Part shown: piece after piece, positions 1-64,000 of the stretch
Layout: each line of letters begins with the position of its first letter
Numbering within the stretch: position 1 is the first letter of the stretch
Assembly (NCBI RefSeq): GCF_000010285.1
Contig: NC_010617.1
Span: 558,001 to 622,000 of the forward strand
Length of the DNA: 64,000 nt
Reading direction: 5' to 3'
Source: Kocuria rhizophila DC2201
GTDB lineage: Bacteria; Actinomycetota; Actinomycetes; Actinomycetales; Micrococcaceae
The notes under the pieces: model-generated
What the model saw: the letters and a program-made list of their open reading frames with translations, nothing else
What the model was told of the DNA's origin: nothing
Databases searched by the model: none
Made by a program: the position numbers and the translations under genes

Positions 1-130
1 CCTCCTGCTTGATGTCCACCACGTCCGTGTCGTACCCGGCCAGGGCGCACACCATAGCGATCTGGGAGCCCATGGCCCCGGCGCCGATCACGGTGATGTG
101 CTGGATGTCCTTCAGGGGGTTCTCGCTCAC
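1..130 (-). CDS. 3-hydroxyacyl-CoA dehydrogenase, N-terminal fragment (cut by window edge)
   Basis: Only the first 43 codons lie in the window. The peptide begins with GTG and reads into an NAD-binding Rossmann fold: an ITVIGAGAMGSQIA stretch (GxGxMG) at about residues 11-24, then an acidic residue at the end of the second strand (DVVDIK). This is the start of the 3-hydroxybutyryl/3-hydroxyacyl-CoA dehydrogenase family, which oxidises the 3-hydroxyacyl-CoA made by the hydratase encoded just upstream. The GTG start overlaps the stop codon of that hydratase (GTGA), so the two are probably translationally coupled. The remaining domains are outside the window, so the exact subfamily cannot be decided. 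Confidence 0.85.
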   Translation of the reverse strand, partial: MSENPLKDIQHITVIGAGAMGSQIAMVCALAGYDTDVVDIKQE

Positions 131-957
131 TTGCTCACGTCCTTCTGTGCGTTCTGCGGCGCGTCCTTCTGTGCTGCGCTGTGGAAATCGGGGGTCCGCT
201 TCTCCAGGAACGCGGTGGTTCCCTCGGCCTTCTCGGCGCTGCTGTAGAGCACGGACTGGGCCAGGCGCTCCAGCAGGATCCCGGTCTGGTGGTCCACGTC
301 GAAGCCGTGGCGGATCACGGTCTTGGCGAGCTGGATGGCCAGCGGCCCCTTGGCCATGATGGCCTGCGCCGCCTCGCGGGCGGTGGCCAGCAGCTCGCCC
401 GGCTCCACCACCTGCGTCACGAGCCCCATGTCCAGGGCCTCGTCCGCCTTCACGCGGCGCCCGGTGAGCACGATCTCGGTGGCCCGGCCCAGGCCCACGA
501 GCTTGGCCAGGCGCTGCGTGCCGCCCGCGGCGGGCATGATGCCCAGCCCGGTCTCGGGCAGCGCGAACTGCGCGTTGGTGGAGGCCACCCGGATGTCGCA
601 CGCCAGGGCCAGCTCGTGCCCGCCGCCGAACGCGTAGCCGTTCACGGCCGCGATGGTGGGCTTGGGGAACTGCTCCACCTTCTCGTACACGCCCTGCATG
701 GTGGCCTTCAGCCCGTCCTTGGGGGTGCGCACGGCGAGCTCGTTGATGTCCGCGCCCGCCACGAACGCCTTGTCCCCGGCGCCGGTGAAGACCAGCACCT
801 GCACGTCATCGTTCTCGGCCAGCTCCGCGAGGGTCTCGGTGATGGCCCGCAGCACGGTCGCATTGATCGCGTTGCGCACCTCCGGCCGGTTCACGGTGAC
901 CAGGGCGATCCCGTCCGTGACGTCCACGGTCAGGACGTCGTTGTTCTCTGCGCTCAT
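127..957 (-). CDS. Enoyl-CoA hydratase/isomerase family protein
   Basis: A 276-residue crotonase-fold protein, the usual length for the family. It should hydrate a 2-enoyl-CoA to the 3-hydroxyacyl-CoA. Visible signatures are the oxyanion-hole segment FVAGADINEL at about residues 66-75, the GGGHELALACD segment with Glu115, and PETGLGIMPAAGGTQRL with Glu135. Both glutamates that act in hydration in the family are therefore present, favouring a true hydratase over an isomerase. The ATG at 957 overlaps the stop of the TRAP permease (ATGA), and its own stop overlaps the dehydrogenase start. The gene is thus the third of a tightly packed operon that pairs an importer with two beta-oxidation-type steps. 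The substrate chain length cannot be read from the sequence. Confidence 0.9.
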   Translation of the reverse strand: MSAENNDVLTVDVTDGIALVTVNRPEVRNAINATVLRAITETLAELAENDDVQVLVFTGAGDKAFVAGADINELAVRTPKDGLKATMQGVYEKVEQFPKPTIAAVNGYAFGGGHELALACDIRVASTNAQFALPETGLGIMPAAGGTQRLAKLVGLGRATEIVLTGRRVKADEALDMGLVTQVVEPGELLATAREAAQAIMAKGPLAIQLAKTVIRHGFDVDHQTGILLERLAQSVLYSSAEKAEGTTAFLEKRTPDFHSAAQKDAPQNAQKDVSK

Positions 958-3203
958 GATGCGTTCTCCTTCGTGTTCTCGTGCGGGGCGTGCGCACCCG
1001 CGGTGGCACCACCGGTGTCGTGCGCGCCGTGCGTGCCGCGGGCGGCGTCGGGAACCTCGGCTCCCTCCGGCACCCGGGTGATCTGCCCGGTCTCGGGGTC
1101 GACGACGGCGCGCGGCCGGCTCAGGCGCGCGAGCACCGCGGCCGCGACCACCAGCGCCAGACCGATGAGCGTGACCAGGGCCCCAGGCAAGAACATCATG
1201 AATCCGCCCACCGCGAGAACCACCCGCAGGTACAGGGGCAGCTGGCGTTCCACGAACGTGAGCCAGCCGCCCATGGCCGCGGCGATCGCGTAGACCGCCA
1301 CGAGGCTGGAGAGGAAGGCCAGCACGATGTGCACCGGCTCCCCCTGGGCCACCAGCGCGGGGTTGAGCGCGAAGCCGAACGGCACCACGTACTTCACCGC
1401 GCCGAGCTTCATGGCGGAGAAGCACGTGGCCATGGGGGAGGCCTTGGAGATGCCCGCCGCCGCGAAGGCCGCGAGCCCCACGGGCGGGGTGATGTAGGAG
1501 ACCGAGGCCCAGTAGATGACGAACAGGTGCGCGGCGATCGGGTCCACGCCCAGGGCCGTGACGGCCGGGACCATCACGATGGCCAGGAACACGTACGCGG
1601 CGGAGATGGTCAGGCCCATGCCCAGGATGAAGCACACCACGGCGCCGGCGATCAGGATGAGCACCACGTTGTCGCCCACCAGGGCCACCAGGTCACGCGA
1701 GAGGGACAGGGCCACGCCCGTGGCGGTCAGCCCACCGAGGATCAGGCCCACGCCCGCGATGATCCCCACGATCTGCGCGAGCGTCTTGCCCACGTCCACG
1801 CCCATGTCCACCCACTGGCGGGGGCCGAACGTGACGCTGGGCTTGACCAGGGCGATCAGCAGCAGGATGGCCACCACCCAGTAGGGCACCTGCGCCTCGG
1901 AGTCCGTGGTGAACAGCAGCACCGTGAGCACGGCCAGGGCGCCCAGGTAGGGCCAGCCCATGGCCAGGGCATGGCGGGCGCGCGGCAGCAGGTTCTTGGG
2001 CGTGCCGCGCAGTCCGCGCTGGGCGGCGTAGCCGTCGATCTGCAGGAAGATGCCCAGGTAGTAGAGGATCGCGGGGATGGTGGCCGCCACCAGGATGGAC
2101 GTGTACGGCACGCCCACGAAGGAGACCATCAGGAACGCCGCGGTGCCCATGATGGGCGGGGTGATGGAGCCGCCGGAGGATGCGGTGGCCTCCACGGCCC
2201 CGGCCACCCGGGCGCTGAACCCGGAGCGCTTCATGGCCGGGATGGTCATGGGCCCCGTGGTCAGCACGTTGGACACCGCCGAGCCGCTCATCATGCCCAT
2301 GGCCGCGGAGCTGGCCACGGCCACCTTGGCGGAGCCGCCGCGGTAGCGGCCGAACACGGCCATGGACAGCTCGTGGAAGAAGTCCGCGCCGCCGGTGTGC
2401 TGCAGCACCACGCCGAAGAGCAGGAAGCCCACCAGGATGGTGCCCGCGGTCTGCAGGGGCAGGCCCAGCACGCTGTCCACGCCCATGGTGTGCACCTGGG
2501 CCAGGGTGGGCAGGTCGTAGGAGATGCCCTGCAGGAAGGACAGCGGGATGATCCCCGCGAACAGCGGGTACACGGAGAACAGGAACGCGATCACGAGCAC
2601 CACGAGTCCGGCGGCCCGGCGCAGGGTCTCCAGGATCAGGGCCCAGAACACGAAGCTCAGCACGGTGGCCAGGGTGGGGGCCATGTACTGCCAGCCGTAC
2701 TCCTGGATCTCGATGCCGTGCACCGCGAAGTACACGCTGGTGCCCACCACGGCCAGCACCAGGAGCACGTCGTACCACGGCACGCCCCGCCGCTGCCGAG
2801 CCGCGGACCCGGGGGCGTGCTTGCGGATGGGGGTCACGATGAACACGATCGGCACGAACACCGCGATCAGCAGGTACAGGAACGAGTTGGTGGGGATGGT
2901 CACCCCGCCCACGTTCCAGAAGAACACCTGGTTCATGGTCAGCAGCACGCCCACCACGGTCAGCACGATCACCAGGCTGCGCCAGAACGGCGTCAGCCGC
3001 GGGCTCGCGTCGTGCAGGGAGACGTCCGAGGGCATGGTGGGCTGGGCGGCGTCGTCACCCCCGTGCGGGTGCGTGGCGGTGATCTCCGCGCCGGTGCGGG
3101 GGTCGATAGCCGGTCCGGGGGTGGTGATGGGGCCAGCGGTGCCAGTGGGAGCCGAGGCACTGGCGGGGCCGGCGGCGTCGCCGGTCTGGTACGGGGTGCT
3201 CAT
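954..3203 (-). CDS. TRAP transporter permease, fused small and large membrane subunits (TAXI type)
   Basis: A 749-residue, strongly hydrophobic protein. It combines the 4-helix DctQ-like part (roughly residues 60-200) and the 12-helix DctM-like part (roughly 210-700) in one chain, as is typical of TAXI-family TRAP systems. TRAP permeases import organic acids using an ion gradient, with substrate handed over by an extracytoplasmic binding protein. Glycine-rich DctM-type loops are visible, such as GSAVSNVLTTGPMTIPAMKR and GSITPPIMGTAAFLM. The first 55 or so residues and the last 45 are low-complexity (Pro/Ala/Thr and His/Ala rich), unlike the membrane core. The start overlaps the binding-protein stop (ATGA), so the pair is co-translated. 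Confidence 0.93.
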   Translation of the reverse strand: MSTPYQTGDAAGPASASAPTGTAGPITTPGPAIDPRTGAEITATHPHGGDDAAQPTMPSDVSLHDASPRLTPFWRSLVIVLTVVGVLLTMNQVFFWNVGGVTIPTNSFLYLLIAVFVPIVFIVTPIRKHAPGSAARQRRGVPWYDVLLVLAVVGTSVYFAVHGIEIQEYGWQYMAPTLATVLSFVFWALILETLRRAAGLVVLVIAFLFSVYPLFAGIIPLSFLQGISYDLPTLAQVHTMGVDSVLGLPLQTAGTILVGFLLFGVVLQHTGGADFFHELSMAVFGRYRGGSAKVAVASSAAMGMMSGSAVSNVLTTGPMTIPAMKRSGFSARVAGAVEATASSGGSITPPIMGTAAFLMVSFVGVPYTSILVAATIPAILYYLGIFLQIDGYAAQRGLRGTPKNLLPRARHALAMGWPYLGALAVLTVLLFTTDSEAQVPYWVVAILLLIALVKPSVTFGPRQWVDMGVDVGKTLAQIVGIIAGVGLILGGLTATGVALSLSRDLVALVGDNVVLILIAGAVVCFILGMGLTISAAYVFLAIVMVPAVTALGVDPIAAHLFVIYWASVSYITPPVGLAAFAAAGISKASPMATCFSAMKLGAVKYVVPFGFALNPALVAQGEPVHIVLAFLSSLVAVYAIAAAMGGWLTFVERQLPLYLRVVLAVGGFMMFLPGALVTLIGLALVVAAAVLARLSRPRAVVDPETGQITRVPEGAEVPDAARGTHGAHDTGGATAGAHAPHENTKENAS

Positions 3204-4408
3204 GCGTGGCCTCCGGAGGGTGCGGTGGTGGACGAGGCGCCGGGCAGGGTGCCGGGGGTGTCCGGGAGCTCGGGGAGGTTGGCCTTCTTCCAGTCCACCC
3301 ACTGCTTGCGCGCGGACTTGGGGTCCTCGCGGTCCTTGTGGTCCTGCCAGAACGCGGGCCAGGCCTCGTGCATGCGGCGCTCGCGCTCCAGCAGGGCGTC
3401 CTGGCGGGTCTGCAGGTCCTTGCTCCAGCGGCCCTTGCTGGTGAGGAAATCCACCATGGCGTCGTGGAACGGGATCACCAGGGGCGTGAGCTGGATCTGG
3501 TCCGTGCCGAAGCGGTGGGCGTCCGGGGTGGTGTCCTTGTAGTCCGGGTAGTAGCGGTCCATGTCCGCGACCAGCGCGGCCACCTCCTCCGCGGGGCGGT
3601 CCGCGCGGGCGACCACCGGGATGGTGTACTGCATGTTCACCGCCGTCTCGCCCTTGGCCAGGCCCGCGCCCTTGGAGAACTCGCCGGGCTTGACCATGGG
3701 GGCCAGCTCCTTCCACGTGGCGTACTGGTCGGGTGTGCCGCCGCCCAGGTTCAGCCAGCGGATGGGGTACTGGGACGCGAGCTCAGAGACGTTGGCGCCC
3801 ACCACGTTCTGGTACAGGGTGTCGATCTGCCCGGTCTTCAGCGCCTCGATCTGGCCGCTGTAGGTGACGTCCACCATCTGGACGTCCTTGCCGGTGAGGC
3901 CGCCGAAGTTGAGAATCGCCTCCATCTTGCGGTTGATGGACGTGCTCGCGATCAGCTTGGGGAACTTCTTCCCCTTGAGGTCCGCCACGGTCTCGATGCC
4001 GCTGTCCTTGCGCACCAGCACCCCGTAGTTGCCCGGGGGAGTCCACACGAGGCGCAGCGCTTGCGGGCCCCACTGCTCCGAGCAGTACTCGTCGTTGCCT
4101 TCGAACGCGTAGTAGTACTCGTCCCCGGTGCGGGAGTACTGCGCGGTCCCGTTGATCAGCGGCGCCAGGCGCCCGATGCCGGTGTCCGAGGTCATCAGCC
4201 GGATCTGCCGGCCCGTCTTCTGGGTCAGCGTGTTGGCCACCGCGGCGAGATCGTTGTACGTGCCCGTGCCCACGCCGTACGTGGACCACACGAGCTGCTG
4301 CGAGCCCCCGGCGGCCTTCGAGCCGCCCGAGCACCCGGCCACACCGGCCAGCACGGGTAACGACGCCGCTGCGGCCAGGAGCGCGCGGCGGTTGAGTGTA
4401 CGGGGCAT
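3200..4408 (-). CDS. TAXI family TRAP transporter solute-binding lipoprotein
   Basis: A 402-residue exported binding protein and the first gene of the operon. The start chosen is the ATG at 4408, with GGAGG just upstream. It gives a classical lipoprotein signal: basic MPRTLNRR, a hydrophobic stretch, then VAGC as lipobox (Cys near residue 26). Upstream in-frame codons would place a long charged tail before the signal and were rejected. The mature part carries TAXI-family features: an early GTGTYNDLAAV segment, a central NYGVLVRKDSGIETVADLKGK region, and a C-terminal HPDAHRFG-like region (here TPDAHRFGTDQI). It should capture a carboxylate ligand (glutamate, 2-oxoglutarate or a related acid in known members) and deliver it to the permease. 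The ligand here is unknown. Confidence 0.92.
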   Translation of the reverse strand: MPRTLNRRALLAAAASLPVLAGVAGCSGGSKAAGGSQQLVWSTYGVGTGTYNDLAAVANTLTQKTGRQIRLMTSDTGIGRLAPLINGTAQYSRTGDEYYYAFEGNDEYCSEQWGPQALRLVWTPPGNYGVLVRKDSGIETVADLKGKKFPKLIASTSINRKMEAILNFGGLTGKDVQMVDVTYSGQIEALKTGQIDTLYQNVVGANVSELASQYPIRWLNLGGGTPDQYATWKELAPMVKPGEFSKGAGLAKGETAVNMQYTIPVVARADRPAEEVAALVADMDRYYPDYKDTTPDAHRFGTDQIQLTPLVIPFHDAMVDFLTSKGRWSKDLQTRQDALLERERRMHEAWPAFWQDHKDREDPKSARKQWVDWKKANLPELPDTPGTLPGASSTTAPSGGHA

Positions 4409-4708
4409 GGGGCCTCCACTGAACGGGTCCGTCGGATCGCCCGGGTCCGGCCCCTCTCGCGCTCGCGGAGGGGCGGACAACCGGAGACTCCCATTCATAC
4501 AATGGATGGGTGACCCAGAACACTTACCCGTGAGTTTCATGCGGAACGGGTATCAGTGGTGGTTGGGGCGGGCAATGCCGGGTCGGGTTGCACCACAGGT
4601 GAGCGCCGCTGCCACCATCAGGCGGGGCGGTCGTGGCGGGCGGAGCAAGGGCGGCTCGTGGCCGGCGCGGGTCGCCGGTCAGGCCCCGCCTCACACGTTC
4701 GTGCCCTC
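4409..4708 (-). other. Intergenic region upstream of the TRAP operon
   Basis: About 300 bases lie between the TRAP operon start and the end of the next minus-strand gene. The promoter of the TRAP operon should be here. I see no convincing open frame or strong hairpin. Confidence 0.5.
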
Positions 4709-4990
4709 TCAGTGCGAGGCCGCCGGGCCCCCTTCGTGCGCCACGTTGCGCTGGTGCGCCTGCACGTCCGCGAGGAGACGACGCCGCTGCAGCTCCACCG
4801 TGCGACCGTCACCTCGGTCGGTTCGAGGGTTCGATCGTCCGCCGGGCCGGCGTCGGAACGTGGTCGCACCGCTGGCCACCACACCGAGCAGTGCGACCAG
4901 CATGGCCAGCATGGGCTCGCGGGCCAGGAAGAAGATCAACAGGCTAGCGATCGCGCAGGACAGAGAGAGGATTCCGGGGAGGTACTTCAT
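4709..4990 (-). CDS. Small predicted membrane protein, 93 residues, unknown function
   Basis: A short gene with a good ribosome site (AGGAG about 9 bases before the ATG at 4990). The N-terminal half is hydrophobic, with two likely membrane segments (about residues 6-22 and 27-43: LSLSCAIASLLIFFLA, then PMLAMLVALLGVVASG). The C-terminal half is polar and Arg-rich (RRRPGGRSNPRTDRGDGR). I recognise no family. The hydrophobic N-terminus together with the clear ribosome site supports a real gene, but without homologs it remains a hypothesis. It is transcribed toward the TRAP operon, yet about 300 bases separate them, so co-transcription is uncertain. Confidence 0.5.
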   Translation of the reverse strand: MKYLPGILSLSCAIASLLIFFLAREPMLAMLVALLGVVASGATTFRRRPGGRSNPRTDRGDGRTVELQRRRLLADVQAHQRNVAHEGGPAASH

Positions 4991-5187
4991 GGTGCGGGCT
5001 CCTGATTCTGAGGTGGTCCTACGGTGTTGTCTCTCGACACGTCTGAGGTGGCTTCGCGCCATGAGTACATGCCCTTGCACGGTAAGCCCGGCCCAGCGGC
5101 CGATTCCAGTGGACTCGCGGACCCGCAGGCAACTCTGGCCGACTGGCCAATCGACCCATGCGGCGCGCTCCCCGATAGGCTCCGGCC

Positions 5188-5625
5188 ATGGACACTTCCG
5201 CTCTGGACTACGTCGTGACCGAGTGCAAGGCACTACTCGAAACCCGGTTTCCGGACGGGTCGGAGCACGGTGCGGCGGCCATGCTGCTCGAGGACGGCGC
5301 CGTGGTCACCGGAACCGCCCCGGACATGCCGAATGCCGCGGTCGAGGTGTGCCACGAGATCGAACCGTACTGTGCCGCCCACCGGTTGGACCTCAGGGTG
5401 GTGGCCTCGGTGTGTGTGCACCGCAGGGCGGATGGCAGCGTCGTCGTGCTGAGCCCGTGCGGGGTGTGCCGGGAACGGTTGGCGGCGTACGGGCCGGACG
5501 TCCTGGCGGCGGTGGCGGACCGGGACGATCCCACGGCGGTCGTGTGGAAGCGATTGGCGGACCTGCTGCCGGACTACTGGCTGACCGCGCTGACGGGTGA
5601 CGCCCACCCCGGCTGGCTGCGGTGA
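5188..5625 (+). CDS. Cytidine deaminase-fold protein (CDA/blasticidin-deaminase-like)
   Basis: A 145-residue protein of typical single-domain cytidine deaminase length. The zinc site is readable: NAAVEVCHEIE at residues 49-59 supplies Cys55 and the proton-shuttling Glu57, and SPCGVCRE at 89-96 supplies Cys91 and Cys94. The family would hydrolytically deaminate a cytosine-type nucleoside in the cytoplasm. The middle residue of the first motif is His (CHE) where classical cytidine deaminases have Ala (CAE), and the sequence before it (GTAPDMPNAAV) departs from the usual NAS-type segment. A side branch of the superfamily, such as blasticidin-S-deaminase-like proteins, is therefore as likely as the housekeeping enzyme. 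It appears monocistronic. The next gene, 43 bases downstream, is broken. Confidence 0.8.
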   Translation: MDTSALDYVVTECKALLETRFPDGSEHGAAAMLLEDGAVVTGTAPDMPNAAVEVCHEIEPYCAAHRLDLRVVASVCVHRRADGSVVVLSPCGVCRERLAAYGPDVLAAVADRDDPTAVVWKRLADLLPDYWLTALTGDAHPGWLR

Positions 5626-5668
5626 CGGGATGCCCCGCGGGGAAGTGGGCCCGGCATAGGCTTCCCTC

Positions 5669-6818
5669 ATGGGCACTCGAGGAATGAGCGTGGGGGAGCC
5701 AGCGGCGTCATCGTCGGCGGTGGCTCCCGACGAGGACATCGACCGTTTCGACGCGGAGGCCCGGCGATGGTGCGCCGAGGCCGGGGCGAAGGTGCGGGCG
5801 GAGGGCAACCGGTCGTCGGACACCCACCTGCTGTCGGTGCCGCTGCCCGAGGAGTGGGGCGTGGACCTGTACCTCAAGGACGAGTCCACCCACCCCACGG
5901 GCTCGCTCAAGCACCGCCTGGCGCGCTCGCTGTTCCTGCACGCGCTGTGCAACGGGTGGGTGCGCAAGGGGCGGCCGGTGATCGAGGCGTCGAGCGGGTC
6001 CACGGCGGTATCCGACGCGTACTTTGCACGGCGGATCGGGGTGCCGTTCATCGCCGTCATGGCCCAGGGGACCAGCCGTGACAAGATCCGCCTGATCGAG
6101 CTGCACGGCGGTCGCTGCCATGTCGTGGAGCGCCCGGACCAGGTGTAAGACGTCGTCGCGGGCCTCGCGCGCGAGACCGGCGGTCACTACATGGACCAGT
6201 TCGCGTTCGCCGAACGGGCCACGGATTGGCGCGGGAACAACAACATCGCGGAGTCGCTGTTCGCGCAGATGTCCCAGGAGCGCTATCCGGATCCCGCGTG
6301 GATCGTGGCCACGGCAGGCACCGGCGGGACCTCCGCGACGATCGCCCGCTACGTGCGCTACACCGGCCGCCAGACGGGGGTGTGCGTGGCGGACCCGGAG
6401 AACTCGGCCTTCCTCCCGGCCTGGCGCGAGCAGGGCCCCTCGGTGACGACGCCGCTCGGGTCCCGGATCGAGGGCATCGGCCGGCAGCGCGTGGGGCCGA
6501 GCTTCATGGGCTCGGCGATCGACCGGATGATCCGCGTTCCCGACGCCGCCGCGGTCGCCGCGATCCGCCACCTGGACACCCTGATCGGTCGCAAGGCCGG
6601 GGGCCTCCACGGGCACGGGGCTGTGGGCGGCGTTGCGCATCATCTCCGAGATGGTCCGGGCGGGGGAGCGGGGCAGCGTGATCGCGCTGCTGTGCGACCT
6701 CGGGGACCGCTACCTGGACAAGTACTACTCGGACGAGTGGCTGGCGGGGGAGGGATTGGACATCGCCCCGTACCTCGAGCGGTTGGAGGGGTTCATGGGA
6801 GGTGGGGAGTTGGGGTGA
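5669..6818 (+). pseudogene. Broken PLP-dependent cysteine synthase-like gene
   Basis: Read end to end, this is a fold-type II PLP enzyme of about 380 residues (cysteine synthase/cystathionine beta-synthase superfamily). It has the PLP lysine in [11 protein letters not shown], a substrate loop in [14 protein letters not shown], and the phosphate-binding GTGGTSATIARY further on. Two lesions break it. A TAA occurs in frame at 6146-6148, after which the same frame continues with clearly homologous sequence (GLARETGGHYMDQFAFAERA). An extra G in the run around 6598-6602 then shifts the frame, and the rest (STGTGLWAALRIISEM onward) is read one frame over to the TGA at 6816-6818. Restart at an internal ATG (6191) would lack the active-site lysine. 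The stop cannot be blamed on a homopolymer error, so a pseudogene is the best reading. Confidence 0.85.
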
Positions 6819-6891
6819 GCTACGAGCCACCCCGCCCGGCGACGATGAAGATGGGCAGTCAGCGTTGTGGGGTGCCCCTTGGAACTGGCTT

Positions 6892-7340
6892 CTAGCCGAC
6901 TCCTGCGGTCCGCTTTTCGAGTTCCGTAGCACATAGGGGCAAGCCGGCGCGAGCGAGACCCTCGAGGTACCCATTCCACGTGATCGTCGGATTCCGCATG
7001 TCCGCCACCACTTCTTCGGCGATGCGGACCACGGTTGAAGGGTCCAAATTCAACTGATCGAGTAAGAAGTCATCCGGAGACCGCACCGCAACGTCATAGG
7101 GCTTGAGGGCGGTCGTCGGGAAGTCCTTCTGGTTGGATGTCACGATGAGCTCGGCTCTTGAACGGACCGCTGCTGCCAGCACATGTCTGTCCTTGGGGTC
7201 ATTGGTCATGGCAGGCACGAGGCTCTCGTAGTTCTCGACCAGAGTGGCCTGAATTGCTTGGCCGTGGCCAGACGCAGTAGTAGATCTGCGATAGGCATGG
7301 GAATCAATACGCATGCATCGAGAACCACCGGGAACGACAT
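6892..7340 (-). pseudogene. Broken PIN-domain toxin (VapC-like ribonuclease)
   Basis: The gene starts at ATG 7340 with MSFPVVLDACVLIP, the first PIN strand with its metal-binding Asp, followed by MPIADLLLRLATAKQFRPLWS. At that point the frame runs to a stop. The rest of a PIN protein continues in another frame: VENYESLVPAMTNDPKDRHVL (the second acidic cluster), then VTSNQKDFP and a C-terminal DPSTVVRIAEE region ending at 6892. Compared with intact relatives known to me, about 35-40 residues between these parts are missing, so an internal deletion of roughly 110 bases plus a frame change has destroyed the toxin. The fragment could still be translated from internal starts but would lack the catalytic N-terminus. 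It sits 6 bases after the antitoxin remnant, the usual order of such pairs. Confidence 0.8.
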
Positions 7341-7346
7341 GGGGAT

Positions 7347-7586
7347 TTACCGGGTGGCCGGGTCTGCCGGGATGTCGAAGTATGTGCCGTGGTTAGCTGC
7401 CTCGTGAGTTGCCTGTCGGAGGCCTTCGCGGCGTGTCTTCTCGAGGCGTTCTTCGTAGGCAATGAGATCAGTCAGCAGGACTCTGCGGTGTCTTCCGACT
7501 TTGGTGAATGGGATATCACCTTGCTCCAGCAGCTTGACCAGTGTCGGCCGGGAAATTCCCAGATGATCAGCAGCCCTCGCTCTGCC
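7347..7586 (-). pseudogene. Truncated excisionase-type HTH antitoxin
   Basis: The conserved core ARAADHLGISRPTLVKLLEQ followed by GDIPFTKVGRHRRV is a MerR/excisionase-like helix-turn-helix. These antitoxins accompany PIN toxins and repress their own promoter. The C-terminal part through PADPATR is intact and stops at 7347. The N-terminus is lost: reading back from the helix-turn-helix there is no ATG or GTG in a sensible position, and the upstream in-frame sequence is unrelated and runs into the end of the acyltransferase gene. The upstream limit given is therefore approximate. Together with the deleted toxin it forms a decayed toxin-antitoxin module. Confidence 0.7.
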
Positions 7587-7645
7587 GCAGCCGCTTCCAT
7601 AGGTCGAACGCCAGAGCGGGTACCGCGGGACAAGGTTGGTCCCAG

Positions 7646-8887
7646 TTAGGAGTTGCGGGTCTTTCCAGGATTGGCATTGCCGCCCTGCCCGGCGACGAGG
7701 CGGCGCGTGCCCTTCGCGCAGTAGGCGACCACCCGCTCGAGCGGTCCCTGCCCAAGAGTCCGCTGCCAGATGACCGCGAAGACGGCGGCCACCAGTACGT
7801 GGACGAGGTACCAGAGGTAGGGGGAGTCGTAATGCAGCTCGAGGGACAGGGCCAGCAGGTGCGCCGAGTACAGCGTGAGGGTCATCGATCCCATCGCCGA
7901 CAACGGCAGGAGCCAGTCCCCGATCTTCTGACTGATCAGCAGGAACACCCCCAGCACCGCCAGACTCAGTCCGAGGCTGGTCGCAATGGCCAGCGGCGTG
8001 TTGGAATGCGGGGTCGTGATGGCCAACCACCACCCGGTGTCGGTCGGTAGTGAGCCGGTACCCCACACCAGGATCTCGTCGAGCTTGGACTCGCTCAAGC
8101 GCGATGCCTCCTGCAATACGGAGTAGCCCCCGAGGCCGTAGAGGAGCACGGCGGACACGAGCTGGGCCAACACGGTGAGCGCGACGCCCACGATCACCAG
8201 GCGGACCTGAGTGCGCACTGCCCGTAGATCCAGGCGGCCCAGCCCCATCCCCACCAGTAGATACGTCATGTACGGCAGCGCCGGATAATTGCCCGTCAGC
8301 AGGAGCTGAGAAAGCGTGCCCGCGGGGTTGCTGAGGACATTGGGCAGCGTGGGGTTGTAGTACAACCACTCCGGCAGGACATTCAGCATGCGCTGCATCA
8401 GCAGGGGCGAGAGGATCCCGAACGCGGCGGCCCAGATGAACAGCGTCTTGGGGCGGGCATGCAGGAACGGGATGGCCAGGATGAAGAACATGCCGTAGTA
8501 GAACAGGATGTTGTAGGCGGGAGGATCCTCCGGCATCGCGGCGTTAACGGTCATACCCACCGTGACGATCAGCAGGGCGCGGACCAGGACACTCACCCGG
8601 TCAGCGGTCAGGGCTCGCCCCTCGCGTGGTTGTCGGGCGCCGGAGCCCAGCGCCAGGCCCACTCCGGCCAGCAGCGCGAACAGGGCCGCCGAGTGCCCGG
8701 AGAACAGTCGCCAGGACCAGCTGGCCTCCCCGGTCTGCTCGTTCCACGCGGGCAGCAGGTGGATGGCCATGAGCCCGATCAGTGCCAGCCCCCGGGCGGC
8801 ATCGATCCCCACCAGTCGCCGCTTGCGTGGCGCCCCGTCCGTTGCGGTTGCCACGTCCCCCGTGCCCCCGCGTCGTGTCGTATTCAC
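7646..8887 (-). CDS. Acyltransferase-like membrane protein (DUF1624/DUF418 type)
   Basis: A 413-residue integral membrane protein with eight or more hydrophobic segments. The chosen start is the GTG at 8887, with AGGAG six bases upstream. Longer versions would add a Gly-rich leader without a ribosome site. After a basic leader (APRKRRLVGIDAARGLALIG) comes the signature of the heparan-alpha-glucosaminide N-acetyltransferase-like / DUF1624 group, including a MAIHLLPAW segment whose His lies at the expected place. The C-terminal half matches DUF418-type organisation, with several helices and MGSMTLTLYSAHLL. Such proteins probably transfer acyl groups to sugars or cell-wall components at the membrane. 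The substrate is not deducible. The gene stands alone between two decayed loci. Confidence 0.75.
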   Translation of the reverse strand: MNTTRRGGTGDVATATDGAPRKRRLVGIDAARGLALIGLMAIHLLPAWNEQTGEASWSWRLFSGHSAALFALLAGVGLALGSGARQPREGRALTADRVSVLVRALLIVTVGMTVNAAMPEDPPAYNILFYYGMFFILAIPFLHARPKTLFIWAAAFGILSPLLMQRMLNVLPEWLYYNPTLPNVLSNPAGTLSQLLLTGNYPALPYMTYLLVGMGLGRLDLRAVRTQVRLVIVGVALTVLAQLVSAVLLYGLGGYSVLQEASRLSESKLDEILVWGTGSLPTDTGWWLAITTPHSNTPLAIATSLGLSLAVLGVFLLISQKIGDWLLPLSAMGSMTLTLYSAHLLALSLELHYDSPYLWYLVHVLVAAVFAVIWQRTLGQGPLERVVAYCAKGTRRLVAGQGGNANPGKTRNS

Positions 8888-8948
8888 TCGTACTCCTGAG
8901 TTCTCCCCGGCGTCGCGGCCCCCTAACACGTGCTTTCAGGGATAAGCC

Positions 8949-10373
8949 CTACCCTGCCCGCGACCGTTCCCACAAATCGAACGCCATGGCCAGTTCCACC
9001 AGATCGGTGGGTGGAAGCTCCTGGAACCGTTTGGCGATCGCCTCGGACTGGCGGTTCTGATTCCATACGGAATCCTCCAGCACAAGACGCACCTGCGGGG
9101 AATGCGAGAAGTCCACCCTGGTGTTGTTGCGCGCCTGTTGCTGCAGGTCCTTGTTCTCGGCGGCCTCGCGGACCAGTAGTTCCACCGCGCTCACCTTGTG
9201 CTCGTCGCTGGCGTCCAGGCCTCCGAGGAATCTGTTGACCTTCTCCACCAGCTCGGCCTTGGCCGCCCGCTCGCGTTCCTGCTGGCGGGTCATGCCGGCC
9301 TCGGTCATGCCCTGCAGCCCTCGGGCCTCGCCGTCCTCCAGTTGCAGGTCCTCGTCCCGCTGCTTCTCCAGCCGGTAGTGGGTGAGGACGACGTCGTCCG
9401 CCGTCACCGTCTCGCGCTCGCCGCCGTCCAGCTGCTCGCGCAGCAGTCGCGCCAACAGGTCCGCGAACACCGAGAGCTTGAGGTAGTACGTGTCCCCGAA
9501 GTTGAGGATCTGGGAGAAGAACGCATAGGACTTCGTGTACTGGTCCAGCAGGGAACGGAACTTGTCGAGCTCGTCGCGCGCTGCGGCGTCGTCGTCGTAC
9601 ACGGCGCGGGACCAGCGGTTGGTGAACCGCTCGACCGCCGGCACCAGCGCCGAGGTCAGCGCGCCGCGCTTGCCGTTCCTGTCCGACCACGCCGCCCACA
9701 CCCGGTTGACCTCCGCGGGCGTGTAGATGTTGGCGGCATCCAGCTTGGTCATCTGTTTGGCCACGAGGTCCGGGTCCGAATCGGTTTCGATGCGCGCGTC
9801 CTCGTAGTAGTCCTGGAACGCCGCCAGGATCTGGGCGGGGTCGTTGACGAAGTCCAGCACGTACGTGTTCTTCTTGCCGTCCGCGCGCCGGTTGAGCCGC
9901 GACAGCGTCTGCACCGCGGCGATCCCGGAGAGCTGCTTGTCCACGTACATGGCCGTGAGTAGCGGCTAGTCGAAGCCCGTCTGGTACTTGTTCGCCACGA
10001 TCAGGATGTTCTGGTCCTCCTGGCTAAACACCCCGGCCAGGTCCCTCCCGCGCAGTTCCGGGTTCATGGACGCCTCGGTCACCTCCGGCACGGCCACATT
10101 ACCGATCGCGGTAACATCCGGATCCGGCAGCGAGCCCGAGAATGCCACGAGGGTTTGCAGCGGCAGCTTTTCGCGTTCGATGTGCTTCTGGAACGCCCGC
10201 TGGTACTTCACCGCGGACGCACGCGACCCCGTCACCACCATGGCCTTCGCGCGCCCGCCCAGCTCCTTCTTCACGGTGTGCTGATAGTGCTTGAGGATCA
10301 CGTCCACCTTGGAATCCACGTTCGTGGGGTGCAGCTCCACGAACCCGATGTACGCGCGCGTCCCCTTGCGCAC
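8949..10373 (-). pseudogene. Dead type I restriction HsdR gene, 3' part only
   Basis: The sequence encodes the second helicase domain and C-terminal part of a type I restriction ATPase: RAYIGFVELHPTNVDSKV, then KAMVVTGSRASAVKY, ILIVANKYQTGFD, and finally MYVDKQLSGIAAVQTLSRLN with the helicase motif VI-like LSRLNRRADGKK, followed by a coiled-coil C-terminus. A TAG at 9966-9968 interrupts it exactly where relatives have Gln (QTGFD-Q-PLL), consistent with CAG to TAG. The first two thirds, including nuclease and Walker A motifs, are missing. Homology ends near 10373, shortly before the start of the unrelated, complete RM operon on the other strand. Matching hsdM and hsdS genes are absent from the window. 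This is a relic of an older system. Confidence 0.85.
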
Positions 10374-10588
10374 GTCCCTCCTCGGCCGACGACGCCGCCG
10401 CCGCGCCCGTCGCCCCGCCTCCCGGCACCGCGGCGAGGTCGTTGCGGTACAGCCGGTCCTTGCCCGCCGTCGCCGCGCGACTCGTCATAGCCTCAGCATC
10501 CCTTGTATGTGGGTAACCGCCGATACCATCTAATTCAAACGGATGAATCTGATGGAAGCGCGTTTCGGGCGCAAAGGAGACGAACTTG

Positions 10589-12154
10589 ATGGCGAGACGG
10601 GCCGCGAAGACGAAGCCAGCGAAGACGCTGGAACAGACACTGTGGGATGCCGCTGACAAACTCAGGGGCAACCAGGAGCCCAGCGAGTACAAGCATGTCG
10701 TGCTGGGTCTGGTATTCCTCAAGTACGTCTCCGACCGGTTCGAGGAGCGCCGCGAGCAGCTCAAGGGCGAGCTGGCCGCCGAGGGCATCAAGCCCGAGCG
10801 GATCGAGTCGTTCTTGGAGGATCGCGACGAGTACGCGAGCCAGAACGTTTTCTGGGTACCATCCCTCGCGCGATGGGGCTACGTGCAGTCGGTGGCGAAG
10901 CAGCCTGAGATCGGCCAGCAGATCGACCAGGCGATGGATCTCATCGAGAAGGAGAACCCCTCCCTGCGCGGCGTGCTCCCTCGCAACTATGGCCGGGACG
11001 GTCTCGACAAGCGCCGTCTCGGTGAGCTGGTCGATCTCATCGGTTCGATCGGCTTCACTGAGACCGACGATCACGGCGCAGACGATGTGCTCGGCCGCGT
11101 GTACGAGTATTTCCTGGGCCAGTTCGCGGGCAAAGAGACTGGCAAGGACGCCGGAGCGTTCTACACGCCACGCTCCGTCGTCCGGACGCTCGTGGAGATG
11201 CTGGAGCCCTACAAGGGTCGCGTCTATGACCCAGCAGCAGGCTCTGGCGGCATGTTCGTGCAGTCAGCGGAGTTCGTGAAGGCCCACGGCGGCAAGCGCA
11301 CTGACATCTCTGTGTACGGGCAGGAGTTCACCGATACCACGTGGAAACTGGCGAAGATGAACCTGGCCTTGCGGGGCATCGAGGCTGACATGGGCACGCA
11401 CTCGGCTGATTCATTCACCGAGGATCTCCACCCAGACCTGCGCGCTGACTTCGTAATCGCGAACCCGCCGTTCAACGTGTCTGACTGGTGGGATGCGAAG
11501 CTCGCCGACGATCCCCGATGGAAATACGGAACACCACCGAAGGGCAACGCGAACTTCGCATGGGTGCAACACTTCCTTCACCATCTTGCTCCCTACGGCA
11601 CAGCAGGGTTCGTGCTCGCCAACGGGTCACTGTCTTCCAAGAGCAGTGGCGAGGGCGAGACCCGTCAGCGGCTCGTCGAGGCGGGCCTGGTCGACTGCAT
11701 CGTCGCGATGCCCGACAAACTGTTCTTCAACACTGGCATCCCCGTGTCACTGTGGTTCGTTTCCAAGGGGCGTGACGGCAACGGGCACCGCGCGCGCAAA
11801 GGGGAGGTGCTGTTTATTGACGCCCGCAAGCTCGGCCGGATGGAGTCACGCAAACTGCGCGTGCTCGATAACGACGACATCGGGAAGATCGCGGGCACGT
11901 ACCATGCGTGGCGCGACCACGACGGCGGTTACCAGAACGAGACTGGGTTCGCGAAGGCCGCGAAGATCGAAGAAATCGAGAAGCATGACTTCGTCCTGAC
12001 CCCTGGCCGCTACGTAGGTGCGGCGGAGGCGGAGGTTGACGACGAGCCGATCGACGAGAAAATCGAGCGCCTCACGACCGAGCTATTTGCAGAATTCGAG
12101 CGCGGACGTGAGCTTGAAGATGAGGTTCGTGCTCGACTGAGAGGTGTGCTTTGA
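10589..12154 (+). CDS. hsdM: Type I restriction-modification DNA methyltransferase subunit M
   Basis: A 521-residue N6-adenine methyltransferase subunit. The N-terminal HsdM_N helical domain (about residues 12-165) precedes the catalytic domain. That domain has the SAM-binding motif DPAAGSGGMF at 214-223 and the catalytic NPPF at 292-295. The start chosen is the ATG at 10589, preceded by AAAGGAG; a TTG directly before it is the only nearby alternative. It should methylate adenine in the sequence chosen by HsdS and also form the core of the restriction complex with HsdS and HsdR. It is the first gene of a four-gene operon with overlaps throughout. The operon's codon use is visibly less GC-biased than that of flanking housekeeping genes, which suggests acquisition by transfer. 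Confidence 0.95.
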   Translation: MARRAAKTKPAKTLEQTLWDAADKLRGNQEPSEYKHVVLGLVFLKYVSDRFEERREQLKGELAAEGIKPERIESFLEDRDEYASQNVFWVPSLARWGYVQSVAKQPEIGQQIDQAMDLIEKENPSLRGVLPRNYGRDGLDKRRLGELVDLIGSIGFTETDDHGADDVLGRVYEYFLGQFAGKETGKDAGAFYTPRSVVRTLVEMLEPYKGRVYDPAAGSGGMFVQSAEFVKAHGGKRTDISVYGQEFTDTTWKLAKMNLALRGIEADMGTHSADSFTEDLHPDLRADFVIANPPFNVSDWWDAKLADDPRWKYGTPPKGNANFAWVQHFLHHLAPYGTAGFVLANGSLSSKSSGEGETRQRLVEAGLVDCIVAMPDKLFFNTGIPVSLWFVSKGRDGNGHRARKGEVLFIDARKLGRMESRKLRVLDNDDIGKIAGTYHAWRDHDGGYQNETGFAKAAKIEEIEKHDFVLTPGRYVGAAEAEVDDEPIDEKIERLTTELFAEFERGRELEDEVRARLRGVL

Positions 12155-13347
12155 CTAGCAAGTCGTGGAAAGCCGGCACGGTTGGCGAGGTTACGCATCG
12201 TGTGACGAAGGGAACCACGCCAACGACACTTGGCGGGACGTTTGAGAGTAGCGGCATCAACTTCGTCAAAGTGGAGTCGATCACCGAAGCTGGAACGCTC
12301 AATCATTCAAAGCTGGCATTTATTGATGAGCAGACGCACGCAATGCTTGCTCGCTCGATCCTAGAGCAAGACGACTTGCTCTTTTCGATCGCTGGCACAA
12401 TTGGCAGAGTTGCACGAGTGCGACCCAGCGATCTCCCCGGGAATACGAACCAAGCAGTCGCCATTATTCGCCCCAACCCAGAGAAGGTCGATCGCGACTA
12501 TCTCTATTACTGCTTGCGTGATACAGAGCGCATTGCACGTGCACGAACACGAGTTGTGCAATCTGTGCAGCAGAACTTGAGCCTCGCGGAAGTATCTAAT
12601 ATTGAGCTGCCTCTACCGTCGTTGCCCGAGCAGCGCGCGATCGCTGCGACGCTCGGCGCGCTCGACGACAAGATCGAGTCGAACCGGCGACTTGCTGAAC
12701 GAGCGTCGGCGCTGATCGATGCATCTGCCTCGCAGCTCCTGGCGCGCACATCGACGGAGGTTCTACCTCTCGCCGACCTTGTGGAGTTCAATCGACTGAG
12801 CGTGAACCCGCACTCGACCGATACCTTGCGCTACATTGACATCGCGTCAGTATCATCGGGGCAGATCGACTCGGTTCAGGAGCTAACCTGGAATGAAGCG
12901 CCGAGTCGGGCACGACGTGGTGTGAGCGATGGTGACGTAATTTACTCGACCGTGCGCCCTGGCAACCGCGCCTTTGCTCTAATTGTTGACCCGACTCCCG
13001 GCAGCGTCGCCTCGACTGGTTTTGCCGTCATGAGCCCGAGCGTCCGACTCGGCTCATCGATGTTAACGAGCGTGGTGGGCGCGCACAAGTTCGCTGAGTA
13101 CCTCGAATCGGTCGCCCACGGTAGTGCGTATCCCGCCGTCGGTATTCAGGCCATGGGTAACTATTCGGTTGTTGTGCCGAAGGAAGCCGTTGTCGCCGAG
13201 CAGTTCGAGGCAGACACGATGCCACTGCGGCGCCGTGTCGCTCAGGCTCGGGCTGAGTCGGAACGTCTTGCCGCCCTTCGGGACACCCTGCTCCCCGAGC
13301 TCCTCTCCGGTCGTGTTCGGGCCCCCATTGAAGGAGACCCTGCATGA
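12151..13347 (+). CDS. hsdS: Type I restriction-modification specificity subunit S
   Basis: A 398-residue protein with the two-domain architecture of HsdS. The first target-recognition domain spans about residues 5-150. A conserved dimer helix starts at LPSLPEQRAIAATLGALDDK (156-175). The second target-recognition domain lies at about 200-350. The closing conserved helix is ESERLAALRDTLLPELLSGR. The two domains each read half of a bipartite recognition site that cannot be predicted from the sequence. The start is TTG at 12151, overlapping the hsdM stop (TTGA); no ATG or GTG precedes the conserved N-terminus. Base composition in the first recognition domain is noticeably AT-richer than in hsdM, as is usual for this fast-evolving gene. 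Confidence 0.95.
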   Translation: MTSKSWKAGTVGEVTHRVTKGTTPTTLGGTFESSGINFVKVESITEAGTLNHSKLAFIDEQTHAMLARSILEQDDLLFSIAGTIGRVARVRPSDLPGNTNQAVAIIRPNPEKVDRDYLYYCLRDTERIARARTRVVQSVQQNLSLAEVSNIELPLPSLPEQRAIAATLGALDDKIESNRRLAERASALIDASASQLLARTSTEVLPLADLVEFNRLSVNPHSTDTLRYIDIASVSSGQIDSVQELTWNEAPSRARRGVSDGDVIYSTVRPGNRAFALIVDPTPGSVASTGFAVMSPSVRLGSSMLTSVVGAHKFAEYLESVAHGSAYPAVGIQAMGNYSVVVPKEAVVAEQFEADTMPLRRRVAQARAESERLAALRDTLLPELLSGRVRAPIEGDPA

Positions 13348-14078
13348 CGAATATCAACGGCGATTGGGCACAGAAAAAACTTAACGAGTTTATTGCGGCG
13401 ACGACAGTCTCATACGTCCCGTCGCCGCCTGGGTCGGTTGGATTCCACGGCTACAAGACCGCAGCGTCGGAGGACGACATCGTCAAGAAGGCTCAGGTCG
13501 TCGAGCAAATTCTCGACCGTATTGTGCCCGGCTGGCGTGAGAGCATCAAGAAGAAGGACCGTCAGAAGTGGTCAATTCACTATGAAGCATCTATTCGAGC
13601 GCGGGAGGCCTTAGTCCGTGCCGATGAGGTCCGAAAAAATCTAGGGGAGGATGCCCCTGAGCTGTCTGCTGCGAAGCTGCACTCCTGGATCTGGGAGGGA
13701 GCGTCGTCATTGTGGCATTCGGGTCATTACCGCGAGGCGGTCGAGGGTGCGATCCGCAAGTTAAACGCCGAAACACAAAACAAGCTCGGTCGTCGCGACG
13801 TGAGCGAGACAGACCTTTTCAACCAGGCGTTCAGCGAGCAACCTGCTGCTGCGAACAATCCACGCCTCCATCGGATGCCGAACGACGGCAGTAAGACCTT
13901 TAAATCAGTTCAGCGCGGGGCTCGCATGTTCGCCGAAGGTGTCTTCGCCGGTATCCATAATCCGCTCGCGCACGAAGCTGAACAGGAAATGCCTGAGCAG
14001 CAGGTACTGGAGTACTTGGCCGCACTCAGTGTGCTCGCACGCTGGGTGGACGAATCGGTTCTGAGGAGTGTCACATGA
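13344..14078 (+). CDS. TIGR02391 (Ymh) family protein, probable HEPN-fold accessory of the RM operon
   Basis: A 244-residue protein embedded between hsdS and hsdR with ATGA overlaps on both sides, so it is made with the restriction complex. The C-terminal half (about residues 110-240) matches the TIGR02391/Ymh type: [20 protein letters not shown], then a [21 protein letters not shown] segment (190-210) and a closing helical region ([15 protein letters not shown]). The NPLAH end and the preceding Arg resemble the R-x(4-6)-H region of HEPN ribonuclease-like domains, though the spacing is not canonical. The first 100 residues are helical and charged and I recognise nothing in them. The role is unknown. 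By analogy with other HEPN proteins in defence loci it could be an RNase or a regulator of the RM complex, which is inference. Confidence 0.7.
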
Positions 14079-17000
14079 ACACCTTCAATGAGAACGTCGT
14101 TGAGCAGGCCGCTCTGGAGTACTTCGCCGAGCTGGGTTACCGACGTGTGCATGGCCCTGACATCGCGCCAGGAGAGCCTGGCGCTGAGCGGGAGTCGTAC
14201 GAGGACGTCATGTTGTGGGGGCATGTGCGTGATGCGCTTCGGCGGATTAATCGTGGTGCGGACGCCGCGCTTGTCGCAGAGGCTGTGAAGACGGTTCAGC
14301 GTGCCGAGTCACAGAGCCCAATCGACGAGAACGCTCGCCTGCATAAGCTCATCACGGAGGGCGTACCGGTCGAGCATCGCGGCGACGATGGTCTGCTGCG
14401 CACAACGCGCTTGTGGCTCATGGACTTCGACGAGCCGGAGAACAACGACTGGGTGGCTGTCAGCCAGTTCACGATCGTCGAGAACGGCAAGAATCGCCGC
14501 CCTGACGTGCTCGTCATGGTCAACGGGCTCCCGCTCTCGTTGTTGGAGCTGAAGAACCCGGCCGCTGAGCACGCGACGCTGAAGTCGGCGTGGAACCAGG
14601 TGCAGACCTACCGCCATGACATCCCGTCGGTGTTCGTGCCCAACGCTGTCACGGTGATCTCTGACGGCACATCTGCTGCGATGAGCAGTTACTCGGGTGC
14701 GTTCGAGCACTACGCGCCGTGGAAGACCATCGAGGGGCGTGAGGTTGTCAGCAACCGGCCAGCCCTTGAGGTTCTCATCAAGGGTGTGTTCGAGCCGAAG
14801 CGGTTCCTGGACCTGCTGAAGAACTTCGTCGTGTTCAGTGACGAGACAGTCACCGACAAGTCGACAGGACAGCCGACGCGGGCGCTCGTGAAGCGTGTGG
14901 CGAAGTACCACCAGTACTGGGCGGTCAACGCTGCCGTCGAGTCCACGGTGCAAGCGTCAAGCCCTGATGGGGACCGTCGCGGCGGTGTCGTGTGGCACAC
15001 GCAGGGGTCGGGAAAGAGCTTCGAGATGGTGTTCTACGCCGCGAAGATCATGCGTGACCCGCGCATGGCGAACCCGACGCTGGTGTTCATCACTGACCGC
15101 AACGATCTCGACGATCAGCTGTTCGGCGAGACTTTCGCCCCCGCGCGCATCCTGCCGGAGACGCCGGTGCAGGCAGCAACGCGCTCGGATCTGCGGGCCA
15201 AGCTGAAGCGCGCGTCGGGTGGGATCGTGTTCACCACCTTGCAGAAGTTCGCGCCGGGCGAGGACGGGGATACCAACCCCGTGCTCACTGACCGTCGGAA
15301 CGTCATCGTTATCGCCGACGAGGCGCACAGGAGTCAGTACGGCTTCAGCGAGACGCTCGACCGCCACGGCCGGCTCAAGTCTGGGCTGGCCAAGCACATG
15401 CGCGACGCGCTCCCTGGTGCCACGTACCTCGGTTTCACCGGCACTCCGATCGAGTCGAAAGACAAGTCCACCCGGGCTGTGTTCGGCGACTACGTCGACG
15501 TGTACGACCTCACAAGGGCAGTGGAGGATGGCGCGACTGTCCGGATCTTCTACGAGTCCAGGCTGGCAAAGATCGAGCTGTCGGAAGTTGACCACGCAGC
15601 CCTCGACGAGCTCGCCGACGAGATCACCGAGTCCGTCGAGGAAGACACGGCAACAGCTGCGAAGTCACGTTGGTCGCGGCTGGAGGCGGTCGTCGGAGCG
15701 GAGGCACGACTTGACCTCGTAGCTCGCGACATCGTGGAGCACTGGGAGAAGCGCCGGGAGTCCCTGTTCGGCAAGGGCATGATCGTGACCATGAGTCGCC
15801 GGATCGCTGTACGGCTGTACGAGAAGATCGTCGCGCTGCGGCCCGATTGGCACTCGGATGACCCGGCGCAGGGCAAGATCAAGGTCGTCATGACCGGGTC
15901 CGCGTCTGATCCTGCTGAGTTCCAGCCGCACATCCACTCGAAGGACGTGCGCAAGGACCTCAAGCTGCGGGCGAAGAACGCGGACGACCCGCTGGAACTG
16001 GTCATCGTCCGTGACATGTGGCTGACCGGTTTCGATGCCCCGTCGATGCACACGATGTACGTCGACAAGACCATGCAGGGCGCCGGGCTCATGCAGGCCA
16101 TCGCTCGGGTCAACAGGACGTTCCGCGACAAGCCTGGCGGGCTGATCGTCGACTACATCGGAGTGTTCGCGAACCTCCAGAACGCGTTGAGCGAGTACTC
16201 GCCGTCCGACCGCGAACAGGCTGGCGTGCCCATCGACGAGATGGTCCAGGTGATGTTGGAGAAGCATGACATCGTGCGCGGGCTGCTGCACGGCGTCCAA
16301 TTCGATTCTTCCCCGGAGCTGACAGCCTCGCAGCGGTTGAACGAGTACGCGAAGGTCCTCGACTTCGTCATGGCGGACCCAGACCGGACTTCGCGATTTA
16401 ATGACCAGGTGCTGGCTCTGGCGAAGGCGTTTGCGCTGGCGGGCGCGCGCGATGAGGCAGCCGCGATCCGGAACAATGTCCGACTGTTCACGGACGTCAG
16501 GGCAGCGATCCTAAAGATCCAGAACCCTGACTCCGGCCGAGGCGGGTCAGGTGCCGTAGGGATCGATACAGCGCTCGGGCAGCTACTCAACGAGGCCGTT
16601 GCGGCCGATCAAGTCGTCGACGTCTATAAGCTCGCTGGCGTGGATACGCCAGACCTCTCAATCCTCAGCGACGAGTTCCTCAATTCGTTCGCGGAGAAGG
16701 ACAAACCCAACCTCCAAATGGGTCTGCTGCATCGGTTGCTCAACGATCAAATTCGTACGGTGCAGCGCACCAACATTGTTCAAGCACGCAAGTTCTCCGA
16801 GCTACTGGATGAGGCGATTAACCGATACACGAACCGATCACTGACGACGGCAGAGATCATTGCGGAGCTGGTAAAACTCGCCAAGCAAATGCGCGACGAT
16901 CAGAAGCGCCACGACGACCTCGGGCTTTCTAGCGCTGAGGTCGCGCTCTATGATGCGATCGCGCAGAACGATTCCGCCGTGCTGGAAATGGGCGACGAAA

Positions 17001-17209
17001 CGTTGAAGAAAATTGCTGTCGACGTGGTCTGGGCAGTCCGCAACAGCGTTGTCATCGACTGGGATCAAAAAGAGAGTGTCCGTGCCTCGATGCGATCCAG
17101 TGTGCGCCGCATCCTCGCAAAGTATGACTATCCTCCTGATGCTGAGGACGAGGCAGTCAACCTTGTACTGGAGCAAGCAGAGTTGTATGCCGACAGCGCA
17201 ACGAGGTAG
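14075..17209 (+). CDS. hsdR: Type I restriction endonuclease/translocase subunit R
   Basis: A complete 1044-residue HsdR. The nuclease domain shows the PD-(D/E)xK residues as [19 protein letters not shown] (Asp144, Glu158, Lys160). The translocase follows with Walker [10 protein letters not shown] (Lys314), the DEAH box at 415-418, a [19 protein letters not shown] segment (motif III), and motif VI in the [18 protein letters not shown] segment. The C-terminal 250 residues are the helical domain that contacts the methyltransferase. All key residues needed for ATP-driven translocation and cutting are present, so restriction is probably active. The ATG overlaps the stop of the Ymh-family gene. 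It shares no close similarity with the dead hsdR at 8.9-10.4 kb beyond general family motifs. Confidence 0.95.
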
Positions 17210-17230
17210 ACACCAATGATGAATATCTGG

Positions 17231-17280
17231 GGGACTGTTGCACGGTAGACGACGCTATCACCTACCCGTGTAACAGTCCC
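17231..17280. other. Large inverted repeat after hsdR (terminator or operator)
   Basis: The left arm GGGACTGTTGCACGGTAG (17231-17248) and the right arm CTACCCGTGTAACAGTCCC (17262-17280) form a long near-perfect stem with a 13-base loop. There is one extra base on the right arm and a G/A difference. No T-run follows. It lies 21 bases after the hsdR stop and 28 before the next start, so it could be a rho-assisted terminator, a processing site or a protein-binding palindrome controlling the downstream gene. Confidence 0.75.
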
Positions 17281-17308
17281 AGCGATAAGATCATCAAGGA
17301 GCCTGGTA

Positions 17309-18202
17309 ATGATACCAGCGAAAGGTGGTAATATGTTCAACCTACTGGTCGGATATACGCACGACGAAAATGAAATCGTGCCTAGGGATCGACTTTTTGA
17401 GTACACTGATCAAAAACTACAAGAGCGTTTAGGTGAGGACTATATTTCGACACTCACGTCGATTCCAGCACTGTCTATGCCCGAAATTCAGGACGATGGT
17501 TCAGAGAAGTTTGCACGAGTCGGTTCCGTTTCGAAGTCCCACGATGCGCAATGGGGCCCGGCTTTCAGGTTCTTGCCTAATCCAAATGTTGACCCAATTC
17601 CAGCGAGTACAATTCAAAATCTCGTCACGGATCTGAAAATTAGTTCAGAGGGTTGGGGGGAATTCTCGCGTACGCACTGGGCTGTCAAAGACGTCGATCT
17701 GTTTCAAGTGCTGTTTGAACACCAGGCCCGGTTGAGTAAAGGTGGCTCGCAGGCCTTCCGCTCGTCAGGTGCCGTTCGGTTCCCTGTGGAAACACCACGC
17801 AATCCCAAGCTGGTGGTAGTGATGATGCCATTCAAGAAAGAATTTGACGTAGTACACGAGACGATCCGGGGTGCAGTAGATGACGCAGGACTCATCAGCG
17901 TACGAGTCGACGATATTTGGGAGCATGATCACGTGATGGGTGATGTCCTCTCGGCTCTCTGGGAAGGGCAAATCGTTATTGCGGATCTCACAGGGCGAAA
18001 TCCGAACGTGTTCTACGAGGTGGGCCTTGCCCATGCCTTACCGCGAAAGACCGTGCTTCTCACGCAGAATGCCGACGATGTACCGTTCGACCTGCAGCCG
18101 ATCCGGTACCTTATGTACGGACTAGGGTCGAGTGAGCGCCAGAAGCTTCGCGGTGATTTGAGTAAGCGCCTCAGAACCCTGATTCAACAGGAACAGGACT
18201 GA
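17309..18202 (+). CDS. Protein with nucleoside-deoxyribosyltransferase/TIR-like C-terminal domain, possible defence effector
   Basis: A 297-residue protein just downstream of the restriction operon. The start chosen is the ATG at 17309, which has AAGGAG seven bases upstream; an ATG at 17333 with AAAGGTGG is also possible. The C-terminal half (about 165-272) is a Rossmann-like domain. It begins KLVVVMMPFKKEFD, contains a DDIWEHD segment (201-207) and the signature ADLTGRNPNVFYEVG (225-239), where Glu237 occupies the position of the catalytic Glu of nucleoside 2-deoxyribosyltransferase and TIR-type folds. Many such proteins cleave or are predicted to cleave nucleotides such as NAD. The N-terminal 160 residues match nothing I know and may be a sensor. 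Base composition is the lowest in GC of the region. Its function as a defence effector is inferred from position and fold. Confidence 0.65.
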   Translation: MIPAKGGNMFNLLVGYTHDENEIVPRDRLFEYTDQKLQERLGEDYISTLTSIPALSMPEIQDDGSEKFARVGSVSKSHDAQWGPAFRFLPNPNVDPIPASTIQNLVTDLKISSEGWGEFSRTHWAVKDVDLFQVLFEHQARLSKGGSQAFRSSGAVRFPVETPRNPKLVVVMMPFKKEFDVVHETIRGAVDDAGLISVRVDDIWEHDHVMGDVLSALWEGQIVIADLTGRNPNVFYEVGLAHALPRKTVLLTQNADDVPFDLQPIRYLMYGLGSSERQKLRGDLSKRLRTLIQQEQD

Positions 18203-19086
18203 AGGCTGTACGAGGTTCTGCCACTAAAGGTGTTCTGGTGCGAGTGTGAGGCAGGCACAAGGGATGGTAAGCATGATTCAAAACACGGCTCGAGGCGTTT
18301 TCCGCGTTATTCCCGGCGTCCTGTGTGACCTGACAGCCTGAACCTTAAGTTAATGGGCTTACTATAACTCTTCATCTTAGGAACAGGCTGCCCCTTCATG
18401 TATTGAAGTTTTCTCACCGGGCCGCGCGCTCTAGGGCTCGTGCAAATAATGGTAAGGGGCTGCTGATAAGGCCGGTTGCATGATGACCAGAAGGGCGTCG
18501 CCGGGGGATCCCTGGCCTCTACTGCTGCTTATAGGTGCCGCGCAGGATGTCCGCGTCACCCCAGATGAAGGACGCGTGGTTGAACACGGTGGGTGGCTGC
18601 CTTACTCGGTGGGGCGGGGGTCTACCGTGCAGTCTACGAGGGGGGCAATGAGAAGCTGTTCTCTTCGCGGCCTTTTGGGAGCTGAAGGTTCTCGGATCTG
18701 GTGCCGGCCAACCAGCGGAACCAAATGGGTCTGTTGCACGAACTGGTGACAGTGTGACCTGCCCCTGTTGGAGACCCTCTGTGGGCTCGCGGGTTTGTAC
18801 CTTGCCGTGAAGCACCCGGACAGGTAGTACGGCCGCCCGCCATTGGGCGCCGCGGAGGCCGCGGGCGGCGTCGTCGATGGCCCGCGCGAACGGACGCGCC
18901 GCTGGACAGCGGGTGGGAACATCTGTGGTGCAGAACGACCAGAAAACAAGGAAAAACCGTGCGGATCGCGGCATGGATGTAGTGGAGAGCGTTTGCCGCG
19001 GCGCCAGAGGGTGAGGAGGGGGAAGCCGCGCTCCCCGAGGGTTCACCCTCCCGTCACCCCTACGTCGTCCGGCACACCCCGCAACC
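18203..19086. other. Gene-poor gap after the restriction island
   Basis: Nearly 900 bases hold no open frame that I can support. The first 280 bases have mixed, lower-GC composition like the island. The rest is GC-rich again. Short stretches (around 18700-18760) look like residue of an unidentified former gene, but I could not assign them. The right boundary of the acquired DNA is probably in here. One copy of the window-wide decamer occurs at 18865. Confidence 0.5.
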
Positions 19087-19106
19087 TTTTGATGAGTAAC
19101 TCAAAA
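19087..19106 (+). promoter_or_regulatory. Candidate Fur-family operator upstream of fur-katA module 1
   Basis: TTTTGATGAGTAACTCAAAA contains the perfect palindrome TGAGTAACTCA and an outer TTTTGA/TCAAAA repeat. It ends 17 bases before the fur start. A related element occurs at the same distance before the second fur gene (49181-49201). The simplest reading is an autoregulatory site bound by these Fur-type repressors. Confidence 0.65.
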
Positions 19107-19123
19107 CATGACATAGTGAAGCT

Positions 19124-19627
19124 ATGACCTCGACAACACTGACCGATCAGCCCGGGGGACGCGAGAACGGCGGCGGCGCCGTCGTGCCCGTGCCGTGGAC
19201 CAATCGGATCCGGGCGGCCGGACTGAGGGTCACCAAGCCCCGACTGGCGGTGCTGGACGCTGTCGATCGCCACCAGCACGCCACCGCGGACGAGGTGCTC
19301 GCGGACGTGCGCACGGCATTACCGGAGATCACGGTGCAGTCCATCTACGTGGTGCTGCACTCGCTCACGGACGCCGGACTGTTGCGCCAGCTGGACCTGG
19401 CGAACTCCCCGGCGCGGTACGAGACCCGGGTCGATGACAACCACCACCATGCCGTGTGCACGGTGTGTGGACGCATCGAGGACGTGGCCTGTGCCGTGGG
19501 GCATGCACCGTGCCTGACTCCCAGCGAGACCCACGGGATGAGCATCCACGTGGCCGATGTCGTCTACCAAGGCGTGTGTTCCGACTGCTCGGCCCAGCGG
19601 GCCGGTGCGACCGCGGCGCCCGTGTAG
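19124..19627 (+). CDS. Fur family transcriptional regulator, catalase-linked (module 1)
   Basis: A 167-residue Fur-type repressor with an N-terminal winged helix (about residues 25-105, [15 protein letters not shown]-like segment reading [14 protein letters not shown]). The C-terminal dimerisation domain holds the metal ligands DDNHHHAVC and two CxxC pairs (CTVC, CSDC) for structural zinc. The [11 protein letters not shown] recognition segment is typical. Its position directly before a catalase gene matches the FurA/CatR/PerR arrangement of actinobacteria, in which peroxide inactivates the repressor and releases catalase expression. The gap to katA is 74 bases and carries its own ribosome site, so the two are probably one transcript. 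A palindrome before the gene suggests autoregulation. Confidence 0.9.
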
Positions 19628-19701
19628 GCCCCCCTGAGCTCCGGGAACCCATCTGGGCCACCGGTTCACCCACCCATCCCAACCCCATCAAGGAGTACGC
19701 G

Positions 19702-21228
19702 ATGACGGAATCCACACCGCACGCCACCGGGTCCACGACCCAGGCCGGCATTCCCGCTGTCAGCGACCGCAACTCGCTGACCACCGGCCCCAACGGTTCG
19801 ATCGTGCTGCATGACCACCAGCTGGTGGAGACCCTGCAGCACTTCAACCGGATGAACATCCCCGAGCGTCGTCCGCACGCCAAGGGGGCCGGCGCGTTCG
19901 GCACCTTCGAGGTCACCGAGGACGTCTCGCAGTGGACCAAGGCGGACTTCCTGCAGCCGGGCAAGAAGACCGAGATGCTGGCCCGCTTCTCCACCGTGGC
20001 CGGCGAGCTGGGCTCCCCGGACACCTGGCGTGACGTCCGTGGCTTCGCCCTGAAGTTCTACACCGAAGAAGGCAACTTCGACATGGTCGGGAACAACACC
20101 CCGATTTTCTTCGTGCGCGACCCCATGAAGTTCCCGCACTTCATCCGCTCGCAGAAGCGCCTGCCGGACTCCGGGCTGCGTGACGGCACCATGCAGTGGG
20201 ACTTCTGGACCAACAACCCCGAGTCCGCCCACCAGGTCACCTACCTGATGGGTGAGCGCGGCCTGCCCAAGACTTGGCGCCACATGAACGGTTACGGCTC
20301 ACACACCTACATGCTGGTCAACGCCGAGGGCGAGAAGTTCTGGGTCAAGTGGCACTTCGAGTCGCGGCAGGGCGTGGAGAGCCTGAGCAACGAAGAGGCC
20401 GAGCGCCTGGCCGGAGCCGATGGCGACGTCCACCGTCGCGACCTGTTCGAGGCGATCGAGCGGGGCGAGTACCCGAAGTGGGACCTGTACTTCCAGATCA
20501 TGCCGTACGAGGAGGCCAAGACCTACCGGTTCAACCCCTTCGACCTGACCAAGACCTGGTCCAAGAAGGACTACCCGCGGCACAAGGTGGGCACCATGAC
20601 CCTGAACCGCAACCCGGAGAATTTCTTCGCCCAGATCGAGCAGGCGGCCTTCTCCCCGGCGAACATGGTCCCGGGCACCGGCAACTCCCCGGACAAGATG
20701 CTACTGGGGCGCACCTTCGCCTACGCGGACGCCCAGCTCTACCGCGTCGGCACCAACTTCCAGCAGCTGCCGGTCAACCGCCCGATCAACGAAGTGCACA
20801 CCTACAACTTCGAGGGCAGCATGACGTATCACCACAGCGGTGCCCGGCGGGTGTACGCCCCGAACTCCTTCGGTGACTCCTGGTCGGACGAGACCGGTCC
20901 CGTGGACAATGGCTGGGAGGACGACGGCGCTCTGGTCCGCGAGGCCTACACCTTGCGTCAGGACGACGACGACTTCGGTCAGCCGGGCACCCTGATCCGC
21001 GAGGTCTTCAACGACGCGCAGCGCGCGCGGTTCGTGCAGACCGTGGCCGGCGCCCTCGATGGTGTCGCGGAGCCGGTGCTCTCCAACGCTTTCCAGTACT
21101 GGAAGAACGTGGACGAGAACATTGGTCAACGCATCGAGGAGGCCGTCAAGTCCAACGCCGCCAGCCCCGAGGTTCCGGGCATGGGCGTGGACGAGGACCC
21201 CACGAGCAACTCCGAGATCAGCGAGTAA
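19702..21228 (+). CDS. katA: Monofunctional haem catalase (module 1)
   Basis: A 508-residue clade-3-size catalase. The start is the ATG at 19702 with AAGGAG 6 bases upstream. The active-site His is in [19 protein letters not shown], the Asn in [20 protein letters not shown], and the haem-proximal Tyr in [17 protein letters not shown] (R-x3-Y). It should dismute hydrogen peroxide to water and oxygen in the cytoplasm. It follows a Fur-family regulator gene. A second, clearly paralogous catalase lies at 47.1-48.6 kb; the two proteins share the overall sequence but differ throughout, so the duplication is old or one copy was imported. Confidence 0.96.
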
Positions 21229-21343
21229 CGCTTCGGGGGTGAACGGACCCCGGGTGAGTTCGGTGGGCCCGGGCGCGGTGGGATGACCACCGTGCGGGGC
21301 TCCCGGCTGCCGATGGCCGCCCACCCCTGACGTTCACACGCGT

Positions 21344-21380
21344 GCGAACACCCGGTCAGTGATCCTGGCCGGGTGTTCGC
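21344..21380 (+). terminator. Hairpin terminator after katA (module 1)
   Basis: GCGAACACCCGG (21344-21355) pairs with CCGGGTGTTCGC (21369-21380) around a 13-base loop. There is no clear T-run. It lies about 115 bases past the catalase stop. The remaining bases up to the DUF4282 start (21381-21653) show no gene. Confidence 0.8.
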
Positions 21381-21653
21381 GCGTTCCGGGTCTCGGGCAT
21401 CTGCCAGAGGGCGCGCGGACAACTGAGCGCTCCAGGGGGAGGGACCCGACCGCTCACCTCGAGCACGGGCCCGTTCGGCAAGGACGGGCCGGGGAGCCGC
21501 GCGGCGCGGCGTCGTCCGGCGCGTAATGTCCGCGCTTCGACATCGGCGTCACAGAGCAATCGTTTGCGAATGCACGCCCGCGGGTCAGAATGAGGGCGGG
21601 GCTGCTGTCCGCGGCCCCGTGTCCTTCACTTATCGCCCCCACGAGGAAGTGTC

Positions 21654-22121
21654 ATGTCCGAGCAGAATTACCCCCGCTACGACCACAACGATCCCCGGGA
21701 GCCGGTGGCCGGTCCCCGAGCGGACGGTGGTAACCCCTACGCCGCCGGTAGCACCCCCCGCTACGATGCGTACCCCGCCCCGCACGACGGCGCTGCGCAG
21801 CCCCCGCACGCGCCGCACCGCCCCGATAGCGAGCCGGGCTTCCTGGCCGCGTTGTTCGACCTGGATTTCAAGCACTTCATCACCATCAAGTTCGCGAAGT
21901 TCATCTACGTCCTGTCGATCGCGCTCAGCGCACTGGGCGGATTGATCATGGTGATCTCTGGATTGGTCGCACTCACGGAGAGCGCCGCGGGTCTGCTGTT
22001 CGTGGTCTTCGGGCTCGTGAGCGTCCTGATCAACATCGTGCTGATGCGCGTGTTCCTGGAGTTCGTGATCTCCATGATCCGCACTGCCCAGAACACGACC
22101 GCGCTCGTGGAGAGGCGCTGA
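21654..22121 (+). CDS. DUF4282 domain membrane protein
   Basis: A 155-residue protein. The first 60 residues are hydrophilic and low in complexity (Tyr/Pro/Asp/His rich) and probably cytoplasmic. They are followed by GFLAALFDLDFKHFITIKFAKF, which is the DUF4282 signature, and two membrane helices (IYVLSIALSALGGLIMVISG and GLLFVVFGLVSVLINIVLM). The C-terminus ends in a helical EFVISMIRTAQNTTALVE segment also usual for the family. Function is not known. It is monocistronic, with a hairpin downstream shared with the convergent gene. Confidence 0.85.
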   Translation: MSEQNYPRYDHNDPREPVAGPRADGGNPYAAGSTPRYDAYPAPHDGAAQPPHAPHRPDSEPGFLAALFDLDFKHFITIKFAKFIYVLSIALSALGGLIMVISGLVALTESAAGLLFVVFGLVSVLINIVLMRVFLEFVISMIRTAQNTTALVERR

Positions 22122-22152
22122 CCCGCGGCTGAACCCGCGGTGTGGTGCGTCT

Positions 22153-22183
22153 GGGCCGGCGTCCCGAGTGGGGGCGCCGGCCC
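22153..22183. terminator. Bidirectional hairpin between convergent genes
   Basis: GGGCCGGCG (22153-22161) pairs with CGCCGGCCC (22175-22183) over a 13-base loop. It sits between the stops of the DUF4282 gene and the DUF2334 pseudogene, so it can serve both strands. Confidence 0.7.
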
Positions 22184-22192
22184 GGGCGTGCA

Positions 22193-23415
22193 CTACTTCA
22201 GCTCCGTGACCGGTGCGAACTCGTAACCGAGCTCCTTGATCCCGTGCACCGTCTGCTTGAGGTAGTTCAGATCCAGATACGGGTGGAAGAAGAAGCTTGC
22301 GGTGGATTCGCGCGCCGTGAGGTTCGCCTTCGCCCGGGAGATCAGGAACTTGGGATCGCGGATCGCGTGGTTGTTCTGCTCGCCCTCGGTGATGTTGCCC
22401 AGGTTCTCGGGATACACGGCGCCGCCGTAGATGTCGTGCACGGTGTACGGGAACTGCTGGCTGTAGGACTTGCCGACCTCGGAGGGCTGCCCCGTGAGGA
22501 TGCTCGCGTAGTAGTCGCCCTGTTCGTAGCGCGCGTTGTACTCCTGGGCCATGGCCACGCACGAGTTCACGGAACGGCCGTAGTGCGGTGTCTCGAAGAT
22601 CGTGGGCTCACCCAGACCGGCGTCCTCCATCACGGAGCGTCCCGCGTCCAGGCGGTCCCCCCACTCGTCCACGTCGTCCTGGGCCGCGCGGCCCACGGGC
22701 GTGATGTAGGAGTCGTTGGTGCGCTCCTCGAACGCGTAGGGCGCGGTGTCGGTGGAGGTGCACCCGAACCGGTAGAACTCGTAGTCCTCACCGGAACGCC
22801 CGCTGTACGGGTTGTCCATGGTGCCCATCTGGTGCGTGGTGCCGTGCTGGATGAGCGTGCCACCCTTGCCCTGCATGTACTTCAGGGCGTCCAGACCTCG
22901 GGCCGGTCGGTGAGGCTGAGCCCGTACCAGTCGGAGCCGTCCTTGTTCTGCCCGATCTGGATGGGGATCACGGCCACCTGGAACGGGACGTTCTCGGACG
23001 CGAGGTAATCAGCCACGCGGCGCAGGTCTTTCGGGTCGGACTCCGGGCCCACGTCCTCCAGGCGCACCGCGGCCTGCTTCACCGCGGGGGCGTCTGAACC
23101 CACCAGGTCGTAGAAGAGGTCCGAGTAGATCAGGTACACGTCGTTGGAGTCGATGTAGTCCAGTGGCACCTCCGCGAGGTCGTTGCGGTTGCCGGAGCGC
23201 ACCGCCCACGGCACCTCCGTGGGTCCGGTGCCGGAAGACGTGCAGGGTACGGCCTTCTTCCCCTGGGTGCATCGCGAGGTGGCCAGGAAGAAGATCATGT
23301 AGGCCAGGAACAGCGCCATGGCGATCATCAGCAGGACGCGACTGCCGCCCTGCAGGAACATCTGGAGCGCCTCCCCGACATTCGCCGTTCCGGACGTCAT
23401 GTGGACATGCATCAT
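22193..23415 (-). pseudogene. Frameshifted DUF2334 (polysaccharide-deacetylase-like) membrane protein gene
   Basis: The 5' part starts at ATG 23415 behind a GGGGG ribosome site. It encodes a membrane anchor (VLLMIAMALFLAYMIFFLA), a variable region, and the start of a DUF2334 domain (YIDSNDVYLIYSDLFYDLVG, later NVPFQVAVIPIQIG), ending in SLTDRPEV. Homology then continues one frame over as DALKYMQGKGGTLIQHGTTHQ, through a YEFYRFG region and HDIYGGAVYPENLG, to the stop at 22193. The break is at about 22885-22892 and is explained by loss of one base. DUF2334 proteins are extracytoplasmic and resemble sugar deacetylases. A single-base slip could be a sequencing error, in which case this is one intact gene of about 408 residues. 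Confidence 0.75.
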
Positions 23416-23776
23416 GAATTCCCCCGAATTCACCCCGCGGGCACCGCGTCCATCCCCCCGGATGCGCACTGACCTGATCAAACCACGCCACATGGCGCGC
23501 CTTCAGGTTCTCAGACGGCAATTACCATGGCAAACAGTGCAAAGAACTTGACCTCATGCTCTCGTGGGCCGGACGGGGGGTGAAACACTGCGAGCTGACT
23601 AAAGCCGCGGGAATTCCCGGAGGTTTATACGCACAAGCGTAATAAACGGGGGCAAGAAGTTAAGGGCAGGTTCACCGAGAATTAGACTGCGGCGCAGCTC
23701 GGGACGCTCGTGGTCGTCGTCCGCGGCGCGGTGCGAGCGGCCGTGGGGCCGCCCCGCGGCCGCGTATCCTGAACGC
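23416..23776. other. Divergent intergenic region between DUF2334 gene and menC
   Basis: This 361-base spacer separates two divergent genes and must hold both promoters. The middle (about 23510-23680) is AT-richer than the surroundings and contains a short palindrome CCGCGGGAATTCCCGG-like segment near 23604. I see no gene. Confidence 0.5.
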
Positions 23777-24790
23777 GTGTTGAGCTTTTCGCGGTCCCTG
23801 CCACTCCCCCCGCTCGCCGACCTCCTCGACTCCGCCCACGTGGTCTCCCTCCCCATGCGCGTCACCTTCCGCGGCGTCACCGAGCGGGAGACCGTCGTCT
23901 TCCGCGGCCCCGCCGGGTGGGGCGAGTTCGGCCCGTTCCCCGAGTACGGGGACGCCGAGGCCGCCGCGTGGCTGCGCGCCGGCATCGAGGCCGCCTGGCA
24001 GGGCGTCCCGGAGCCCGTCCGTGACCGGGTGCCCGTCAACGCCACCGTCCCAGCGGTCCCGGCCGAGCGCGTCGTGGACGTCCTCGGCGGCTACGCCGGG
24101 CAGGTCCACGCCGTGAAGATCAAGGTGGCCGAGCGCGGCCAGAGTCTCGCGGACGACGTCGCCCGCGTCGCCGCCGTCCGGCACCTCCTCCCGGACGCCG
24201 AGCTGCGGGTGGACGCCAACGCGGGCTGGGACGAGGACGACGCCGTGACCGCCCTCAGCGCGCTCAGCGAGTTCCGCATCGCCTACGCGGAGCAGCCCGT
24301 GGCGAGCGTCGAGGGTCTGGCGAGCGTGCGGCGTCGGCTGCGGGAACAGGGCGTGGGCACGCTGATTGCTGCGGACGAGTCCGTGCGCAAGGCCGAGGAC
24401 CCGCTGGCCGTCGCGCGCGCGGGTGCCGCGGACCTGATCGTCGTGAAGGTCGCCCCGCTCGGGGGAGTGCGCCGCGCGCTGGACGTCGTGGCGCAGGCGG
24501 GGCTTCCCGCCGTCGTCAGCTCGGCGATCGACTCCTCCGTGGGGATCCGCGCGGGCGTCGCCCTGGCTGCCGCGCTGCCCGAGCTGCCGTACGCGTGCGG
24601 GCTCGGCACCCTCTCGCTCATGACCGCGGACGTGACCGCCGAGCCCCTGCGCCCCGTGGACGGGTTCCTGCCCGTGCGGGACGTCGCCGTGGACGAGGCG
24701 CTGCTCGCCGAGCACGCCATCACCGGCGCGCGCCGGGACTGGTGGCTGGACCGGCTGCGCCGCACCCACGCCGTGCTCGCCGCGCAGTAG
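23777..24790 (+). CDS. menC: o-Succinylbenzoate synthase
   Basis: A 337-residue enolase-superfamily enzyme. It dehydrates SHCHC to o-succinylbenzoate in menaquinone biosynthesis. The chain has the MenC pattern: AVKIKV supplies the first lysine pair (KIK), RVDANAGW and the AYAEQP segment give the acidic metal ligands, AADESV the third, and LIVVKVAPLGGVRRA the second lysine. GTG 23777 is the start; a TTG follows immediately and is less likely. It stands alone here, with menD about 8 kb further on. Another muconate-lactonizing-type enzyme is possible in principle, but the short length and presence of other men genes support MenC. Confidence 0.88.
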   Translation: MLSFSRSLPLPPLADLLDSAHVVSLPMRVTFRGVTERETVVFRGPAGWGEFGPFPEYGDAEAAAWLRAGIEAAWQGVPEPVRDRVPVNATVPAVPAERVVDVLGGYAGQVHAVKIKVAERGQSLADDVARVAAVRHLLPDAELRVDANAGWDEDDAVTALSALSEFRIAYAEQPVASVEGLASVRRRLREQGVGTLIAADESVRKAEDPLAVARAGAADLIVVKVAPLGGVRRALDVVAQAGLPAVVSSAIDSSVGIRAGVALAAALPELPYACGLGTLSLMTADVTAEPLRPVDGFLPVRDVAVDEALLAEHAITGARRDWWLDRLRRTHAVLAAQ

Positions 24791-24994
24791 ACCAGGGGGA
24801 GGGCGACGCCGCCCGCGGCCTGACGCGCGGTCCTCGCCGCCGCGGTGCACGACGCCGGGCGACGGCCCAGCGTGCCCCGCAGGTGCAGCGCTGCACGGGA
24901 CTGGGGTGGGCGGGGCCAGCGGCTGAGGGGCTGGGAGGTCCGGTGGTGCCGGGCGCGGTGCCGCGCGGCGGCGTCGGCGCACTCCGCCCACCGG

Positions 24995-25038
24995 GTTAAC
25001 CTCCAGTTCGCCCGGCGGTCGCACGGCGATCACACGCC
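24995..25038 (+). promoter_or_regulatory. Candidate PHO box (four 11-base direct repeats) upstream of phoX
   Basis: Four adjacent 11-base units in exact register: GTTAACCTCCA (24995), GTTCGCCCGGC (25006), GGTCGCACGGC (25017) and GATCACACGCC (25028). This is the arrangement of actinobacterial PhoP sites, built from 11-base direct repeats resembling GTTCACC. The array ends 70 bases before the phosphatase start. The rest of the 318-base gap after menC shows no gene. Confidence 0.7.
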
Positions 25039-25108
25039 AGTGGTGAGGTGGCTCATGGAAACACTCGCTGACATGCACGGACGCATGTCTCACCCAGGGA
25101 GCCACTCC

Positions 25109-27334
25109 ATGACCCAAGCACCAGAACGCCGCCGTCTCCTGCCCATGCTGGGCCATGTGAACGGCAAGCGCAGCCCGCTCACGTGCGAGCTCAAGTGCGG
25201 CAGCCAGTGCATGACCCCGGACGCCAACACCTCGTCCAACGAGTACGTGCACGACGTCATCTCCGCCGCGATGAGCCGCCGCGCCGCACTCGGGCTCGGT
25301 GCCGCCGGGGCGGTGACGGTGGGGCTGGTGGCCGCGACCGCCCAGCCCGCTCAGGCCACGTACGGCTACTGGGGTCAGGGCAGGGCGCGCCTGGACTTCA
25401 CCGCCATCAAGCCGGTGAACATGACGGTGGACGACCTCACCGTCCCCAAGGGCTACGACTGGTCGCCGATCATCCGCTGGGGCGATCCCCTGTTCTACGA
25501 CTCCCCGGAGTTCGACCCCAAGAACCAGAGCCCGGAGTCCCAGTCCAAGCAGTTCGGCTTCAACTCGGACTACCTGGACATCATCCCGGACCCCAACGGA
25601 CTCACGGGCGTGCTGGTGAACAACCACGAGTACACCAACGAGAACACCATGTTCCCCACGGGCTACGAGAAGACGAACCTCACGAACATGGTCAGGACCG
25701 CCATCCAGGCGCACGGCATGTCGGTCGTGGAGATCACCCGCGCCAAGGTGGGGGAGCCCTGGACCTACGTGCGCGGCGGCGCCCGCAACCGGCGCATCAC
25801 CCTGACCACGCCGTTCGTCGTGGACGGCCCCGCGGCCGGCTCGGACCTGCTCAAGACCCAGGACGACCCCACCGGCAGGCGCGTGCTGGGCACCCAGAAC
25901 AACTGCTCGGGCGGCGTGACCCCGTGGGGCACCGTGCTCTCCGGCGAGGAGAACGTCCACCAGTACTTCATCACCTCCGGCACCGCGGAGGAGAAGCGCT
26001 ACGGCTTCCCCACCACCATGCCCTCGCGCCGCTGGCCCGAGGTGGAGAAGCGCTTCGACGCCCGCATCCCCGGGTACAAGAACGAGCCCAACCGCTTCGG
26101 CTGGGTCGTAGAGATCGACCCCCAGAACCCGAACTCCGCCCCGCTCAAGCACACCGCGATGGGCCGCTTCAAGCACGAGGGCGCGAACGTGCGCGTGGGC
26201 GACGACGGCACCGTGGTGGCGTACTCCGGTGACGACGAGAAGTTCGAGTACATCTACAAGTTCGTCTCCGCCAAGAAGTACAAGCAGGGCGACAAGAAGC
26301 ACAACATGACCCTGCTGTCCGAGGGCGACCTCTACGTGGCCCGGCTCAAGGGCAACTCTCCCAAGAAGCAGATCACCGGGGACGGCACCCTGCCCAGGGA
26401 CGGCGAGTTCGACGGCTCCGGCGAGTGGCTGCCCCTGGTCAAGGGCGGCAGGTCCATGATCAAGGGCATGTCCGTGGAGCAGGTGCTCGTCTACACCCGC
26501 CTGGCCGCGGACAAGGGCGGCGCCACCAAGATGGACCGCCCGGAGGACGTGGAGCCCAACCCGCACACCGGCAAGGTGTACGTGGCGCTGACCAACAACT
26601 CGGACCGCGGCAAGGCGGGCAAGGCCGGCGTGGACGAGGCCAACCCGAGGACCGGCAACCGGGACGGCTACGTCCTGGAGCTCACCGAGCGCCACAACCT
26701 CCCGCAGGCCACCCGCTTCGACTGGAACCTGCTGCTGGTGTGCGGTGACCCCGCCAAGGACTCCGGCACGTACTTCGGCGGCTTCCCCAAGGAGAAGGTC
26801 TCCCCGATCTCCTGCCCGGACAACGTCGCTTTCGACAACTCCGGCAACCTGTGGATCTCCACGGATGGTGCGCCGTCCAAGATCGGCTACAACGACGGCC
26901 TGTTCAAGGTGACCCTCAACGGCTCCGAGCGTGGCCGCGTGCAGCAGTTCCTCTCGGTCCCACAGGACGCGGAGACGTGCGGCCCGGTGGTCCACGACAC
27001 CGAGGGCATGGTCTACATCGCCGTGCAGCACCCGGGTGAGGACGGCTCCTTCGAGCAGCCCCGCTCGTACTTCCCGGACTACGCGCTGCCCACGCGCCTG
27101 GAGCCGGGCGAGTTCTCCATGCCGCGCCCGTCCGTGATCCAGGTGTTCCGCAAGAACCGGAACAACAAGCCCCAGTTCCCGGGCGGCGTGAGTGACCAGC
27201 CGGGCAAGGGCGAGAACCAGGACAAGCGCCGCAAGAACGGCAAGACCGGCCCCAAGTACCGCGGCTACGACGACAAGCCCACCCTGGAGCTGCAGCAGCG
27301 CGCCGAGCAGGCCCCCAGGAGCTACGAGAGCTGA
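25109..27334 (+). CDS. phoX: PhoX family phosphatase, Tat-exported
   Basis: A 741-residue secreted phosphatase of the DUF839/PhoX family, which uses iron and calcium to release phosphate from organic esters. The N-terminal segment RRLLPMLGHVNGKRSPLTC is typical of actinobacterial PhoX, followed by a twin-arginine signal (SRRAALGLGAAGAVTVG, cleavage near AQA). The core shows SPDNVAFDNSGNLWISTDG-like sequence (SCPDNVAFDNSGNLW), EDVEPNPHTGKVYVALTNN and a C-terminal basic tail. The start at ATG 25109 follows GGGAG; upstream ATGs at 25055 and 25085 are possible but weaker. Four direct repeats upstream fit PhoP activation under phosphate limitation. The gene is monocistronic with a strong terminator. 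Confidence 0.93.
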   Translation: MTQAPERRRLLPMLGHVNGKRSPLTCELKCGSQCMTPDANTSSNEYVHDVISAAMSRRAALGLGAAGAVTVGLVAATAQPAQATYGYWGQGRARLDFTAIKPVNMTVDDLTVPKGYDWSPIIRWGDPLFYDSPEFDPKNQSPESQSKQFGFNSDYLDIIPDPNGLTGVLVNNHEYTNENTMFPTGYEKTNLTNMVRTAIQAHGMSVVEITRAKVGEPWTYVRGGARNRRITLTTPFVVDGPAAGSDLLKTQDDPTGRRVLGTQNNCSGGVTPWGTVLSGEENVHQYFITSGTAEEKRYGFPTTMPSRRWPEVEKRFDARIPGYKNEPNRFGWVVEIDPQNPNSAPLKHTAMGRFKHEGANVRVGDDGTVVAYSGDDEKFEYIYKFVSAKKYKQGDKKHNMTLLSEGDLYVARLKGNSPKKQITGDGTLPRDGEFDGSGEWLPLVKGGRSMIKGMSVEQVLVYTRLAADKGGATKMDRPEDVEPNPHTGKVYVALTNNSDRGKAGKAGVDEANPRTGNRDGYVLELTERHNLPQATRFDWNLLLVCGDPAKDSGTYFGGFPKEKVSPISCPDNVAFDNSGNLWISTDGAPSKIGYNDGLFKVTLNGSERGRVQQFLSVPQDAETCGPVVHDTEGMVYIAVQHPGEDGSFEQPRSYFPDYALPTRLEPGEFSMPRPSVIQVFRKNRNNKPQFPGGVSDQPGKGENQDKRRKNGKTGPKYRGYDDKPTLELQQRAEQAPRSYES

Positions 27335-27353
27335 GACCCTCCGGCCCGAGCAG

Positions 27354-27393
27354 GCGGGCGGGATCGCGGTCACCCGCGGCCCCGCCCGCTTTT
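27354..27393 (+). terminator. Intrinsic terminator after phoX
   Basis: GCGGGCGGG (27354-27362) pairs with CCCGCCCGC (27381-27389), with a second inner stem CGCGG/CCGCG, followed by a T4 run. This is the clearest T-tailed terminator in the window. Confidence 0.88.
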
Positions 27394-27580
27394 CCGTGCC
27401 CTGTCGACGACGTCGCCCGTGCCGCCCGCGCGCGAGGTCCGGCGGCGTCGTCGGTCCCCAACCCGGGCTTGACCTGGGGAAACGCCCGGTATGTGACGTG
27501 TTTGTGACGGAAAGTATGGGCCCGGGTGGCCCGGTCGGTACGTTGGAGCGACTCGCCTCCCTCTCACCCAAGGAGCAGCC

Positions 27581-29293
27581 ATGACCACCTCGACAGACAC
27601 CGGGACAGCGCCCCCCAAGAGCGCGTCCGGCCGTGTGCGCGGACCCCGCAAGGGCACGGACCTGGGCCAGTGGAAGGTCAGCGGCCGCACCCCCCTGAAC
27701 CACAACGAGGAGTTCAAGGCGGAGGAGAACTCGCTGGACGTGCGGCAGCGGATCATCGACACGTACTCGAAGACGGGCTACGCCTCGATTCCCGCGGACG
27801 ACGTCCACGGCCGCTTCCGCTGGCTGGGCCTCTACACGCAGCGCAAGCAGGGTGTGGCCGGCGCGAACACCTCCAAGCTGGACGCCGAGTCCCTCTCGGA
27901 CGAGTACTTCATGCAGCGCATCCGCCTGGACGGCGGGCAGCTGAGCACCGAGCAGACCCGCGTGGTGGGCGAGGTCTCTCGGGACTTCGCGCGCGGCACG
28001 GCGGACGTCTCAGACCGGCAGAACATCCAGCTGCACTGGATCGCCATCGAGGACGTCCCCGAGATGTGGGAGCGGCTGGACGCGGTGGGCCTGACCACCC
28101 TGGAGGCCTGCGGGGACACCCCGCGCGTGTTCCTCGGCAGCCCCGTGGCCGGCGTGGAGAAGAACGCGATCATCGACCCCAGCGAGGACCTCGCCGCCCT
28201 GCGCGAGGAGTTCATCGGCAACCCCGAATACGTGAACCTGCCGCGCAAGTTCAAGACCGCGATCACCGGCAGCCCCACGCTGGACGTGGTGCACGAGATC
28301 AACGACGTCAGCTTCGTGGGCGTGGACCACCCCGAGCTGGGCCCCGGCTACGACCTGTGGGTGGGCGGGGCGCTGTCCGTGGCGCCGCGGCTCGGCGAGC
28401 GCCTGGGCGCGTTCGTCTCCCGTGAGAACGTGGTGCCCGTGTGGGCCGGGGTGTGCGGAATCTTCCGCGACTACGGCTACCGCAAGCAGCGCACCAAGGC
28501 CCGCCTCAAGTTCCTGCTGGCCGAGTGGGGCCCGGACAAGTTCCGGCAGGTGCTGCAGGACGAGTACCTGGGCTTCGAGCTGCCGGACGGCCCCGCCCCC
28601 GAGCGCGCGGTGGGCCACTCGGACCACGTGGGCGTGCACGAGCAGGTGGACGGCAACCGGTACGTGGGCTTCGCGCTCACCGCGGGCCGGCTCTCCGGGG
28701 ACGCGCTCGTGGCCCTGGCCGACGCCGCCGAGGCCGCCGGTTCCCAGCGCATCCGCCTGACCCCCCACCAGAAGGTGCTGGTGCTGGACGTGCCCGAGGA
28801 CAACGTGGACGGGTTGATCGAGGCCGTGCGGCCCCTGGGGCTGCACGCGAAGCCCAGCCCGTTCCGCCGCTCGACCATTGCCTGCACGGGCATCGAGTTC
28901 TGCAAGCTCGCGTTCGTGGAGACCAAGGGCTTGGCCGCCCGGGTGATCGACGACATGGAGGACCGCCTGGCGGACGTGGAGATCCCCACGCCCATCTCCC
29001 TGCACATCAACGGCTGCCCCAACTCGTGCGCCCGCATCCAGACCGCGGACATCGGGCTCAAGGGCCAGTACATCGGGGAGGAGTACGTGTTCCAGGTCCA
29101 CCTGGGCGGCGGGCTGGCCTCCACCGACCGCGAGGAGGGCGGCCTGGGCCGCACCGTGCGCGGGCTCAAGGTCACCGCAGACGATCTCTCCGACTACGTG
29201 GAGCGCGTGACCCGCACCTTCCTGCGGGAGCGCGGCCCGGAACAGTCTTTCGCCGAATGGGCGCTGAGCGCCGAGGAGGATTCCCTTCGATGA
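27581..29293 (+). CDS. nirA: Ferredoxin-dependent sulfite reductase (nitrite/sulfite reductase family)
   Basis: A 570-residue siroheme enzyme with two ferredoxin-like half-domains. Cys435 and Cys441 (ACTGIEFCKLA) and Cys479 and Cys483 (NGCPNSCA) are the four ligands of the 4Fe-4S cluster that bridges to siroheme. In the neighbourhood of cysH-cysD-cysN the natural role is the six-electron reduction of sulfite to sulfide, as for mycobacterial NirA (also called SirA), although nitrite reductases share the fold. The ATG has AAGGAG upstream. The stop overlaps the cysH start (ATGA), so it leads a four-gene assimilatory sulfate operon. The 190 bases between the phoX terminator and the ATG should hold the operon promoter. 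Confidence 0.94.
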   Translation: MTTSTDTGTAPPKSASGRVRGPRKGTDLGQWKVSGRTPLNHNEEFKAEENSLDVRQRIIDTYSKTGYASIPADDVHGRFRWLGLYTQRKQGVAGANTSKLDAESLSDEYFMQRIRLDGGQLSTEQTRVVGEVSRDFARGTADVSDRQNIQLHWIAIEDVPEMWERLDAVGLTTLEACGDTPRVFLGSPVAGVEKNAIIDPSEDLAALREEFIGNPEYVNLPRKFKTAITGSPTLDVVHEINDVSFVGVDHPELGPGYDLWVGGALSVAPRLGERLGAFVSRENVVPVWAGVCGIFRDYGYRKQRTKARLKFLLAEWGPDKFRQVLQDEYLGFELPDGPAPERAVGHSDHVGVHEQVDGNRYVGFALTAGRLSGDALVALADAAEAAGSQRIRLTPHQKVLVLDVPEDNVDGLIEAVRPLGLHAKPSPFRRSTIACTGIEFCKLAFVETKGLAARVIDDMEDRLADVEIPTPISLHINGCPNSCARIQTADIGLKGQYIGEEYVFQVHLGGGLASTDREEGGLGRTVRGLKVTADDLSDYVERVTRTFLRERGPEQSFAEWALSAEEDSLR

Positions 29294-30153
29294 CAGCCAC
29301 CGACATCCAGCTCACCACGCACCCGCTCGCCGCGGGGCAGGGCGGGGACCCAGCGGCGTCGTCCGCCGCGACCCTGGACGCCCGCGGCACGACGACGCCG
29401 CCCGCGGGCTCCGCGGCACCGGCCACCTCCCAGGGGGTCTCGCCGGGGCGCACCCGCTCCACCGAGGAGCTCAAGGCCCTCGTGGAGGAGGCGCGTGAGC
29501 GCTTCGGCGCGCGGGACGCGGACCCGGACGAGGTGCTCGCGTGGGCCGCGGAGACCTTCGGGCCCCGCCTGGCGGTGGCGTGCTCCATGGCCTCGGACAC
29601 CGTGGTGCCCGCCCTGGTCAGCACCCACCTGAAGAACGTGGACGTGCTGTTCCTGGAGACCGGCTACCACTTCCCGGAGACCCTGCAGACCCGTGACGAC
29701 TTCGCCCGGGACTGGCCCGTGAACGTGCGCACCCTGCTGCCCGAGCTCACCGTCCCCGAGCAGGACGCGAAGTACGGCGCCCAGCTCCACGACCGTGATC
29801 CGGGGCTGTGCTGCGGGATGCGCAAGGTCGCGCCGCTGGACAAGGCCCTGGCCGGGTACGAGGCGTGGGTGACCGGGCTGCGGCGTGAGGAGACACCGCA
29901 CCGCGCCAACGCCGCGCCCGTGGAATGGGACGAGCACCACCAGATGGTCAAGATCAACGCCATCGTGGACTGGACCTTCGACCACGTGGTCGCCTACGCC
30001 GAGGAGAACCTGGTGGTGGTCAACCCGCTGCTGAGCCAGGGCTACCCGTCCATCGGGTGCGCCCCGTGCACGCGCAAGGTCGCCCCCGGAGAAGACCCCC
30101 GCGCCGGACGCTGGTCCGGTGTGGGCAAGACAGAATGCGGGATCCACCTGTGA
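29290..30153 (+). CDS. cysH: Phosphoadenylyl/adenylyl-sulfate reductase, 4Fe-4S type
   Basis: A 287-residue reductase of the PAPS/APS reductase family. CysCys at 174-175 (LCCGMRK) and the CAPC pair at 257/260 are the 4Fe-4S ligands that mark APS-type enzymes, and the C-terminal KTECGIHL carries the catalytic cysteine. It should reduce adenylyl sulfate to sulfite with thioredoxin. Absence of an APS kinase (cysC or a CysN fusion) in the operon agrees with use of APS directly. The first 55 residues are Ala/Thr/Gly-rich filler with two copies of the window-wide decamer at DNA level. Conserved sequence begins at about residue 58. The stop overlaps the GTG of cysD. Confidence 0.94.
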   Translation: MTATDIQLTTHPLAAGQGGDPAASSAATLDARGTTTPPAGSAAPATSQGVSPGRTRSTEELKALVEEARERFGARDADPDEVLAWAAETFGPRLAVACSMASDTVVPALVSTHLKNVDVLFLETGYHFPETLQTRDDFARDWPVNVRTLLPELTVPEQDAKYGAQLHDRDPGLCCGMRKVAPLDKALAGYEAWVTGLRREETPHRANAAPVEWDEHHQMVKINAIVDWTFDHVVAYAEENLVVVNPLLSQGYPSIGCAPCTRKVAPGEDPRAGRWSGVGKTECGIHL

Positions 30154-31070
30154 GCACCACGACTGCCCCCACAGAGACGGCGCTGAGCCAGCTGCAGCGG
30201 CTCGAGGCCGAGTCCATCCACATCTTCCGGGAGACCGCGGCGGAGGGTGAGCGCCCCGTGCTGCTGTTCTCCGGCGGCAAGGACTCGGTGGTCATGCTGC
30301 ACCTGGCCGCCAAGGCCTTCTGGCCGGCACCCATCCCGTTCCCCGTGCTGCACGTGGACACCGGGCACAACTTCCCGGAGGTCCTGGAGTTCCGGGACCG
30401 CACCGTCGAGCGGCTGCACATCCGCCTGGAGGTCGCGTCCGTGCAGGACTACCTCGACGACGGCCGCCTCACCGAGCGCCCGGACGGCACCCGCAACCAG
30501 CTGCAGACCGTGCCCCTGCTGGACGCCATCACGGAGGGCCACCACGACGTGGTCTACGGCGGCGCCCGGCGGGACGAGGAGAAGGCCCGCGCCAAGGAGC
30601 GGATCATCAGCCTGCGGGACGAGTTCGGCCAGTGGGACCCCCGCAACCAGCGCCCCGAGCTGTGGAGCCTCTACAACACGCGCCACCGCCCCGGGGAGCA
30701 CGTGCGGGTGTTCCCGCTGTCCAACTGGACCGAGCTGGACATCTGGTCCTACATCACCGAGCAGGGCATCGAGCTGCCCTCCCTCTACTACGCCCACGAG
30801 CGGGACGTGGTGAGCCGGGACGGCATGTGGCTGGCCGTGGGCGAGCACGTGAGCCCGCGCGAGGGCGAGACCGTGCAGCCCCGCACCGTGCGCTACCGGA
30901 CGGTGGGGGACATGAGCTGCACGGGCGCCGTTGAGTCCCCGGCCGCCACCGCGCAGGACGTGCTGGCCGAGGTCAGGACCAGCACGCTCACCGAGCGCGG
31001 GGCCACCCGCGCGGACGACCGCGTGTCCGAGGCCGCCATGGAGGACCGCAAGCGAGAGGGCTACTTCTAG
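30150..31070 (+). CDS. cysD: Sulfate adenylyltransferase subunit 2
   Basis: A 306-residue ATP-sulfurylase catalytic subunit. The PP-loop SGGKDSVVMLHLA lies near residue 45, followed by FPVLHVDTGHNFPEV and GGARRDEEKARAKERI, the phosphoryl- and sulfate-binding segments of CysD. It forms APS from ATP and sulfate together with the GTPase CysN. The GTG start overlaps the cysH stop (GTGA) and places the protein start at VSTTTAPTETALSQL, matching the usual length. The C-terminus DRVSEAAMEDRKREGYF is the standard CysD ending. cysN follows after 2 bases. Confidence 0.96.
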   Translation: MSTTTAPTETALSQLQRLEAESIHIFRETAAEGERPVLLFSGGKDSVVMLHLAAKAFWPAPIPFPVLHVDTGHNFPEVLEFRDRTVERLHIRLEVASVQDYLDDGRLTERPDGTRNQLQTVPLLDAITEGHHDVVYGGARRDEEKARAKERIISLRDEFGQWDPRNQRPELWSLYNTRHRPGEHVRVFPLSNWTELDIWSYITEQGIELPSLYYAHERDVVSRDGMWLAVGEHVSPREGETVQPRTVRYRTVGDMSCTGAVESPAATAQDVLAEVRTSTLTERGATRADDRVSEAAMEDRKREGYF

Positions 31071-31072
31071 AG

Positions 31073-32413
31073 ATGAGCACCGAGAACCAAGCGAGCCTGC
31101 TGCGCATCGCCACGGCCGGCAGCGTGGACGACGGCAAGTCCACCCTGGTGGGGCGGCTGCTGCACGACACCAAGAACATCCTGGTGGACCAGCTGGAGGC
31201 CATCGAGCGGGTCAGTGAGTCCCGCGGTCTGAGCTCCGCGGACCTGGCCCTGCTGACCGACGGGCTGCGGGCGGAGCGCGAGCAGGGGATCACCATCGAC
31301 GTGGCCTACCGCTACTTCGCGACCCCCGCGCGCAGCTTCATCCTGGCCGACTGCCCCGGGCACGTGCAGTACACCCGCAACACCGTGACCGGTGCGTCCA
31401 CGGCGGACGCCCTGATCGTGCTGGTGGACGTGACCCACGGGATCGTGGAGCAGACCCGCCGCCACCTGGCCGTGGCCGCGCTGCTGGGCGTGCCGCACCT
31501 GATCGTGGCGGTCAACAAGATCGACCTGGTCCCGGACGCCCAGGACGCCTTCGAGGCACTGGAGCGGGACCTGCACGCGCTCGCGGACGAGCTGGGCGTG
31601 CTGAACCTGCAGAGCATCCCGGTCTCCGCGTTGCGCGGGGACAACGTGGTGGAGCCCTCCGAGGCCACCCCCTGGTACGCGGGCCCGTCCCTGCTGGGCT
31701 GGCTGGAGAACCTCCCGGACGCCGCCCAGCTCACGAGCGCCGAACCCTTCGCGCTGCCCGTGCAGACCGTGATCCGCCCGCAGTCCGCGGCGGTGTCCCC
31801 GGAGTTCACGGACTACCGCGGCTACGCGGGGCAGATCGCCTCCGGCTCCGTGGCCGTGGGCGATTCCGTGGCGGTCCAGCCCGCGGGGCGCACCACCACG
31901 GTCACCCGCATCGACGTGGCCGGCGCCCCCGCCGAGCACGCCGTGGCGGGGCAGTCCGTCACGCTGAGCCTCGCGGACCAGATCGACATCAGCCGCGGTG
32001 ACCTGCTCGCGGAACCGGCCGCGGTGCCGCGGGGCTCCAAGACCGTGGACGCCGTGGTGTGCTGGTTGGACGACGAGAACCCCCTGCGCGAGGGCCAGCG
32101 CGTGCTGCTCAAGCACACCACGCGCGTGGTCCGCGGCATCGTCGGCTCGCTGGACGGGCGGCTCAACCTGGAGAGCCTCGCCGCAGAGTCCGTGGGCGCG
32201 TTCGAGCTCAACGACATCGGGCGGGTGAGCATCCGCGTGGCCGAGCCCCTGTTCACCACCCCGTACACCCAGTCCCACGCGCTCGGCTCGTTCCTGCTGA
32301 TCGACCCGCAGTCCGGGCGCACCCAGGCCGCGGGCATGGTCCAGGACGACAGCGTCCACACCCCGGGCGTGCTCGGCAGCCTCCGCGCGGACGCGGGGGA
32401 GTGGGCCATCTGA
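31073..32413 (+). CDS. cysN: Sulfate adenylyltransferase subunit 1 (GTPase)
   Basis: A 446-residue EF-Tu-like GTPase that drives ATP-sulfurylase. G1 is GSVDDGKST (16-24), the G3 region is DCPGHVQYTRN and G4 is NKIDLV. These are followed by two beta-barrel domains. The length shows that no APS-kinase domain is fused to the C-terminus, unlike the CysNC of mycobacteria. It is the last gene of the nirA-cysH-cysD-cysN operon. About 110 bases separate it from menD, with one decamer copy at 32424. Confidence 0.96.
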   Translation: MSTENQASLLRIATAGSVDDGKSTLVGRLLHDTKNILVDQLEAIERVSESRGLSSADLALLTDGLRAEREQGITIDVAYRYFATPARSFILADCPGHVQYTRNTVTGASTADALIVLVDVTHGIVEQTRRHLAVAALLGVPHLIVAVNKIDLVPDAQDAFEALERDLHALADELGVLNLQSIPVSALRGDNVVEPSEATPWYAGPSLLGWLENLPDAAQLTSAEPFALPVQTVIRPQSAAVSPEFTDYRGYAGQIASGSVAVGDSVAVQPAGRTTTVTRIDVAGAPAEHAVAGQSVTLSLADQIDISRGDLLAEPAAVPRGSKTVDAVVCWLDDENPLREGQRVLLKHTTRVVRGIVGSLDGRLNLESLAAESVGAFELNDIGRVSIRVAEPLFTTPYTQSHALGSFLLIDPQSGRTQAAGMVQDDSVHTPGVLGSLRADAGEWAI

Positions 32414-32526
32414 CCCCCGCCTGACGACGCCGCCCGGTCCCGTCCCGCGGTGCCGCCGGGTGGGTGCCGGGCCCGGCGCTGTCGGTCGCTCGGACGGCGT
32501 CGGTGCGGCTGAGTACCCTCGGGAGG

Positions 32527-34530
32527 GTGATCACCCCCAGCATCCTCACGGCCACCACGGTTCTGCGCGCGCTCGCGGAGCGCGGGATGCGGCACCTGGT
32601 GGTGTCCCCGGGCTCCCGTTCCGCGCCGTTGGCCTACGCCGCGGCGGTTGCCCACGCGAGCGGTGCGCTGAGTGTGCACGTGCGGATCGACGAGCGGGAC
32701 GCCGCGTTCACCGCCCTCGGGATCGCGCGCTCCACGGGCCACCCGTGCGCCGTGCTCACCACCAGCGGCACCGCCGTGGGGGAGCTGCTGCCCGCCGTGA
32801 TGGAGGCCGCCCACGCGGGGGTGCCCGTGGTGGTGCTCAGCGCCGACCGCCCGCCCGAGCTGCGCGGCACCGGCGCCAACCAGACCACGCGCCAGCCCGG
32901 ACTGTTCAGCACGTTCGTGCGCGCGGAGGTGGACGTGCTGCCCCCGGGCGGCTCCGGGACCGAGGCCGAGCAGCGCGCCGAGATCGACGCCGCCTTGCTC
33001 GCCCCGCTCGCCGCGCTCGCTGGGAGCCGGGATGCCGCGCCGGGCCCGGTGCAGCTCAACATCGCGCTGCGGGACCCCCTCTACCCCGTCTCGGACGAGG
33101 ACCACGAGCACCTCAAGGACTGGGCCCGGGAGCTGGCCGCAGAGTTGCGCCGAACCCGGTCCGACGGCCCCTCCGAACTCACGGCCCACCCGTGGTCGGT
33201 GCTGCCCGAACCGTTCCTCCCCGCCGACCTGTCGACCGACAGCGCCCCGATGGGTGGCGCACCGGCCCGCGACTCGGCCGCAGTGGTCTCCGCGTCGAGC
33301 GCGGCACCCGCCTCCGTGACCCCGATGGGGGCCCGGGCCGGGGTGCCCCCGGAGGAATCGCGGCGAGATTCCTCCGCGCCGCGCGAGAGCAGCACGTACG
33401 AGGGAACCGCCCCTGAGCGCCCCCACGACCAGGCGTCCCACTGCAGCGGATCGGGACCGGCGGGTCCGACGTCCGCACCGTCGCACCCGGTGGTCTTCGC
33501 GGGCGACGGTGCCGGGCGGGCCGCCGCGCGCTTCGCCCGGGAACACGGCATCCCCCTGCTTGCTGAACCCTCCTCGAACGCCCGCGAGGGGGAGGCGATC
33601 GCCTCCTACGAGAGCCTCCTGGACACCACACTGGGGCGGCAGATCGACACCGTGGTCCTCGTGGGACGGCCCACCCTGAGCCGCGCGGTCTCCGCCCTGT
33701 TCAAGCGTTCCGACGTGCAGGTGGTGGCGGTGCGCCCGGACCCCGCACCGTGGTTCGAGCCGGGGCGCCGCCCCGAGACCGAGGTGCGCGGCTTCGCGGA
33801 GGCCGCAACCGCCGTCGGGACCGTGGCCGAGGGCTGGCTCGGTGCGTGGCGCAAGGCCGGGGACGCCGCCGACGCCGCCGTGCTGCGCCACGCGGACACC
33901 CAGGAGCACCTGACCCGGCTGCACGTGGCCCGCGCGGTGTGGGACGCGAGCTGCCGGGACGGCGCCGTGCTGGTGGTGGGTTCCTCCACGGTGGTGCGGG
34001 ACGTGGACCTCGTGGCGCGGGCGCAGACACCCGTGCCCGTGATCGCGAACCGCGGCCTGGCCGGGATTGACGGCACGGTGGCCACCGCCCACGGCGTGGG
34101 GCTGGGCACCGGGCGCCCGGTGCGCGCCGTGATGGGCGACCTCACCTTCCTGCACGACGCCGGGGGGCTGCTCGTGGGCCCGGGGGAGCAGGTCCCGGAC
34201 GTGCACCTGGTGGTGGTCAACGACTCCGGAGGGGGCATCTTCCAGACCCTCGAGCACGGTGGGCTGGGCCTGGACGAGCGCTACACGGCAGCCGTGGAGC
34301 GGTTCTTCGGCACTCCGCACCGGGCGGGGGTCGCGCAGCTGTGCGCGGCGTACGGGGTTGAGCACGTGCGCGTGGACACGGTCGAGGACCTTACCGCTGT
34401 GCTCGCGGAGCCCGTGGTGGGGCGGCGGGTGGTCGAGGTGCCCGTGGCGCGTGACACCCTGCGGGACCTCAACGCCGGGGCACGGCAGGCGGGAGCGCGG
34501 GCCGCGCAGGAGCACCTCGCGCGCGGCTGA
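32527..34530 (+). CDS. menD: 2-Succinyl-5-enolpyruvyl-6-hydroxy-3-cyclohexene-1-carboxylate synthase
   Basis: A ThDP enzyme that joins isochorismate and 2-oxoglutarate in menaquinone synthesis. VVSPGSRSAPLAYA near residue 25 and the following DERDAAFTALGIAR (with the ThDP Glu in IDERD) mark MenD. GDLTFLHDAGG then VVNDSGGGIFQTLE is the ThDP-diphosphate/Mg site. With the GTG at 32527 the protein has 667 residues, about 100 more than usual. The extra part is a low-complexity insert at about 208-318 (Ser/Ala/Pro rich) between the first and middle domains. The start is uncertain: the purine-rich GGGAGG directly abuts the GTG, and in-frame GTGs lie up to 63 bases upstream. Confidence 0.93.
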   Translation: MITPSILTATTVLRALAERGMRHLVVSPGSRSAPLAYAAAVAHASGALSVHVRIDERDAAFTALGIARSTGHPCAVLTTSGTAVGELLPAVMEAAHAGVPVVVLSADRPPELRGTGANQTTRQPGLFSTFVRAEVDVLPPGGSGTEAEQRAEIDAALLAPLAALAGSRDAAPGPVQLNIALRDPLYPVSDEDHEHLKDWARELAAELRRTRSDGPSELTAHPWSVLPEPFLPADLSTDSAPMGGAPARDSAAVVSASSAAPASVTPMGARAGVPPEESRRDSSAPRESSTYEGTAPERPHDQASHCSGSGPAGPTSAPSHPVVFAGDGAGRAAARFAREHGIPLLAEPSSNAREGEAIASYESLLDTTLGRQIDTVVLVGRPTLSRAVSALFKRSDVQVVAVRPDPAPWFEPGRRPETEVRGFAEAATAVGTVAEGWLGAWRKAGDAADAAVLRHADTQEHLTRLHVARAVWDASCRDGAVLVVGSSTVVRDVDLVARAQTPVPVIANRGLAGIDGTVATAHGVGLGTGRPVRAVMGDLTFLHDAGGLLVGPGEQVPDVHLVVVNDSGGGIFQTLEHGGLGLDERYTAAVERFFGTPHRAGVAQLCAAYGVEHVRVDTVEDLTAVLAEPVVGRRVVEVPVARDTLRDLNAGARQAGARAAQEHLARG

Positions 34531-34755
34531 GCCGAGCACCGGCCGAGCCGAACCCGGGAGACCGCCCGCACCGGGCGGCGTCGTGCTGCCGAGGGCCGCA
34601 GAAGACCACAGCGGGCCGTGGAGGCCGTGGACCGGCGCGTGCCTGCCGGTCGTCGGTTGAGCCCGCACCCGACCCGCGGCCGCGGCGGCGCCTCTGCCGG
34701 TTGCGGCGGTGCTCCCGCTGGCGCAGGGTGCGGGGCCGCTCGTTAGCATGGCGTC

Positions 34756-35493
34756 ATGAGTGAACAGACCGCACAGCAGAGCACCCCTCGCACCGCCCTG
34801 GTCACGGGCGCGACCCGCGGCATCGGCCGCGCGATCGCCCGGGACCTCGCCGCCGACCACGTGGTGTTCGTGGGAGGCCGCTCGGCCGAGGACGTCGAGC
34901 GCCTGCGCGCCGAGCTCGCCGGCGTGGGCCCCGGAACCCGCCCGTTTGTGGCGGACGTGACCGACGACGAGCAGGCGGCCGCCGCGTGGGCGCCCCTGCG
35001 CGAGGAGTTCGGCGCCCTGAACGTCTTGGTGCACTCCGCGGGCATCGCACCGCAGTCCCTCGTGGCGGATGCCCCGCGTGAGATGTGGGAGCAGATCTTC
35101 GACGTGAACGTGATCTCCGTGGCGCAGCTGACCCGGCTCACCCTGCCCGAGCTGCGCGCCGCGCAGGGGGACGTGGTGGCCATCAACTCCGGCTCGGGGT
35201 TCACGTCCAACAAGTCGGCGGCGCTGTACTCGGGCACCAAGTTCGCGCTGCGCGCGTTCACGGACGCCCTGCGCGAGGAGGAGCGCGAGCACGGCGTGCG
35301 CGTGGCCTCGGTCCACCCGGGCCGCGTGGCCACGGACATGCAGGAGCAGCTGCACGAGTACATGGGCCGGGAGTACCGCCCGGAGGAGTGGATCCAGCCC
35401 GAGCAGATCGCCGCGGCGGTCCGCATGGCGGTGGACGCCGAGCGCACCTCCGAGGTGGAGGTCATCTCCGTGCGCCCCTCCGGGATGCGCTGA
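34756..35493 (+). CDS. Short-chain dehydrogenase/reductase
   Basis: A 245-residue classical SDR. The cofactor-binding TGATRGIGRAIA lies at residues 18-29, an NNAG-type segment reads LVHSAGIAPQ, and catalytic Ser and the YSGTK segment (Tyr and Lys four apart) are present. Substrate specificity is not predictable. The product probably uses NADP, since an Arg follows the second strand (GGRSAEDV). It is transcribed alone between menD and the convergent binding-protein gene. The 225-base gap before it contains a CCGCCC/GGGCGG hairpin at 34564-34580 that may end menD transcription. Confidence 0.9.
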   Translation: MSEQTAQQSTPRTALVTGATRGIGRAIARDLAADHVVFVGGRSAEDVERLRAELAGVGPGTRPFVADVTDDEQAAAAWAPLREEFGALNVLVHSAGIAPQSLVADAPREMWEQIFDVNVISVAQLTRLTLPELRAAQGDVVAINSGSGFTSNKSAALYSGTKFALRAFTDALREEEREHGVRVASVHPGRVATDMQEQLHEYMGREYRPEEWIQPEQIAAAVRMAVDAERTSEVEVISVRPSGMR

Positions 35494-35502
35494 GCGGGAG
35501 GG

Positions 35503-36273
35503 CTACAGGCCCATCCACTCCTCCTTGAGGGAGTCCACGGTGCCGTCCGTGCGGACCCGGTCCAGGGTGCGGTTCACGGCGTCCAGGATCTCGGTGTTGC
35601 CCTTCTTCACCGCGATGCCCAGGTTCTCGTTGGTGTCCACCGTCTGCACCAGGCGCAGCTCCGGGCGGTCCTTGGCCTGGCGGGAGAGCGTGGAGATGTT
35701 GCCGGAGACCGCCTTCACCTGACCGTCCTCCAGTGCCGAGAACATCCGGCCCACGTCCTCGAACCGGCGCACCCGCAGCTTCTTGTCCCGCGCGTACTGC
35801 TCGCCGGACGTCGCGTGCTGGACCCCCACGGTGTTCTTCCCCACCGAGTCGAATCCGGTGATGCCCGAGTTCCTGGTGGTCAGCAGGGCGATCTGGTCGT
35901 TGAAGTAGGGCTGCGAGAAGTCCACCACCTGGCGGCGCTGGTCCGTGATGGTCATCCCGGAGATGGCGGCATCGCAGCGGTCCTCGTTCAGGGCGGCGCC
36001 GGACTCCAGGGTGTGGAAGTCCGCCTGCACCACGGTGAGGGTGCGGCCCATGTCCCGGGCGATCTCGTGGCCCAGGGACATGTCGAAGCCTACGGTCTGG
36101 CCGTCGCGTTCGAACTCGAACGGGGCGTAGGGGGAGTTGGTGCACACCCGGAAGGCCTCGGGGGAGCGGCTCTCCTCCGAACGGTCACCCGAGGAGGTGC
36201 CGCAGCCGGTCACCGCCATGCCCGCGGCGCAGACAGCGGCGACCGCGGACGCGATGCGACGTGGAGCGGGCAT
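35503..36273 (-). CDS. Amino-acid ABC transporter substrate-binding lipoprotein (family 3)
   Basis: A 256-residue extracytoplasmic binding protein (SBP_bac_3). The signal MPAPRRIASAVAAVCAAGM ends at a lipobox AVTGC (Cys near 24). The mature part begins FRVCTNSPYAPFEFERDG, continues VGFDMSLGHEIARDM, and has the CDAAISGMTITDQRRQVVDFSQPY segment that lines polar amino-acid sites. No permease or ATPase genes adjoin, so its partner is elsewhere or it acts as an orphan receptor. The gene converges on the SDR gene with a 9-base gap. GAGGA precedes the ATG. Confidence 0.9.
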   Translation of the reverse strand: MPAPRRIASAVAAVCAAGMAVTGCGTSSGDRSEESRSPEAFRVCTNSPYAPFEFERDGQTVGFDMSLGHEIARDMGRTLTVVQADFHTLESGAALNEDRCDAAISGMTITDQRRQVVDFSQPYFNDQIALLTTRNSGITGFDSVGKNTVGVQHATSGEQYARDKKLRVRRFEDVGRMFSALEDGQVKAVSGNISTLSRQAKDRPELRLVQTVDTNENLGIAVKKGNTEILDAVNRTLDRVRTDGTVDSLKEEWMGL

Positions 36274-36347
36274 GGGGGGGCTCCTCGTTGAGTGGCCTGG
36301 ACCTGTGGCGATCGTACTATGCGGCTCCGGGGCCCCGGCCGGGCCCG

Positions 36348-37928
36348 CTACCCCAGCCCGCGCGCGGGCAGCGACTCCAGCATGGGCCGCAGCTTCGCCC
36401 ACGTCTCGGCGAGCTCGGCGCGCGGGTCGGACTCGGCCACGATCCCGCAGCCGGCACTGACCCGGGCGCGGTGCCCGTCCAGCTGGACCGCCCCGCGCAG
36501 GGCGATGCCCCACTCGCCGTTGCCCGCGCCGTCGAGCCAGCCCACCGGACCCGCGTAGAGGCCGCGGTCCATGCGCTCGAGGTCCTCGATCACGGCCCCC
36601 GCGGTCTCGGTGGGCGTGCCGCACACGGCGGCGGTGGGGTGCACGGCCTCCGCGAGCTCCAGCGCGGAGGGCAGGGTGCCGTCCACGCCGGTGCGCAGGT
36701 GGGCGGTGACGTCCGAGGCCAGGTGCCACACGTTGGGCAGCGCCAGGATGAAGGGCCGCTCCCCGCCGGAGACCTCGTCCGCGTACGGGGACAGTCCCGC
36801 GATCAGCGAGTCCACGGCGAAGCGGTGCTCGCGCTGCTGCTTGTCGGAGCCGCCCAGTTCGGTGCCCGCGAAGTCCTCGGGGTTCGCCCCCTCGGGGAGG
36901 TCCTGGCGGTCCAGGGTCCCGGCCAGCACGCGCGCCGTGGCGGTGCCGCGGTGCACGCGGATCAGCATCTCCGGGGTGGCCCCCAGCAGCCGGCCGGCGT
37001 TCGGGGACCCTTCCCCGCCCAGCCGCACGCAGTACGTCCAGCACGTGTCGAAGCGCTCGCTCAGCGTCCCGAGCACCGCACCCAGCTCGATGTCCGCACC
37101 GGTGTCCACCACCACGTCCCGCGCGAGCACGAGCTTGTCCAGCTCCCCGGCGCGGATCATCCCCACACCGTCCGCCACGGCCGCCATCCAGCGCTGCTCG
37201 TCCAGCGCACCGGGCACCGCCGCGGGGTACGACGCCGCTGCGCCACCTTCCGCGGCCCCCGTCACCTCGCGGACCGGGTCGGCGGAGGCACGGCCCGTCG
37301 CGGCCTCGGGAGACGCGTTGCCAGAGTCACTGCGCGCCGCGGCGTCACGGGGAGTTTCCGCGGTAGCGCCCGCGCGTGCGGCCGGGGCATCGATGTCAGT
37401 GGACCCGGCCCGCACGGATGGTGACGCTGCGTCGGAGGCCGGGGCGGCGGCGTCGTGCGCGGCGGGGGTGAGGCGCGCGAGGCGCCGCCACGCGGCGTCC
37501 ACGTCCGAGGGCGCGGGGGAGGGGTCGGACGTGATGAGGGTGACCCAGGCGGCGTCGTCCGAGGTGCCCACCACCAGCTCGGGGACCATGAGGCCCGAGT
37601 CCACGGTGGAGGACGGCGCGAACGCGAACGCCCCGAAGGCGAGCAGCCCGGTGCCCGGCAGCGCGAACGGGTCCGTGACCCGGGCGGCGTCCCGCACGGC
37701 GTCCCACCACACGCGCGCGGACGTGAACCGCGTGCCCCCGCGCACCCGGAAGGCCGCGGCGCGCCCGAGGCCCACGAGACCCCGGCCGCGCACGATCCAC
37801 GTGGCCGGGTCCGGGCTGGCGAGCAGGCGGCGGACGTCCGGATCGCGCGCGAGGTCCGCGGCGGCGGGGACGTCCGAGAGGGGGAGGGTGAGCGCGCTCA
37901 GACGGGGCGCGGGGAACTCGGGTGTCAT
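36348..37928 (-). CDS. menF: Isochorismate synthase
   Basis: A chorismate-binding enzyme of 526 residues that makes isochorismate, the first committed menaquinone step. The C-terminal two thirds carry the catalytic pattern: ELDKLVLARDVV, LGATPEMLIRVHRG, LAGTLDR, VWHLASDVTAHL, HPTAAVCGTPTETA and GWLDGAGNGEWGIALRGA. A low-complexity insert (about residues 152-238, Ala/Ser/Thr/Asp rich, containing two decamers in its DNA and a third just N-terminal) separates the variable N-terminal part from the catalytic core. The start at ATG 37928 has GGTGGG upstream. It is divergent from the reductase gene at 38084, with a 155-base shared promoter region. Confidence 0.93.
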   Translation of the reverse strand: MTPEFPAPRLSALTLPLSDVPAAADLARDPDVRRLLASPDPATWIVRGRGLVGLGRAAAFRVRGGTRFTSARVWWDAVRDAARVTDPFALPGTGLLAFGAFAFAPSSTVDSGLMVPELVVGTSDDAAWVTLITSDPSPAPSDVDAAWRRLARLTPAAHDAAAPASDAASPSVRAGSTDIDAPAARAGATAETPRDAAARSDSGNASPEAATGRASADPVREVTGAAEGGAAASYPAAVPGALDEQRWMAAVADGVGMIRAGELDKLVLARDVVVDTGADIELGAVLGTLSERFDTCWTYCVRLGGEGSPNAGRLLGATPEMLIRVHRGTATARVLAGTLDRQDLPEGANPEDFAGTELGGSDKQQREHRFAVDSLIAGLSPYADEVSGGERPFILALPNVWHLASDVTAHLRTGVDGTLPSALELAEAVHPTAAVCGTPTETAGAVIEDLERMDRGLYAGPVGWLDGAGNGEWGIALRGAVQLDGHRARVSAGCGIVAESDPRAELAETWAKLRPMLESLPARGLG

Positions 37929-38083
37929 CGCCCACCAGCATAGGACGCGCGGCGCGCCGGGGTGGCCGCCGGGGCGGCGGGCGGCGTCGGAGGGCAGTGA
38001 CACAATGGACGCCGGATCCCAGGAGGGGCGCGCGCTGCCGGTGCGCCCCCGGCACGGACGAGAACGCGGAGGGCTGCGGCGCA

Positions 38084-39355
38084 GTGAAGGTAGTGATCAG
38101 CGGGGGTGGCCCCGCCGGCGCCACGGCGGCGTACTGGCTCGCGAGCCAGGGCATCCGCGTGACGGTGCTCGAGAAGACCGGCTACCCCCGGGAGAAGGTG
38201 TGCGGGGACGGTCTCACGCCCCGCGCGGTGCGGCAGATGCAGCTCATGGGCCTGCCCCACGGCGAGGCCGAGGGCTACACGCGCAACCTCGGGCTGCGGC
38301 TCGTGGCGGCCGGGCGCACCGTGGAGTTCCCGTGGCCCGAGCTCACAGACTTCCCCTCCTACGGGCTGGTGCGCACGCGCACGGGCTTCGACGAGGACCT
38401 CGTGCGCCACGCGCAGCGGGCCGGGGCGGAGATCGTGGAGCACCGCGCCGTGAAGGACGTGCTGCGGGACGGCACCGGGCGCGTGGTGGGCGTGCGTGCC
38501 ACCGTGATGGACCCCGCCACCGGGCGGCGCACCGCCGAGACCGAGGAGCACACCGCGGACCTCGTGCTCGCCGCGGACGGCAACTCCACCCGCACGGCGA
38601 TCGCCGCGGGACTGCACCGGCGCACCGACCGCCCCATGGGTGTGGCCGTGCGCACGTACTACCGCTCGCCGCGCTCCGCGCTGGACTGGATGGAGGGCTG
38701 GCTCGAGCTGCAGGACGGCTCCGACCCCGCCCGCCCGCTGCTGCCCGGCTACGGCTGGGTGTTCGGCGTGGGGGACGGCACCGCCAACGTGGGGCTCGGC
38801 ATCCTGGACACCTCGCCCGCCTTCGGCACCCTGGACTACCGCTGCGTGCTGCGGGACTGGGTGGCCTCGATGCCCGCGGACTGGACCTTCGATCCCGAGC
38901 ACCAGGTGGGCCGGATCGGCTCCGCGGCCCTGCCCATGGCCGGCAACCGCACCCCCCACTACGTCCCAGGGCTCATGCTCCTGGGCGACGCCGCCGGGCT
39001 CGTCTCCCCGTTCAACGGCGAGGGGATCTCCAACGCCATGGAGTCCGGGCTCTTCGCGGCGTCCTGCGTGCTCGACGCCGCCGCGGCCAACGGCGCCCAG
39101 CAGCGCGAGAACGCCCTCGCGCGGTACCCGCAGCTCGTGCGCGCCGAGTGGGGCGCCCACTTCACTCAGGGCCGGGCGCTCGCCGAGCTCATCGGCCACC
39201 CCGCGCTCCTCTCCGCGGCGGTGCGCGCCGGGATGCGCGTGCCCGCGCTGATGCGCTTCGCCGTGCAGCTCATGACCGAGCTCTCCGACACCCCCGCCCG
39301 CAGTGTGACCGACCGCGCCATCGCGGTGCTCGACGCGCTGACACCCGCGCGCTGA
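38084..39355 (+). CDS. Geranylgeranyl reductase family protein, probable menaquinone side-chain reductase
   Basis: A 423-residue FAD flavoprotein. The N-terminus VKVVISGGGPAGATAAYWLA is the dinucleotide-binding motif, CGDGLTPRAVRQM the family-specific segment, and LMLLGDAAGLVSPFNGEGISNAMES the second FAD motif. Members reduce isoprenoid double bonds. Beside menF and a long-chain polyprenyl synthase, saturation of one menaquinone isoprene unit (as by MenJ) is the likely job. The GTG at 38084, with GGAGG 10 bases before it, gives exactly the conserved start. The following polyprenyl synthase begins 22 bases after the stop, so the pair is probably an operon. Confidence 0.9.
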   Translation: MKVVISGGGPAGATAAYWLASQGIRVTVLEKTGYPREKVCGDGLTPRAVRQMQLMGLPHGEAEGYTRNLGLRLVAAGRTVEFPWPELTDFPSYGLVRTRTGFDEDLVRHAQRAGAEIVEHRAVKDVLRDGTGRVVGVRATVMDPATGRRTAETEEHTADLVLAADGNSTRTAIAAGLHRRTDRPMGVAVRTYYRSPRSALDWMEGWLELQDGSDPARPLLPGYGWVFGVGDGTANVGLGILDTSPAFGTLDYRCVLRDWVASMPADWTFDPEHQVGRIGSAALPMAGNRTPHYVPGLMLLGDAAGLVSPFNGEGISNAMESGLFAASCVLDAAAANGAQQRENALARYPQLVRAEWGAHFTQGRALAELIGHPALLSAAVRAGMRVPALMRFAVQLMTELSDTPARSVTDRAIAVLDALTPAR

Positions 39356-39377
39356 ATTGTCGATAGAGTGGTGGACC

Positions 39378-40427
39378 GTGACTGAACCCAGCCGCCTCGA
39401 TGGCACCTTGCGCCTGCCCGCAGGGTTTGAGCTCATTGCCCAGGACCCCCACCTGGGGCCCCTCATGCTGGGCTCCCTCGAACGCGTGGAGCAGCGGCTG
39501 GGGGAGTCCGTGCGCTCCTCGGACCAGCTCGCAGACGTCACCGCACACCACCTGCTCGCCGCCGGCGGCAAGCGGGTCCGCCCCCTGCTGGCGCTGCTCG
39601 CCGCGGAGGTGGCCGGTTCCGTCAACGAGGACGTCATCGAGGCCGCCGTGGTCGTGGAGCTCACCCACCTGGCCTCCCTCTACCACGACGACGTCATGGA
39701 CTCCGCGCCCATGCGCCGCGGCGTGGAGACCGCGCACACCGTGTGGGGCAACACCGTGGCCATCCTCACCGGGGACATGATCTTCGCCCGCGCCTCCGCC
39801 ATGGTCTCCGCCCTGGGCCAGGAGTCCCTGATGATTCAGGCCAGCACCTTCGAGCGGCTCGTGATCGGGCAGCTGCGCGAGACCACCGGCCCCGCCGAGG
39901 GCCAGGACCCCCTGGAGCACTACCTTGAGGTGATCGCCGGCAAGACCGGCTCCCTGATCGCCGCGAGCGGCCAGTACGGCGCGCTGCTGGGCGGGGCACC
40001 CCGCTCCGTGGTGGACCTCATGGTGGTCTACGGCGAGAAGGTGGGCCTCGCGTTCCAGCTCGCGGACGACATCATCGACCTCACGGGCCACCCGGACGTC
40101 TCCGGCAAGACCCGCGGCACGGACCTGCGCGAGGGCGTGGACACCCTTCCAGTGCTCCTGCTGCGCCGCGACGCCGCCGGCGATAACCCCGCCGCCGCGG
40201 CCTCCGCCCAGAACATCCTCCGTCTGATCGACGGGGACCTCACCGACGACGCCGCCCTGGCCACCGCCGTGGCGGCCGTCTCGGACCATCCCGCGGCCGC
40301 CGAGGCCTGGCAGATCGCCAACCGGTGGGCGGACGAGGCCATCGAGGCACTGGCACCCCTGCCGGAGTCCGTGGCCAAGGCGGCACTGATCGAATTCGCC
40401 CACGCGGTGGTCCACCGCAACGGCTGA
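39378..40427 (+). CDS. Long-chain trans-polyprenyl diphosphate synthase
   Basis: A 349-residue all-trans prenyltransferase. The first aspartate-rich motif is YHDDVMD and the second is LADDIIDLTGHP; GGKRVRPLLALL binds the allylic substrate, and GKTGSLIAASGQYGA and KTRGTDLREG are further family marks. It elongates farnesyl or geranyl diphosphate for the menaquinone tail. Next to menaquinone genes it is probably the heptaprenyl- or octaprenyl-type synthase. The exact chain length is set by residues upstream of the first motif and I do not predict it. The start is the GTG at 39378 (VTEPSRLDGTL). An earlier in-frame ATG at 39360 is closer to the preceding stop. Confidence 0.92.
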   Translation: MTEPSRLDGTLRLPAGFELIAQDPHLGPLMLGSLERVEQRLGESVRSSDQLADVTAHHLLAAGGKRVRPLLALLAAEVAGSVNEDVIEAAVVVELTHLASLYHDDVMDSAPMRRGVETAHTVWGNTVAILTGDMIFARASAMVSALGQESLMIQASTFERLVIGQLRETTGPAEGQDPLEHYLEVIAGKTGSLIAASGQYGALLGGAPRSVVDLMVVYGEKVGLAFQLADDIIDLTGHPDVSGKTRGTDLREGVDTLPVLLLRRDAAGDNPAAAASAQNILRLIDGDLTDDAALATAVAAVSDHPAAAEAWQIANRWADEAIEALAPLPESVAKAALIEFAHAVVHRNG

Positions 40428-40521
40428 GTTCTCAGTAAGCTTTAGGAATTCACCAGCCACTCGCGCGCCACCGACCCTCCGGACGCGCGCCTAAGGGAAC
40501 TCTTCCCGTGTGAGGTCACTC

Positions 40522-42291
40522 ATGTCCACAGAAAAAGCACGTGGCGGCGCCGCCAAGGAAGCATTTTCCGGGCGCACCATGTTCATCTTCGCCGCGATCG
40601 GCTCCGCCGTGGGTCTCGGCAACATCTGGCGCTTCCCGTACGTCGCGTTCGACAACGGCGGCGGCGCCTTCATCATCCCCTACCTGGTGGCCCTGCTGAC
40701 CGCCGGTATCCCGCTGCTCATGCTCGACTACGCGGTGGGTCACCGCTACCGCGGGTCCGCCCCGCTGTCCTTCCGACGGCTGCACCCCAAACTCGAGACC
40801 ATCGGGTGGTGGCAGCTGAGCATCTGCGTGGTCATCGCCATCTACTACGCGCTGATCATCGGCTGGGCCATGCAGTACACCGTGTTCTCCTTCAGCAAGG
40901 CGTGGGGTGACGACCCCTCCTCCTTCTTCATGAAGGACTACATGAAGGTCTCGGACACCGTGACCATCGGCTTCGACTTCATCTGGCCGGTGTTCATCGC
41001 CACCGCCATCGCGTGGCTCGTGCTGCTCGTGGTGCTGATGATGGGCGTGCAGAACGGCATCGGCAAGCTCAACGTGGTGCTGATCCCACTGCTCGTGGTC
41101 ATGTTCTTGATCATGGTGGGCATGGCCCTGACGCTGCCGGGTGCCGCCGCGGGTCTGGACGCCCTGTTCACCCCGTCCTGGTCCGCACTGGGTGATTCCT
41201 CCGTGTGGGTCGCGGCCTACGGGCAGATCTTCTTCTCCCTCTCGGTGGGTTTCGGCATCATGGTCACCTACGCGTCCTACCTCAAGCCCCGCTCGGACCT
41301 CTCCGGCTCCGCGCTCGTGGTCGGTTTCGCGAACTCGTCCTTCGAGATCCTCGCCGGTATCGGCGTGTTCGCCGCCCTGGGCTTCATGGCCACCGCGTCC
41401 GGGACCCAGGTCGCGGACGTGGCCACCTCCGGCATCGGCCTCGCGTTCATCGCGTTCCCCGCGATCATCTCCCAGGCCCCGTTCGGCACGCTGATCGGCG
41501 TGCTGTTCTTCGGCGCCCTAGCCTTCGCGGGCTTCACGTCCCTGATCTCCATCGTGGAGGTCATCGTGGCCGGTGTGCGTGACAAGCTCGGGCTCTCCCG
41601 CCCGGCGGCCGTGGCCCTCGTGGTGCTGCCGCTGGCCGCGGTGTCCCTGCTGTTCTTCCCCACCACCACGGGCCTGAACCTGCTGGACGTGGTGGACGCG
41701 TTCGTCAACAACTTCGGCATCGTGGCCGCCGCGCTGATGTCCGTGCTTCTGCTGACCTCCGGGTTCACCGCGCTGCCCACGCTGCGCGACCACATCAACT
41801 CGGTGTCCTCCTTCAAGCTCGGACGCACCTGGATGATTATGGCCGGCGGTGTGACCCCGGTGATCCTGGGCTACATCCTCATCGACCAGCTCACCCAGAC
41901 CGTGGCCGAAGGCTACAACGACATGCCGCAGTGGTTCGTGAACGTCTTCGGGTGGGGCATGGCCGTGGGGCTGATCGTGATCTCCTACCTGCTGTCCAAG
42001 CTGCCGTGGAGCAGGCGCACCAGTGAGGCATTCACGAGCCCCGCACCGTCCGTGCAGGACGCCTACCTGGACCGCAAGGCCCTGGCCGAGCAGCGCTCGC
42101 TGACCCACTACCCGGACACCGCCGGGCGCACCGCCGCGCTGGACCAGGACTTCTCCCTGCGCGCCATCGACCGCGGCACCGTGGTGCAGCGCACCATGCC
42201 GTGGTCCCGCACCCCCGCCGGTGACGGCGCCGCCCAGCAGACCGCCTCTGCGGGCACCGCGACCCGCACCTCCGAAGGAGAACTCTCATGA
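40522..42291 (+). CDS. Sodium-dependent amino-acid transporter (NSS/SNF family), MetP-like
   Basis: A 589-residue membrane protein of the LeuT fold. The first helix FAAIGSAVGLGNIWRFPYVA carries the unwound sodium/substrate site, followed by NGGGAFIIPYL. About eleven to twelve hydrophobic segments extend to residue 500. A cytoplasmic tail of about 80 polar residues ends the protein. The gene overlaps (ATGA) a small subunit gene of the MetS type, which matches the two-component MetPS importer known from Corynebacterium, where methionine and alanine are substrates. That parallel is the basis for the specificity guess. GAGGT precedes the ATG. Confidence 0.93.
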   Translation: MSTEKARGGAAKEAFSGRTMFIFAAIGSAVGLGNIWRFPYVAFDNGGGAFIIPYLVALLTAGIPLLMLDYAVGHRYRGSAPLSFRRLHPKLETIGWWQLSICVVIAIYYALIIGWAMQYTVFSFSKAWGDDPSSFFMKDYMKVSDTVTIGFDFIWPVFIATAIAWLVLLVVLMMGVQNGIGKLNVVLIPLLVVMFLIMVGMALTLPGAAAGLDALFTPSWSALGDSSVWVAAYGQIFFSLSVGFGIMVTYASYLKPRSDLSGSALVVGFANSSFEILAGIGVFAALGFMATASGTQVADVATSGIGLAFIAFPAIISQAPFGTLIGVLFFGALAFAGFTSLISIVEVIVAGVRDKLGLSRPAAVALVVLPLAAVSLLFFPTTTGLNLLDVVDAFVNNFGIVAAALMSVLLLTSGFTALPTLRDHINSVSSFKLGRTWMIMAGGVTPVILGYILIDQLTQTVAEGYNDMPQWFVNVFGWGMAVGLIVISYLLSKLPWSRRTSEAFTSPAPSVQDAYLDRKALAEQRSLTHYPDTAGRTAALDQDFSLRAIDRGTVVQRTMPWSRTPAGDGAAQQTASAGTATRTSEGELS

Positions 42292-42584
42292 ACACCTCCG
42301 CAGTCGTCATGATGGTCGTGGCCATGCTCCTCGTGTGGGGCGGGCTGGTCCTGGCGCTCGTCAACATCAAGCGCTCCCCGGAGCAGGTGGACGAGCTCGA
42401 CACCCCCGCCGAGGGCGAGCAGGCGGACGGCCGCACGGCGCAGGACGACGCCGCCCGCGTCCCCGCCCACGGTGACGTCACCCACCGCGCGGGGGACGGC
42501 GACGTCGCCCGCACCGGTCAGCGCAGCGCGGCGGACGCCGCGGGCGCACCGGGGACCGAGCGGGCTCCGGGCCACCGCGGCTGA
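42288..42584 (+). CDS. metS: Methionine/alanine importer small subunit
   Basis: A 98-residue protein with one N-terminal membrane helix (VVMMVVAMLLVWGGLVLALVN) followed by INxxRSPE-like sequence (IKRSPEQVDEL), the hallmark of MetS small subunits (about 60 residues in most genomes). Here a disordered tail of some 50 Ala/Asp/Gly-rich residues is added, carrying a decamer copy at 42445. The ATG overlaps the transporter stop. The small subunit is needed for transport in the Corynebacterium system. Confidence 0.85.
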   Translation: MNTSAVVMMVVAMLLVWGGLVLALVNIKRSPEQVDELDTPAEGEQADGRTAQDDAARVPAHGDVTHRAGDGDVARTGQRSAADAAGAPGTERAPGHRG

Positions 42585-42600
42585 CCCGCACCGCACGACG

Positions 42601-42636
42601 AAGGCCACCACGGACACGGCGTCCGGGGTGGCCTTC
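42601..42636. terminator. Hairpin between metS and rarD
   Basis: AAGGCCACC (42601-42609) pairs with GGTGGCCTT (42628-42636). It lies between convergent genes and can act in both directions. Confidence 0.85.
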
Positions 42637-42677
42637 GTGCCTCCCCGGCACCGTGGCCGGGTGGCGGGCAGCCGCGC

Positions 42678-43616
42678 TCAGCGGCGGGGCAGGCGGGGTG
42701 CGCGCGGTGCGCGGACGGCGTCGAGCACCAGCAGCACCACGGCGATCCACACGAGCACGAAACCGGCCCAGCGCTGCGGGGGCATCTCCTCGTGGAACAG
42801 GGCGATGGCCAGGATGAACTGGCCGATCGGTGCCACGTACTGGATCATCCCCAGAGTGCTCAGCGGCAGGCGGGAGGCGGCCGCGCCGAACAGCAGCAGC
42901 GGCACGGCGGTGATCACGCCCGCGGCCAGCAGGAGCAGGAAGTGCCCGGGCCCCTCGGAGACCAGGGTGATCTGCCCGGCCGCACCCAGCACTCCCACGG
43001 CCACGAGGGCGAGCGGGGTGATCATGGTGGTCTCCGCGGCGAGCGTGACCAGCGCGGGGTAGCGCGCGCCCAGGCGGGACTTGACCAGGCCGTAGAAGCC
43101 GAACGTGAACGCGAGCCCCAGGGACAGCCACGGGATGGCGCCGTAGAACACGGCCATCACGAGCACCGCGACCACCCCCACCCCGATGGCAGCCCACTGC
43201 AGGGGCCGCAGCGTCTCGTGCAGCACGAGTACGCCCAGCAGGATGGCCACGATGGGGTTGATGAAGTACCCCAGGGACGCCTCCAGCGTGTGGCCCGTGG
43301 TGGCGGCCACCGTGTACAGCAGCCAGTTGCCCGCGATCAGCACACCGGCCACGGTCAGGGCCAGTACCGCCTGGCGGTCCCGGAACAGCCGCCCGTACTG
43401 GCGCAGACCCCGGGTGGCCGCGAGCAGCAGCAGGCAGAACAGCAGGGAGAAGACCACGCGCATGGCCACGATCTCGTACGGGGTGGCCGGTGCCAGCAGC
43501 ACGAAGTACAGGGGCAGCAGACCCCAGATGGCGTAGGCCCCGAAGCCGTAGCCGACTCCGGCCCGGCCCCGACGGTGCTGGTCGGGATCCGGGCCGGAAG
43601 TTATCTCGTTACTCAC
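42678..43616 (-). CDS. rarD: RarD family EamA-type membrane transporter
   Basis: A 312-residue protein with ten membrane segments in two EamA repeats. The first is GFGAYAIWGLLPLYFVLL, characteristic of RarD, with ATPYEIVAMRVVFSL and ASLGYFINPIVAILLGVLVL following. RarD members are drug/metabolite-superfamily exporters; the family was named for chloramphenicol sensitivity, but the physiological substrate is unknown. The start is GTG at 43616 with a weak ribosome site, and the N-terminal 20 residues are charged and disordered. It seems monocistronic. Confidence 0.9.
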   Translation of the reverse strand: MSNEITSGPDPDQHRRGRAGVGYGFGAYAIWGLLPLYFVLLAPATPYEIVAMRVVFSLLFCLLLLAATRGLRQYGRLFRDRQAVLALTVAGVLIAGNWLLYTVAATTGHTLEASLGYFINPIVAILLGVLVLHETLRPLQWAAIGVGVVAVLVMAVFYGAIPWLSLGLAFTFGFYGLVKSRLGARYPALVTLAAETTMITPLALVAVGVLGAAGQITLVSEGPGHFLLLLAAGVITAVPLLLFGAAASRLPLSTLGMIQYVAPIGQFILAIALFHEEMPPQRWAGFVLVWIAVVLLVLDAVRAPRAPRLPRR

Positions 43617-43665
43617 CGGAGCATCCTACCGCCGGTGACGAGGGGCGCTGAACGCGCGGTGGGGC

Positions 43666-45147
43666 CTACAGGTCGAAGAAACGGCTCAGGAAACCGCGCT
43701 TCTTGCGGCCCTTGCGCTCGGCCTGCTCGTTGGTCTCGACCTCCTGGCCGTCCACCACGGCGGGGGCGGAGAGGTCGTCCTCGGGGGCACCCGGGCCCGC
43801 GACGGTCTCGCGCTCCACCACGGTCTCCTCGACGGTCTCGCGCTCCACGCGGTCCTCGGACACCGCGCGCTCGGTGCGGACCTCCTCCCGCGTGACGGCG
43901 GGGGAGACCTCTGCCTCGCGCGCGGTGCGCTGCTCGGCGTCCGCGCCACGGCCGGTCTCGACGGGCGCCCCGGTGCGGGTCTCCGCGGCGGGGCCTTCCT
44001 CGGAGGTGCCCGGCTGGGTCGCGGCGAAGTCCGGGTCCGGGATCCGGGACATGGCGGTGGTGTTGGGGTGCGGGGAGGCCTGCGGGCCCGCGGTGAGGGT
44101 CCCCTCGGAACCGGGCAGCACGGTGGTCTCCACGCGGCCGGGCTCGGCGGGGCCGGTGGGCTCCTGGTCGAAGGGCAGGTCCGCGTCCCGCACACGGCTC
44201 GCGGGAACGGCGACGTCCCCCTCGGGCTGCTCGGGCTCCGGCGCCTCGATGTCCTCGGGGGACAGCTCGCTCGGCAGCGGCTCCTCCTCAGCGGCGGGCG
44301 CGGACGACGCCGCCGCGGCGGCCTCCTCGCGCTCGCGCACCTTGCGCTCGGCAGCCTCGGCGCGCTGCTGCTCCCCGAGGCGCTCCGCCTGGGTCACGGC
44401 GGCGCGGCGGTCCTCGGCGAGAGCCGCGCGCAGGGCCTCGGCCCGGCGCTCGAGCTCGCGCAGCTCGTCCTCGCCCACGGAGGGCTCGGCCGGCTCCACG
44501 CCCGTGATCTGGTGGTCGTCGAACCAGAAGCGCTGGGCGCCGTCGTGGACCGTGACCACGCACGTGGCGTCCGTGTCCCACTCCACGTGCGCGCCGCGCA
44601 GCTTGGCGTAGCTGGCCACGGCCAGGTTGTGGTCCACCGCGGTGTCCGTGGTGAGGGACTCGCCGATCACCTGCATCATCCGCTGCTCGGTCAGGCGCGG
44701 CAGCTCGAACTGCGGGCCGTCCAGCAGCAGCCACGCGGTGATGTTGCCCCCGGCGCGCGCGGGGTAGTGCGCGTACAGGCCGGTGGCGGCCTTGGCGGCC
44801 AGCGTGAGACGGCGTGCGAGGCCGTCCTGCAGGGTCAGCTCCGCGGTGCTCAGCTCCGGGACCTCGTGGCGCTCACCGGCCTGCTTGGCCTGCACCGCCG
44901 CGGAGACCACCTCCGGGTTGAAGTGCCCCAGCTCCTGCCAGCACCACACGAAGGACCCGCGGGCCGCGGACTCGGTGCCCAGCAGGTACGGGGTGAGGGT
45001 GACCGGCGGGGTGGTCTGCAGGGTGAACGACGGCGCGGAGAAGTCCACGTCCCAATCCGCACCCTGGGACAGCTCGGCCAGCACTGCCTGGTACTCGGTG
45101 GAGATGAAGATCGACTCGTCGATCAGCTCCTGCAAAGTTTTCGTCAT
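43666..45147 (-). CDS. DUF6882-like protein with long acidic disordered tail
   Basis: A 493-residue protein. The N-terminal 200 residues form a globular region with a FVWCWQELGHFNPEVV segment and an APSFTLQTTP region, which I match tentatively to the DUF6882 type. After LRELERRAEALRAALAEDRR a coiled coil runs to about residue 285. The remaining 200 residues are an acidic, Glu/Pro/Thr/Val-rich disordered tail with quasi-repeats such as DRVERETVEETVVERETV, and it ends in a basic, hydrophobic patch RKGRKKRGFLSRFFDL. Function unknown. It is divergent from the SseB-like gene, with 222 bases between them. Confidence 0.65.
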   Translation of the reverse strand: MTKTLQELIDESIFISTEYQAVLAELSQGADWDVDFSAPSFTLQTTPPVTLTPYLLGTESAARGSFVWCWQELGHFNPEVVSAAVQAKQAGERHEVPELSTAELTLQDGLARRLTLAAKAATGLYAHYPARAGGNITAWLLLDGPQFELPRLTEQRMMQVIGESLTTDTAVDHNLAVASYAKLRGAHVEWDTDATCVVTVHDGAQRFWFDDHQITGVEPAEPSVGEDELRELERRAEALRAALAEDRRAAVTQAERLGEQQRAEAAERKVREREEAAAAASSAPAAEEEPLPSELSPEDIEAPEPEQPEGDVAVPASRVRDADLPFDQEPTGPAEPGRVETTVLPGSEGTLTAGPQASPHPNTTAMSRIPDPDFAATQPGTSEEGPAAETRTGAPVETGRGADAEQRTAREAEVSPAVTREEVRTERAVSEDRVERETVEETVVERETVAGPGAPEDDLSAPAVVDGQEVETNEQAERKGRKKRGFLSRFFDL

Positions 45148-45369
45148 GGGCCCAGGCTAACAACTGGCGCCGACTCCCACAGCGCCCCGGACCCGGGCAC
45201 CGCCCCCCGGTGGCAGGGCCGGGGAACGCCCGGCACCGCGGCGGCCACCCCGGTGACGTGCCCCACATTGGCTAGGCTGGGGCGTGCGTGCGCCCGGGGC
45301 CCCGGTGCCGCACGTGACCACACGTCGAGCGGACCCGCAGCGATCGGGTCGAAGGGACACTGACACCAC

Positions 45370-46833
45370 ATGAGCTCCGCACCCCAGCCCGCCTCGGACC
45401 CGACCGCACGGCAGACCTCCGCCGGTGGTGAGCGAGACCTCGTGACCCGCCTGGGTGAGTGGGTCATGTCCGTGCTGCGCACCGAGCCCGGGTGGGACTC
45501 CATGCTCGTGGAGTTCAAGCCGCAGGGCGGGCGGGTGCACCTGCGGGTCATCGAGAACCGTGCGGGCACCGTGATCCCCGGGGCCGCCGGGCCCATCAAG
45601 GAGGACAGCCCCGTGCTGGAGGTGCTCTCCGAGCTGCAGCGCGCGTGCTACGTGCCCGGCCGCGGCAGCTGGTTCTCCATGTCCCTGACGCTCGCCGCCC
45701 GGGACTGGCCCGAGCCCACGCTGCACACGAGTGCGTCCTACCACGTGCACGACGAGCCCCACACGTACGCCCAGGAGGGCCCCTACACCGCGCAGGACGT
45801 GCTCACGCAGCTCAGCGCGTTCCCCAGGACCCAGGAGCGCACGCCGCTGTGGGCCGTGGAGCTCGCGCAGGGGGCCGGCGTCGAGCTGCCGTTCGCGGAG
45901 CCGGAGTCGGACGACGCCCACGGGGACGTGCACCCCCGGCTGCGGGCCGCCGCCGAGGCGTGGTCCCGGGAACCGGGGGACCGGGCCCTGGCCGGGGTGC
46001 TGCGGGAGGCCCTCGCGGGGATCGTGCTGCTGGACGTCTCCGGGTCCGAGCTGGTCCCGGGGGAGGACGGCCAGCCCGTGGGCCCGAAGTCCGACATCCG
46101 CGTGCAGACGGTCACCCAGGCGGACGGCAAGCGCTGCCTGGCGGTGTACACCAGCACGGACGAGGCCCGGCAGATGTTCGCGAGCAGCAACCGCAACCCC
46201 CACATGGGCGAGCCCGTGCTGCTGCGCCAGCGCGCGAGCGCCATGCTGGCGATGGTGGCGCAGGACGAGCAGTACGACGAGATCGTGGTGGACCCGTCCT
46301 CCGGGCACGCCACGCGGATCTCCCGCGAGCAGATCGAGTGGGTCACGCGCTCCCCGCACAACGAGCCCCTCAAGCAGGCCCTGCTGGACGACAACATGGC
46401 CAACCTGCTGGGGGCGCTGTTCAACCCGCAGGGGCACCTGATGCTGGGCACCCGGGACCAGGGGGACGACGCCCTGCCGGTGATGCTCCAGCCCGAGCAG
46501 GAGGGGGCCGCCCCGGACACGCTGCTGGTGTTCACCTCGGCCGCGGAGGTCGCTGCCCTGGACCCGGCGCTGACCGTGCGCTCGGCACCGTCCCGGCAGA
46601 TCCTCCAGTTCGCGCTGGACGCCGGTGCCGCCGCGATCTGCCTCAACGCCGTGGCGCCGGTGGCCACGCTGCCCACCGAGCAGCTGCGCGAGATGCTCGA
46701 GCTCATCGCCCAGCGTGAGCAGGCCACGGCCGCGGACCAGCGCGGCGAAGCGGGCCCGGGCCCGGGCGCAGCCGCAGCCAACGACGCCGCGGGGCAGGCT
46801 GCCGCGCCGAACCAGGGCGACGCCGCGAACTAG
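45370..46833 (+). CDS. SseB-like domain protein
   Basis: A 487-residue cytoplasmic protein. The first 170 residues (LGEWVMSVLRTEPGWDSML, then a YHVHDEP region) resemble immunity-type YezG/DUF600 folds, which is a tentative match. From about residue 270 the sequence has two SseB-type halves: PLKQALLDDNMANLLGALFN with TLLVFTSAAEVAAL and a closing LDAGAAAICLNAVAPVATLP. SseB_N domains occur in many actinobacterial proteins of unknown role. The name comes from a type III secretion protein and does not imply secretion here. The last 45 residues are an Ala/Gly/Gln filler with a decamer at 46781. Confidence 0.65.
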   Translation: MSSAPQPASDPTARQTSAGGERDLVTRLGEWVMSVLRTEPGWDSMLVEFKPQGGRVHLRVIENRAGTVIPGAAGPIKEDSPVLEVLSELQRACYVPGRGSWFSMSLTLAARDWPEPTLHTSASYHVHDEPHTYAQEGPYTAQDVLTQLSAFPRTQERTPLWAVELAQGAGVELPFAEPESDDAHGDVHPRLRAAAEAWSREPGDRALAGVLREALAGIVLLDVSGSELVPGEDGQPVGPKSDIRVQTVTQADGKRCLAVYTSTDEARQMFASSNRNPHMGEPVLLRQRASAMLAMVAQDEQYDEIVVDPSSGHATRISREQIEWVTRSPHNEPLKQALLDDNMANLLGALFNPQGHLMLGTRDQGDDALPVMLQPEQEGAAPDTLLVFTSAAEVAALDPALTVRSAPSRQILQFALDAGAAAICLNAVAPVATLPTEQLREMLELIAQREQATAADQRGEAGPGPGAAAANDAAGQAAAPNQGDAAN

Positions 46834-47026
46834 GGCGACGCCGCGGTCGGGAACGCCGCCAGGGGCCAGGGTGCCGGACCGGAGCGCGACGCCGGTCCGC
46901 ACCGCTTGCTCGCGGCGGGATGCGGACCGGCGCCCCGGGGAGGCACGCGCCTCGCGCAGTCCTCATCCCGGAGACGCCGCAGACAGGAGACGGCGCAGAC
47001 TGGATATGACGTAGCCCGGGTGTGAC

Positions 47027-47064
47027 GCAGGCCCCGTGCCCGCCGGAGCGGGAACGGGGCCTGC
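47027..47064. terminator. Bidirectional hairpin between convergent SseB-like gene and katA2
   Basis: GCAGGCCCCGT (47027-47037) pairs with ACGGGGCCTGC (47054-47064). The rest of the roughly 290-base gap shows nothing else. Confidence 0.85.
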
Positions 47065-47119
47065 GTGGTGTCAGCCCGGTGGGTGGGCCGGTGCCGGGGC
47101 ACCGGCCCACCCGAGCGGA

Positions 47120-48643
47120 TCAGATGCCGTAGGCGTCCGAACCGGAGTTGCGGGCCTCGGCCTCGCGCACGCGGCGGCCGAGCTCGGGGTCCACCTTCTC
47201 CCAGTACTGGAAGGCGGCCTCCTTGATGGTCTCGTCCATCACGTCGCCCACGTGCCCGGCGATGTTCTCGACCGCCTCGGCCTTCTCCTCGTCGGAGAAC
47301 ACCTCGCGGTAGAGGGTCCCGGCCTGGCCGAAGTCGTCGTCCTCGGAGTGCAGGGTGGCGGCGGTGCGCAGCAGCTCACCGTCGGACTCCCACCGCATGT
47401 TGTCCGCCACGGCGGGGCCCGCACCGGCCACGGGGCCGCCCTGGGTGTTGGGCGCGTAGACCGGCTGGTTCGGGTGCTTGAACGTGTACCGCATGGGCCC
47501 GTCCTGGGAGTACGAGTTCTGCTCCGCGCGGTACGGAAAGTTCACGGGCAGGTCCGCGAAGTTCGCGCCGATGCGGTGACGGTGCGTGTCCGGGTAGGAG
47601 AACACGCGGGTCATGAGCATCTTGTCCGGGGAGATCTCCACACCGGGAACGGTGTTGCTGGGGGAGAACGCCGCCTGCTCGATCTGCGCGAAGTAGTTCA
47701 GCGGGTTCTGGTTCAGTGTGAACTTGCCCACCTTGATGCGCGGGTAGTCCTTCTTGGAGATCGTCTTGGTGACGTCGAAGGGGTTGAAGCGGTACGTCTT
47801 GGCGTCCTCGTACGGCATGACCTGCACGTACATGGTCCAGGACGGGAAGTCGCCCTTCTCGATGGACTCGTAGAGGTCGCGGCGGTGGGCATCGGCGTCC
47901 TTGCCGGCGATCTCCTCGGCCTCCGGGCCGGTCAGGCCCTCGGTGCCCTGGTCCGAGATGAAGTGGTACTTGACCCAGAACCGCTCGCCGGCCTCGTTGC
48001 TCCACTGGTAGGTGTGGGAGCCGTAGCCGTTCATGTGGCGGTAGTCCTTCGGGATGCCGCGCGGGCCCATCAGGTAGGTGACCTGGTGGGCGGACTCGGG
48101 CGACTGGGTCCAGAAGTCCCACTGCATGGTGTTGTCACGCATGCCGGAGCCCGGCAGACGCTTCTGCGAGTGGATGAAGTCCGGGAACTTGATGCCGTCG
48201 CGGACGAAGAAGATCGGGGTGTTGTTGCCCACGATGTCCAGGTTGCCCTCGGTGGTGTAGAACTTCAGGGCGAAGCCGCGGGGGTCGCGCCAGGTGTCCG
48301 GCGAGCCCTGCTCGCCGGCCACGGTGGAGAAGCGCGCCAGCATGGGGGTCTTGGTGCCCGGCTGGAACACGGCGGCCTTGGTGTACTGGGAGACGTCCTC
48401 GGTGATCTCGAGCTCGCCGAAGGCGCCGGCGCCCTTGGCGTGGACCACGCGCTCGGGGACGCGCTCACGGTCGAAGGCCGCGAGCTTCTCCACGACGTAG
48501 GAGTCGTGCAGCACGATGGGCCCGTCCGCGCCCACGCTGAGGGAGTGCGCGTCCGCGTTGGTGGGGACCGGCAGGCCCTCCTGGGTGGTGGTGAACGACC
48601 CGGTCTCGCGCAGTCCGCGCTCGTGGGGAGTGGTGTCAGACAT
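47120..48643 (-). CDS. katA: Monofunctional haem catalase (module 2)
   Basis: A 507-residue catalase paralogous to the one at 19.7-21.2 kb. The active-site His is in [18 protein letters not shown], the Asn in [18 protein letters not shown], and the haem Tyr in [17 protein letters not shown]. The proximal segment differs between the two copies ([12 protein letters not shown] against [12 protein letters not shown]); both keep the R-x3-Y core. The ATG at 48643 overlaps the end of the fur gene by 8 bases and has its own AGGAGG site. Duplication gives the cell two separately controlled peroxide-removing enzymes. Confidence 0.96.
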
Positions 48644-49163
48644 GGTTCCTCCTGGGTGATGGATGGGATCCGACGGAAGATGGGAATTGCTGCGCCTCGA
48701 GGGCGCCTGCCGCGATGTCCTGCTGACACTGCGGACAGACCCCCCGGTACACCACCTCCGCGGACAGCAGCTGGAAGCCGTGGTCCTGCGAAGGCGTGAG
48801 ACACGGGGCGTGTCCCACCGCGCACGGCACGTCCTGGATGACGCCGCAGTGGATGCAGTACGCGTGGTGGTGGTTGTCACCGGTGCGGATCTCGTACCGC
48901 GCCGGAGATCCGGGCGGTTCGAACTTGGACACCATGCCGATGGCCGCGAGGTCCGCGAGGACCACGTAGACGGACTGCACGGACATGTTGGGCAGGACCG
49001 AGCGGACCTGCTTGACCGTGTCCTCCGCCGTGGCGTGCGGCACAGCGTCCACGGCATCCAGCACCGCGAGACGTTGCCTGGTGACCCTGCGCCCGTGGGA
49101 GCGCAGGTGCGAGGTCCACTCCTCCCGCGAGGGATGCGATGAGATCTCGGCGGTGGTCTCCAT
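48636..49163 (-). CDS. Fur family transcriptional regulator, catalase-linked (module 2)
   Basis: A 175-residue Fur-type repressor. The winged helix includes [19 protein letters not shown] and [15 protein letters not shown]. Metal ligands are in [10 protein letters not shown], with CxxC pairs CIHC and CPQC. It shares layout and much sequence with the Fur protein of module 1, including [12 protein letters not shown], so the two modules are clear paralogs. In contrast to module 1 (74-base gap), fur and katA overlap here, implying tight co-translation. A palindromic element lies 17 bases upstream of the start. Confidence 0.92.
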
Positions 49164-49180
49164 GGCGTCGAGCCTAGCCT

Positions 49181-49201
49181 TATTCTGAGCAATTCACAAT
49201 A
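49181..49201 (-). promoter_or_regulatory. Candidate Fur-family operator upstream of fur-katA module 2
   Basis: Read toward the gene it is TATTGTGAATTGCTCAGAATA. It shares TGAnTnnCTCAnAA with the element before the first fur gene and lies at the same distance (17 bases) from the ATG. Confidence 0.6.
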
Positions 49202-49884
49202 GGTGGTGTGATCCCGCTCGCACCCGTGATCACACCGGGCTCCGGGGCGGGGCCGCGCTCGGGTCAGGGCACCCACACGGGACGGACAACGGGCCGGAGC
49301 GCATGCCGGAGGCCGGCCGGAACCGGGGTTGGAACCGGCGCCCGGGCTGCGGGGGCTGAGGCCGGCGGCAAGCGCGCCGGCGGCCCGGCTGGACCCCGAG
49401 CGCGGGGCGCTCCGCTGGAGGGGCGGAACAGACGAGGTGCGGGACCCCGCGGCCCGGCCGTGCGGCGTCGCCATGAGGCCCCGAAAAAAAGTTTTCCCGA
49501 ACCGCGTCACGATCCGCCCACCCGCGTGTCTACACAGTGAATCGCGTGCGGGCTGCACGCGATTCCGGACGGCCCGATCGCTCTGGGGCCGACGATCCGG
49601 TGCCGCGGTCAGTAAGGGGACGCATCACGCGGCACATGGAGGGCAAGAGCGGCTCCCGGCCGGGCGGGCTGCCCTGCGGGAGACGGGGGAGAGCGGTACT
49701 AGGAGACGGGGACGGGACCGGTGGGGGCTGGTTCCGTCCCCGACCGCCACACCGGGTGCCGCCACCGGCAGCGCGAGGCCTGCGGGCCCCGCCCAGCGCA
49801 ATGCTGGCTCGCGGTCTGTCGGTTCTCCGCGGGGGCTGAGACAATGGGGAGTCACGTCCAGACCACACGCGTCAAGAGAGTGTC
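49202..49884. other. Divergent intergenic region between fur 2 and the sigma factor gene
   Basis: Nearly 700 bases without a supportable gene. The open frames that cross it have no ribosome site and atypical composition. A short AT-rich patch (GAAAAAAAGTTTTCC, 49482-49496) is the only obvious non-GC feature. The promoter of the sigma gene should be in the last 150 bases. Confidence 0.5.
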
Positions 49885-51624
49885 ATGCCAGACAGTGCAG
49901 GTTCCGGGCCCCGTGATCCGGGGGTCCACACCGAGCACCCCGCGAGCGACGAGCAGCTGCTCACCGCCGTGCGCGAGGGTGACTCCTCCGCGTTCGCCGA
50001 GCTCTACGAACGCCACCGCGGGGCCGTGCTGGCCGTGGCCCGCATGCACTCCCGCAACGACGCCGACGCCCAGGACCTCGTGTCCGAGGCCTTCACCCGC
50101 GTGCTGGGGCTGCTGCGCGAGGGCCGCGGGCCCCGGCAGTTCCTGCGCGCCTACCTGGTCACTGCCGTCTCCCGCCTGGCCGCGGACCGCGCGAACGACC
50201 TCACCCGCACCCGCCCCGAGGCACCCCAGCCCAACGGTCCGCTGGACCGCGTGGAGCTCTTCGACGACCTCGTGGTCAAGCAGGTGGACTCCGCCGTGGT
50301 GGCGCAAGCCTTCGCGAGCCTGCCGGAGCGCTGGCAGGAGATCCTGTGGTACCTCGAGGTCGAGGGGCGCCGCCCGCGGCAGGTGGCCTCCGTGGTGGGC
50401 GTCCAGCCCAACGCCGTGTCCGCCCTCGGCAAGCGCGCCCGCGAGGGGCTGCGCACCGCCTACATGCAGGAGCACGTCTCCGCGCAGGCGCTGGAGGACT
50501 GCTACCAGTTCTCCTCCCAGCTGGGCGCCTTCGCCCGGGGCGCGCTCACCCCCTCCCGCACCGCCGTGGTCCAGGACCACCTTGACGGCTGCCGCCGCTG
50601 CACCGCCGAGTACCTCCAGCTCCAGGACCTCGGGCTCGGGCTGCGCGGCTGGATGCTGCCCGTGCTCGCCGGGCTGCCCCTGTGGGGCGGGGCCGGCGGC
50701 CGGCTCGCGGAGTCCCTCGGAGGGCTGCCGCTGCTCGGTGGTTCCCCCGCGCTCGCCGCCGCGGGAGGTGCCGGGGCCGGCACCACCGGGGCTGGCGGCA
50801 CGGCCGGGGTTGTCGACGCCGCCGGGGTGCGCGGTCTCGCCGGGACGGGTGGCGCTGCCGGAGCTGCCGACGCCGCCGGGGCGGCCGCTGGAACGGCTGG
50901 AACGGGCGGTGCCGCGGGGACGGGCGCCGCGGCGTCGGCCGCGGGATCCTCTGCGGCGGGCTCCGCCGCGGGCGGACTCGGAGCGGTGCTGGGGTCCAGC
51001 ACGGGGCTCGCGCTCGCCGTGGGCGCGGTGCTCGTGGTCGGTGCCTCCACCGCGGGACTCGTGGCCCTGAACAGCGGTTCCGAGGAGGCCCCGCCCACGG
51101 CCGCGGGCTCGGCCGAGCCGGGCGGAGCGGGCAGCCGTGCCGCGGCGGAGCCTGGCAGGCAGGACCCCGCGAGCGGTGCGCCCGTACAGGGGGCCGCGCC
51201 CGGCGGGAACGGCGCCGCCGTGCCGGACGCGGACCAGGCCCAGGGTGCGTCGGGTGCCGAGGCCGCCCAGGACGCCGCGGTGGAGCGGTCCGAGTCCACC
51301 GCCCTGCCCGCCCCGTTCCTCCCGGACGTCGACCCGGCCATCGTGGGCCCCGTGCCCGACCTGCCGGTGTCCGTGCCGTACCCCACCCTCCCGCGCGTGG
51401 ATGGCGACCCCGTGCCGCCCGATCCCGTGGATCCAGAACCGGCGAGCCCCGATCCGGTGAGCCCCGACCCGGTCGAGCCCACCCCCAGCCCCGTGCCCAC
51501 CGTCCCCGAGCCCACGCCGAGCCCGGGCGGCGGCGGTGCCACCCCCGCACCCACACCCACCCCTTCCGACGGCTCGTGCCACTGGGTCCCCATACCCTGG
51601 GGCATCGAGGTCTGCATCCCGTAG
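49885..51624 (+). CDS. ECF-type sigma factor fused to zinc anti-sigma motif, membrane helix and Pro-rich extracellular tail
   Basis: A 579-residue multidomain protein. Residues 22-195 are a sigma-70 family ECF factor: region 2 has [19 protein letters not shown] and [14 protein letters not shown], and region 4 has [20 protein letters not shown] with the helix-turn-helix [20 protein letters not shown]. Residues 205-250 hold a zinc anti-sigma-like motif with His232, Cys236 and Cys239. An Ala/Gly-rich linker (285-370) leads to one membrane helix (about 374-396), then about 180 Pro/Asp/Glu-rich residues outside the cell ending in a short segment with two Cys. The architecture suggests a sigma factor tethered and inhibited at the membrane and released by an outside signal. 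The regulator genes usually adjacent to ECF factors are absent, consistent with self-containment. Confidence 0.88.
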
Positions 51625-51682
51625 GCCGCCCGACCGTGCGCACCCCCTGACCCCCCTCCACACCCCTGAGGAGAAACACCTG

Positions 51683-52588
51683 ATGCACCGGCACTACAAC
51701 GGCCTCAAGACCGTCCTGCTCCTGGGCGGGATGTGGGTGGTGCTGCTCGCGATCGGCTGGGCCATCGCCGGAGCCACCCGCAACTCGGCCTTCATCATGA
51801 TCTTCGCGGTGGTGGGCCTGCTCGGCACGGCCTACAGCTACTGGAACTCGGACAAGCTGGCCATCCGGTCCATGCGCGCCGTTCCCGTGACCCCGCAGCA
51901 GGCCCCGGCCATGTACCGGATCGTGCACGAGCTGTCCCAGGCCGCCGGGCAGCCCATGCCCCGCCTGTTCATCGCCCCCACCATGAGCCCCAACGCCTTC
52001 GCCACGGGGCGCAACCCCGAGCACGCCGCGGTGTGCTGCACCGAGGGCATCCTGCAGCTGCTCGACGAGCGCGAGCTGCGCGGCGTGCTGGGCCACGAGC
52101 TCATGCACGTGTACAACCGGGACATCCTGACCTCGTCGGTGGCGGCGGCCGTGGCGGGGATCATCACCTCCGCGGCCCAGATGCTGCAGTTCGCCGCGAT
52201 CTTCGGCGGCGGACGGGGCAACGACAACCGCGGCGGCAACCCCCTGGTGGGTCTGCTGCTCGCCCTGCTGGCACCGCTGGCCGCCACCGTGATCCAGCTG
52301 GCGATCTCCCGGACCCGCGAGTACGACGCGGACGAGGACGGCTCCAAGCTCACCGGGGACCCCCTGGCCCTGGCCTCAGCGCTGCGCAAGATCGAGGGCG
52401 GGGCCTCGCAGTTCCCCATGGACCCCGAGGACCAGAAGGTGGTCAACACGTCCCACCTGATGATCGCCAACCCGTTCCGCGGCGGCGCCGTCACCGGGCT
52501 CTTCCGCACGCACCCGGCCACGGCGGACCGGATCGCACGGCTGGAGAACATGGCCCGCGCCGGGGGAGGCAATCCGGCAGGTCGCTGA
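51683..52588 (+). CDS. htpX: HtpX-like membrane metalloprotease
   Basis: A 301-residue M48 protease. Two N-terminal membrane helices ([19 protein letters not shown] and [16 protein letters not shown]) precede the zinc motif [10 protein letters not shown], and the third ligand Glu lies in REYDADEDG. Two more hydrophobic segments follow the active site. The family degrades misfolded membrane proteins. The ATG at 51683 follows GAGGAGA. It starts 58 bases after the sigma gene and could be co-transcribed with it, which would make it a candidate for the protease that releases the tethered sigma; that link is speculative. Confidence 0.94.
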
Positions 52589-52740
52589 CGCCGGGCGCTG
52601 CCGCCCGCCGCGCGGTGGCCCGCGCCAGAACGGCCGCGCGGCCGCCCCGCCGGAACGGGCGCGGGGGCCGCCGTGCCGACGACGCCGCCGCGCACCGTGC
52701 ATCCCACCTCGGCCGGGCGCCCCCACCGCGGGGGACAGTG

Positions 52741-52779
52741 CGAAGGGGCCGGAACGGATGATCCGTTCCGGCCCCTTCG
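52741..52779. terminator. Perfect 18-bp hairpin between convergent htpX and yajQ
   Basis: CGAAGGGGCCGGAACGGA (52741-52758) pairs perfectly with TCCGTTCCGGCCCCTTCG (52762-52779) around a 3-base loop. Confidence 0.92.
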
Positions 52780-52800
52780 CGTCCGCGGTGCAGTGCGCGC

Positions 52801-53292
52801 TCAGCGGTAGTTCACGAACTGCAGGTCGACCTCCAGGTCCGAGCCCTTGAGCAGGGAAATGATCTCCTGCAGGTCGTCACGGGACTTGGACGAGACGCGC
52901 AGCTCGTCACCCTGGATGGTGGCCTTCACGCCCTTGGGGCCCTCGTCCCGGATGAGCTTGGTGATCTTCTTGGCCTGGTCCTGGGCGATGCCCTCCTTGA
53001 TGGAGGACTCGATCCGGTACTCCTTGCCGGAGGCGTAGGGCTCACCGGAGTCCAGGGACTTCAGGGAGATCCCGCGCTTGACCAGCTTGGACTGGAAAAC
53101 GTCCAGCACGGCCTCGGCGCGCTCCTGCGAGTTGGCCTTGATGAGGATCTTCTCCCCGGAGAAGTCGATGTCCGCGCCCACGCCGCGGAAGTCGTAGCGC
53201 TGGGCCACTTCCTTCTGCGCCTGGTTCAGGGCGTTCGCCACTTCCTGCTTGTCCACCTTGCTGACCACGTCGAACGATGATTCTGATGCCAT
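52801..53292 (-). CDS. yajQ: YajQ family nucleotide-binding protein
   Basis: A 163-residue protein of exactly the usual YajQ length. [20 protein letters not shown] starts the fold, followed by RYDFRGV and the closing [12 protein letters not shown]. Two ferredoxin-like repeats form the protein. Members bind cyclic di-GMP in Xanthomonas and have been linked to phage regulation elsewhere; here the ligand is unknown. The promoter should lie in the short gap to the patatin gene upstream, or the gene may be read from it. Confidence 0.95.
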
Positions 53293-53341
53293 GCCACGCT
53301 CCTCGGCTGCGATGCGATCGGCGGAACGCGGGGTGCTGCGC

Positions 53342-54223
53342 TCACGCGTTCCAGAACTCTGCGACCCGGTCCGCGAGCTGTCGCGCCTGCGCGAGACCGG
53401 CTTCGAACGAGGGTAGCCGACTCGCGGGGTCCAGGGGATTCGTGCCGAAGGCCGCCCGGGCGGCGTCGTCCGCGGTGACGTGCAGGGCCGAGCCGGCCTC
53501 CTCGATCATCCGCAGGGACTGGTCCAGCGTGGGGCCGAACGGGCTGGTGGGCGGCTCGGGGTTGCACGAGACCACGAGCACCCGGTCGAAGCCCGCGGCC
53601 AGGTCCGCGTTGGTGGCCGAGCGCATGCCGCCGTCCATGCAGTCGCGGCCCCCCACGTGCACGAGCGGGAACACCATGGGCACGGTGCAGCTCGCCGCGA
53701 CCGCCCGGTCCAGGGGGACGCCGCTGTCCGCGTCGAACACCACGAACTCGCCGCTGCCCGCGTCCACCGCGGTGATCGCGAGCCTGCCCGCGGGCCACTC
53801 GGCGGGGAGCATCCCGGCCATCCGCGCGACCCACGCCTGCTCACTCAGCGCCACCGGGCACGACGCCGCCCGCGCACCGATCGCGGCCCGGCCCGCCTCG
53901 GGGCTCGTGGCACCGCGGGCCGATTCCCCCATCATCTGCATGAACTGCTCGGCGTCGAAGGCCGGGGCGGTGTCCTCGGCCGGGGGCTGCGGTGCGGCGT
54001 CCTCCCGGGTCATCTCGGAGCGCAGGGCGGCCAGGTGCAGAGCGCCGGCGCGCAGCCGCACGGCCACCGCGGATCCCGCGGAGGTCCCGACCACGAGGTC
54101 CGCGGCCTCCAGGTCCGCACCCGCTTCCAGCAGGCCCCCGAGCAGACCGCTCTCCCATGCGATCCCGGCGGTTCCGCCGCCGCCCAGGACGATGGCCCGG
54201 GTGGGTGCTGAGGCGTGGGGCAT
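53342..54223 (-). CDS. Patatin-like phospholipase family protein
   Basis: A 293-residue cytoplasmic hydrolase. The oxyanion loop [13 protein letters not shown], the nucleophile elbow GTSAGSA (Ser in GxSxG) and the DGG-type aspartate in [14 protein letters not shown] are present, so the Ser-Asp dyad is complete. It should release fatty acids from lipids or act on acyl esters. The start at ATG 54223 ([10 protein letters not shown]) with GGCGG upstream is chosen because the sequence before it is Arg/Pro-rich and has no ribosome site. Two decamer copies fall in its DNA (53460 and 53860). Confidence 0.9.
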
Positions 54224-54498
54224 GGGTCCGCCTTCCGTGTGCGGAGCGCGCATCCGGGGCCGTGGACGGTCCGGGAGCCGCTCCTTCCAAGTGCTGTCCG
54301 CCCCCATGATCAGCCTGCTGATCAGGCCGGGTCAACGGGGTCGGCCGGTGGTGGTCGGAGCACCCCTGTGCTACTCGACCGGGCTCAGGGGCCGGGTGGC
54401 GGGTGGACCGGCCGGGCGGGGATTTGGGGGCGTCGCGGCTCGTTGTGTACTGTTGAGGTGCTTCGCCGCGCACGGTTCACCCGTGCGCTGGGCGTCTC

Positions 54499-54580
54499 GG
54501 CAGGTTACCCGAGCGGCCAAAGGGGGCTGACTGTAAATCAGCTGGCATTGCCTACGGGGGTTCGAATCCCTCACCTGCCA
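54499..54580 (+). tRNA. tRNA-Tyr (anticodon GTA)
   Basis: An 82-base cloverleaf. The acceptor GGCAGGT pairs with ACCTGCC (discriminator A). The anticodon stem GCTGA/TCAGC surrounds the loop CTGTAAA with anticodon GTA at 54533-54535. The long variable arm typical of bacterial tRNA-Tyr is present, and the T-arm reads GGGTTCGAATCCC. The terminal CCA is not fully encoded. A terminator hairpin follows. Confidence 0.96.
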
Positions 54581-54606
54581 CCGCACTCGATGTCCACGAC
54601 ATCACC

Positions 54607-54642
54607 AGGGGCTTTCCGGACCGCACGGTCCGGGAGGCCCCT
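54607..54642 (+). terminator. Terminator after tRNA-Tyr
   Basis: A two-step stem: AGGGGC (54607-54612) with GCCCCT (54637-54642), and CCGGACC (54616-54622) with GGTCCGG (54627-54633). A short T-run follows. Confidence 0.85.
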
Positions 54643-54802
54643 TTCGCGTGTCGGCCCCCCGCGTTTGTGCTCCCACGAGCGTCAGGACGGTGGGGCCCCA
54701 CGCCGCAGGAACGCTGTCCGTCCAACACGCCCGGCGAGCGTTCCTTGTGCCACCAGTGAACGGTCTGGAGACCACCCGGGGCGGGCTTCTAGTGTGGAGC
54801 GC

Positions 54803-55204
54803 ATGGCTACCGTTGACATCACCCAGGACACCCTGGGCCAGACCATTTCCGACAACGACATCGTCCTGCTGGACTGGTGGGCGGAGTGGTGCGGACCGTG
54901 CAAGCAGTTCGCCCCCACCTACGAGGCCGCGTCCGAGAAGAACCCCGAGATCGTGTTCGGCAAGGTGGACACCGAGTCCGAGCAGGGCCTGGCCGCCGCC
55001 GCCCAGATCTCCTCGATCCCCACGCTGATGGCGTTCCGCGAGGGCATCCTCGTCTTCTCCCAGCCGGGTGCGCTCCCCGCGTCCTCGCTGGACGAGGTGA
55101 TCACCGCCGTCAAGAACCTCGACATGAACGAGGTGCGTGCCGAGGTGGAGAAGCAGGCCGCCGAGGCCGAGTCCGCCGCGGAGCCGGAGGCCCCGCAGAG
55201 CTGA
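54803..55204 (+). CDS. Thioredoxin family protein
   Basis: A 133-residue thioredoxin. The active site is WAEWCGPCKQFAP near residues 28-40, the cis-Pro lies in ISSIPTLMAF, and FGKVDTESEQGLA matches the family. It differs from a minimal thioredoxin only by a 20-residue acidic Ala/Glu tail. It would reduce protein disulfides and could supply electrons to the APS reductase encoded at 29.3 kb. The ATG at 54803 (MATVDITQDTLG) follows GGAGC. Confidence 0.93.
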   Translation: MATVDITQDTLGQTISDNDIVLLDWWAEWCGPCKQFAPTYEAASEKNPEIVFGKVDTESEQGLAAAAQISSIPTLMAFREGILVFSQPGALPASSLDEVITAVKNLDMNEVRAEVEKQAAEAESAAEPEAPQS

Positions 55205-55266
55205 GGCTTCCGCGGCCTCGCACCACCGGCCGACCGGCGGTGCGGTCCGCGGACCGGAACGAGCAC

Positions 55267-55300
55267 GAGGGCGGTTCCCCCCACCAGGGGAACCGCCCTC
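55267..55300. terminator. Perfect hairpin between convergent thioredoxin and VIT genes
   Basis: GAGGGCGGTTCCCC (55267-55280) pairs perfectly with GGGGAACCGCCCTC (55287-55300) over a six-base loop. It serves both directions. Confidence 0.92.
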
Positions 55301-55444
55301 TGCCATACGGTGTGCGTGCGATACGGGGTGTGCGCCGTGCGGGATGCATGCCCTGCGGGGCGCGGACCCTCGTCGGGGCCGGCGAGCCGCCCGCCCGGTC
55401 GGGACCGCGCCTGCGGCACCCGGGGAACCGGGCGGCGTCGTCCG

Positions 55445-56158
55445 CTACGCGGCGGAGACCCCCAGCAGGGAGCCGATGAGGAACGTGGCCCCGAGCGCGA
55501 TGGCGCCGCCCACGACCACGCGCACGGCCGCGCGCGCCACGTGCGGGGTCTTGCCCAGGCGGGCACCCAGGGTGCCCGTGAGGCCCAGCGCCACGAGCAC
55601 GGCCACGAACGTGATGGGGATCCGCAGCTCCGGCGGCGGGAGCAGGATCGCGAGCATCGGCAGCAGCGAGCCCAGGAAGAACGCCAGCGCGGAGGAGATC
55701 GCGGCGGACCACGGGTTCACGATGTCGTCCGGGTCGATGCCCAGTTCCGCATCCAGGTGCGCCCGCAGGACGTCCTTCTCCGAGAGCTCGATGGCCACCT
55801 GCTTGGCCGTGGCCTCGCTCAGGCCCCGCTCCCGGTAGAGCTCGGCGAGCTCCTCCAGCTCGGCCTCGGGCATCTCCTCGAGCTCCCGCTTCTCCTTCTC
55901 GATGAGGGCTTCCTCGGAGTCCTTCTGGCTGGACACGGAGACGTACTCGCCCAGCGCCATGGACAGGGCACCGCCGATCACGGCCGCCGAGCCCGCGATC
56001 AGGATGGGTCCGGTGGCAGCGGTGGCACCGGCCACGCCCACCACGGTGGCGGCCACGGACACGATGCCGTCGTTGGCGCCCAGCACGGCGGCGCGGAGCT
56101 TGTTGAGTCGGTCCCCGGACTTCTCGGCATGGGGTTCTGCCATGGAATGAAGAGACAT
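55445..56158 (-). CDS. VIT1/CCC1 family metal transporter
   Basis: A 237-residue membrane protein. The first helix LRAAVLGANDGIVSVAATVVGV is the signature of the vacuolar iron transporter family. It is followed by SMALGEYVSVSSQKDSEEALI, whose Glu-rich cytoplasmic helical insert (EKEKRELEEMPEAELEELAE) binds metal in known members. Three more helices complete the five-helix pattern. It probably exports iron or manganese. Two starts are possible (56158 and 56143); the upstream one adds five residues. Confidence 0.93.
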   Translation of the reverse strand: MSLHSMAEPHAEKSGDRLNKLRAAVLGANDGIVSVAATVVGVAGATAATGPILIAGSAAVIGGALSMALGEYVSVSSQKDSEEALIEKEKRELEEMPEAELEELAELYRERGLSEATAKQVAIELSEKDVLRAHLDAELGIDPDDIVNPWSAAISSALAFFLGSLLPMLAILLPPPELRIPITFVAVLVALGLTGTLGARLGKTPHVARAAVRVVVGGAIALGATFLIGSLLGVSAA

Positions 56159-56253
56159 GCCAGCAAGTGTGCGCTGGATCCCGGGGTGGCGCCAGGCAGG
56201 GCAGGCAAACCTCATCCCGTGCCCGCGCGGGGGACCGCGCAGCGGGGAGGAGG

Positions 56254-57249
56254 TCAGTGGTGGCGGTGGTCCTGAGGGCTGAGCCGGGGGCCGAACGAGG
56301 GCTTGCGGTGCCCGCTGGCCTTGATGAGCCGCACGACCCGCTGGCGGTGCCCGCGCCACGGCTCCAGCAGCTCGAGCATGCGCTCGTCGGAGCCGGGGGC
56401 GCCGTCGAAGAACCAGCACACGTAGTCCGCCAGGTGGTAGTCCTTCACGCTGACCCCGTCCGGATCCCCGTGGCTGCACTGGGTGATCTCGGCGGCCGTC
56501 CACACCCCGATGCCGCTGATCGACTGCAGGGCCGCGCGCACCCGGGCGGGGTCCCGCTCGTGGGAGAGCCGTTCCAGGGCGGAGGCGCGGTGCATGGTGC
56601 GCATGAGCGTGGCGGAGCGCGCCGGGTCCACCCCCGCACGGTGCCACTGCCAGGAGGGGACGGCCCGCCACTGCTGCGGGGTCGGCGGAACCTTCATGCC
56701 GTGCGGGGCGGGCCCAGGGGCGTCCTCGGCGATCCAGCGCAGTAGCGTGCGGTGGGCGCGGACGGCTTCGATGGCCGTGACCCGCTGCTCGAGGACCGCC
56801 ACCACGGCCCGTTCCAGCACCGTGCCTGTGGCGGGCAGGCGCAGCCCGGGGTGCTCGTGGCGCGCACGCACGAGCGTGGGGGGCAGGGCGGAGAACGCGT
56901 CCGAGGACTCGAACTCGTCCCAGGCGTCCTCGGACCCGACCCACCGGGGTGCCTGCGGCAGCCAGTCCCGGGCACCCGGGCCCCACGCGTCCACCACCAC
57001 GTCCCGGTCGAGCGGGCTCTCACCGGGCTGCCGCGCGGGGCGGGTGAAGCGGGCGCTCACGGGCAGGCCGCGGCACCGGGTGGTGATCCACGCGCAGTCC
57101 TCGCCGAGCACCCGCGCGGTGGGGTCCTCGGCGCCGCGGCCGAGCACCCGCAGGGTCTGGCCCAGGTGGAGAGGACCGGGTGGGCTCCACCGGAGCCGGG
57201 CGGGGGCACCGCCCGGGGCCGTGCCGCGCGTGGTCACCTCCGTGGTCAT
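56254..57249 (-). CDS. DNA-3-methyladenine glycosylase/HhH-GPD family protein
   Basis: A 331-residue AlkA-type base-excision glycosylase. The helix-hairpin-helix is LQSISGIGVWTAAEITQ and the catalytic Asp lies in the following DPDGVSVKDYHLADYVC segment. An N-terminal beta-rich part (residues 15-120) matches AlkA-like enzymes. It removes alkylated or otherwise damaged bases. The ATG at 57249 has only a weak upstream purine stretch. The gene is separated from the VIT gene by 95 bases. Confidence 0.88.
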   Translation of the reverse strand: MTTEVTTRGTAPGGAPARLRWSPPGPLHLGQTLRVLGRGAEDPTARVLGEDCAWITTRCRGLPVSARFTRPARQPGESPLDRDVVVDAWGPGARDWLPQAPRWVGSEDAWDEFESSDAFSALPPTLVRARHEHPGLRLPATGTVLERAVVAVLEQRVTAIEAVRAHRTLLRWIAEDAPGPAPHGMKVPPTPQQWRAVPSWQWHRAGVDPARSATLMRTMHRASALERLSHERDPARVRAALQSISGIGVWTAAEITQCSHGDPDGVSVKDYHLADYVCWFFDGAPGSDERMLELLEPWRGHRQRVVRLIKASGHRKPSFGPRLSPQDHRHH

Positions 57250-57364
57250 GCCGCGATGATGCCACCGCCCTCCGACACCCACGCGCCACCCGCGCCGGTA
57301 GTGTGCGTTCCACGGGCACGCAGGGCCCACTGAGCACACAGGGCCCACGGAGCACGCAGAACCG

Positions 57365-59227
57365 GTGAGGCTCCCCGGGCCCTCCCGACGACGGGCCCAC
57401 GACACTGCGGACGGAGGACCGTTGCACCCTCACTCACGTTGCGCGCACCCGTGGGGACGCGACCTGTGGGCCGTGCCGCGGCGGCGTCGTTCTCCCCGCC
57501 CCGGCGCAGGGGCCCGCGCCCGGGGGCACTGGCTGCTGCCCCTCCTGGTGGGCTCGCTCGCCACCGCCCTGTACGGCGCGCTCTCGTGGAGCCAGTGGAT
57601 CCGCTGGGACGTCCCCTCGTGGGACAACGCGATCTTCACGCAGCTGCTGTCCTCCTACGCCGCCGGCGCGGGGCCCGTGGTGGACATCAAGGGCCACGGC
57701 TTCAACCTCCTGGGGGACCACTTCCACCCCCTGCTGATCGTCCTGGCGCCGGTCTACGCGCTGTTCCCCTCCGCGCTCACGGTGATGCTCGTGCAGGACG
57801 TGCTGCTGGGGATCTCGGCGGTCGCGGTGACCCGCTGCGCCGTGCGCGTGCTGCCCGCCGCTCCCGCCGCCGCGATCGGGGTGGCCTACGCCCTGAGCTT
57901 CGGGCTGCAGAACGCCGTGGCCGTGCAGTTCCACGAGGTTGCGCTCGCGGTGCCCCTGCTCGCGGCGGGTCTCGCCGCCCTGCGGGAGCACCGCTGGCGG
58001 GCCGCAGCCATGTGGAGCGCACCGGTGGCCCTCGTCAAGGAGGACCTCGGGCTGACCGTGGCCGTGGTCGGCGCGCTCATGGTCGCCCACGCGCTGCACC
58101 CCGCCCTGCGCCGCGGACTGTCCGCGGGACGCCGCCGCTGGGCCGCCGTCTCTGCGCTCGCGCCCGTGCGCTCCGGCGGGTCGGGGGAGGAACCCCGAGG
58201 ATCCGCGGCCGAGGCGCACCGCCGATCGGGGGCGCCCGCGCTCGGTGTCGACCGTGCGCCCGCCGCCGCCCCGGTTCCCGCGGCATCGGCTCGCGAGTCC
58301 ACGCGCGGAGCCGGCCGTGCGGCGTCGTCGTCCGAGCGGGGTGCGGGGGAGGCCCCGGTGCCCGGCCCGCGGCGCCCGGCACTCGCGTGGGGCGCGGCGC
58401 TCGTGGTCTGGGGAGCGGGGGTCACGGCCCTCGCGGTGGGGGTGGTGCTGCCCGCGCTGAACCCCGCGGGGGAGTTCGCGTACGCGGACAAGCTGGACGT
58501 CGCCGGGCTGCTGCGGGACCCCGCCAGCGCGGTGATCCTGCAGGTGGTGCCCGTGCAGAAGCTGGGCACGTGGCTGCTGCTCCTGCTGGCGGGGGCCGTG
58601 GTGGCGGTGCGCTCGCCGATCGCGCTCGTGGCGCTGCCCACGCTGCTGTGGCGGATGCTCTCCCCGAACGAGGGGTACTGGGGCCCGGGCTGGCACTACA
58701 GTGCCGTGCTGATGCCCGTGGTGTTCGTGGCGCTCGTGGACGCGGTCGTGCGGCTGCGCGCGGACGCCGCCCGGGCCCGCGCCACGCGAGGCGGTGCGGA
58801 AGCCGCCGTGCTGGGCGGGATGGGCGCGGTGGCGCCGTGGGCCGCGCTGACCGTCGCGCTCGCGGTGGGGAGCCAGCTGCCCCTCGCCGGGCTGGTCGCG
58901 CCCGAGGCGTGGCAGCCCGACCCGCGGCGGGACGCCAAGACGGCCGCGGTGGCGGAGGTCCCGCCGGGAGCGAGCGTGGGCACCGACCTCTCCCTCATGA
59001 ACGCGCTCGTGGGCCGCGCGGACGTCCACTGGATCGGCAACGGCGAGGACCCCGCCCCCGAGTACGTGGTGGTGGACCGCGCGGGGGCCACGTGGGGCGG
59101 CACGGCACCCGAGGACGTCCCCGGGTACGCGCGCGACGTCTACGGCACGGAGTACACCGTGGTGAGTGACGAGGCGAACATCGTGGTGGCCCGCTCCGGA
59201 GCCGGTTCCGGGGAGCCGGTGCGCTAG
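57365..59227 (+). CDS. DUF2079 family polytopic membrane protein
   Basis: A membrane protein of up to 620 residues with about a dozen hydrophobic segments. WDVPSWDNAIFTQLLSSY and IKGHGFNLLGDHFHPLLIVLAP in the first half are DUF2079 hallmarks, as is the GWHYSAVLMPVVFVALVDA segment later. The fold resembles lipid-linked glycosyltransferases (GT-C type), so a role in transferring sugars at the membrane is plausible but unproven. Residues 258-338 are a Ser/Ala/Gly/Arg-rich insert in a loop, unlike the rest. The GTG at 57365 gives an Arg-rich leader of about 70 residues; a later start near 57468 would also include all helices. Confidence 0.85.
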   Translation: MRLPGPSRRRAHDTADGGPLHPHSRCAHPWGRDLWAVPRRRRSPRPGAGARARGHWLLPLLVGSLATALYGALSWSQWIRWDVPSWDNAIFTQLLSSYAAGAGPVVDIKGHGFNLLGDHFHPLLIVLAPVYALFPSALTVMLVQDVLLGISAVAVTRCAVRVLPAAPAAAIGVAYALSFGLQNAVAVQFHEVALAVPLLAAGLAALREHRWRAAAMWSAPVALVKEDLGLTVAVVGALMVAHALHPALRRGLSAGRRRWAAVSALAPVRSGGSGEEPRGSAAEAHRRSGAPALGVDRAPAAAPVPAASARESTRGAGRAASSSERGAGEAPVPGPRRPALAWGAALVVWGAGVTALAVGVVLPALNPAGEFAYADKLDVAGLLRDPASAVILQVVPVQKLGTWLLLLLAGAVVAVRSPIALVALPTLLWRMLSPNEGYWGPGWHYSAVLMPVVFVALVDAVVRLRADAARARATRGGAEAAVLGGMGAVAPWAALTVALAVGSQLPLAGLVAPEAWQPDPRRDAKTAAVAEVPPGASVGTDLSLMNALVGRADVHWIGNGEDPAPEYVVVDRAGATWGGTAPEDVPGYARDVYGTEYTVVSDEANIVVARSGAGSGEPVR

Positions 59228-59362
59228 ACTGGGGGTTCATCATCCCGGTCTTCCGTCCTACACCACCGTTTCGCCGTTCCCGGCATGTCGGTCCTGGACT
59301 TCAGCGGACGTTCCGCTCGCACCGGTGCCAGTCACTCCATTCCACCGAAGCGAGGTTCTTCC

Positions 59363-61522
59363 GTGCCCACTGACAACATCCCCGAGAACGAGACCGCCCA
59401 CACCGTGGCTCCCGCGAGCGAGCCGGGCGAGACGACGGTCGTCGACGCCGGCGCCGCCGAGCAGGCCCCCAACGACGCCGCCGGGCAGGTTCCCGCCGAG
59501 GCCCCCGCCGCCGACGCGGCGTCGTCCACCGCCGGGCCCGCGCAGGCGTCCGCCGAGAAGCCCGCGGCCTCCTCCGAGGCCACCACGCCCACGTTCGCCG
59601 AGCTCGGCGTGGACGGCCGCGTGCTGGCCGCCCTGGACGAGGTGGGCTACGAGTACCCCTCGCCCATCCAGGCCGCCACCATCCCCGCGCTGCTCAGCGG
59701 CCGGGACGTCGTGGGCCTGGCCCAGACCGGCACCGGCAAGACCGCCGCGTTCGCGGTGCCCGCGCTGTCCAAGCTCGCGGAGCTCTCGGACCTGCACGGC
59801 CCGCAGCGCAGCACCCGCGTGCTCGTGCTGGCCCCCACCCGTGAGCTCGCGCTGCAGGTGGCCGAGGCGTTCGGCTCCTACGCCACGCACCTGGAGGACT
59901 TCACCGTGCTGCCCGTGTACGGCGGCTCCTCCTACGGTCCGCAGCTGGCCGGGCTCAAGCGCGGCGCGCAGGTGGTCGTGGGCACGCCCGGCCGTGTGAT
60001 CGACCACCTCTCCAAGGGCTCGCTCAAGCTCGACGACATCGCGTACGTGGTGCTGGACGAGGCCGACGAGATGCTGCGCATGGGCTTCTCGGAGGACGTG
60101 GAGAAGATCCTCGCCCAGACCCCCGTGGAGAAGCAGGTGGCCCTGTTCTCCGCGACCATGCCCAAGGCCATCCGGCGGATCGCGCAGCAGTACCTGCGGG
60201 ATCCCCAGGAGATCACGGTCAAGGCCAAGACCACCACGGGCACCAACACCCGCCAGCGCTACATGCAGGTCATGGGCCCCCACAAGCTGGACGCCATGAC
60301 CCGCGTGCTCGAGGTCGAGGACTACGACGGCGTGATCGTCTTCGTGCGCACCAAGGCCGCCACCGAGGAGATCGCGGACAAGCTCAAGGCCCGCGGCTAC
60401 ACCGCCGCCGCGATCAACGGCGATATCCCGCAGAACCTGCGCGAGCGCACCGTGGACTCCCTGCGCGAGGGCAAGATCGACATCCTCGTGGCCACGGACG
60501 TGGCCGCGCGCGGGCTGGACGTGGAGCGGATCTCCCTGGTGGTCAACTACGACATCCCCCACGACACCGAGTCCTACGTGCACCGCATCGGGCGCACCGG
60601 CCGCGCCGGGCGCAAGGGCGAGGCCATCCTGTTCATGACGCCGCGCGAGAAGTACCTGCTGCGCGCCATCGAGAAGGCCACCCGTCAGCCCGTGGAGCAG
60701 ATGCGCGTGCCTACCACGGACGAGGTCAACCAGACCCGCAAGGACAACTTCGCGCAGCAGATCGAGGAGACCATCGAGTCCGAGGACCTCGGGCTGTTCC
60801 GCGAGCTGGTGGAGCGCTACGAGTCCGAGCACGACGTGGACGCCGTCGAGATCGCCGCGGCCCTGGCCGTGATCGCGCAGAACGGCCGCCCGTTCCTCGT
60901 GGAGGACCTCCCCGAGATGCCCCAGCGCAAGCGGGACCGTGAGCGCCGCGACGGGGACGGACCCCGCAACCGCCGCTCCCCGGGCGACGAGGCCGGCATG
61001 AAGACCTACAAGCTGGCCGTGGGCCACCGGGACCGCGTGGTGCCCGGTGCCGTGGTGGGTGCGCTCACGCACGAGGGCGGGCTCAACGGCTCGCAGATCG
61101 GCGCGATCGACATCCGCCCCACGTTCACCCTGGTGGGCCTGCCCGAGAACCTGCCCGCGGGCACCCTCGACAAGCTCTCCAACACCCAGATCAACGGCGC
61201 CCCCATCCGCATCCAGGAGGACCGCGGACCCGGTGGTGCCCGCAGTGGCGGCGGCAACCGCTTCCGCGGCGGGGACCGTGACCGCGGCCCCCGCAACGAC
61301 CGTGGGGACCGCGGCGGGTACCGCGGTGACCGTGGCGGCTATCGGGACGACCGCGGCGGCTACCGGGACGATCGCGGTGACCGTGGCGGGTACCGCGAGG
61401 ACCGCGGTGGCTACCGTGACGACCGTGGTGGCGGGCGCCCCCGCGGCGGCGGGTCCTCCTACCAGGACCGTCCCCGCAAGAAGAGCTACGGCCGGAACAA
61501 CGGCGGCTACTCGGGCCGCTGA
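59363..61522 (+). CDS. deaD: DEAD-box RNA helicase with DbpA-type RNA-binding domain and RGG tail
   Basis: A 719-residue helicase from the GTG at 59363 (GAGG upstream). An in-frame ATG at 59285 would add 26 residues. The Q motif and Walker A AQTGTGKT (120-127), DEAD (232-235), SAT, VATDVAARGLD and HRIGRTGRAGR form the two RecA domains. The C-terminus has a CsdA/DbpA-like RNA-binding domain (LAVGHRDRVVPGAVVGAL, with GLPENLPAGTLDKL) and an RGG/RDDRGGYR repeat tail that binds RNA. The N-terminal 70 residues are Ala/Glu/Pro filler with two decamers. The 135 bases between the preceding stop and the GTG could be a leader like those of cold-induced deaD mRNAs. Confidence 0.95.
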   Translation: MPTDNIPENETAHTVAPASEPGETTVVDAGAAEQAPNDAAGQVPAEAPAADAASSTAGPAQASAEKPAASSEATTPTFAELGVDGRVLAALDEVGYEYPSPIQAATIPALLSGRDVVGLAQTGTGKTAAFAVPALSKLAELSDLHGPQRSTRVLVLAPTRELALQVAEAFGSYATHLEDFTVLPVYGGSSYGPQLAGLKRGAQVVVGTPGRVIDHLSKGSLKLDDIAYVVLDEADEMLRMGFSEDVEKILAQTPVEKQVALFSATMPKAIRRIAQQYLRDPQEITVKAKTTTGTNTRQRYMQVMGPHKLDAMTRVLEVEDYDGVIVFVRTKAATEEIADKLKARGYTAAAINGDIPQNLRERTVDSLREGKIDILVATDVAARGLDVERISLVVNYDIPHDTESYVHRIGRTGRAGRKGEAILFMTPREKYLLRAIEKATRQPVEQMRVPTTDEVNQTRKDNFAQQIEETIESEDLGLFRELVERYESEHDVDAVEIAAALAVIAQNGRPFLVEDLPEMPQRKRDRERRDGDGPRNRRSPGDEAGMKTYKLAVGHRDRVVPGAVVGALTHEGGLNGSQIGAIDIRPTFTLVGLPENLPAGTLDKLSNTQINGAPIRIQEDRGPGGARSGGGNRFRGGDRDRGPRNDRGDRGGYRGDRGGYRDDRGGYRDDRGDRGGYREDRGGYRDDRGGGRPRGGGSSYQDRPRKKSYGRNNGGYSGR
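61266..61452 (+). repeat. Imperfect tandem repeats encoding the RGG tail of DeaD
   Basis: A run of about 20-30 base imperfect units encodes DDRGGYR/GDRGGYR/EDRGGYR heptads, five of them ending GGYR. The units are similar at DNA level and could expand or contract by slippage. They lie wholly inside the helicase gene. Confidence 0.8.
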
Positions 61523-61543
61523 TCCGACCACCACTGACGCGCA

Positions 61544-61594
61544 GCCCCTCACGCCCCGGTGCATCCTCGCAGGATCCCCGGTGGAGTGAGGGGC
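61544..61594 (+). terminator. Compound hairpin terminator after deaD
   Basis: The outer stem GCCCCTCAC (61544-61552) pairs with GTGAGGGGC (61586-61594). Inside, CCGG repeats and ATCCT/AGGAT form further stems, so the whole region can fold. Confidence 0.75.
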
Positions 61595-61918
61595 CGCTCA
61601 TCGTTCGGGGGACCGGGTGGTGGGGCGGCCACCCGACCCCCGGAGCTGGGCGGTCAGTCGAGCACCCACCCGGGGGTGTGCATTTGCTCCGTCAGTGCAG
61701 AAATCGGAGCCCTGTGCTGTATTTACTCCACCTCGCAGCATCCGCACCGGCGACCCTCCGCGCCGGCCGCCGCCTGCGCCGCCAAACCCCTGCGACGACC
61801 AGCGCCCCCCCCTGTGCGGGCCGATTCGCCGGCGCCGTGGGCGGGCGCGCGGCGCGTGCTTCAGGGGTCGGAGCCGTTTTGTGCATCGCGCTGGGATGCT
61901 GTTAGAGTATTCCGCGTT
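61595..61918. other. Gap before tRNA-Thr
   Basis: A 324-base gap with no supportable gene. The last 30 bases (a TTAGAGTAT-like segment near 61902-61910) may hold the promoter of the tRNA pair. Confidence 0.5.
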
Positions 61919-61990
61919 GCCCCGATAGCTCAGTGGTAGAGCGCCATCTTGGTAAGATGGAGGTCCCGGGATCGATTCCCGGTCGGGGCT
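61919..61990 (+). tRNA. tRNA-Thr (anticodon GGT)
   Basis: A 72-base cloverleaf. The acceptor GCCCCGA pairs with TCGGGGC (discriminator T). The anticodon stem CCATC/GATGG surrounds the loop TTGGTAA with anticodon GGT at 61951-61953, and the T-arm reads GGGATCGATTCCC. CCA is not encoded. It lies 53 bases upstream of a second tRNA. Confidence 0.96.
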
Positions 61991-62043
61991 CTCATGATGA
62001 CAACCTGCGGAACCCTGTGAACCGCAGGTTTCATCCATGATGT

Positions 62044-62117
62044 GGCGGTGTAGCTCAGCTGGTTAGAGCGCACGACTCATAATCGTGAGGTCGACGGATC
62101 GAGCCCGTCCACCGCTA
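62044..62117 (+). tRNA. tRNA-Met (anticodon CAT, probably elongator)
   Basis: A 74-base cloverleaf. The acceptor GGCGGTG pairs with CACCGCT (first pair G-U, discriminator A). The anticodon stem CACGA/TCGTG surrounds the loop CTCATAA. It lacks the mismatched first acceptor pair and the three-GC anticodon stem of initiator tRNA, so elongator Met is most likely; a lysidine-modified Ile tRNA also carries CAT and cannot be fully excluded. It shares a probable transcript with tRNA-Thr. Confidence 0.93.
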
Positions 62118-62294
62118 CTGTTCAGGCGCCGTTCCCCTCGGGGAGCGGCGCCTTTTCCGTGCCCGGCTCCGCCGCCGGCCCCGGACCCGACGAGCGCGAG
62201 GGCAGCGTCCCGGGGCCGAGCGGCGTCGTCGGGCCCGGTGCGAGCGGGGGCCGATAGGCTGGGGCGCAAAGCCGTCCGTCGAATCGAGGAGACC

Positions 62295-62744
62295 ATGGCC
62301 GTATCCGCTGACGTGGTGGGCACCACCTACCCGTCCATCCCTGCGTACCAGGTGGGGCGCGAGAAGATCCGCGAGTTCGCCACGGCCGTGAAGGCCTCGG
62401 ATCCCGTGCACCACGACGTCGCCGCGGCGCAGGCCGCCGGGTACGCGGACCTCGTGGCGCCGCCCACGTTCGCCATCGTGGTCTCCCAGCGGGCCGACGC
62501 CGCCCTGGTGAACGACCCGGAGGCCGGGATCGACTTCTCCCGCGTGGTCCACGCGGACCAGCGCTTCACGCATCACCGGCCCATCGTGGCCGGGGACGAG
62601 CTGACGGCCGCCGTCACGGTGGACGCCGTGCGCCCGCTCGGCTCGGGCGCCATGGTGACGTCCCGCGTGGAGGTCACCACGGTGGAGGGGGAGAAGGTGG
62701 CGACCACCGTGTCGTCGCTGCTCGTGCGAGGAGAGGACCAGTGA
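62295..62744 (+). CDS. MaoC-like N-terminal dehydratase domain protein (HadA/FAS1-like)
   Basis: A 149-residue single-hotdog protein. The sequence YQVGREKIREFATAVKASDP and DLVAPPTFAIVVSQRAD match the HadA/UPF0336 group of actinobacteria, which forms a heterodimer with a catalytic HadB. HadA itself generally lacks the catalytic pair, and the D-x4-H motif is not seen here in full, so it is probably the non-catalytic partner. The ATG at 62295 follows GAGGAGA. Its stop overlaps the GTG of the next gene (GTGA), indicating a co-translated pair. Confidence 0.88.
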   Translation: MAVSADVVGTTYPSIPAYQVGREKIREFATAVKASDPVHHDVAAAQAAGYADLVAPPTFAIVVSQRADAALVNDPEAGIDFSRVVHADQRFTHHRPIVAGDELTAAVTVDAVRPLGSGAMVTSRVEVTTVEGEKVATTVSSLLVRGEDQ

Positions 62745-63223
62745 CCGTGGAGTTCGAGACCCTCGAGAAGGGCCAGCAGATCGGCGAACGGCGCATCGAG
62801 GTGTCCCGCGCGGACCTCGTGGCCTACGCGGGCGCGTCCGGGGACATGAACCCCATCCACTGGAACGAGGCGTTCGCCCGCTCCGTGGGCCTGCCGAACG
62901 TGATCGCCCACGGCATGTTCACCATGGGCGCAGCCGTGGGGCTCGTGACCGAGTGGGCCGGTGATCCGGGTGCCGTGGTGGACTACCAGACGCGGTTCAC
63001 CAAGCCCGTGGTGGTGCCCAACGCGTACGGCACGGCGGTGGAGCCGAGCACCACGCTCACGGTGAGCGGGGTGGTCGGGGCACTCGACGCCGAGGCCCGC
63101 ACCGCGCGCGTGGACCTCGCCGTGACCGCACCGGACCTCTCCGCGCCGGACGCGGACCCGGCTTCCGCCGCACCGCTCAAGGTGCTCGTCAAGGCCCAGG
63201 CCGTCGTGAGGTTCCCACACTAG
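62741..63223 (+). CDS. MaoC-like (R)-hydratase (HadB-like), catalytic partner
   Basis: A 160-residue hotdog hydratase. The catalytic motif is GASGDMNPIHWNEAFARSVG (Asp and His five apart), and the following LPNVIAHGMFTMG is conserved in HadB. With the HadA-like protein it would dehydrate 3-hydroxyacyl thioesters in a fatty-acid elongation cycle. Actinobacteria without mycolic acids also keep this pair, so mycolate synthesis is not implied. A low-complexity stretch occurs near the C-terminus. murB follows after 11 bases. Confidence 0.9.
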   Translation: MTVEFETLEKGQQIGERRIEVSRADLVAYAGASGDMNPIHWNEAFARSVGLPNVIAHGMFTMGAAVGLVTEWAGDPGAVVDYQTRFTKPVVVPNAYGTAVEPSTTLTVSGVVGALDAEARTARVDLAVTAPDLSAPDADPASAAPLKVLVKAQAVVRFPH

Positions 63224-63234
63224 GATTGACCACC

Positions 63235-64000
63235 ATGACTGCACCGCGCCTCTCCCAGCTCACGACCACGGCCGTGGGCGGCCCCGTCTCCCGCTACGTC
63301 GAGGCCGGCGCGGAGGAGGACCTCGTGGCGGCGGTCTCCCGTGCCGATCGCGCGGGGGAGCGGGTGCTCGTGGTGGGCGGGGGGTCCAACATCCTCGCCT
63401 CGGACGAGCCGTTCGAGGGCACGGTGGTGCTCGTGGGCACGCGCGGGTTCACGGTCTCGGATCCTTCCCGCGCGGCGGACCACACGGGCGCAGGCGACGA
63501 CGCCGCCCGCGGGCCGGCCGCCGGATCTCCCGACGGCGGGGCCCACCACGGCAGTGACCGGCATCTGCACCCGGCCGACGGCGGCACCGCGACCGCGACC
63601 GGGGGTGACGCCTGGGACGAGCGCTCCGTGCTCGTGGAGGCGGCCGCCGGGCACCCGTGGGACGACCTCGTCCGAGAGACCGTGGAGCTCGGGCTCGCCG
63701 GGCTGGAAACCCTCTCCGGGATCCCGGGCACCACCGGCGCCACCCCGGTGCAGAACGTGGGCGCCTACGGCTCGGAGGTCTCCCAGAACATCGTCGCCGT
63801 GCGCGTGTGGGACCGGCAGGAGCAGCGGCGACGGACGTTCTCCTTCGAGGACCTGCAGTTCTCCTACCGGGACTCCCTGCTCAAGCGCAGCATGGACCAC
63901 GGCTCCCCGCGCTACGTGGTGCTCTCCGTGACGTTCCGCCTGGAGCGCCGGGAGGACTCTACTCCCGTCCGCTACGCGCAGCTGGCCACGGCCCTGGGCG
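63235..64000 (+). CDS. murB: UDP-N-acetylmuramate dehydrogenase, N-terminal part (cut by window edge)
   Basis: Residues 1-255 are present. The FAD-binding segments LVVGGGSNILASD and GLETLSGIPGTTGATPVQNVGAYG with SFEDLQFSYRDSLLK identify MurB, which reduces UDP-GlcNAc-enolpyruvate in peptidoglycan synthesis. Between GTRGF and SVLVEAAAGHPW lies an insert of about 57 residues (73-130; Ala/Gly/Asp/His rich) that carries a decamer at 63497. Relatives join these parts directly, so this is a lineage-specific insertion. The catalytic C-terminal residues lie beyond the window. Confidence 0.93.
   Translation, partial: MTAPRLSQLTTTAVGGPVSRYVEAGAEEDLVAAVSRADRAGERVLVVGGGSNILASDEPFEGTVVLVGTRGFTVSDPSRAADHTGAGDDAARGPAAGSPDGGAHHGSDRHLHPADGGTATATGGDAWDERSVLVEAAAGHPWDDLVRETVELGLAGLETLSGIPGTTGATPVQNVGAYGSEVSQNIVAVRVWDRQEQRRRTFSFEDLQFSYRDSLLKRSMDHGSPRYVVLSVTFRLERREDSTPVRYAQLATALG

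Follow-up and report, generated by a model that had tools for sequence, protein, structure and literature searches.

Kocuria rhizophila DC2201 carries the gene of a protein in which an ECF sigma factor, an anti-sigma-type zinc finger, a predicted membrane helix and a long Pro-rich tail are joined in one polypeptide. The gene lies in the window, the 64,000-nucleotide stretch analysed here, which spans positions 558001-622000 of a one-contig genome of 2,697,540 bases (Table 1). Substitution ratios show that the fused sigma-zinc finger-membrane protein is under selection, and its domain architecture is that of an already described kind, of which it is an ordinary member. It is likely to be a fused ECF-anti-sigma protein that carries out envelope signalling within one polypeptide, in which the zinc finger would inhibit the sigma domains in cis and regulated proteolysis would free them, HtpX not being the dedicated switch. 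The domains, the conserved ligands and the relatives that share the architecture thus support the original prediction that an ECF sigma factor is here tethered to the membrane and self-contained, its zinc finger lying in cis. Two side findings, the tip that ends the tail and the eroded copies of the gene in sister species, are of more interest than that claim.

Table 1. Features at the sigma factor locus (window coordinates)
Feature	Position	Strand	Basis
Inverted repeat/hairpin upstream of the sigma gene	49539..49565	+	Conserved block, covariation
ECF52-like membrane-tethered sigma factor	49885..51624	+	ATG start, 579 aa; domains, dN/dS
Sigma region 2 (residues 40-108)	50002..50208	+	PF04542 (Sigma70_r2), 36.8 bits, cut-off 24
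Sigma region 4 (residues 139-187)	50299..50445	+	PF08281 (Sigma70_r4_2), 19.8 bits, below cut-off 25.7
zf-HC2 anti-sigma-type zinc finger (residues 206-239)	50500..50601	+	PF13490, 30.4 bits, cut-off 22.2
Gly/Ala-rich linker, zinc finger to membrane helix	50662..50982	+	Sequence, dN/dS
Predicted membrane helix (residues 367-385)	50983..51039	+	Hydropathy 2.1; one segment above cut-off
Pro-rich fast-evolving tail, presumed extracytoplasmic	51040..51621	+	Sequence comparison; 24% Pro
C-terminal tip (residues 565-579), two Cys and Trp	51577..51621	+	Tail ends compared
htpX, membrane metalloprotease	51683..52588	+	NF002839, 469.5 bits, cut-off 412

The reading frame had been placed exactly to the base. 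Opposite the sigma gene, on the minus strand, runs a 603-aa ORF (49852-51663) that is taken to be a high-GC artefact. Since long ORFs occur on the wrong strand in this GC-rich DNA, ORF length alone is no evidence, and domains and selection were used instead; a spurious ORF is ruled out for the sigma gene by its domain matches and by dN/dS. The latter was computed on 17 rows in five groups. In the set formed by the window protein and its three nearest orthologs, the sigma part has a dN/dS of 0.14-0.26 and the zinc part one of 0.20-0.30, and the ratio is 0.49-0.98 beyond the linker; the linker itself gives 0.23-0.55.

Sigma regions 2 and 4 are both found in the polypeptide, as predicted; in Pfam, region 2 lies above the cut-off and region 4 is weaker, and the NCBIfam sigma70-ECF model TIGR02937 matches residues 36-191 with 66 bits (cut-off 42.9). 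Against models made from 13 fused proteins outside Kocuria, sigma-2 scores 91 bits and sigma-4 93 bits, values in keeping with those of the other 17 intact Kocuria rows. A predicted structural model of residues 1-259 (32 rows; pLDDT 73.9, pTM 0.50) supports the sigma fold: Foldseek returns sigma factors, mostly ECF, with 21 matches reaching E 0.001, and VIA-align superposes about 90 residues on solved sigma-2 domains at Z 12-13. Because VIA-align covered mainly residues 18-200, the zinc part is barely tested by the fold, and because pTM is 0.50 no sigma-zinc finger interface is drawn; the model gives no reliable placement of the zinc finger on sigma.

The anti-sigma-like motif H-x3-C-x2-C was likewise recovered, at residues 232-239 of a zf-HC2 domain that scores above its cut-off, and C206 completes a four-ligand site, C206-H232-C236-C239. 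All four ligands are kept in 34/34 relatives aligned, so the zinc residues on which the prediction hung are conserved. These rows were chosen by H-x3-C-x2-C (34/35 extracted; the excluded L066, of 190 aa, lacks the motif), and C206 is therefore the sole ligand independent of the selection. L069 and L044, cut at contig ends, are included in this count and in the tree and excluded from alignment A1. The motif is also present in all 18 further regions from other families. Beyond the zinc finger, hydropathy alone predicts the membrane helix, and the single helix and the long Pro-rich tail of the original prediction reappear as one segment and the stretch that follows it. Genome-wide, Sigma70_r2 is matched three times and zf-HC2 twice, the second zf-HC2 domain adjoining another sigma gene.

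The protein is like ECF52, an actinobacterial kind known from SCO4117 of Streptomyces coelicolor, a species with 51 ECFs (PMC5826349). As described in that paper, ECF52 proteins have an ECF sigma domain, a zinc finger, a variable number of TM helices and a C-terminal carbohydrate-binding domain. Regions 2 and 4, a zinc finger after sigma, a TM helix and a Pro-rich C-terminal extension (181 residues, 24% Pro) are all found in the window protein, whereas the carbohydrate-binding domain is absent from its tail: NPCBM scores 96-103 bits in 4/4 Streptomyces-type proteins scanned (L097, L099, L100, L103), and the window protein has a short tip in its place. No Pfam domain was found in 50965-51624 among matches up to E 0.1. 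As this one named feature is missing, the protein is called ECF52-like; formal placement in ECF52 was dropped, as the deeper tree branches are weak, and the term refers to the described traits. The two kinds also differ in their neighbours, the window gene standing beside fur and htpX and ECF52 beside a TetR gene, and in the membrane part, for which seven of the eight Streptomyces-type proteins have two hydropathy segments as opposed to one. Identity to these eight proteins (L097-L104) is 33-39% over the sigma-zinc part.

The Streptomyces-type proteins come from large genomes of 7-10 Mb in one genus and share one architecture: sigma and zinc finger, then a membrane helix and a Pro-rich region, with NPCBM in the four scanned. 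A TetR gene stands upstream in all four loci tested (L097, L098, L099, L100). They are identified as Streptomyces-type by the architecture and TetR synteny that they share with SCO4117 and atrA, the TetR gene whose neighbourhood is described in PMC5826349. In genome G080, the NPCBM type is the best match (E 1e-40), about 19 orders of magnitude ahead of the other two (1e-21 and 5e-20). Among the relatives, the sigma-zinc part is matched in 33/59 (E 1e-8), and phylum-wide in 18/296 genomes (E 1e-15); of seven matching loci from named relatives, six are from Kocuria and one, a weak match, is from Paractinoplanes. All 28 Kocuria rows of the tree fall into a single clade (100/100), whose relation to the Streptomyces rows is weakly resolved.

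Several other systems share parts of this design. According to the review PMC8999054, the sigma of ECF53 and ECF48 carries a zinc finger at its C-terminus and is joined to one membrane helix or two, and the window protein resembles them in having a sigma with a C-terminal zinc finger and a membrane helix. IutY (ECF243) of Pseudomonas putida is cited in that review as the one experimentally characterised case of release, by Prc and RseP. It too joins a sigma and a membrane anti-sigma part in one protein, but it serves iron-starvation cell-surface signalling in a Gram-negative bacterium, and the likeness is one of description, not sequence. The H-x3-C-x2-C motif and zf-HC2 family are those of the class I anti-sigma factors ChrR and RsiW; these are separate proteins, whereas in the window protein the zinc finger is fused in cis. 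A ricin-lectin protein, L111, which we take to be ECF53-like, is a much weaker match (31%). Fused sigma-zinc finger-membrane proteins of other actinobacteria (L057, L097, L106, L111) end in DUF11, NPCBM, Ig-like and ricin lectin tails, as if the outer sensor had been swapped freely across the actinobacteria. Among the open-licence papers listed, none dealt with a tethered sigma factor of Kocuria; none was found for Micrococcus, nor on eroded sigma domains.

In most intact Kocuria proteins, the fast-evolving tail appears to end in a short aromatic or two-cysteine tip, which is new here. In clade 2 (seven rows), aromatic residues make up 34/210 of the last 30 residues vs 46/2676 elsewhere in the tail; in clade 1 (ten rows, L044 being left out of the tail-end counts because a contig end cuts it), the figures are 23/300 and 14/2412. 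Five clade-1 rows, including the window protein, have two Cys within the last 30 residues, and two further rows have two Cys higher in the tail; the clade-1 rows L042 and L043 have no aromatic residue in the last 30. The eroded clade has 2/300 aromatics at the tail end and no tail Cys. The pattern was noticed first and counted afterwards. The tip may act as a small sensor, or make contact with the cell wall, in the place taken by NPCBM in Streptomyces.

Also new here is that the sigma half is eroded, and the zinc finger retained, in six of the larger Kocuria genomes (G003, G008, G013, G014, G016, G021; 3.6-4.5 Mb). The locus holds ten such copies in these genomes (L062-L065, L067, L068), in tandem pairs in G003, G013, G014 and G016, and all ten group within the Kocuria clade (100/99). 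In the 32 members of alignment A1, Sigma70_r2 is matched in 23 and zf-HC2 in all; six eroded proteins scanned singly give a weak region 2 in one and region 4 in two, all below cut-off. With models built from the 13 non-Kocuria relatives, the medians of the 18 intact and ten eroded rows are 91.2 vs 33.0 bits for sigma-2 and 93.2 vs 44.0 bits for sigma-4; the loss is smaller for the zinc part (50.8 vs 38.9 bits). The dN/dS of the eroded sigma part is 0.33-0.47 (two sets of three orthologs) vs 0.03-0.26 in intact groups; as it is below 1, these are constrained proteins. The eroded copies are probably no longer ordinary sigma factors. A tentative reading, to which we give somewhat less than even weight, is that the tethered sigma of larger-genome Kocuria has given rise to membrane zinc-finger proteins, often in tandem, whose sigma domains fold but no longer work (regions 2 and 4 being weakened and the linker shortened), while the zinc-membrane-tail part would have a job of its own, such as holding another sigma or sensing zinc or redox at the envelope; the window protein would do both.

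Upstream of the sigma gene, a non-coding block (flanks 49529-49755) between fur and the sigma gene is kept in ten clade-1 loci with sequence; L070 was left out of this comparison, as its contig ends about 107 bases upstream. In the hairpin within it, noticed first and counted afterwards, 92.9% of pairs are kept in nine distinct sequences, and 4 pairs are changed on both sides. The sequences are closely related, and of 500 shuffles, 4 reach the covariation score and 63 the count of double-changed pairs, so that the paired changes across Kocuria are only suggestive. A search of Rfam gave nothing near threshold in 49100-49950. Upstream alignments, read by eye, gave no defensible promoter motif shared by the ECF gene and htpX.

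By analogy with the described fused proteins, inhibition in cis followed by proteolytic release would be expected of the window protein. Held by the zinc finger, the sigma domains would stay inactive on the cytoplasmic side of the membrane until an envelope signal, perceived at the stalk or the tip, set off regulated proteolysis. A first cut would be followed by one from the genome's single site-2 protease and by cytoplasmic clearance of the zinc part, and the sigma domains would thereby be freed for RNA polymerase. A single M50 site-2 protease frame was found in the genome, which makes that route available. One finding speaks against a pure sigma-release model: in the six Kocuria genomes the sigma has decayed and the rest is kept.

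An HtpX-type gene does lie 58 bases downstream, as the original prediction stated, but synteny inside and outside Kocuria weakens its suggestion that the release is brought about by HtpX. That HtpX forms an operon with the sigma gene and, as its dedicated releasing protease, cuts the exposed cytoplasmic Gly/Ala linker appears distinctly unlikely. HtpX is able to cut cytoplasmic loops, the window protein has a long linker, and at 23/24 Kocuria ECF loci, including the window, htpX comes next in the same orientation at a gap of 0-200 bp (the 24th ends at a contig end); where the gap is short, the two may be co-transcribed. The adjacency is nevertheless peculiar to Kocuria in the loci sampled, where no linkage of sigma and protease genes was met beyond that genus. 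The protease gene is found in 54/59 relatives, yet 9-kb regions around it hold no sigma-zinc match (E 0.001) in 10/10 non-Kocuria family genomes; nor is there an HtpX match in 18/18 regions around other-family relatives or in the five regions L057-L061. Even within the genus, one genome, G007 (L147), has retained fur and htpX at a distance of about 200 bp and lacks an ECF gene between them. At L149, L152 and L154, fur is directly upstream of htpX, divergent and 0.2-0.6 kb away, and at L153 and L155 another ORF lies between the two. These arrangements are most simply explained if, in the ancestor of Kocuria, the sigma gene was inserted between fur and htpX, which were already neighbours; htpX would then probably be an older resident rather than a dedicated partner.

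Control might also be exerted with the protein staying membrane-bound, if its conformation were shifted by a kinase, or by ligand or redox effects on the tip or the zinc finger; this reading is rather unlikely. Zinc fingers of the class I anti-sigma type may act as sensors or have a structural role, and two tail Cys are present in 7/10 clade-1 rows. For SCO4117, PMC5826349 describes phosphorylation and, upon removal of the C-terminal part, a phenotype lesser than that of full deletion, which together make room for control other than release. A tethered sigma would, however, have to recruit polymerase at the membrane, and ECF48, ECF52 and ECF53 are expected to be activated by proteolysis in PMC8999054, where cleavage of IutY is reported. 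It is highly improbable that the window gene is itself decaying and no longer a sigma factor in this species: the sigma part is eroded in six related genomes, the gene is absent at the locus in one and region 4 falls below the Pfam cut-off, yet the window protein matches the intact rows in both sigma scores, and its sigma-part dN/dS is low. Regulated proteolytic release thus remains the preferred reading.

With three sigma region 2 domains genome-wide, the window protein is among very few alternative sigma factors of K. rhizophila. So small a set in a small genome makes this organism a simpler host than Streptomyces coelicolor for studying whether a fused ECF is released by proteolysis, by which protease and upon what signal, and the eroded copies in its sister species offer naturally occurring variants that have lost the sigma half but retain the zinc half.
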